Position numbers and translations under genes: made by a program
Assembly (NCBI GenBank): GCA_012518975.1
Contig: JAAYRC010000206.1
Location: 1 to 32,862, forward strand
From: Clostridiales bacterium
GTDB lineage: Bacteria; Bacillota; Clostridia; Lachnospirales; Lachnospiraceae
Reading direction: 5' to 3'
Length of the DNA stretch: 32,862 bases
Shown: piece by piece, positions 1 through 32,862 of the stretch
How the letters are laid out: each line of letters opens with the position of its first letter
Numbering within the stretch: the first letter of the stretch is position 1
Notes under the pieces: model-generated
What the model was told of the DNA's origin: nothing
The model's input: only the letters and a program-made list of their open reading frames with translations
Databases searched by the model: none

Positions 1-25
1 AAACACCTAAGGGGGAGGAATGACA

Positions 26-853
26 ATGAAATTTATCTCATGGAATATAGATTCATTAAATGCTGCTCTTGTTAGTGATTCAGCACGTGCTTTATTATCA
101 AGAGATGTAATAAATACAATTATCGAACATAAGGCAGATGTAATCGCTATACAGGAAACCAAGTTATCAAGCCAGGGACCTACTAAGAAACATAAAGAAA
201 TCTTAGAGAATATGTTTCCTGACTATGAAATTGTTTGGAATAGCTCAGTGGAACCAGCTAGGAAGGGTTATGCTGGTACCATGTTTTTATATAGGAATGA
301 TTTAGCACCATCTGTTACCTATCCTGTAATAGGAGCACCTGATACCATGGATGCGGAAGGGCGAATACTGACATTGGAATTTGAGGATTTTTATTTGACT
401 CAAGTATATACACCCAATGCCGGGGATGGTTTAAAACGTTTAGACGATCGCCAGACCTGGGATATAAAATATGCTGATTATCTGGAATCCTTAGATAAGG
501 AGAAGCCAGTTATTGCAGCAGGTGATTATAACGTGGCACATAAGGAAATAGACCTGGCCCATCCCGATAATAATCATAATTCTGCTGGCTTCACTGATGA
601 AGAGCGTCAGGGCTTTACAAATCTTTTAGCAAGAGGATTTACAGATAGCTTTCGTCTTGTTCATGGTGATGTAACAGGGGCTTATACCTGGTGGGCCCAG
701 AGAGTAAGAACTAGTAAAATTAATAATTCTGGTTGGAGAATTGATTATTGGTTAGTGAGTGATCGCATTGCAGATAAGGTTATAAAATCTGAAATGATTG
801 ATTCAGGTCCAAGGCAAGATCATACCCCAATACTACTTGAAATTGATATGTAG
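26..853 (+). CDS. xth: Exodeoxyribonuclease III (EEP family)
   Basis: N-terminus MKFISWNIDSLNA, QETKL, GDYNVAH and DHTPILLEI motifs of ExoIII/AP endonuclease. ATG at 26 has better spacing to GGGGGAGG than ATG at 20. Confidence 0.93.
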   Translation: MKFISWNIDSLNAALVSDSARALLSRDVINTIIEHKADVIAIQETKLSSQGPTKKHKEILENMFPDYEIVWNSSVEPARKGYAGTMFLYRNDLAPSVTYPVIGAPDTMDAEGRILTLEFEDFYLTQVYTPNAGDGLKRLDDRQTWDIKYADYLESLDKEKPVIAAGDYNVAHKEIDLAHPDNNHNSAGFTDEERQGFTNLLARGFTDSFRLVHGDVTGAYTWWAQRVRTSKINNSGWRIDYWLVSDRIADKVIKSEMIDSGPRQDHTPILLEIDM

Positions 854-890
854 TAAACAAACAAATAAATTAGCTAAGGAGGCTAAGCGT

Positions 891-1730
891 ATGGAAAGAA
901 AAATCAAACAAGAGGTAAGAGGTTTTAGGACACAGGATGGTGCGGGTGTAAACCTGGTAAGAGTATTAGGACATGGAACTATTGAGGAATACGATCCAAT
1001 ATTGATGCTCGATTCCTTTGATAGTGTAAACCCTGATGAATATATAGCAGGGTTTCCTATGCATCCCCATAGAGGTATTGAGACAATTAGCTATGTCTAT
1101 CGTGGCTATATGACCCACAAGGACAGTTTGGGCAACGAGGATACCATTGGAGAGGGTGAAGTCCAGTGGATGACAGCAGGTTCTGGCATTTTACATGAAG
1201 AAAAGCTACCAGCCTCCGAACGCCTCCTTGGTGTCCAGTTGTGGCTAAATCTTCCTGCAAAGGATAAAATGGTCCCACCAGCTTATCATAGCATTAAGAA
1301 CTCAGATATTGAGGAAATAGAATTTGATTGGGGTAAGCTTAGACTTTTGGCTGGAGAGTTTGAAGGAAGAAAGGGTTATATGAGCAAATACCTTCCTTTG
1401 GATTATTATGATCTACACATAAAAGCAAATGAGGCTCTTATATTAAATACAGATAATGACCGTTCTATAATGATGTTTACCCTTCTTGGTGATGCATATA
1501 TAGGAGATGAGCTAGTAAAAGAAAAGACAGCAGTAAAGCTAAGTTTGGGAGAGCAGGTAAAGGTAAGGGCGTCAGATAAAGATGCTCAAGTGTTATTTGT
1601 AAGCTCAACTCTTTTGTCTGAACCAGTTGCATGGGGTGGACCTATTGTTATGAACACAAAGGAAGAATTGAGTAAGGCCTTTGATGATTTGAAAAAAGGT
1701 ACATTTCTACAAAATGACATATCATATTGA
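891..1730 (+). CDS. Pirin family protein
   Basis: FPMHPHRGIETISYV..G....DSLGN, QWMTAGSGILHEE: typical pirin cupin. ATG 891 is preceded by AAGGAGGC; the track start at 798 overlaps exoIII and is unlikely. Confidence 0.92.
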   Translation: MERKIKQEVRGFRTQDGAGVNLVRVLGHGTIEEYDPILMLDSFDSVNPDEYIAGFPMHPHRGIETISYVYRGYMTHKDSLGNEDTIGEGEVQWMTAGSGILHEEKLPASERLLGVQLWLNLPAKDKMVPPAYHSIKNSDIEEIEFDWGKLRLLAGEFEGRKGYMSKYLPLDYYDLHIKANEALILNTDNDRSIMMFTLLGDAYIGDELVKEKTAVKLSLGEQVKVRASDKDAQVLFVSSTLLSEPVAWGGPIVMNTKEELSKAFDDLKKGTFLQNDISY

Positions 1731-1770
1731 TGAATATATTATTATAGTAAATAAATTTTAAAAATTCCCA

Positions 1771-1799
1771 TTGACAATTCCATCCTTATATTGTACCAT
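1771..1799 (+). promoter_or_regulatory. Sigma-A-type promoter of the gntR/ABC operon
   Basis: TTGACA (1771-1776), 17-bp spacer, TACCAT (1794-1799). Confidence 0.75.
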
Positions 1800-1801
1800 A
1801 A

Positions 1802-1824
1802 CTGTATTAACCACACTAGTACAG
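1802..1824. promoter_or_regulatory. Candidate GntR (YtrA-like) operator
   Basis: Inverted repeat CTGTA-N13-TACAG immediately downstream of the -10 box. Confidence 0.5.
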
Positions 1825-1887
1825 CTGGGACGAATGCGGTATCAAGGACATTTTATAGAAAATAAGAGTTTATGGAAGGAGAAGCCT

Positions 1888-2253
1888 GTGATAGTAATTG
1901 ATTATCGAGATCGAAGACCAATATATGAACAGGTAGTAGAGCGGTTTCAAGAATTAATACTAAAGAATCTACTTGAACCGGATAGTCAGCTACCTTCTGT
2001 TCGTAATTTGGCAATGGACCTATCCATTAATCCAAACACCATTCAGAGAGCATATTCAGAACTAGAGCGCCAAGGCTATATATATTCTGTTATGGGTAAA
2101 GGTAGCTTTGTAGCAGAAAACATACGATTGGTTTTGAATAAGAAAGAAGAGATACTGAATGAACTTAAGCAGTTAGCAAAAGCTGCAGAGGAGTATGGGA
2201 TAGCCAAAGAGGAACTGATTAATGTGATAATGGATGGAGTTAGGGAGGAGTAA
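1888..2253 (+). CDS. GntR family transcriptional regulator, YtrA-like subfamily
   Basis: VIDYRDRRPIYEQVVERFQELIL..LLEPDSQLPSVRNLAMDLSINPNTIQRAYSELERQGYI. GTG 1888 follows GGAAGGAGAA; the track start at 1771 lies in the -35 box. Confidence 0.9.
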   Translation: MIVIDYRDRRPIYEQVVERFQELILKNLLEPDSQLPSVRNLAMDLSINPNTIQRAYSELERQGYIYSVMGKGSFVAENIRLVLNKKEEILNELKQLAKAAEEYGIAKEELINVIMDGVREE

Positions 2254-2255
2254 TA

Positions 2256-3158
2256 ATGATTGAGGCTGTAAATATCAGCAAAAGTTTTGATAATATTAAG
2301 GCAGTAGATCAGGTTTCTATTAAAATCCAAGAAGGTAATGTGTTTGGATTTGTAGGAACCAATGGTGCTGGTAAAAGTACATTGCTAAGGATCTTATCTG
2401 GTATTATAAGACCAGATAGTGGAGAGGCTAGAATAGACGGGATGGAGATATTTGAAAACGTTAATGCAAAAGAACTTTTTTTCTATATTTCTGATGACCA
2501 GTATTTCTTTAACAATGCTACACCAAAGGAAATGAAAAAGTTTTATGGGTCCTTCTATTCAAAATTTGATAATGAACGGTTTGATATATTGATGGAGAAG
2601 TTTGAACTTGCGCAGAACCGAAAGATTAGTACCTTTTCAAAGGGAATGAAGAAGCAGTTGTCTGTAATAATTGGTATTTGCGCAAACACAAAGTACCTCT
2701 TCTGTGATGAAACCTTTGATGGACTTGATCCTGTGATTCGCCAGGCAGTCAAGAGTATTATTGCTAAGGAGATAGCGGACCGTAAGATGACTACAGTAAT
2801 TGCATCCCATAACCTTAGAGAGCTTGAGGATATATGTGATCATGTAGGCTTGCTACACAAGGGTGGTATACTTGTTTCTAAGGATTTATATGACATGAAA
2901 TTAAATATTCATAAGGTACAATGTGTATTTCAAGATGAAGATGATATAAACAAGGTATTTGATAAATTAGATATTATAAAGCAGGAGAAACGAGGATCCC
3001 TTTATACTATTACATCTCGGGGCAACCGTGATGAAATTTCCAGAGTTTTTGATGGATTAAGTCCAGTTTTTTATGAGGTACTACCCTTATCTCTAGAAGA
3101 AATATTTATAAGTGAAACGGAGGTGGTTGGTTATGACATCAAAAAGCTCATTTCTTAA
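2256..3158 (+). CDS. ABC transporter ATP-binding protein
   Basis: Walker A GTNGAGKST, signature STFSKGMKKQLS, Walker B YLFCDETFDGLDP; ATG preceded by GGGAGGAG. Confidence 0.95.
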   Translation: MIEAVNISKSFDNIKAVDQVSIKIQEGNVFGFVGTNGAGKSTLLRILSGIIRPDSGEARIDGMEIFENVNAKELFFYISDDQYFFNNATPKEMKKFYGSFYSKFDNERFDILMEKFELAQNRKISTFSKGMKKQLSVIIGICANTKYLFCDETFDGLDPVIRQAVKSIIAKEIADRKMTTVIASHNLRELEDICDHVGLLHKGGILVSKDLYDMKLNIHKVQCVFQDEDDINKVFDKLDIIKQEKRGSLYTITSRGNRDEISRVFDGLSPVFYEVLPLSLEEIFISETEVVGYDIKKLIS

Positions 3159-5211
3159 ATTACAAAAAGAAGATATAAAGAGAAGAATTTGGAGCATATC
3201 ACTCTCCATGCTGGCATTTTTCCTTCTATATACTTTGGTTTGTGCAATGAGGGTTAGTAACTATGGAAAGATATCGGGTAGTAACGATTGGAATTATAGA
3301 CAACTTGTTAATTTCATGGGACCAAATAATGAGTATTTAATGATGATTACGATTGTAGCTTCAGTGGTTATTGGCTTAAGCGGTTTCTTCTATTTGCATT
3401 CCCGAAGGAAGGTGGATTTATTTCATAGTATACCTGTTAGAAGAGAAAGAATGTTTGCGGCTGTCTATATTAATGGTCTACTAATATACCTTGTTCCATA
3501 CCTAATTAACATGCTTCTATGCATGGTAATATTGAGTATAAATAATTACATGACAGTGGAAGTGTTTGTAACCGCTTTATTTACATTTGGAGTTAATGTT
3601 ATTTATTATTGTCTTATGTATACAGTAACAATTATTGCCCTTATGTTAACAGGCAATATTGTAGTTAGTTTCTTAGGTTCAATGGTTTTCTTCATTTACG
3701 GTTTGTTTGTTACTTGGTTAATTGAGACGTATTTTACTAGTTTTTTCAGAAGCTATTATGAATTTGCTGTTTTTGATAAATTATATGCGACTTTATCTCC
3801 CATAGGTAGTTATGTTAAGACTTCAAGTTTATTGAGGGATGGTGGAGTAAACCTAAATCAATTATTTTCTATATTGATTGTTGTGGCCCTTACCTTGGCT
3901 TTGATTGCTTTTGCTGTTTTTCTTTACAAAAAGCGTCCTTCCGAATCAGCAGGAAATGCTATGGTCTTTGAGATATCGAAGCCAATTATCAAGCTTGCCC
4001 TTGTAATTCCCATATCCTTAGCAGGCGGAATTATGTTTATGTCAATATCAAATAATGATAGTAAGGGCTGGCTAATATTTGGATTAATATTTTCTTTGTT
4101 AATCAGTTATGGAATTGTTGAGACAATCTATAATTTTGATATTCGAAAAGCTTTTAGTGGAAAATATTATCTCCTTGCATCAGCATTAACAGTAGCTGTG
4201 ATAGCTAGTATTTTTCAGTTTGATTTATTTAAGTATGATTCATACATTCCAAAGAAAAAAAACATAGAGACGATGAGTGTGGTTATATACGGTTTAGATA
4301 ATCAAATCACATATTATAATTATTATGGTAATACAAATAGATATATATCTCCACAAGAATACCAACTTAATAACATGAAAATAAAGGACTTTGATTCGGC
4401 GTATTCTATTGTGGAAATGGGTATTGAATATTTAGATGAGAGCAAAGATATACCCCCATGGCTGACAGAATGGAACGAAAAGGAGTACAGATACATTGTA
4501 AGGTATAATTTAAAGAATGGAAAAGAAGTCCATAAACAATATGTTGTTCCAATTGATGTAAGCTACGATCATTTACAGGAAGTTTTTGAAGATTTGGATT
4601 TTAAGAAGGGGCATTATCCGATTTATAATTGGGAAGTTAGTAGTATTCAAATGGTTTCCTCCTATAATGATTTTGGGGAGAAGAGTTTTAGCTTAAGCCT
4701 GGAAGATAAAAGCAAACTACTAGGAATATTTAAGGAGGAATTAAGTGCTCTTAAGATGGAAGAGGTTAGTAAGACACAACCTGTTGCAAAATTACAATTT
4801 CAAACTAGAGACATTTCAGAAACTTACTATGTCTATCCGTCATATACCAGAACAATAAACTTTCTTAAGGAACATGGATTTGATGCGGTAAGTGTGTCGG
4901 AAAAAGATAATATCGAAAAGATAGTTATACAAAATCCAAATGCTTTATACAAGGATGATAAAGACAAGGTTGAGAGTTTGCAAATAGGAGAAAAGGAATA
5001 CACTAGTCCAGAATCTATAGGAGAGATATATTCTTCCTTGGTTTCAGATGAATACTATCATAATAATAGAATTCTTATAGATGTGGAGAGTTCTATAAAT
5101 GTTACGGTCACATTTAAGCTAGATGATTACGGGAACCATATAAATAAGTGGTATTATTTTAGAAAAGGAGAGATACCAGATTTTGTGAAGAAAGATATCG
5201 GAATCCAATAG
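3133..5211 (+). CDS. ABC-2-type permease with large soluble C-terminal domain (DUF6449-like)
   Basis: Multiple hydrophobic segments, then a ~290-aa hydrophilic C-terminal part; overlaps the ATPase gene. ATG 3133 follows GGAGGTGG. Confidence 0.75.
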   Translation: MTSKSSFLKLQKEDIKRRIWSISLSMLAFFLLYTLVCAMRVSNYGKISGSNDWNYRQLVNFMGPNNEYLMMITIVASVVIGLSGFFYLHSRRKVDLFHSIPVRRERMFAAVYINGLLIYLVPYLINMLLCMVILSINNYMTVEVFVTALFTFGVNVIYYCLMYTVTIIALMLTGNIVVSFLGSMVFFIYGLFVTWLIETYFTSFFRSYYEFAVFDKLYATLSPIGSYVKTSSLLRDGGVNLNQLFSILIVVALTLALIAFAVFLYKKRPSESAGNAMVFEISKPIIKLALVIPISLAGGIMFMSISNNDSKGWLIFGLIFSLLISYGIVETIYNFDIRKAFSGKYYLLASALTVAVIASIFQFDLFKYDSYIPKKKNIETMSVVIYGLDNQITYYNYYGNTNRYISPQEYQLNNMKIKDFDSAYSIVEMGIEYLDESKDIPPWLTEWNEKEYRYIVRYNLKNGKEVHKQYVVPIDVSYDHLQEVFEDLDFKKGHYPIYNWEVSSIQMVSSYNDFGEKSFSLSLEDKSKLLGIFKEELSALKMEEVSKTQPVAKLQFQTRDISETYYVYPSYTRTINFLKEHGFDAVSVSEKDNIEKIVIQNPNALYKDDKDKVESLQIGEKEYTSPESIGEIYSSLVSDEYYHNNRILIDVESSINVTVTFKLDDYGNHINKWYYFRKGEIPDFVKKDIGIQ

Positions 5212-5293
5212 GTAAGTAAGCTAATTAACTATAATTAATATATTTAACCTTGTATTAATTATGATTCGTTTGAATGTTAGAAAAATGATTAGG

Positions 5294-5358
5294 CCTTTCA
5301 TCTGTTTTGTTGAAGTTCAGCAGACAGATGAAAGGTTTTCTTATTTTTAAAGTTTTTT
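5294..5358 (+). terminator. Intrinsic terminator after the ABC permease
   Basis: CCTTTCATCTG ... CAGATGAAAGG followed by TTTTCTTATTTTT. Confidence 0.85.
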
Positions 5359-5367
5359 AAAAAAAGC

Positions 5368-5395
5368 TTGAATTTGTATAAAAATACGTTATAAT
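5368..5395 (+). promoter_or_regulatory. Candidate promoter of the downstream GTPase gene
   Basis: TTGAAT, 16-bp spacer, TATAAT (5390-5395). Confidence 0.55.
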
Positions 5396-5598
5396 ATATG
5401 GTAAATATATACCGCAATACTAAATCACAATGATTAAGTTGATTTATAGTTATCTTGTTGCATTCATTGAATCCTATAAGAAATCAATGGTTTGCACTAA
5501 GAAAAAGCATTTGCTAGATAACTGATCATGAGAAGGGTTGCAGCATATAGAAATGCAAACAGATGCATAATTATTAATCAGAAACGAGGAGGAGTAAC

Positions 5599-6942
5599 AT
5601 GAAGAAAAGAAATATTATAATTATTGGTGCTGCCGGTCGAGATTTCCATAATTTCAACACATATTATCGCAGCAATGAGCTTTACAATGTAGTAGCATTT
5701 ACAGCAGCACAGATACCTGATATTGATGACAGGAAGTACCCTGCTGAACTAGCTGGTGATCTATACCCACAGGGAATTCCAATTTATGCTCAGGATAAAT
5801 TGGCTGACCTTATTAAAGAACTAGATGTGGATGAATGTGTATTTGCCTATAGTGATGTAAATTATCAAGGTGTAATGGCTATTTCTGCTATAGTAAATGC
5901 TGCTGGCGCTGACTTTACACTTCTTGGACCTAAAAATACTGCAATAGAAAGTACAAAACCAGTAATTTCAGTGTGTGCAGTTAGAACAGGCTCTGGAAAA
6001 AGCCAGACATCAAGAAAAATCATTGAATTGCTAATGGAAAAGAATCTTAAGGTTATAGCAATTAGACATCCTATGCCTTATGGAGATTTAGTGGCTCAAA
6101 AAGTACAACGTTTTGCTACAGTAGAGGACCTACAGAAGCATAAATGTACAATTGAAGAAATGGAAGAGTATGAGCCCCACGTAGAGCGTGGAAACATTAT
6201 ATACGCTGGTGTTGATTATGAAGCTATCTTACGGGCGGCTGAAAATGATCCAGACGGTTGTGATGTAATCCTATGGGATGGTGGAAATAATGACTTCTCC
6301 TTCTATAAAGAAGATTTGGCTGTTACAATAGTAGACCCCCATCGTCCTGGTCATGAGCTAAGCTATTATCCTGGAGAAGTTTGCCTCAGAGTTGCAGATG
6401 TGGCTGTAATTAACAAGGTTGATAGTGCAAGTCAAGATGCAATTGCCACAGTTGAAAACAACATAAAAAAGATTAATCCAAATGCAAAAATTATTAAGGC
6501 TGAATCAAAGATAACTGTAGACAATCCAGATATAATTAAGGGCAAGAGGGTATTAGTAGTAGAGGATGGTCCTACTTTAACTCATGGTGAAATGAAGCTT
6601 GGTGCAGGAACAGTAGCTGCCCAAAGATTTGGAGCAGGAGAGATTGTAGATCCTCGACCTTATGTTGTAGGAAAGCTTAAAGAAACCTTTGATATCTACC
6701 CTAATATCGGTGTGCTATTACCTGCCATGGGTTATGGCGAACAGCAGTTAAAAGACTTGGAGCAGACAATAAACAATACAGAATGTGATGCTGTAATTGT
6801 AGGAACACCTATTGATTTGACTAGAATTATCAATATTAACAAGCCCTATACCCGTGTGCATTATGAGCTGGATGAAATATCTTCTCCAAACCTTACAGAA
6901 ATAATAAATGATTTTGTCAAGCAGCATAATCTAGAGAAATAG
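5599..6942 (+). CDS. Cyclic 2,3-diphosphoglycerate synthetase-like P-loop GTPase
   Basis: NAD-binding-like N-terminus IIIIGAAGRDFHNFNTYYR, P-loop RTGSGKSQTSRK, DVILWDGGNNDFSF, VINKVD. RBS GAGGAGG. Confidence 0.75.
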   Translation: MKKRNIIIIGAAGRDFHNFNTYYRSNELYNVVAFTAAQIPDIDDRKYPAELAGDLYPQGIPIYAQDKLADLIKELDVDECVFAYSDVNYQGVMAISAIVNAAGADFTLLGPKNTAIESTKPVISVCAVRTGSGKSQTSRKIIELLMEKNLKVIAIRHPMPYGDLVAQKVQRFATVEDLQKHKCTIEEMEEYEPHVERGNIIYAGVDYEAILRAAENDPDGCDVILWDGGNNDFSFYKEDLAVTIVDPHRPGHELSYYPGEVCLRVADVAVINKVDSASQDAIATVENNIKKINPNAKIIKAESKITVDNPDIIKGKRVLVVEDGPTLTHGEMKLGAGTVAAQRFGAGEIVDPRPYVVGKLKETFDIYPNIGVLLPAMGYGEQQLKDLEQTINNTECDAVIVGTPIDLTRIININKPYTRVHYELDEISSPNLTEIINDFVKQHNLEK

Positions 6943-6950
6943 AAGATCTT

Positions 6951-6985
6951 AAGGTCAATTAGATAAACTAATTGGCCTTTTTTAT
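6951..6985 (+). terminator. Intrinsic terminator
   Basis: AAGGTCAATTAG-ATAAA-CTAATTGGCCTT then TTTTA. Confidence 0.8.
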
Positions 6986-7085
6986 GTAGTAAAAATCGGC
7001 CATTGTTGACTGCTTTTGTATAAAATGCTAATATGAAATTATTAATTTTATAACTTTTGTGAGTACGATTTGGTGGGGGGCTATT

Positions 7086-9632
7086 ATGCAGAAAGAAGAT
7101 TCTTGGAAAACGCTTATATCGCAACAGAAGGAAGTAACTGAGAGGATAGAGAAGGAGATTGTTAGACTTAAATCAGAGGATTTTGTTGTAGAGAATGAAG
7201 CATTACGTGAAGAGCTTACTAAGTGTAAGACACAGCTGGCAGAGTTCAAACAGCAGGTATCGGTCTTATCTGATGAAAATAGAAAACTTAAGGATTCTCT
7301 ATATGAGCAGATTTATAATGAGAAAATAGCCATATTAAATGCTGTTAGTAAAAAGGTAGAGGCATATTATCATAGTTCTGTTAATGGTGAGATGAACCGC
7401 CTAAAGATGTTTGAAAATGACTCAAAACACAGGATTAACAATATCGTTAACATTCTAAAGCTTAATAGGATAGATGACCAGGATGAGATTTTTTCTAAGA
7501 TAGAAGAGCTTAGAGAACTACTAGATTATAAATTGGCTGAGGCTAGGAGGAATTATGCTGAACAAGAAGGAGCCTATAAGAAAAATCATCAAGAGCAATA
7601 TAGAAAGTTACATGAAGAGAGTGTTAGCCAAGAAGAAATGAAGCGGGCTCTAAAAAAGAACAATATTGAGTCCTTGATTGGATTAAATATTATTAATAAA
7701 CTTGGTATTTTACTACTAATCATAGGTATAATTACCTTAACTCAGTTTACCTATTTTAGGCTGCCAGATGTTTTAAAGACTATACTGGTATTTCTCGGGG
7801 GAGGGATACTACTGGTGGTTGGTGAACTTATAAATCGTAAAAAACCCAATGTGTTCTCACTAGGTCTTACCAGTGGAGGGGTAGCAGTTTTATATGTAGG
7901 GGTAGCTATAAGCTATTTTGATTTGAATACTATTTCCATGTATCCTGCTCTGGTTTTATGTATAGCCATAACCGCCCTATCTTTCTACCTGTCACAAAGG
8001 TATGAATCACAGACGATAGCTGCATTTAGCCTTGTGGGTGGTTATCTACCAATTCTTTCAATAGCAGCGGATGATATATTGGTTTATAGTGCTATGGTTT
8101 ACTTTATCATATTAAATCTACTCTTACTTTCTATTGCTTTTCGCAGAAAATGGTCTATAGCTGCTTTTATTGGATTTGCATTTAATGTATTTGCTACAGC
8201 ATACATAATGGAACTTAATCTGAACTTGTTTTCGACAAGGCCAGATTATATAAGTGCAAAGGACCTTATTACCATTCTATATATCCTCTTGGCATTTTTG
8301 ATTTATACCCTGATACCGATTGCAGGGGCTTATTTTGATAAAAAGAAAATGTCCGTGGCTGATGGGACTTTATTGGTTATGAACACATATATTAGTGCTA
8401 TATTTATGTATGTTGCCTTTTTCCAAACAGGATTTTATGCTTATACAGGAGTCCTAGCATTACTGTTTGCAGCAACATATTATTTTCTTTCTAAGTTTGT
8501 CAGCAAAAGGCTACCAGAAGAAAAGATGGTAGAGGAACTTTTCACTATCACTAGTTTTACCTTTATAGTTCTGTTCATTCCCCTACAGTTAGAAATTGTA
8601 TGGTTATCATTAGGATGGCTTATAGAGGGTGTACTACTTATAGTCTATGGAATTATAAAGGATAATAAGAAGCTTAGAAAATACGGTTATATAGTTTATA
8701 GTATGTGTCTAGGAATTTTTTATGTGTTTGATGTGTTTTTTAGGCTAATTGGTGAAAATCAATATTTCATCTATAAATATCTCTTTATTACCTTGGGGTC
8801 AATAGCTATAATCTTTGCATATCTCTATAAAAAGACCCTAGCAAGTAAGTCTATTAATAAGTTAAAATATTATACATATATAAATCTGTGGTTATTTATA
8901 TTCTATATGATAGGAATAGAGCTTGCTAATGTATTAAAACCTTTATTTATTAATAGTAGTATTAACCTTAACTATCTAATAAATGGATTGTGTATTTCAT
9001 TGGGCTTTCTTCTAGCATATATAGTACCACGAATTAAGCTACTTAATGACAAGATAATGAGGCAAATATCTATGACTATATACGGAGTGTCTATATTTTG
9101 GCTGATGATATTGAACATGGTAGGCTCTCCAATAGCCACAGAAGATATTACTTTGACAGTGACTATAATTGCTACAGCTATAATACTAGTAATCAACCTT
9201 CTTTCTGTTTTAGCAGTAATAGATTTATTAAGAGGGTTAGTACTAGAGCATGAGCTAGGGATAGAGTTGTACCCACTTATAGTTTCTATATACTTTTTGG
9301 TTATTCTTACACAGAATTTGACTATACAATATGAGTTAGACTTTAGCAACTTCATGATTAGCATTATATACATACTCCTATCCTTGGCATTGATTATCTT
9401 TGGTTTTGTTAAAAGATATTCATATATTAGAAGGTTTGGACTTGGCTTAACCTGCTTGGCTATGGCAAAACTATTTCTCATAGATTTATCGATCTTGACT
9501 AAGGGGTTCAGAATCATATCATACTTTGCCTTTGGAGTAATTCTTATAGCTATATCATTTGTGTATCAGTATTTTAGTAAAAGACTTGAGGGATATGTTA
9601 TTAGTGAAGATAGTCGGGAAGAATCAGACTAA
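7086..9632 (+). CDS. Coiled-coil N-terminus plus polytopic membrane protein (DUF2339-like)
   Basis: ~180-aa Glu/Lys-rich coiled-coil-like region followed by many hydrophobic segments; ATG 7086 behind GGTGGGGGG. Family call from overall architecture only. Confidence 0.6.
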   Translation: MQKEDSWKTLISQQKEVTERIEKEIVRLKSEDFVVENEALREELTKCKTQLAEFKQQVSVLSDENRKLKDSLYEQIYNEKIAILNAVSKKVEAYYHSSVNGEMNRLKMFENDSKHRINNIVNILKLNRIDDQDEIFSKIEELRELLDYKLAEARRNYAEQEGAYKKNHQEQYRKLHEESVSQEEMKRALKKNNIESLIGLNIINKLGILLLIIGIITLTQFTYFRLPDVLKTILVFLGGGILLVVGELINRKKPNVFSLGLTSGGVAVLYVGVAISYFDLNTISMYPALVLCIAITALSFYLSQRYESQTIAAFSLVGGYLPILSIAADDILVYSAMVYFIILNLLLLSIAFRRKWSIAAFIGFAFNVFATAYIMELNLNLFSTRPDYISAKDLITILYILLAFLIYTLIPIAGAYFDKKKMSVADGTLLVMNTYISAIFMYVAFFQTGFYAYTGVLALLFAATYYFLSKFVSKRLPEEKMVEELFTITSFTFIVLFIPLQLEIVWLSLGWLIEGVLLIVYGIIKDNKKLRKYGYIVYSMCLGIFYVFDVFFRLIGENQYFIYKYLFITLGSIAIIFAYLYKKTLASKSINKLKYYTYINLWLFIFYMIGIELANVLKPLFINSSINLNYLINGLCISLGFLLAYIVPRIKLLNDKIMRQISMTIYGVSIFWLMILNMVGSPIATEDITLTVTIIATAIILVINLLSVLAVIDLLRGLVLEHELGIELYPLIVSIYFLVILTQNLTIQYELDFSNFMISIIYILLSLALIIFGFVKRYSYIRRFGLGLTCLAMAKLFLIDLSILTKGFRIISYFAFGVILIAISFVYQYFSKRLEGYVISEDSREESD

Positions 9633-9712
9633 GTAAATTTAGCAGCAAAGCTTGCAAATATTAATAATAATTTTGGTTGGATATAAGCCTTTAGTAGTAT
9701 AGGGGCAATTTA

Positions 9713-9746
9713 AAAGAGACTATACCTTGTTGGCAATAGTCTCTTT
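9713..9746. terminator. Bidirectional terminator between convergent genes
   Basis: AAAGAGACTAT-N12-ATAGTCTCTTT. Confidence 0.75.
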
Positions 9747-9759
9747 ATATTCTAAAATT

Positions 9760-10431
9760 CTAGATTAGGATAGGTTCCCTTATTTGAATTTTATTAATAA
9801 CATCATCTATGTTTTCTTCAGCCTTCTTAATAGCTGTAATTCTTTCTTCCTCTGTGGTCCCAGTACCGTCTACTAGGAGTCGCTCGAAATTACTTATACC
9901 AAGTGATTTCATTATATCCTCAATATAGTTAAGACCTTTATTAAGTAGGGGTCTCATCAAAAATGGTATATCTGCTCCAGAGGATTGTATATAGACTAGA
10001 GTCCTAGGTTTATCATTTAGAAGACCCTGTGGCTTACTACCTTTTTCGGGGAAGGTGATTGTCCTATTGGCCTGAACTATACAATCTATATATTCTTTTA
10101 GAGGGGCGGGAAAGGATAGGCTCCACATTGGTGAAGCAATTACATATACATCAGCACTTATGAACTGGTTGCAAAGCTCAACTATAGTTTGGACTTCTTT
10201 TTGTTCTTTTTCTGGCAAGGCCTTAGTAGCCTCTTCGTTTATAATACAATTTCTGCTTTCATAATATTGATACTCTAATCTGGGTATATGGGCTTTATAC
10301 AAATCAAGCTCTTCTACAGTAAAATCTGGATATTTCTTTTTAAACTTATTTATAAATGATCTTCCTACAGTTTTACTTGATGATAGGTTTTCGGGTTTTG
10401 AATTAACAGTAATATATAATAGTTTTTTCAT
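9760..10431 (-). CDS. azoR: FMN-dependent NADH-azoreductase / flavodoxin-fold NAD(P)H oxidoreductase
   Basis: MKKLLYITVNSKPENLSSSKTVGRSF, VIASPMWSLSFPAPLKEYIDCI, TFPEKGSKPQGLL..K.R.LVYIQSSG. Confidence 0.88.
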   Translation of the reverse strand: MKKLLYITVNSKPENLSSSKTVGRSFINKFKKKYPDFTVEELDLYKAHIPRLEYQYYESRNCIINEEATKALPEKEQKEVQTIVELCNQFISADVYVIASPMWSLSFPAPLKEYIDCIVQANRTITFPEKGSKPQGLLNDKPRTLVYIQSSGADIPFLMRPLLNKGLNYIEDIMKSLGISNFERLLVDGTGTTEEERITAIKKAEENIDDVINKIQIREPILI

Positions 10432-10672
10432 GACGTAAACTCCATTTCATATTTATTATCTAGTTTTAGTATGCTTTTAAATAAAAATATTTATACTATA
10501 ATATCACTAATAGTATTTTGTTCTTTTTTTATAGTGTCTTTGTGATATAATGAAATCACTATATTTTCTTGATGTTTTTGATAGAAAAATATTTCACTAG
10601 TATAGCTAAGGTATATTAGCATAAACTGTAGACAATTTCACAAACCGTAAATAATGCTTAGGAGGTACCGCT

Positions 10673-11185
10673 ATGGATATAATTAATTTAAGAAGAAGTA
10701 TACGTAGATATAAGGACCAGCCAGTGGAGCAGGAGAAGATAGAGAAGCTTCTTAGGGCTGCTATGCAGGCTCCTTCTGCAGCTAATCAACAACCCTGGGA
10801 ATTTATAGTTGTTCAGGATGAAAAATATCTAAAAAAGCTATCTGAAATAAGCGCCTATTCAAAGATGGTTGCTGAGGCACCATTAGCCATAGTGCTTATT
10901 GGAAATGAGGATAGAATGAGACTTAAGCTTCATTGGGAGCAGGACATGGCAGCAGCAACACAAAATATATTGCTAGAGTCGGCTTATCTAGGCCTTGGAG
11001 CTGTATGGCTGGGTGTTGCTCCTATGGAAGATAGAATGAAGCTGATTAGTGAGATATTCGGACTAAAAGACAGATTAAAGCCTTTCTGTGTAATTCCTAT
11101 TGGATACCCAGGTGAGGGACAGGAGAACAAATTCGTAGATCGCTTTGACTCAAGCAGGATTCATTATGAGACTTATAATTCTTAG
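10673..11185 (+). CDS. Nitroreductase family protein
   Basis: RRSIRRYKDQPVEQEKIEKLLRAAMQAPSAANQQPWEFIVV...AYLGLGAVWLGV; RBS AGGAGG. Confidence 0.93.
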   Translation: MDIINLRRSIRRYKDQPVEQEKIEKLLRAAMQAPSAANQQPWEFIVVQDEKYLKKLSEISAYSKMVAEAPLAIVLIGNEDRMRLKLHWEQDMAAATQNILLESAYLGLGAVWLGVAPMEDRMKLISEIFGLKDRLKPFCVIPIGYPGEGQENKFVDRFDSSRIHYETYNS

Positions 11186-11235
11186 AATTTTTAATAAGGT
11201 GTAGGGTTCACTTTTAATTTATATTTATAATTAAT

Positions 11236-11299
11236 CATGATAAGGGCTGTTACAAAATGTTGGTATACTAACCGTCATTTTGCAACAGCCCTTATCATG
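11236..11299. terminator. Long hairpin between convergent genes, probable bidirectional terminator
   Basis: CATGATAAGGGCTGTTACAAAATG-N16-CATTTTGCAACAGCCCTTATCATG; 23/24 positions complementary. Confidence 0.75.
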
Positions 11300-11343
11300 T
11301 TATGGAAAAATTTTATTAAACATAATGTATCATCTAAGTGATT

Positions 11344-12726
11344 TTAATAAAAAGTATCATTTTCTATAGCTTTAACAAGTCTATCAAAAGCCATGAAATG
11401 GGATGCTTTAATCAGTATTGTATCCCCAGGCTCTAAAATATCAGGGAGCATTTTAAGTAAATCTTCTTTTGTTTTAAAGTAAAATAGTCTATCCTGGTTA
11501 TTTCCTAATACTTCTTTGGCTCCATCATACATATATGATGAAAGCTTGCCTACGCAGATAATAATATTTACATTCTTATTAGCAGCATATATACCTATTT
11601 CCTTATTGAGTTCATCCTCTTCTTGGCCTAGTTCACCCATGTCTCCGAGTATGGCTACTTTTCTTGTGTTTGCCATAAGCAAAAGGTTAATTGCGGCCTT
11701 CATTGATACTGGGTTGGCATTATAGCAATCGTCAATCACGGTGTATTTCTTAAGCTTGATAATATTATTTCTTCCGCTTACAGGCTTGATCTGCTCAATA
11801 CCCAGGGTTATTTCTTTATTAGATAGGCCAAGTACCATACCAATAGAAGCAGCAGCTAGTGCATTTAGTATCATATGATTACCGGGCATTGGTATATTAA
11901 CAGTTATTAGTTTGTTCCCTATATGTATATCACAAGTGCTTCCTAATAGGCCATTGGATATAATCTTGTCTGCGTAGACGCTATTTGCTTTAGAAAATCC
12001 ATATCTTATAGGAGTTTTATCCTTGACATTCTTAATGGTAGAAAGCAAATCATCATCTCCATTAAGAATTGTCACACCATCCTCACCCATAAAATCGAAT
12101 ATTTCTGACTTGGCCTTGAGGACACCCTGTCTAGAGCCTAGCTTCTCCAAATGGCACTCACCAATATTAGTTATTAGGCAGTAATCTGGCTTGGCGATCT
12201 TGCTTAGCCTATGCATTTCTCCAAAATCGTTAATACCCATTTCAAGTACAGCTATTTCGTGGTCCTTCCTAATTTGCAGAATAGTTAGTGGAAGTCCTAT
12301 TTCATTATTATAATTGCCTTGAGTCTTAAGGACGGAGAATTTTTGAGATAAAACACTGCTTACAAATTCCTTGCTACTGGTTTTTCCTACGCTACCTGTA
12401 ATAGCCACAATAGGGATATCAAGTTGCATGCGATACCACGAGGCTATATCTTTTAATGCCAATAGACTGTCATCCACCAGTATATAGGGAATCTTGGAGG
12501 ATGGAGGTCTTTGGCAAACAACTGCCATAGCGCCTTTACTAATTGCGGATTCTATATAATCATGGCCATCCACCCGTTCACCCTTAGTGGCTATAAAAAG
12601 ATAATCCTTCTTTACAAGTCGTGAGTCTATAACAATACCCTTAACTTCCGTCATGGGATAATTGCTATCAGGAAATAGCTTGCCCTTACAGGCTATTGCA
12701 ATATTTAATAAAGTCATATTTTTCAT
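11344..12726 (-). CDS. murF: UDP-N-acetylmuramoyl-tripeptide--D-alanyl-D-alanine ligase
   Basis: GIVIDSRLVKKDYLFIATKGERVDGHDY, AITGSVGKTSSKEFV, VLEMGINDFGEM, VIDDCYNANPVSMKAAI. Confidence 0.95.
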   Translation of the reverse strand: MKNMTLLNIAIACKGKLFPDSNYPMTEVKGIVIDSRLVKKDYLFIATKGERVDGHDYIESAISKGAMAVVCQRPPSSKIPYILVDDSLLALKDIASWYRMQLDIPIVAITGSVGKTSSKEFVSSVLSQKFSVLKTQGNYNNEIGLPLTILQIRKDHEIAVLEMGINDFGEMHRLSKIAKPDYCLITNIGECHLEKLGSRQGVLKAKSEIFDFMGEDGVTILNGDDDLLSTIKNVKDKTPIRYGFSKANSVYADKIISNGLLGSTCDIHIGNKLITVNIPMPGNHMILNALAAASIGMVLGLSNKEITLGIEQIKPVSGRNNIIKLKKYTVIDDCYNANPVSMKAAINLLLMANTRKVAILGDMGELGQEEDELNKEIGIYAANKNVNIIICVGKLSSYMYDGAKEVLGNNQDRLFYFKTKEDLLKMLPDILEPGDTILIKASHFMAFDRLVKAIENDTFY

Positions 12727-12744
12727 AAGGATCCCTCATAATCA

Positions 12745-13773
12745 TTAACTATATTTTTTTAAGGATATTTCAATTATTAATTCACATAAGGCTTCAAAAT
12801 CTATTCCTACTGCCAAAGCCTCTTGTGGTAATAATGAGGTGGGAGTCATACCTGGAAGGGTGTTAGCCTCCAAGCAATAGATCCTACCTTCTTCATCTAA
12901 AATAAAGTCCATCCTAGCATAGGTTTTTAACCGAAGGGCATGAAACACCTTCACTGCCATTTGTTGCATTTCGTCAGCAATAGAAGAACTAATATCTGCC
13001 GGACAGGTTTCTATCGCACTACCTTCCTGGTACTTATTCTTATAATCGTAAAAACCCGATATAGGAGCAATTTCGATAACAGGTAAAGCTTTATTATCTA
13101 TTACACCTACAGAGAATTCTCTTCCCTTAATATATTGCTCTATAATAAGCTGGTCGCCGTAGGAGAAAGCATTGTTTATAGCAGGCTCCATCTCACTAGG
13201 TGAATTTACAATTGATACACCAACACTGGATCCCCCATTATTTACTTTTACTACACAAGGATATGTATCCCAGTCATATGCTTCCCCTTTTTTAACATGG
13301 ATACCTAGGGGAGTAGGGATATTATAGTAAGCAAAAAGCTCCTTGGAAACAGCCTTATCCATAGCGATTGAACTGCTGGCATAATCTGTACCGGTATATT
13401 TGATTCCCATCAAGTCAAAGCTTGCCTGGATCTTGCCATCTTCCCCGTTTTCGCCATGTAAGGCAAGATATACTATATCCGCCATTTGACAGATTTCAAG
13501 AACTCTAGGTCCAAAGAAATGGTCTGGATTACCTTTTCTAAGTGACTTGATCTTGTTAATATCAGGATTGTCTTTTCCTATATTGCCTAGTCCTTCGGCC
13601 CAGTCCTTATCTATATCAAAGATATTAGTAGTTTCACTCTGGTAGCCTAGGAACACATCTAATAGTACCACCTGATGTCCTTTGTTTTTTAATGCCTTAT
13701 AAATCATCTTTCCAGTAGATAATGATACATCCCGTTCAGTACTGGTTCCCCCTGCTAATACAACTATTTTCAT
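12745..13773 (-). CDS. ddl: D-alanine--D-alanine ligase
   Basis: MKIVVLAGGTSTERDVSLSTG, LHGENGEDGKIQ, KVNNGGSSVGVS, RMDFILDEEGRIYCLEANTLPGMTPTSLLPQ. Confidence 0.95.
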   Translation of the reverse strand: MKIVVLAGGTSTERDVSLSTGKMIYKALKNKGHQVVLLDVFLGYQSETTNIFDIDKDWAEGLGNIGKDNPDINKIKSLRKGNPDHFFGPRVLEICQMADIVYLALHGENGEDGKIQASFDLMGIKYTGTDYASSSIAMDKAVSKELFAYYNIPTPLGIHVKKGEAYDWDTYPCVVKVNNGGSSVGVSIVNSPSEMEPAINNAFSYGDQLIIEQYIKGREFSVGVIDNKALPVIEIAPISGFYDYKNKYQEGSAIETCPADISSSIADEMQQMAVKVFHALRLKTYARMDFILDEEGRIYCLEANTLPGMTPTSLLPQEALAVGIDFEALCELIIEISLKKYS

Positions 13774-14085
13774 TCCTAATTCCTCGCCTTTCTAGTTTTG
13801 TTATTTATTCATCCTAGATATATATTAGCTCTTAGTATTATAATCTGCTTTTAGTCATCAGTATAACTCAAACCATGTTTCAAGTAAAGTAACTTCCTTA
13901 ATCATATAATAGTTTTTAAAGTAAAAAATGTCATATGTTTTTTGCCTATAAAATTAGGCATACTAATGTATATGCATATGAGAATTTAAAAGTGTTTTAT
14001 GTATATAATAATAAATTATATGAGAAAATAAAATAATTCGATATGCTAAGGTTGAAAGAAAAATTGGATTTAAAGGAGGGCATAT

Positions 14086-14244
14086 ATGACTAATAAAATG
14101 AAGAGTACAAAAAACCATAAGAAAGAAGACGGCAAATTCCACTCCAAGCATATAAAACATGATCCTCAGGCAGAAAGTGCAAGAGCGGTGTTTGGGCTAC
14201 ATGAAGACAATCCTAAGGAAAAGGGCAGTCATACTAGTAGATAG
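14086..14244 (+). CDS. 52-aa small basic His/Lys-rich protein (resembles clostridial CPC_1213-type small proteins)
   Basis: My translation: MTNKMKSTKNHKKEDGKFHSKHIKHDPQAESARAVFGLHEDNPKEKGSHTSR. RBS AAAGGAGGG 7 nt upstream; terminator follows. Below the track length cutoff. Confidence 0.75.
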   Translation: MTNKMKSTKNHKKEDGKFHSKHIKHDPQAESARAVFGLHEDNPKEKGSHTSR

Positions 14245-14257
14245 AGGTTCTGTTACT

Positions 14258-14297
14258 AAAAAGCATAGGCAATCGTGATAGACTGGCTATGCTTTTT
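14258..14297. terminator. Bidirectional terminator
   Basis: AAAAAGCATAG ... CTATGCTTTTT. Confidence 0.8.
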
Positions 14298-14318
14298 GTG
14301 ATTCTAGTATTTATATTA

Positions 14319-15263
14319 TCAGGAATCTTCGTCAATACAATTTGTCTTTAGGCCATCATAATTGGAGATGTTGATACAATCATACCTATCAATGGGTTCT
14401 GGTCCCCGCACTACAGTCCTTTCTATACACATGACTCCATCGTCATTAGCCTTGATTCTCCAATCTACTAGAAGAATAGATTCATTTACAATCTCAATGC
14501 CTGGTATGCCCCTAGTATTTATACAACAACCTGTATTAAAATATGGCAGTTCATCTTTTTTAGGAAACTTGGCTCGATGAGTGTGACCGCATATTAGCAT
14601 GATTTTATGTTTTCTAATCCATTTATTATAGTTTTTTTCTACCTTATGTCTTCTGTAGAGATTTCTTGCAGGACTAGCCGGGTTTTCAAAGCCTACTATA
14701 TGAAGGAACCTCCATAGGTATCTAAGAAGAAACATTGAGATATACCAAAGCTGATCATTAATAAAGTCTCCCTGATGACCATGGACAATAAAAATTTCTT
14801 GATTAGTATGCCTGTGTTTTAATAGCAAGGCCTCAATAGGCTCTATTCCAGGAAATAAATCCACCTTCTTTTGGTTATATTCATCATAAAAATAATTGTA
14901 ATTTTTATATACATATTTTTTATTCTTTAAAAAAATGTTATGATTACCATAAATCATTCTAAGCCTTCCCTTATCAAAGAATTTTTTTAGCACTATAAAT
15001 ATATCCTTATGGGCAAGGCGAATATGTTTAAAGTTTTTATGCTCCCACAGTTCGTCTCCATCTCCAGCCTCTATATATACGAAATCATTATTGTTATAAT
15101 AATTTAAGACATGGAGAAAAATAGCTTGATTACGGGCGAATTCGTCGGATACACTATCATCGCCCCTATGAGTATCACTAAAAATAATATATTTTGAATT
15201 CTTATCAAAATATTCAATTCTTGCTTCTTTATAGGCATTGGTTAGTCTTTTCTCAGTATTCAT
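14319..15263 (-). CDS. Metallophosphoesterase
   Basis: IIFSDTHRGDD, EAGDGDELWE, YGNHN, IVHGHQGD, ICGHTHRA: calcineurin-like phosphoesterase metal motifs. Confidence 0.9.
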   Translation of the reverse strand: MNTEKRLTNAYKEARIEYFDKNSKYIIFSDTHRGDDSVSDEFARNQAIFLHVLNYYNNNDFVYIEAGDGDELWEHKNFKHIRLAHKDIFIVLKKFFDKGRLRMIYGNHNIFLKNKKYVYKNYNYFYDEYNQKKVDLFPGIEPIEALLLKHRHTNQEIFIVHGHQGDFINDQLWYISMFLLRYLWRFLHIVGFENPASPARNLYRRHKVEKNYNKWIRKHKIMLICGHTHRAKFPKKDELPYFNTGCCINTRGIPGIEIVNESILLVDWRIKANDDGVMCIERTVVRGPEPIDRYDCINISNYDGLKTNCIDEDS

Positions 15264-15362
15264 GATATTAGTATCTTCAATTAATGGATTTTTATGAACT
15301 TATTACTTTGCAAAAGTCTTGGGCGTTCTGATGAAGCTAATTTATAGATGAGAGGTATAAAC

Positions 15363-15650
15363 ATGGTTGTTGGAATTGTTAAGATTAGGATTTATGCACC
15401 CTGGGTTCAATCCCTAAAGGAAAAACGAATGATTGTAAAGAGTATATGCTCCAGAGCTAAAAACAAATTCAATATATCTATAGCAGAGGTAGAAGATCAG
15501 GACCTTCATAAAAGTATAGTCCTAGCTTTTGCCTGTATAACTACCGATAAAGCCCATGGTGACCAGATTATTGATAGGATTATTAATTTTATTGAGGGGA
15601 ATACAGAGGGGGAAATAATATTAATAGAGAGAGACTGTCAGGTTTACTGA
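15363..15650 (+). CDS. DUF503 (YlxP-like) protein
   Basis: MVVGIVKIRIYAPWVQSLKEKRMIVKSICSRAKNKFNISIAEVEDQD; GAGAGG 8 nt upstream of ATG 15363. Confidence 0.85.
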   Translation: MVVGIVKIRIYAPWVQSLKEKRMIVKSICSRAKNKFNISIAEVEDQDLHKSIVLAFACITTDKAHGDQIIDRIINFIEGNTEGEIILIERDCQVY

Positions 15651-15741
15651 TGTTTTTATTGCCTTTTTGTCATAATTACTATAATATTATAATAAAATGC
15701 GACTAATTATATGCGTATATTATAGTACAGGGGTGAGATAT

Positions 15742-16863
15742 ATGATAGAGGTTAGGGAGCTAGCAAGTAAAAAGGAGCGCCGTATTTTTGCATCCTTTAA
15801 TGCGGAAATGTATAAGGATGTAGAGCAGGCTATCCCAGACATTGTGTCAGATGAATATAATAACTTTAATCCTAGAAAGAATCCTGCATATGAATATTGT
15901 AGGGTGAAGCAATTTCTTGCATATAAGGATGGTAAGTGTGTTGGAAGAATTGCAGCTATAATAAATGATGCTGCAAACTCAAAATGGGAGACAAAACGCA
16001 TAAGGTTTTCTAGAGTGGATTTTATTGATGACTATGAGGTGTCCAAGGCCCTATTTAAGGCTGTAGAGGATTGGGCTAGGGCGGAGGGATTGACACAAAT
16101 TCATGGTCCTATAGGTTTTTGTGATTTGGACCAGGAGGGAATGTTGGTTGAGGGCTTTGATATAGAGGGTATGTTTATTACCATATATAATTATCCCTAT
16201 TATATTAAGCATATGGAAAAGCTGGGATTTATAAAAGACATTGATTGGGTAGAGTATCTTATAAAAATGCCCGAAGAGCCAAACAAAAAATTAAATGATC
16301 TTTCAAAACTTGTTTTAAAAAGATATAAATTAGACTTAATAGAGCCCAAATCTCGAAGGGAGATTAAGCCTTACCTACCCAAGATATTTGAGTTGCTTAA
16401 TATAGCCTATAAGGATTTGTATGGGACAGTAGAATTAAGTCAAGCTCAGATAATGAAATATTATCATCAATTTATACTATTGGTAAATGTAGAATATGTT
16501 AAGCTTGTTATGGATGAAGAGGGAGAACTGGTAGGCTTTGCTCTTGCAGTACCATCCATGAACCGGCCTGTTAAGAAAAGTAATGGCCGACTTTTCCCCT
16601 TTGGCTGGTATAGGATATTAAGAGCGCCTTTTGCAAAAACAGAGGTATTGGACCTGTATTTAATTGGAGTGGTGCAAAGGATGCAGAATAAGGGCTTAAC
16701 AGCTATTTTAATGCACTCTATGACGGAATCGGCTAGAAAAAACAAGGTTAAATATGCTGAGACAGGTCCTGAGCTTGAGACGAATGTCCAGGTACAGGCA
16801 CTATGGAAGCATTATGAAACTAAGCAGCATAAGCGTAGACGCTGCTGGATTAAAGATATATAG
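15742..16863 (+). CDS. GNAT-fold N-acetyltransferase-like protein
   Basis: FLAYKDGKCVGRIAAIIN, two GNAT-like halves, GVVQRMQNKGLTAILMHSM..; ATG 15742 behind GGGGTGAG. Confidence 0.65.
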   Translation: MIEVRELASKKERRIFASFNAEMYKDVEQAIPDIVSDEYNNFNPRKNPAYEYCRVKQFLAYKDGKCVGRIAAIINDAANSKWETKRIRFSRVDFIDDYEVSKALFKAVEDWARAEGLTQIHGPIGFCDLDQEGMLVEGFDIEGMFITIYNYPYYIKHMEKLGFIKDIDWVEYLIKMPEEPNKKLNDLSKLVLKRYKLDLIEPKSRREIKPYLPKIFELLNIAYKDLYGTVELSQAQIMKYYHQFILLVNVEYVKLVMDEEGELVGFALAVPSMNRPVKKSNGRLFPFGWYRILRAPFAKTEVLDLYLIGVVQRMQNKGLTAILMHSMTESARKNKVKYAETGPELETNVQVQALWKHYETKQHKRRRCWIKDI

Positions 16864-16874
16864 GATATTAAAAA

Positions 16875-16919
16875 GGGGACTTTCTCTTAAATATTAGTTG
16901 AGATGTCCCCCATTTTATT
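16875..16919. terminator. Terminator between convergent genes
   Basis: GGGGACtttCTC...GAGatGTCCCC followed by CATTTTATTT. Confidence 0.75.
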
Positions 16920-17959
16920 TATTTCTTAACTAGTGCTTCAAAGCCCTTGCTGAATTTCATAGACCCATCATGGAATACCCATAGGGCCTCTGTATCCTCT
17001 AAGCTTTCTATAAGAGCGATTCCCTGGTCGTAGGGCATGTTATAAATTGCCGTGGAGAGAGTATCAGCCATGCCAGAATCTTGGCAAATAATAGACACTG
17101 CTGAAAAATAATTTGCAGGCATTAGGGTATCAGGGTCAATAATATGGTGATATTCTTTACCTTCTACAGTGTAGTATCTTTCGTAATCACCACTAGACAC
17201 CAAGGATAAATCCTTTAGGGCAAGAGTAAATAGGCTATACTGGTCTGAATCCTTGTCAGGATTTCTGATTCCTACATTCCATGGAGCATTTTCTTTACCT
17301 TTTCCTCCTATAGCACGGACATTACCTCCGATACTTAATAAGAGGTTTGTATAACCCCTATCTATAGCGGCTTTAGTTACTTGCTCTGTGGCATATCCCT
17401 TAGCTATGGCCCCTACATCTAGGCTCATGTCCTTGTCTTGTAAAAACACTGTTGACTTAGCTTCATCAATAATCAGATTATCCAAATTGGTATGGTTATT
17501 GGCCTCTTTTAATAGGTCCATAGGTGGAAGCTTTGCGTTTGTTGGATCATTAATTCCCTCTGTACGATAATCATGCCACATCTCAAGAACGGACCCCATG
17601 CCTATATTAACTGTACCCTTAGATATCTCATATCCTTTAATAGAATATTTGAGCAAGTCTATTATCTTTGAGTCTACTTTAACTGGCTCTATACCAGCAT
17701 TATCATTAATAGTTTTTATATTATTAATTCCATCATATGAATTATACTTATCATAAAGCTGGTGATATATTTCAAGTTCATCACGTATAAAATTAGCAAG
17801 CTCCTTAAATTCATCTTCATTTTTTGTGTAGGCCACAATTTCTGTAACTGTATTAAATAAGAATAAAAAGCTACCCTCATACTTCTTCGGGGCTTGGCTG
17901 CAAGAACTTGTAATAAGGATCGTTATTATTAGCAAGGATGCAAATATATGTTTTTTCAT
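16919..17959 (-). CDS. apbE: FAD:protein FMN transferase (ApbE), lipoprotein
   Basis: Lipobox-like ILITSSCS, SLDVGAIAKGYATEQV, LLLSIGGNVRAIGG, VSSGDYERYY, HHIIDPDT: ApbE motifs. Confidence 0.95.
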   Translation of the reverse strand: MKKHIFASLLIITILITSSCSQAPKKYEGSFLFLFNTVTEIVAYTKNEDEFKELANFIRDELEIYHQLYDKYNSYDGINNIKTINDNAGIEPVKVDSKIIDLLKYSIKGYEISKGTVNIGMGSVLEMWHDYRTEGINDPTNAKLPPMDLLKEANNHTNLDNLIIDEAKSTVFLQDKDMSLDVGAIAKGYATEQVTKAAIDRGYTNLLLSIGGNVRAIGGKGKENAPWNVGIRNPDKDSDQYSLFTLALKDLSLVSSGDYERYYTVEGKEYHHIIDPDTLMPANYFSAVSIICQDSGMADTLSTAIYNMPYDQGIALIESLEDTEALWVFHDGSMKFSKGFEALVKK

Positions 17960-18028
17960 ATTGAAATACTCCTATAAAATCTTTTTAGTTAATTAATATT
18001 TATAATCGTAGGATAGCATATAAAACAT

Positions 18029-18072
18029 GGGGTTGCAAAACATTTTAGTTATCTAATATGTTTTGCAACCCC
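18029..18072. terminator. Hairpin between lipoprotein gene and apbE
   Basis: GGGGTTGCAAAACAT-N14-ATGTTTTGCAACCCC, perfect 15-bp stem. Confidence 0.7.
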
Positions 18073-18119
18073 TTTTGGTTTGTAATACAATTATTTAAGT
18101 AAGTATATAAGTATGTGTA

Positions 18120-19151
18120 CTATTTTGCGCTAGCTCCAGCCTTTTCTACTGCTGATATAAAACCATCAATAGTTATTGTAACTGATCCAACCAAATCTTC
18201 ATCAGTAGCCACACCATGTTCTAATGTAAGGCCTGTGATATCGGATATCTTCTTGCCCTTCATATAATTTGAGAATGCCTCTGATTGTTCAAACCACTCT
18301 TTTCCAATATGAGAAGCGGCTTTCATGTTGTAATCATTACCAAGCTCAAGCTTAGTTTTAAAGTCACCTGTAAGCTCAGAGGTAAGCTTGCCCTCAGCGT
18401 TAAAGCTTACATTTGTCTGGGAAGCATCAATGATACTGCTAGTAATGGCACCATTCTTATCAAGGGATACCACATTGTAGTGAGTGTATGCCTGGATTGT
18501 TCCATCTTCATCTGCAGAAGCATTCTTTGCTCCTTTTCCAGCACCAGAGGTAATACCTAGGCCTAACTTATCGTCAGCCTTTGCACCTAAGTCTTTGGCA
18601 TTATTTACAGCCTTTTCAATTGCAGTAAGTATATTAGCGATGTTCATAGTTACAGAGCTAGTAAGATCTTCATCAGTGGGATATCCATTATCGATAGCAA
18701 TACCCTTAACCTCTGCTAGGGTCTTTCCGATAACATAGTTCTCAAGAGCTTCAGCTTGTTCATCCCATTCCTTGCCTATAGGAGAGGCAGCTTTCATGTT
18801 ATAATCATCACCAAGTTCTTTTTTGCTGATAAAGCTTGTTGCTAAATCTGTTGTGATTTCACCAGTAGCTGAAAAGTTGAATTTTGTCTGAATTACATCA
18901 ATGACAATGTTGTTAATAACACCCTTATCATCAACTAAAACAGCAACAGCAGTTGAATCAACCTGGGCTGTTCCATCCTTTTCGTCAGTTGCGTCTTTTG
19001 AACTGCTTGCACTAGTTACAATAGCTAGACCAGTTTTTGCACTAGCGCTCTTGCTGTCGCCACTTTTTGTGCCGTCGTTCTTAGTGCCACATGCAGCAAG
19101 TAAAGACATAGCTAATACAGCTATTAATATAATTGATACTATTCTCTTCAT
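18120..19151 (-). CDS. Secreted lipoprotein with two tandem 157-aa FMN_bind-like repeats (candidate flavinylated protein)
   Basis: Signal peptide and lipobox LLAAC; repeats share ELG[DN]DYNMKAAS[PH]IGKEW and TDEDL..SVT at identical 157-residue offset. Domain identity is inference. Confidence 0.75.
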   Translation of the reverse strand: MKRIVSIILIAVLAMSLLAACGTKNDGTKSGDSKSASAKTGLAIVTSASSSKDATDEKDGTAQVDSTAVAVLVDDKGVINNIVIDVIQTKFNFSATGEITTDLATSFISKKELGDDYNMKAASPIGKEWDEQAEALENYVIGKTLAEVKGIAIDNGYPTDEDLTSSVTMNIANILTAIEKAVNNAKDLGAKADDKLGLGITSGAGKGAKNASADEDGTIQAYTHYNVVSLDKNGAITSSIIDASQTNVSFNAEGKLTSELTGDFKTKLELGNDYNMKAASHIGKEWFEQSEAFSNYMKGKKISDITGLTLEHGVATDEDLVGSVTITIDGFISAVEKAGASAK

Positions 19152-19198
19152 AATTATTCCTCCAATTGTTATTAAGAATATAACTAAAATGAGATTAA

Positions 19199-19227
19199 AT
19201 GATACTACTTTTATCTTGTATAGTCAA
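19199..19227 (-). promoter_or_regulatory. Sigma-A-type promoter of the lipoprotein gene
   Basis: On the minus strand: TTGACT, 17-bp spacer, TATCAT, followed by leader and GGAGG RBS. Confidence 0.7.
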
Positions 19228-19326
19228 TTGTTTTTTGAAAATCATATAGTAAAATTTTATCTTTTGTTAGTAATTTATTGAGATTGATTAATAAATTACA
19301 TTTTATAAGGAGTAAGTAGCTTAAAA

Positions 19327-19380
19327 TGCTCCTCCAAATCTTGCTACTTTGTATTGAAGTTATCAAGGCTTGGAGGAGCA
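19327..19380. terminator. Hairpin, probable terminator of the cotF-like gene
   Basis: TGCTCCTCCAA ... TTGGAGGAGCA; minus-strand read-through gives a stem flanked by T-rich sequence (ATTTTTATTTTTG side on +: CAAAAATAAAA). Confidence 0.55.
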
Positions 19381-19428
19381 AAAATAAAATGTGTAGTTTT
19401 TGAAATGTAAATGCAGTGACTAATGAAT

Positions 19429-19938
19429 TTAATACATTCCCTTGCTTTGCATGTAGGAAAATATTTGTTCCCCATGCTTTTGTTCTTCTTTTTGGATATG
19501 GTTTAATACATCCCTAACTTGTGCGCTCTTGCATTCAAAAATTGTAGTGTCATAGGTGCTTGATACATATTTTTCGGTACTTAGCATATCAATACACATG
19601 TCCTTATCGGAAGCTTTAAAAGGATTGTTAGGAGATTGGTCGATGGAAGCCTGCTGTGACATAGGCATAGACCCTGTATTTTGTCCAGTTTGTTGTTGCC
19701 CTGTTTGCTGTTGTGAACTTTGGCCAGCCATAGAAGGAACTTGTCCATTCAGTAATTGGTTAATTGTTTGGAGATGCTCTCTTTCCTTTTGTGCAATGTT
19801 CCTAAAAATGGTTTTAAGCTGAGAATCTACAGCTAGATTAGCATAGTTATCATATTTAAGTATGCATTGCTCTTCATGGGTTTTTTGGTCCTGCAAAAGC
19901 AGTTGCTCTTTTGTAGATAATGTCACATTTGTAATCAT
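19429..19938 (-). CDS. CotF-like spore coat protein
   Basis: LSTKEQLLLQDQKTHEEQCILKYDNYANLAVD...LSTEKYVSSTYDTTIFECKSAQVRDVLNHIQKEEQKHGEQIFSYMQSKGMY. ATG at 19938 has GAGGTG RBS; the track start is an upstream GTG. Confidence 0.85.
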   Translation of the reverse strand: MITNVTLSTKEQLLLQDQKTHEEQCILKYDNYANLAVDSQLKTIFRNIAQKEREHLQTINQLLNGQVPSMAGQSSQQQTGQQQTGQNTGSMPMSQQASIDQSPNNPFKASDKDMCIDMLSTEKYVSSTYDTTIFECKSAQVRDVLNHIQKEEQKHGEQIFSYMQSKGMY

Positions 19939-20017
19939 ATTTATCACCTCATAGCATAGTATTTCTAGTAAATTAAAAACTATCCAAATATATTTGGATA
20001 ATTTTTAGGCTAAGATC

Positions 20018-20452
20018 TTATTTATTTGGGTCCATTACAGTAATCTCATTACGATTAATGGACTTATCACATTGTGGGCAATAGTATTTCAACTCGATAT
20101 TATGACCGCATCCTGAATGGATAAGTTGTTTGTGACATTTTTTCAGATTTCTTTCTCCCCATAATATTATACTATTAAATACATCAGTCAAATCAAGACC
20201 GCTTTTAGTTAAGAAATACCGGTATCTAGGAGGGTGGGACTGGTAAAGTTCTGAACCTATAAGTTCATCCTCCTCTAGGGATTTTAACCTATGGGAGAGT
20301 AGATTAGTTGGAATCCCTTCTAATCTTTGTAGGATTTCGGTATAGGTATTATAGCCCATCATAAGTTGACGAAGGATTAGTAGGGTCCATTTGTCTCCTA
20401 TTATATTGAGTGTTTGTGCTATATTACAGGGAAGATTATATAGGTTTTTCAT
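20018..20452 (-). CDS. HxlR family transcriptional regulator with Cys-rich C-terminal tail
   Basis: CNIAQTLNIIGDKWTLLILRQLMMGYNTYTEILQRLEGIPTNLLSHRLKSLEEDELI; tail CGHNIELKYYCPQCDKSI. ATG 20452 is preceded by GGAG. Confidence 0.9.
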   Translation of the reverse strand: MKNLYNLPCNIAQTLNIIGDKWTLLILRQLMMGYNTYTEILQRLEGIPTNLLSHRLKSLEEDELIGSELYQSHPPRYRYFLTKSGLDLTDVFNSIILWGERNLKKCHKQLIHSGCGHNIELKYYCPQCDKSINRNEITVMDPNK

Positions 20453-20504
20453 AATAGTCTCCATTCAGCTGCTTATAGGTGGCAGCAAGTTATTATAGTA
20501 TATA

Positions 20505-21881
20505 TTAATTAGTGAAATCTAAGGTTTCTTGTATAACGTTATCCATCATATCCTTTGTAAGCATAGCAGGGACATATCCATAGACGTTACCATTTTTATC
20601 AATAAGGAAGGTGGTTGGGAAGGCATTGATATAATACTCTCTTAATAAGTCTCCTGTCTCATCAAAAACAACAGGAAAGCTATAGTTATTATCATCTAGG
20701 AAAGCAATTATATCCTCCTTGCTTTCGTCAGCATTGTTAGGATAAGCAGAACTTGATGGGTTTGCTACTCCTAGAATAATTACATCCTCATTATTCTCAC
20801 CGTATTCCTTATAAATCTTCTCAATATCAGGCATCTCCCTTACGCAGGGCGGACACCAGGTGGCCCAGAAGTTTAAGAATACTACCTTGCCCTTATAGTC
20901 AGATAGGGTATGAATGTTACCGTATTGGTCGGTCAAGCTAAAATCTATAGCAGGAAATACATCCTCTTGTGGAGCTTTGTCCTCGTGGTCTGCTTGATCA
21001 TTATTAGTGTCTTCCTTGTTAATTATGTCCTCTGTATTATCAGGGACCTGGCTATCTATATTTGATGGACTATTATTATCAGGGGACTCTTCTCCTGTAC
21101 TAGATGAATCGTCTTTGGTCTGACTATTAGAGCTTCCAAAAGGTTGTGACACTTTATTAAGGTATTTTGATATACCATTCATCCAACCTGTAAATGTCAT
21201 AATACCTATTATAATAAGTAGGATGCCACCAATTTTTACAGTGTATTTTAAAAGCTTTTGTTTTGCTTTTAAGAAGCTAAGTACCTGGGTGGTAAATAGG
21301 CCTATTAGTAAAAATGGTATTACAAAGCCTAGTGAATATAGGATAATAAGTAGATTTGCAATCATGCTACTTTTTGCACTAGAAGCTAAAATAAGTACAG
21401 AGGATAAAGCTGGACCTACACAAGGTGTCCATGCAAAGCTGAAGGTAAAGCCCATTAAAAAAGCTATTAATGGATTCATTTTACTGATATTTATGTTTAG
21501 ACGGATTTTTCTTTCCTTCTTAAGAACTTTAAAATCAAAGAGTCCAACTTGATAAAGACCCAGAACTGTAATTATAATACCACCAATTCTAGTAAATAGG
21601 ATTTGATTTTTATTAAAGAAGCTTCCAAGGGCTGTAAAAGCCATTCCTAATAGAAAGAAAGCAAAGGATATCCCCATAACAAAGAATACAGTATGAAGAA
21701 ATACTGTTGATTTTTTGTATGTTATAGTTCCTTCTTCATCTATCTGTTTAGCATTACCGGCTAGGTAACTCATATAAATAGGGATTAGAGGAATTACACA
21801 GGGAGATAAAAAGGATATTAAACCCTCTAGAAACACTAATAAATAACTTATATTACTTAAAGATACAAGATTTTCGAACAT
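20505..21881 (-). CDS. CcdA-type membrane protein fused to a TlpA/thioredoxin-like domain
   Basis: CcdA motifs FLSPCVIPLIPIYMSYLAG and FAWTPCVGPALSSVL; acidic linker; thioredoxin FLNFWATWCPPCVREMPD. ATG 21881 follows AAGGAGAC. Confidence 0.93.
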   Translation of the reverse strand: MFENLVSLSNISYLLVFLEGLISFLSPCVIPLIPIYMSYLAGNAKQIDEEGTITYKKSTVFLHTVFFVMGISFAFFLLGMAFTALGSFFNKNQILFTRIGGIIITVLGLYQVGLFDFKVLKKERKIRLNINISKMNPLIAFLMGFTFSFAWTPCVGPALSSVLILASSAKSSMIANLLIILYSLGFVIPFLLIGLFTTQVLSFLKAKQKLLKYTVKIGGILLIIIGIMTFTGWMNGISKYLNKVSQPFGSSNSQTKDDSSSTGEESPDNNSPSNIDSQVPDNTEDIINKEDTNNDQADHEDKAPQEDVFPAIDFSLTDQYGNIHTLSDYKGKVVFLNFWATWCPPCVREMPDIEKIYKEYGENNEDVIILGVANPSSSAYPNNADESKEDIIAFLDDNNYSFPVVFDETGDLLREYYINAFPTTFLIDKNGNVYGYVPAMLTKDMMDNVIQETLDFTN

Positions 21882-22075
21882 AGATTGTCTCCTTTTCTTT
21901 AATATACTTTTTAAAATAATATCAAAACGCAACATTTACCACTTAGATATGGAAGTAATTGCAACTATTTTATCATTTGGACTTTACTAAGTCAAGTGAC
22001 TTTACAAATTAAAGTTACACATATAATTCATCATTAGATTATTTAGAAACCTATAAGTATAAATCACATAAAGAT

Positions 22076-22104
22076 TTGACATATATAATATATCATGATA
22101 ATAT
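22076..22104 (+). promoter_or_regulatory. Sigma-A-type promoter of marR-degV
   Basis: TTGACA (22076-22081), 17-bp spacer, TAATAT (22099-22104). Confidence 0.75.
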
Positions 22105-22152
22105 ACTTCTATTATTTTAATTAAAATATTTTAATTAAAATAATAGAAGTAT
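22103..22152. repeat. Perfect 50-bp palindrome, candidate MarR operator or 5'UTR hairpin
   Basis: ATACTTCTATTATTTTAATTAAAAT|ATTTTAATTAAAATAATAGAAGTAT; overlaps the -10 and probable start site. Confidence 0.9.
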
Positions 22153-22166
22153 TAAGGGAGGAAACT

Positions 22167-22592
22167 ATGCTAGAGAAAGAATTTGAGAGGCTGTATTACA
22201 AGTTTCGGGCTAATTATTGTAAGAATTTGTTTGCAAGTGTAAAGGAAGGAAGTTTGAGTGCTACAGATTCATACTGTCTAGAGGTTATTTTCTTATTAGA
22301 TGGACCTACAGTAAATGAGTTTGCAGACTATATAAGTACCTCCTTACCAAATGCCTCATATCGAATTAATAAGCTGATAGAGAAGGGATATGTTAGAAAG
22401 CAAGTTTCAGAATATGATAAACGAGAATATATTCTTGAGGTTACTGATGAATTTCTTAATCGATATGGTGCCAATACTAGCTTTAATAGTAAATTAATGG
22501 CCGGTATTAGAGAACAATTTACTGATGATGAAATCTACGTGCTAGAAGGCATGATTAAGAGAATTGTAGAAGATATTATGGAGAATAAATAA
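22167..22592 (+). CDS. MarR family transcriptional regulator
   Basis: Winged-helix pattern GPTVNEFADYISTSLPNASYRINKLIEKGYVRKQVSEYDKREYILEVT; RBS GGGAGGAAAC. Confidence 0.85.
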   Translation: MLEKEFERLYYKFRANYCKNLFASVKEGSLSATDSYCLEVIFLLDGPTVNEFADYISTSLPNASYRINKLIEKGYVRKQVSEYDKREYILEVTDEFLNRYGANTSFNSKLMAGIREQFTDDEIYVLEGMIKRIVEDIMENK

Positions 22593-22606
22593 GAGGGAGA
22601 AAATTT

Positions 22607-23449
22607 ATGGGGATTAGAATTATTGTGGATTCAACATCGGATATCAGTGCAGACCAAGCATCTAGGATGAATATAACTATAGTTCCATTAAAGGTTATAT
22701 TTGGAGATAAGGAATATAGAGAGGGGGAAGAAATTTCTATAGATGAGTTTTATGAAAAGCTGGTCAAGTCAGAAAGTCTTCCTACAACCTCGCAACCTGC
22801 TCCTGATGATTTTTTAAGATATTTTAAAGAAGCTAAGTCAGCAGGTGATAAGGTAATTGTATTAGTTATAGGTAGTAAATTAAGCGGCACATTTCAAAGT
22901 GCAGTTATAGCAAAGGAAATGGTTGATTATGAGGATATTTATGTGATCGACAGCAAGACTTCAACATGCTCTCTTAGGATTCTTGTAGAGCGGGCTGTTG
23001 ACCTAAGAGATAAAGGGGTAGATGCCCAAGAGATAGTAGCAAAACTTATGGACCTAAAAGAACGGACTGTTCTTATTGGTTTGGTAGACACTTTAGAGTA
23101 TCTTCATAAAGGAGGACGGCTTTCCAAATCCTCTGCCTTAATAGGTACCCTGCTTAAGTTCAAGCCGATAATTGCTTTAAAGGATGGAACCATAGGTCTT
23201 ATTGCAAAGGAACGAGGGGTACAGAAAGGGATTACAAGGTTAATAGAAGCTGTTTCAGAGATGGGAGAGGTTGATATGGATTTTCCTGTGTATTTGGGAT
23301 ATGCTCAGCATGATGATAGGTGTAAGCGACTTAGAGAAAAGTTGGCTTCAACCCTAGGTCTAAGTAATATTACAATGTATCCAGTAGGATGTGTTATAGG
23401 TACCCATGTAGGCCCTGGAGCTTGTATTTTAACATATGTAAAGAAATAA
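22607..23449 (+). CDS. DegV family protein (fatty-acid-binding fold)
   Basis: IIVDSTSDISADQA, TSQPAPDDF, IGSKLSGTFQSA, VIDSKTSTCSL, LEYLHKGGRLSKSSALIG, HVGPGA. Confidence 0.95.
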   Translation: MGIRIIVDSTSDISADQASRMNITIVPLKVIFGDKEYREGEEISIDEFYEKLVKSESLPTTSQPAPDDFLRYFKEAKSAGDKVIVLVIGSKLSGTFQSAVIAKEMVDYEDIYVIDSKTSTCSLRILVERAVDLRDKGVDAQEIVAKLMDLKERTVLIGLVDTLEYLHKGGRLSKSSALIGTLLKFKPIIALKDGTIGLIAKERGVQKGITRLIEAVSEMGEVDMDFPVYLGYAQHDDRCKRLREKLASTLGLSNITMYPVGCVIGTHVGPGACILTYVKK

Positions 23450-23474
23450 TTATTTATAAATAAATTTAAACTAT

Positions 23475-23516
23475 AAACTTCAGTCGTAATTTAAGTTCGG
23501 CTGGAGTTTTGTTTTA
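23475..23516 (+). terminator. Intrinsic terminator after degV
   Basis: AAACTTCAGTCG-N11-CGGCTGGAGTTT (two G-T wobbles) then TTTTGTTTT-like tract. Confidence 0.75.
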
Positions 23517-23577
23517 TGCTGTGATAATATGAAATGGTATAAACCACTGAAAATTACGAATGGAGGTAAACTGATTT

Positions 23578-25146
23578 ATGGAGAAGAGAGTTAGTAACCC
23601 AATATTACCAGGCTTTTATCCTGACCCATCAATCTGTAGGGTGGGTGAGGATTATTATATGGTAACCTCGACCTTTGCATATTTTCCGGGAGTACCGATT
23701 TTTCATAGTAAGGATCTTGTTAATTGGAAACAAATAGGTAATATACTAGATCGTGAAGAACAACTGAACCTAATTGGAGCAAGTCACTCGGGTGGCATAT
23801 TTGCACCTACTATACGTTACCATGAGGGAATATTTTATATGGTAACAACGAATGTAACCCATGGTGGGAATTTTATTGTAACAGCAAAGGATCCAGCGGG
23901 TCCTTGGTCTAATCCATATTTTATTGAGGGAGCTTATGGAATCGATCCGTCATTATTCTTTGATGACGATGGCAGGTGTTATATTACTGGTACAAAGGGT
24001 CGTAGAGAAGGAGAAAGATATTACGGAGATAATGAGATATGGCTTCAAGAAATTGATGTTGAGAATATGAAGCTGGTAGGAGAATCTGTTGCTATATGGC
24101 ATGGTGCCCTTAGAAATGTAGTTTGGCCAGAGGCACCCCATATTTATAAAAAGGACGGTAGATACTACCTACTAATAGCCGAGGCAGGAACAGCTCATGC
24201 TCATGCAGTTACAGTTGCATCCTCTGAAAAAATTATGGAACCCTTTACTGGTTACAATTGTAATCCTATCCTTACTCATAGGCATCTTGGCCTTGACTAC
24301 CCCATAGTTAACGTGGGCCATGGAGACCTGGTTGAGACTCAAAATGGGGAATGGTACATGGTGGTTTTAGCTTCTCGTACATATGGTGGCTATTATAGAA
24401 ACCTTGGTAGAGAGACCTTCCTTGTGCCTGTAGAGTGGGAGGGAGGCTGGCCTCTTATTAATAGAGGAATTGGCCTAATAGAATCAAGTGTAAAGTTTCC
24501 TAACCTTCCATATACTCCAGTAGAGCCCATAGCCGAAAAAGAGGACTTTGATGGAGGCAAGCTTCCTTTTCATTTTATATATCTTAGAAATCCTATACAA
24601 TCAAACTATAGGCTTGATGAAAGACCTGGACACCTTCGCATGAAGCTTTCAGCTGAAAAACTTACAGAGCTTGTAAGTCCTACATATGTTGGTGTTAGAC
24701 AAACAGCTATGAGTTTTGAATTTGAGGCTATGATGGAGTTTGACCCCTTAAATGACAATGAAGAGGCAGGAATTGCAATAATTCAAAATCAAGATTATAA
24801 TTACCGCCTCGTAAAGATGAAAAGGGGAGAGGATAAGCTTATACGACTGATTAAGTGTTGTGATGGCAAGGAAGAGGTTCTTGCTGAGGCTATAGATAGT
24901 AATCAGGATAGCCGTAAAAGGCAGATACAGCTTCGTATAAGGGCAGACTTGCAGGATTTGACCTTTTCTTATAGCTATGACAATCAGTCTTACCATATCT
25001 TAAAATCTGGTGTGGACGCAAGAATCCTAAGCACTGATGTGGCAGGAGGCTTTGTTGGAAATACAATGGGCCTATATTGTTCTTCAAATGGTCTTGATAG
25101 TAGTAACTATGCTGATTTTGATTGGATTAAATATAAAAACATTTAA
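23578..25146 (+). CDS. Glycoside hydrolase family 43 beta-xylosidase / alpha-L-arabinofuranosidase
   Basis: NPILPGFYPDPSICRVGEDYYMVTSTFAYFPGVPIFHSKDLVNWKQIG; IDPSLFFDDDGRCYITGT; NVGHGDLVETQNGEWYMV; no signal peptide. Confidence 0.93.
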   Translation: MEKRVSNPILPGFYPDPSICRVGEDYYMVTSTFAYFPGVPIFHSKDLVNWKQIGNILDREEQLNLIGASHSGGIFAPTIRYHEGIFYMVTTNVTHGGNFIVTAKDPAGPWSNPYFIEGAYGIDPSLFFDDDGRCYITGTKGRREGERYYGDNEIWLQEIDVENMKLVGESVAIWHGALRNVVWPEAPHIYKKDGRYYLLIAEAGTAHAHAVTVASSEKIMEPFTGYNCNPILTHRHLGLDYPIVNVGHGDLVETQNGEWYMVVLASRTYGGYYRNLGRETFLVPVEWEGGWPLINRGIGLIESSVKFPNLPYTPVEPIAEKEDFDGGKLPFHFIYLRNPIQSNYRLDERPGHLRMKLSAEKLTELVSPTYVGVRQTAMSFEFEAMMEFDPLNDNEEAGIAIIQNQDYNYRLVKMKRGEDKLIRLIKCCDGKEEVLAEAIDSNQDSRKRQIQLRIRADLQDLTFSYSYDNQSYHILKSGVDARILSTDVAGGFVGNTMGLYCSSNGLDSSNYADFDWIKYKNI

Positions 25147-25186
25147 AGTACTAGCTAATATGTATATTAGTTTGGCGTAAAAACTT

Positions 25187-25243
25187 AGTATGGGCTGCCA
25201 TATAATACAAAAAGATGTTTTGTATTATATGGCAGCCCATACT
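25187..25243. terminator. Perfect 26-bp stem hairpin between convergent genes
   Basis: AGTATGGGCTGCCATATAATACAAAA-AGATG-TTTTGTATTATATGGCAGCCCATACT. Confidence 0.75.
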
Positions 25244-25276
25244 TATTTCGATTAGAACCTTATTTTAATTAGAAGC

Positions 25277-26176
25277 TTATTTTGTATTCATCATATGAAT
25301 GCTGTTTTTAACACGATTGCGCTGCTGATAAAGATTCTTAAATTCTGTAGGTGTACATTCTTTAAAACTTTTAAATACGCGGTTGAAGGTAGATATACTT
25401 GAAAAACCTGATCTCATAGCCACCTCAGTAATGGATAGGTTGGGATTAAGTAAAAGTTTTTCTGCTTCTTTAACACGCCTTTGGTTTAGATAATCATAGA
25501 AGGAGATGTTGGTAAATTGCTTAAAAAGTCTTGAAAAATGAAATTTACTAAACCCAGCCACATCAGCAATCGTATCCAAGGAGATATCCTCCATATAATT
25601 TTCGTTTATGTAATCAAATATCAGGTTGAACTTTTCAATGTATTCCTTTTGCTTGTTCAATTTCACATCAGGAAATATGTTCTCGGTATTCATATATTTA
25701 CGGCCTAATACCACGAACATTTTGATAATGAGTGAATAGATGGCTATTTCCTTTAAGGTGTTATCGCTGTTATACTCAAGTGTGATTTCATCAAAGATGG
25801 TTCTAAGCATTTCATTAGTCTTGTTAGTATTTCGAATGGTTATAAGCCTGGGCTGATTTAGAACTGTAAAGATATTAGTTATGCCCTTAAGGCTACTTAT
25901 TAAGGAGTAGTCAAACAATAAAATCCATCTTGAACCATCACTAGGAGCAACAAGCTCATGAAGTTCTCCGGGAGGGATTATAAGAATATCTCCTTCCTGT
26001 AGATGATAAGTGGTCTTTCCTATTACCACCGAATATACGTTGTTAATAGGCATTATTATTTCAATTGCAGTATGCCAATGGGGAGAGAAGTTGGCATTCT
26101 CCTTATTGACATGGAGCAAAATAGGTGAGTCGTCCCTATAATCTACCTTCTCATAAACACCATCTAAAATTCTCAT
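25277..26176 (-). CDS. AraC family regulator with N-terminal cupin domain
   Basis: HWHTAIEIIMPINNVYSVVIG...LIIPPGELHEL; two C-terminal HTH: DTIADVAGFSKFHFSRLFKQFTNISFYDYLNQRRVKEAEKLLLNPNLSITEVAMRSGFSSISTFNRVFKSFKECTPTEFK. Start could be 26185. Confidence 0.93.
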   Translation of the reverse strand: MRILDGVYEKVDYRDDSPILLHVNKENANFSPHWHTAIEIIMPINNVYSVVIGKTTYHLQEGDILIIPPGELHELVAPSDGSRWILLFDYSLISSLKGITNIFTVLNQPRLITIRNTNKTNEMLRTIFDEITLEYNSDNTLKEIAIYSLIIKMFVVLGRKYMNTENIFPDVKLNKQKEYIEKFNLIFDYINENYMEDISLDTIADVAGFSKFHFSRLFKQFTNISFYDYLNQRRVKEAEKLLLNPNLSITEVAMRSGFSSISTFNRVFKSFKECTPTEFKNLYQQRNRVKNSIHMMNTK

Positions 26177-26683
26177 TATAATCACGACCTCTCTTTAGTA
26201 ATGGTAATATAATAAATGTCTAATAATAAGGATAGGAAAGAATTACAATTAATAAATATTGCTATAATAGGCCAAAAATATAAGTAGATATTGCTATTAA
26301 AGTTTTATCTAGACATATATTTGATTTTCATAATTAGCAGAGTATTTGAGGCTTTTTACTTAATGATAGCAATACATTTCCATATAATATTAATACATTA
26401 CCAGTGATTTGTAAACATTTTATTATTTATATTAGGTAAAAACATGAAACTTATATTATTGTATATAAAAACATCGCAATAGATGACATACAAATAGCAA
26501 GTATTGATAGGTAAGAAAGCAAAAAGTGAGATAGACTAATACTATAGTAATTCTTATATACTTTATGCTTCATATTTGGGCTTAATATATAATTGCCAGT
26601 AATTAGTATTGATAAGAGAAGAAACACTATAAGCAATCTTGGGTATTATGATTGCGGATATTAATAATACAGGAGGAATTATA

Positions 26684-28843
26684 ATGGAGAATTACAAGGC
26701 GTACTTAGATGAATCTCTTGGTTTTGAAGAGAGGGCCAAGGATCTGGTATCTAGAATGACTTTAGAAGAAAAGGTATTTCAAACCCTTCATGCTGCACCT
26801 GCTATAGATAGGCTGGATGTTAAAGCCTATAACTGGTGGAACGAGGCTTTGCATGGGGTTGCTAGAGCAGGAGTAGCAACAGTTTTTCCTCAGGCAATTG
26901 GCCTTGCTGCAAGTTTTGACGAAGACCTATTAGAGGAAGTGGCTGACACAATATCTACTGAGGGTAGAGCAAAATTTAATGCACAGCAAAAATATGGTGA
27001 TCATGATATTTATAAAGGATTAACTTTCTGGTCACCAAATGTTAATATTTTTAGGGACCCTAGATGGGGAAGGGGACATGAAACTTATGGAGAAGACCCC
27101 TATCTTAGCTCTAGACTGGGTATTCGTTTTGTAAATGGTATTCAGGGAAATGATGATAAGTACATGAAGGCTGCTGCATGTGCAAAGCATTTTGCAGTAC
27201 ATTCAGGGCCAGAGGATGTAAGACACAGCTTTAATGCTGAGTGCTCTACACAGGATTTATATGAAACCTACCTTCCTGCGTTTAAGGCTTGCGTACAGGA
27301 AGCAGATGTTGAATCAGTAATGGGTGCCTATAATCGTACTAATGGTGAGCCCTGCTGTGGAAGCAAGACCTTACTTCAAGATATCCTAAGGGATGAATGG
27401 GGCTTTAAAGGTCATGTAGTATCTGACTGCTGGGCTATCAAGGACTTCCACGAGTATCATAAGGTGACTTCAACTCCAGTTGAATCGGTTTCCTTAGCAA
27501 TGAATAATGGATGTGACCTTAACTGTGGTAATATATTTGGTAACCTTTTGCTTGCAGTTAGGGACGGATTAGTTGAAGAAAAGACAATTGATAGGGCTGT
27601 CACTAGATTAATGACAACACGTATGAAGCTAGGTTTATTTGATAATCCTGACAAGGTGCCATTTAATAAAATTGCCTATGACCAGGTGGATACTAAAGAA
27701 CATTTAAAATTAAATCTTAAGTCTGCTAAGAAGTCTATTGTCCTATTAAAGAATGAGGATAAGCTTCTTCCTTTGGATAAGTCCAAGCTAAAGACTGTTG
27801 GAGTTATTGGACCAAATGCTAATAATAGAAAGGCACTGGTAGGAAATTATGAAGGTACTGCTTCAGAATATATAACAGTACTAGAAGGTGTTAAGGAGTA
27901 TTTGGGAGAGGATACAAGGGTATACTATTCAGAAGGATGTCATTTGTTTAAGAATTCGGTATCAGGACTGGGTATGGAAAATGATAGACTTGCTGAAGCA
28001 AGAATGGTTTGTGATATGAGTGATGTTGTAATTGCTTGCTTTGGACTTGATCCAGGCCTAGAGGGTGAGGAGGGAGACCAGGGTAATGAATTTGCCAGTG
28101 GTGATAAACCTAACTTGAATCTTCCAGGTATTCAAGAGGAGGTCTTAAAGGAATTATATAAGAGTGGTAAACCTATTATACTTGTATTACTATCAGGAAG
28201 TGCCCTAAGTATTCCTTGGGCTGATGACCATATACCAGCTATTGTTCAAGGATGGTATCCAGGAGCTCAAGGTGGAAGAGCAATTGCAGAGATTCTATTC
28301 GGTGATTATTCACCTGAAGGAAAGCTTCCAGTAACCTTCTATCGTACTACTGAGGAATTACCTGATTTTACTGACTATAATATGGCCAATAGAACCTACC
28401 GTTATATGAAGAATGAGGCCCTATATCCATTTGGATATGGATTATCTTATACGGATTTTGATTTATCTAATCCATCTATTGAAGGAGAAGAGCTAGGTCT
28501 AGGTAAGAATGTATTGTGTACAGTCAATATTAAGAACATAGGAAGTATGCCTGGTGCCGAAACCATACAGGTATATGTTAAGGTAAAACGTGATGGTGCA
28601 CCTAATTGGCAGCTTAAGGGACTAAAGAAGGTATATTTAAATCCAAATGAAGAAAAAACAGTATCCATAGAATTAAAGGACACAGCATTTGGATTATATG
28701 ATAACGAAGGAAGGCTGATAATTCACGAAGGTGAATATGAAGTATTTGTTGGCACAAGTCAGCCTGATGAAAGAAGCATAAAATTAACTGGTAAGAAACC
28801 ATACAGTAAGATTATGCGTTCTAATCAGACTGTTATCTTATAG
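26684..28843 (+). CDS. Glycoside hydrolase family 3 (probable xylan 1,4-beta-xylosidase)
   Basis: YNWWNEALHGVARAG, ATVFPQAIGLAASFD, TFWSPNVNIFRDPRWGRGHETYGEDP, VMGAYNRTNGEPCCGS, VVSDCWAI, C-terminal Fn3-like. ATG 26684 after AGGAGG. Confidence 0.93.
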   Translation: MENYKAYLDESLGFEERAKDLVSRMTLEEKVFQTLHAAPAIDRLDVKAYNWWNEALHGVARAGVATVFPQAIGLAASFDEDLLEEVADTISTEGRAKFNAQQKYGDHDIYKGLTFWSPNVNIFRDPRWGRGHETYGEDPYLSSRLGIRFVNGIQGNDDKYMKAAACAKHFAVHSGPEDVRHSFNAECSTQDLYETYLPAFKACVQEADVESVMGAYNRTNGEPCCGSKTLLQDILRDEWGFKGHVVSDCWAIKDFHEYHKVTSTPVESVSLAMNNGCDLNCGNIFGNLLLAVRDGLVEEKTIDRAVTRLMTTRMKLGLFDNPDKVPFNKIAYDQVDTKEHLKLNLKSAKKSIVLLKNEDKLLPLDKSKLKTVGVIGPNANNRKALVGNYEGTASEYITVLEGVKEYLGEDTRVYYSEGCHLFKNSVSGLGMENDRLAEARMVCDMSDVVIACFGLDPGLEGEEGDQGNEFASGDKPNLNLPGIQEEVLKELYKSGKPIILVLLSGSALSIPWADDHIPAIVQGWYPGAQGGRAIAEILFGDYSPEGKLPVTFYRTTEELPDFTDYNMANRTYRYMKNEALYPFGYGLSYTDFDLSNPSIEGEELGLGKNVLCTVNIKNIGSMPGAETIQVYVKVKRDGAPNWQLKGLKKVYLNPNEEKTVSIELKDTAFGLYDNEGRLIIHEGEYEVFVGTSQPDERSIKLTGKKPYSKIMRSNQTVIL

Positions 28844-28858
28844 GCACTAAAGCATATT

Positions 28859-28882
28859 TGGCGAACGCAGCTGTGTTCGCCA
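28859..28882. repeat. Hairpin between GH3 and GH67 genes
   Basis: TGGCGAACGC-AGCT-GTGTTCGCCA (one G-T wobble). Confidence 0.7.
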
Positions 28883-28883
28883 T

Positions 28884-28921
28884 TTATTTCCTTATAGGAC
28901 AGTCTTCCTATAGGGAAATAA
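28884..28921. repeat. Second tandem hairpin between GH3 and GH67 genes
   Basis: TTATTTCCTTATAGG-N8-CCTATAGGGAAATAA (one wobble). Confidence 0.7.
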
Positions 28922-28962
28922 GTGTTTTGGTTTTAAAAATTGAGATTACTAGGAGGAAACAT

Positions 28963-30987
28963 ATGAACTACAACCAATGCTGGCTAAATTATAACCCTAT
29001 TAATAACTATGAAGATAAGGAACTTGTAGGTGACATTACAGTATATGTAGGAGAGAAAGCTCAGAGTCCTATTATAGACAATGCTGTGGCGGAGTTAACA
29101 AATGCGATAGATAAAATTCTTAACATAAGAATAAATAGTAGATTTATAAGAGAAAGTAATCAATTAGATAGTGTAGAAACGGGGATTATATTAAGTATTA
29201 TCTATGAAAACAAATCTGACCTTGGTGAAGAAGGTTATTATATAAAGCAGTTAGGTAAGAGTATTAGGATTGAAGCAGTAACTGACAGGGGGCTTTTATA
29301 TGGAAGTTTTGATTTGATAAGACAAATCGCCCAGGGCAATACCATAAGAGGAATCAATATTAGACAGATGCCAAAAAACAATATTAGAATACTTAACCAT
29401 TGGGACAATATGGATGGTAGTATTGAAAGAGGCTATTCAGGGAAATCATTCTTCTTTGAAGATGATCAAATAATAATTAACGAGAGAACAAAGGATTATG
29501 CTAGGTTCATGGCTTCTGTAGGAATTAACGCAAGCGTAATTAACAATGTAAATGTACTGGGAGCGGCAACTGATCTTATAACATCTCGTTATCTTGATAA
29601 GCTTCGTACAATGGCGGATATCTTTTCTGGCTATGGAATTAAGCTATATTTAAGTGCAAACTTTGCTGCGCCGATTGAAATAGGAGGCCTGCCAGTCTCT
29701 GATCCATTAGATAAGGATGTTGCTAATTGGTGGAAGAAACGTGTGGCCGAGATATATGAAAAGATACCACAGTTTGGAGGATTCTTGATTAAAGCAGACT
29801 CTGAGGGTAGACCAGGGCCATTTACCTACGGTCGTACCCATGCAGATGGGGCAAATGTTCTAGCAAGGGCCTTGAAGCCTTATGGTGGTCTTTTGATTTG
29901 GCGTTGCTTCGTATATAATTGCCTGCAGGACTGGAGAGATTATAAGACCGATCGTGCCAGGGCGTCCTATGATAATTTTATCGATTTAGATGGTAAATTT
30001 GATGATAATGTTATACTTCAGATTAAGAATGGCCCTATGGACTTCCAGGTAAGAGAGCCGGTATCTCCCTTATTTGGTGCTTTAAAGAATACAAACATGA
30101 TCCTAGAGGTTCAGGCAGCTCAAGAATATACAGGACAGCAAAAGGATGTATGTTATCTTATCCCTATGTGGAAGGAAGTACTAGATTTTGAGACCTATAG
30201 TAAGGAAAAGGACTCTACCATAGCAGATATAGTATCAGGTAGGGCCTATGACCAGGTTAATTGCGGTATGGCTGTCGTAACTAATACTGGAAATGACTAT
30301 AATTGGACAGGACATGATCTGGTTGCTTCCAACCTATATGGATTTGGAAGGCTCTCTTGGGATACAGAGCTTAGCTCAGAGCAAATTGCTAAAGAATGGA
30401 CTGCCCTTACCTTTACTCATGAGGACAAGGTTGCCAAAGTTGTTTTAGATATTCTAACGAAGTCCTGGCCAGTATATGAAAAGTATACTTCTCCATTGGG
30501 TATTGGTTGGATGGTGAATCCTAATCATCATTATGGTCCCAATATAGATGGCTATGAGTATGACAGATGGGGAACCTATCATAGGGCAGATAGGAATGGC
30601 CTAGGAGTAGATAGAAGTGTAAAGAGTGGTACAGGCTATGCGGGACAGTACAATGAGCCAAATGCATCAATGTATGAGGATAAGGAATCCTGCCCTGAAG
30701 AATTATTACTATTCTTCCATTATATAGAGTATGATTATAAATTGAAAAGTGGAAAGACGCTTATTCAGCATATCTATGATACCCATTTTGAAGGAGTAGA
30801 GGATGTAAAGGATATGATCAAGGAATGGGAAGGTATAAAGGGACTCATACCCCAGGATGTATATGAAAGAGTGAGGGAACGCTTTGATATGCAAATTAGT
30901 AATGCAGTAGAGTGGCGTGATAGGGTTAACACCTATTTCTACCGTAAATCAGGTATAGAGGATGCTAAGGGTAGAAAAATCTACTAA
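28963..30987 (+). CDS. aguA: Alpha-glucuronidase, GH67
   Basis: CWLNYNPI, RILNHWDNMDGSIERGYSGKSFF, GFLIKADSEGRPGPFTYGRTHADGANVLARAL, GIGWMVNPNHHYGPNIDGYEYDRWGTYHRAD. ATG 28963 after AGGAGG; the track start at 28858 spans the hairpins. Confidence 0.95.
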   Translation: MNYNQCWLNYNPINNYEDKELVGDITVYVGEKAQSPIIDNAVAELTNAIDKILNIRINSRFIRESNQLDSVETGIILSIIYENKSDLGEEGYYIKQLGKSIRIEAVTDRGLLYGSFDLIRQIAQGNTIRGINIRQMPKNNIRILNHWDNMDGSIERGYSGKSFFFEDDQIIINERTKDYARFMASVGINASVINNVNVLGAATDLITSRYLDKLRTMADIFSGYGIKLYLSANFAAPIEIGGLPVSDPLDKDVANWWKKRVAEIYEKIPQFGGFLIKADSEGRPGPFTYGRTHADGANVLARALKPYGGLLIWRCFVYNCLQDWRDYKTDRARASYDNFIDLDGKFDDNVILQIKNGPMDFQVREPVSPLFGALKNTNMILEVQAAQEYTGQQKDVCYLIPMWKEVLDFETYSKEKDSTIADIVSGRAYDQVNCGMAVVTNTGNDYNWTGHDLVASNLYGFGRLSWDTELSSEQIAKEWTALTFTHEDKVAKVVLDILTKSWPVYEKYTSPLGIGWMVNPNHHYGPNIDGYEYDRWGTYHRADRNGLGVDRSVKSGTGYAGQYNEPNASMYEDKESCPEELLLFFHYIEYDYKLKSGKTLIQHIYDTHFEGVEDVKDMIKEWEGIKGLIPQDVYERVRERFDMQISNAVEWRDRVNTYFYRKSGIEDAKGRKIY

Positions 30988-31036
30988 ATAAAATTATTAT
31001 ATGTAATATAGCTCCAATAAATTTAGTAATCAAAGC

Positions 31037-31065
31037 TTGAAAAGTGATTATTATACTAGTATACT
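31037..31065 (+). promoter_or_regulatory. Candidate internal sigma-A promoter of uxuAB
   Basis: TTGAAA, 17-bp spacer, TATACT; the -10 overlaps a 12-bp palindrome TATACTAGTATA (31052-31063). Confidence 0.65.
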
Positions 31066-31123
31066 GACTATATTAAAAAACGTGTTAATAAGGAAGTTAT
31101 ATAATAGAAAGGAAGCGAGACCT

Positions 31124-32197
31124 ATGGATATGACATTACGTTGGTTTGGAAAAAAGCATGATAGTGTGCCCTTGGAGTATATCAGACAAATCCCCGGGGT
31201 ATCTGGTGTGGTATCATCGCTTCATGACATACCTGCTGGTGAAGCATGGAAATTAGAAGATATATTAGAACTTAAGAAAGAAGTGGAGGCGGCAAATCTC
31301 AAGCTAGTTGGGATTGAGAGTGTCAATATCCACGAGGACATTAAGATAGGACTTCCTTCCAGAGATCAATATATAGAGAATTATAAGATTTCTCTAGAGA
31401 ATCTTGGAAAAGCTGATGTTCATATGGTGTGTTATAATTTTATGCCCATATTTGACTGGACCAGGACTGACCTTGCAAAGGAGCTAGAGGATGGATCCTA
31501 TGTACTGGCTTATGATGAAAATATCATTAAGGATATTAAGCCTGAGATGATGTTTGAGCGGATGGAGAAGGAGAGTGGAGGCTTTGTCCTTCCTGGCTGG
31601 GAGCCTAACCGTAGGGATGAAATTATGGATTTGTTTGAAAAGTATAAGGACGTAACTGCTGATAAGCTGATGGAGAATTTAAAATATTTCTTAGATGCCA
31701 TAATGCCAGTATGCGAAAAATATCAGATTAAGATGGCTATACATCCAGATGATCCCTCTTGGAGTGTATTTGGTTTACCAAGAATCGTAACCAGTGAGAA
31801 GTCATTAGAAGAAATTGCATCCTTAAATGAGAGCATTTATAATGGCTTTACTATATGTACCGGATCTTTAGGAAGTAGCTTAAAAAACAATCTACCAGAC
31901 ATTATAAGAAACCCCAAGATTAGCAAAAGAATACATTTTGCTCATATACGAAATATGAAGTTTGATGGTGATGGAGTATTCCATGAAAGTTCCCACCTAT
32001 CAAGTGATGGCAATTTTGATATGTATGAGATTATTAGGGCCCTAGATGATATAGGCTTTGATGGAGTAATGCGTCCAGACCATGGTAGAATGATCTGGGG
32101 AGAGCAGGCAAGGCCAGGTTATGGATTATATGATAGGGCTCTTGGAGTTGCATATATTAATGGTCTTTGGGAGGCCATCAGAAAGGGGAAGGTATAG
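31124..32197 (+). CDS. uxuA: Mannonate dehydratase
   Basis: MDMTLRWFGKKHDSVPLEYIRQIPGVSGVVSSLHDIPAGEAW, VCYNFMPIFDWTRTDL, MAIHPDDPSWSVFGLPRIVT, MRPDHGRMIWGE. ATG 31124. Confidence 0.96.
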   Translation: MDMTLRWFGKKHDSVPLEYIRQIPGVSGVVSSLHDIPAGEAWKLEDILELKKEVEAANLKLVGIESVNIHEDIKIGLPSRDQYIENYKISLENLGKADVHMVCYNFMPIFDWTRTDLAKELEDGSYVLAYDENIIKDIKPEMMFERMEKESGGFVLPGWEPNRRDEIMDLFEKYKDVTADKLMENLKYFLDAIMPVCEKYQIKMAIHPDDPSWSVFGLPRIVTSEKSLEEIASLNESIYNGFTICTGSLGSSLKNNLPDIIRNPKISKRIHFAHIRNMKFDGDGVFHESSHLSSDGNFDMYEIIRALDDIGFDGVMRPDHGRMIWGEQARPGYGLYDRALGVAYINGLWEAIRKGKV

Positions 32198-32198
32198 T

Positions 32199-32862
32199 AT
32201 GAAGCTTACTAATTATAATCTATCATGGAAGGATAAGGGCTATGAGCTTCCAAAGTATGACAGAGAAAAAGTGAAAAAGGCAACCATTGAAAACCCCAGC
32301 TGGATACATTTTGGTGCAGGAAACATCTTTCGTGGCTTTCCGGCTGCCGGACTTCATAAAATGCTTGATGAAGGAAGCTATGATAGGGGTGTTATAGTCA
32401 GCGAGGGATTTGACTATGAGATTATTGATAAAGCTTATAAGCCTTATGATAATTTAAGCCTTTTGGTTGTTTTGAAGTCAGATGGTAGTATTGAGAAGAA
32501 AGTCATTGCAAGTGTGGTAGAGTCTATTGCCGCTGATGTTGCTAGGAAGAATGAATGGGACCGTCTAAAGGAAATATTTCGTAAGCCCTCCTTACAGATG
32601 GTAAGCTTCACCATTACTGAAAAGGGCTACAGCCTAGTAGACTCCAATAATAATTATCTTAGTTTTGTTATTGATGATTTTACTAATGGTTATGAAAAGC
32701 CTGGCCACCTCATGGGCAAAATTACTGGTCTTTTGTATGAAAGGTATCTAGTAGACCCTGCAAATGGTCTTCCTCTTGCCATGGTTAGTATGGATAACTG
32801 CTCACATAATGGGGACAAGCTATTTGCAGCTGTGGAAGCCTATGCAAAAGAGTGGGTTAAGA
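32199..32862 (+). CDS. uxuB: Mannitol dehydrogenase family / fructuronate reductase (D-mannonate oxidoreductase), truncated by window end
   Basis: Open frame starting ATG 32199, not in track: MKLTNYNLSWKDKGYELPKYDREKVKKATIENPSWIHFGAGNIFRGFPAAGLHKML...MVSMDNCSHNGDKL. Confidence 0.9.
   Translation, partial: MKLTNYNLSWKDKGYELPKYDREKVKKATIENPSWIHFGAGNIFRGFPAAGLHKMLDEGSYDRGVIVSEGFDYEIIDKAYKPYDNLSLLVVLKSDGSIEKKVIASVVESIAADVARKNEWDRLKEIFRKPSLQMVSFTITEKGYSLVDSNNNYLSFVIDDFTNGYEKPGHLMGKITGLLYERYLVDPANGLPLAMVSMDNCSHNGDKLFAAVEAYAKEWVK

Follow-up and report, generated by a model that had tools for sequence, protein, structure and literature searches.

The window, by which we mean the whole 32,862-nucleotide stretch of DNA analysed here, carries on its reverse strand a lipoprotein gene that is followed, 160 bp downstream, by apbE (Table 1). 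A Coat_F/ferritin-like gene in the position upstream of the lipoprotein gene was seen in close relatives only. At one related locus (L031:1-1941), the ferritin-like frame is apparently joined to that of the lipoprotein, which is itself interrupted; this may be an assembly error.

Table 1. Features of the lipoprotein locus, in window coordinates.
Feature	Position	Strand	Basis or remarks
apbE, FAD:protein FMN transferase (lipoprotein)	16919..17959	-	PF02424, E 2.5e-66
Strong hairpin between lipoprotein gene and apbE	18030..18071	-	-31.5 kcal/mol, z -6.4; 15-bp outer stem
Two-domain lipoprotein, candidate di-FMN carrier	18120..19151	-	343 aa, coordinates include stop codon; ORF and translation
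Repeat/domain 2, residues 195-343	18123..18569	-	Ungapped register of 157, 62/149 identical to domain 1
Candidate flavinylation site 2, D319-L-V-G-S-V-T325	18177..18197	-	Column conservation
Repeat/domain 1, residues 38-186	18594..19040	-	Ungapped register of 157, 62/149 identical to domain 2
Candidate flavinylation site 1, D162-L-T-S-S-V-T168	18648..18668	-	Column conservation; aligned with DAISGAT of 2kzx
Lipobox LAAC, lipid-anchor Cys21	19089..19100	-	From sequence; Cys21 invariant in 68 relatives
Coat_F/ferritin-like gene, weakly like encapsulin ferritin cargo	19429-19947		Upstream of lipoprotein gene
HxlR-type regulator	20018-20464		Beside CcdA-TlpA gene
CcdA-type membrane domain fused to TlpA/ResA thioredoxin domain	20505-21935		Upstream of lipoprotein gene

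When the lipoprotein was compared with itself, an offset of 157 residues gave 63 identities in 156 positions, and the next best offset gave approximately 12%. The two repeats align gap-free, with 62 identities where 2000 shuffles averaged 11.3 and never exceeded 22, which bears out the exact 157-residue register proposed in a preliminary description of this DNA. The sequence also confirmed that DGT occurs in both repeats (residues 59-61 and 216-218) and that the motifs ELG(D/N)DYNMKAAS(P/H)IGKEW and TDEDL(TS/VG)SVT are paired without gaps. The proposed pairing of G41 with G198 was wrong, as residue 198 is leucine and the glycines are at 197 and 199.

The AlphaFold model of the lipoprotein had a pLDDT of 93.2 for the whole protein and 95.2 for residues 193-343 (domain 2) alone. 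In the modelled domain, three strands are followed by helices, and the candidate acceptor threonine is placed directly before the last helix. Foldseek searches with the full model and with domain 2 alone returned no FMN_bind structure among the matches listed, and none of these was below E 0.001; the best ones, which were IscU-like with TM scores of ~0.4, were not accepted.

The best PDB match of the window ApbE was the group 7esa/7f39, FmnB of Listeria, and the protein keeps the equivalents of Ser257, Arg262, His273 and Asp301 of Listeria FmnB; the roles of these catalytic residues of ApbE/FmnB have been described (PMC8906456, PMC12052999). It is the single ApbE copy found in the host genome, which is 78% complete. 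The hairpin that precedes apbE possibly lowers its expression relative to that of its substrate. Runs of at least 10 paired bases were present in 101 of 126 intergenic regions of relatives and in 281 of 630 shuffled ones; this control is weak, and the recurrence of the hairpin across relatives is suggestive only.

Homology of the repeats to FMN_bind domains

The lipoprotein itself did not reach Pfam's curated cut-off for FMN_bind (PF04205), and searches of Pfam, NCBIfam and PDB sequences with the lipoprotein alone yielded merely chance and signal-peptide matches. The family was aligned in sets of 25 and 68 members. PF04205 was absent from the 25 families listed for the latter set, and matches of relatives to MmlI and Skp1 in Pfam, being weak and scattered, were set aside.

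The profile of the 68 relatives matched PDB 2kzx (E 3e-5), placing DAISGAT of 2kzx over D162-T168, and the aligned segment of 2kzx is PF04205 above the cut-off. The same family profile matched two remote relatives, L175 (E 2e-14) and L180 (E 7e-9), in which the corresponding motifs are DAIAGVT and DTIAGVT. Both adjoin apbE, eetA and eetB, and L175 scores above the PF04205 cut-off (1.8e-7). In profile-profile comparisons, the repeat matched the bridge group with 97% probability (E 2e-11), while unrelated neighbour families gave at most 0.4%. The bridge group matched the RnfG-type FMN_bind profile with 76% or 11% probability, depending on the direction of the comparison, and the direct match of the repeat profile to RnfG-type FMN_bind was weak (4%). 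Distant relatives carry canonical motifs at the corresponding place: DVTTGAT in L170 and L171, and DAVSGAT and DEISGAT in L181. We infer from these alignments that DAISGAT, DAIAGVT, DLTAGVT and DLTSSVT may represent a graded drift of one motif.

The FMN_bind search that had been suggested for the repeats gave no direct PF04205 match, and the profiles of relatives reached the FMN_bind proteins 2kzx and L175. Through these two, the lipoprotein is homologous, site over site, to accepted members of PF04205 (NqrC, RnfG; PDB 2kzx, 3o6u), from which it differs in having no direct score and S-V where FMN_bind has G-A. As part of the electron carrier function proposed below, the lipoprotein is very probably a secreted, membrane-tethered protein built of two domains of the FMN_bind superfamily.

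Gene company of the lipoprotein family

Among 99 genomes, comprising that of the host and those of its relatives, 43 contained a match to the lipoprotein, and most strong matches were in the genus from which the window comes. A scan of a genome collection yielded 80 named loci with 43-73% identity, from Lachnospiraceae, Ruminiclostridium, Sedimentibacter, Proteocatella and others. Strong family matches occurred in approximately 40 of the 391 Clostridia-class genomes sampled (~10%) and in a similar number within a phylum-wide sample of 399 genomes. Among plasmids, the search returned a single record, from Acetoanaerobium, which was as large as a chromosome and carried no annotation.

A neighbouring apbE was found in 71 of the 80 named loci, always directly downstream of the lipoprotein gene and on the same strand. 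Several of the other nine end at contig edges, and five whose flanks are intact carry apbE at another place in the genome. About half of the named loci (~40) add ndh2 and dmkB, and mostly dmkA, as identified by Pfam, and these often also hold genes for a NusG_II protein (EetA-like) and a Hpre_diP_synt_I/ECF protein (EetB-like); the names ndh2, dmkA, dmkB, eetA and eetB were assigned from family membership and neighbouring genes, not from comparison with the Listeria sequences. Judged on this basis, the ndh2-dmkB loci of relatives are the Listeria flavin-based electron-transfer locus, with the lipoprotein in the place of PplA.

In the flavin-based extracellular electron transfer (EET) of Listeria, PplA is likewise a lipoprotein with two candidate flavinylation threonines, encoded beside an FmnB-like ApbE (PMC8906456, PMC9973259). 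The acceptors reported for PplA, Thr143 and Thr265, are 122 residues apart (PMC8906456), in contrast to the 157 residues between those of the lipoprotein, the motif of which is DLxSSVT. FMN-bind2 domains are described in PMC11334425 as ~160 aa long and often present in 2 or 4 copies, with insertions after strands 1 and 3 and with the sheets of paired domains face to face, and on that description the lipoprotein resembles them in domain size and even copy number and apparently in the order of strands and helices. Its model also has long segments between strands 1 and 2 and after strand 3; residues 48-59 and 94-109 may correspond to the FMN-bind2 insertions. The SV variant of the motif does not appear in that description. 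The earlier view of a PplA-like di-flavin lipoprotein agrees with the locus position and the adjacency of apbE, and needs amending as to the domain size and the gene content of the host. Since the spacing of 157 residues fits FMN-bind2 as so described and not PplA, the lipoprotein would be PplA-like in its work and locus place and of another domain type.

The window does not contain an ndh2/dmkA/dmkB/eetA/eetB locus. Queries with Ndh2, DmkA and EetB-type ECF proteins (DmkB and EetA were outside the query set) found nothing convincing in the host genome, and because Ndh2 and DmkA were not detected, the Listeria pathway as such was not seen there. This result, together with the Coat_F/ferritin-like and CcdA-TlpA genes upstream of the lipoprotein gene, would suit an alternative in which the lipoprotein is flavinylated and acts with these neighbours in thiol-disulfide or iron redox chemistry of the envelope and not in extracellular respiration. 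However, such neighbours accompany a minority of the named loci (Coat_F 9 of 80, CcdA-TlpA 5 of 80), flavin-EET genes dominate elsewhere, and the host genome is incomplete. We regard an envelope thiol or iron role as unlikely.

Candidate flavinylation sites and the proposed electron carrier

Thr168 and Thr325 end the segments D162-LTSSV-T168 and D319-LVGSV-T325, and both therefore have aspartate at the canonical -6 position. Neither segment matches D-x-x-[S/T]-G-A-[S/T], as D(-6) and T(0) are kept and G and A are replaced. The motif is thus non-canonical, as had been proposed, with V for A at -1, and it departs at a second position, -2, where Ser replaces Gly.

Conservation of the threonine in orthologues had been set beforehand as a point on which its role as acceptor could fail. 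In 300 domains of relatives, the candidate acceptor column contained T in 284 and S in 15, with one domain misaligned; T and S, which ApbE takes alike (PMC12052999), are thus the only residues in that column apart from the misaligned domain, and this restriction was unmatched by any of the domain's other Thr columns. The other motif columns contained D (210) or E (90) at -6, S (209) or A (72) at -3, S (243) at -2 and V (293) at -1. As read from these alignments, the motif of the family is [D/E]-L-x-[S/A]-S-V-T, with two positions changed from the canonical D-x-x-[S/T]-G-A-T. In the fumarate reductase of K. pneumoniae, flavinylation was little affected by replacement of D with A and remained at approximately 50% after A to V or G to A (review PMC12052999). 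The tolerance of these single substitutions makes SV in place of GA plausible, not proven; we came across no published biochemical assay of the two changes combined. The host's own RnfG (L212:6967-7614, contig 57 of the host genome) carries DVYSGST where SGAT is canonical, hinting that the host ApbE may tolerate changes at -1. The homology bridges to FMN_bind, the column restricted to T and S, the adjacency of apbE and the occurrence of relatives in flavin-based EET loci together lend good support to Thr168 and Thr325 as ApbE acceptors in a PplA-like di-flavin lipoprotein. Counting against this reading are the missing direct PF04205 match, the weak comparison with RnfG-type FMN_bind, the Foldseek result, the glutamate at -6 in approximately 30% of the domains and the failure to find Ndh2 or DmkA in the host genome.

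It is conceivable that one site alone, either SSVT or GSVT, is flavinylated and that the other domain is structural or serves in docking. At site 2, position -3 is occupied by Gly in place of the canonical Ser or Thr, and some relatives have Ser for Thr at individual sites. In contrast, the two motif columns are equally conserved when taken separately in the 68 relatives, each with 65 T and 3 S at the acceptor and with V at -1 in 66 and 67 of them, and single-repeat versions of the protein exist, of which two (L176 and L177) adjoin apbE and keep D-L-x-S-K-V-T. A single functional site is thus quite improbable. Similarly improbable is a loss of covalent flavinylation, with the domain instead binding free flavin or some other ligand and ApbE serving RnfG or RnfD elsewhere: the degenerate -2 and -1 positions, the missing PF04205 score and the presence in the host of RnfD and RnfG as possible substrates would allow it, but T or S is retained in 299 of 300 domains, a complete single-contig genome (G123, 100%) keeps eetA-eetB-lipoprotein-apbE with no PF04205 and no PF03116 (the NqrB/RnfD substrate) in a search for these two families, and an incomplete genome (G110), where PF04205 and PF03116 were likewise not found, has apbE beside the lipoprotein gene.

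We therefore consider it very likely, from sequence comparison and gene company, that the lipoprotein carries electrons on two FMN groups attached by ApbE and resembles PplA in function, with ~160-aa domains of the FMN-bind2 type. The adjacent ApbE would transfer FMN from FAD to Thr168 and Thr325, giving two covalent flavins. The lipoprotein would then take electrons from a membrane donor, which in relatives with the full locus would be Ndh2/demethylmenaquinone together with EetA. In the host, the genome of which contains Rnf genes including those for RnfD and RnfG, the donor is possibly Rnf. The tethered lipoprotein would pass the electrons on to acceptors outside the cell, in the manner of Listeria PplA.

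The 2021 flavinylation census relied on PF04205 and the [S/T]GA[S/T] motif (PMC8238504) and, being based on PF04205, would not see this family by that model. Given strong matches in ~10% of the Clostridia-class genomes, often in flavin-based loci, PF04205 would miss a sizeable set of electron-transfer carriers. It is probable that ApbE has, in [D/E]-L-x-[S/A/T]-S-V-T, a second and widespread recognition motif, which many Clostridia would use in their chief extracellular flavin carrier and which PF04205 surveys miss, and that some of the 'orphan' apbE genes of the census serve such lipoproteins. The principle is known; a motif variant of this kind, in a family that is large and invisible to Pfam, has not been described in the literature consulted. 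If flavinylation at the SV motif is true, ApbE recognition would be redefined.

RnfG-type FMN_bind proteins of Clostridia vary at -6 too, and related arrangements were seen in other proteins. An ORF neighbouring one related locus (L168:2821-3873, reverse strand) fuses a canonical FMN_bind domain (VDTVSGAT) to a domain that resembles the lipoprotein family and ends in DVVAKATMSL. At L172:3628-4647 and L173:2973-3974, which are from the same genus, an RnfG-like protein combines a canonical SGAT with an inserted middle domain like that of the lipoprotein (DVVSGVS); the cluster around it is of the Rnf type, includes another apbE in L172, and is followed by EetA- and EetB-like genes.
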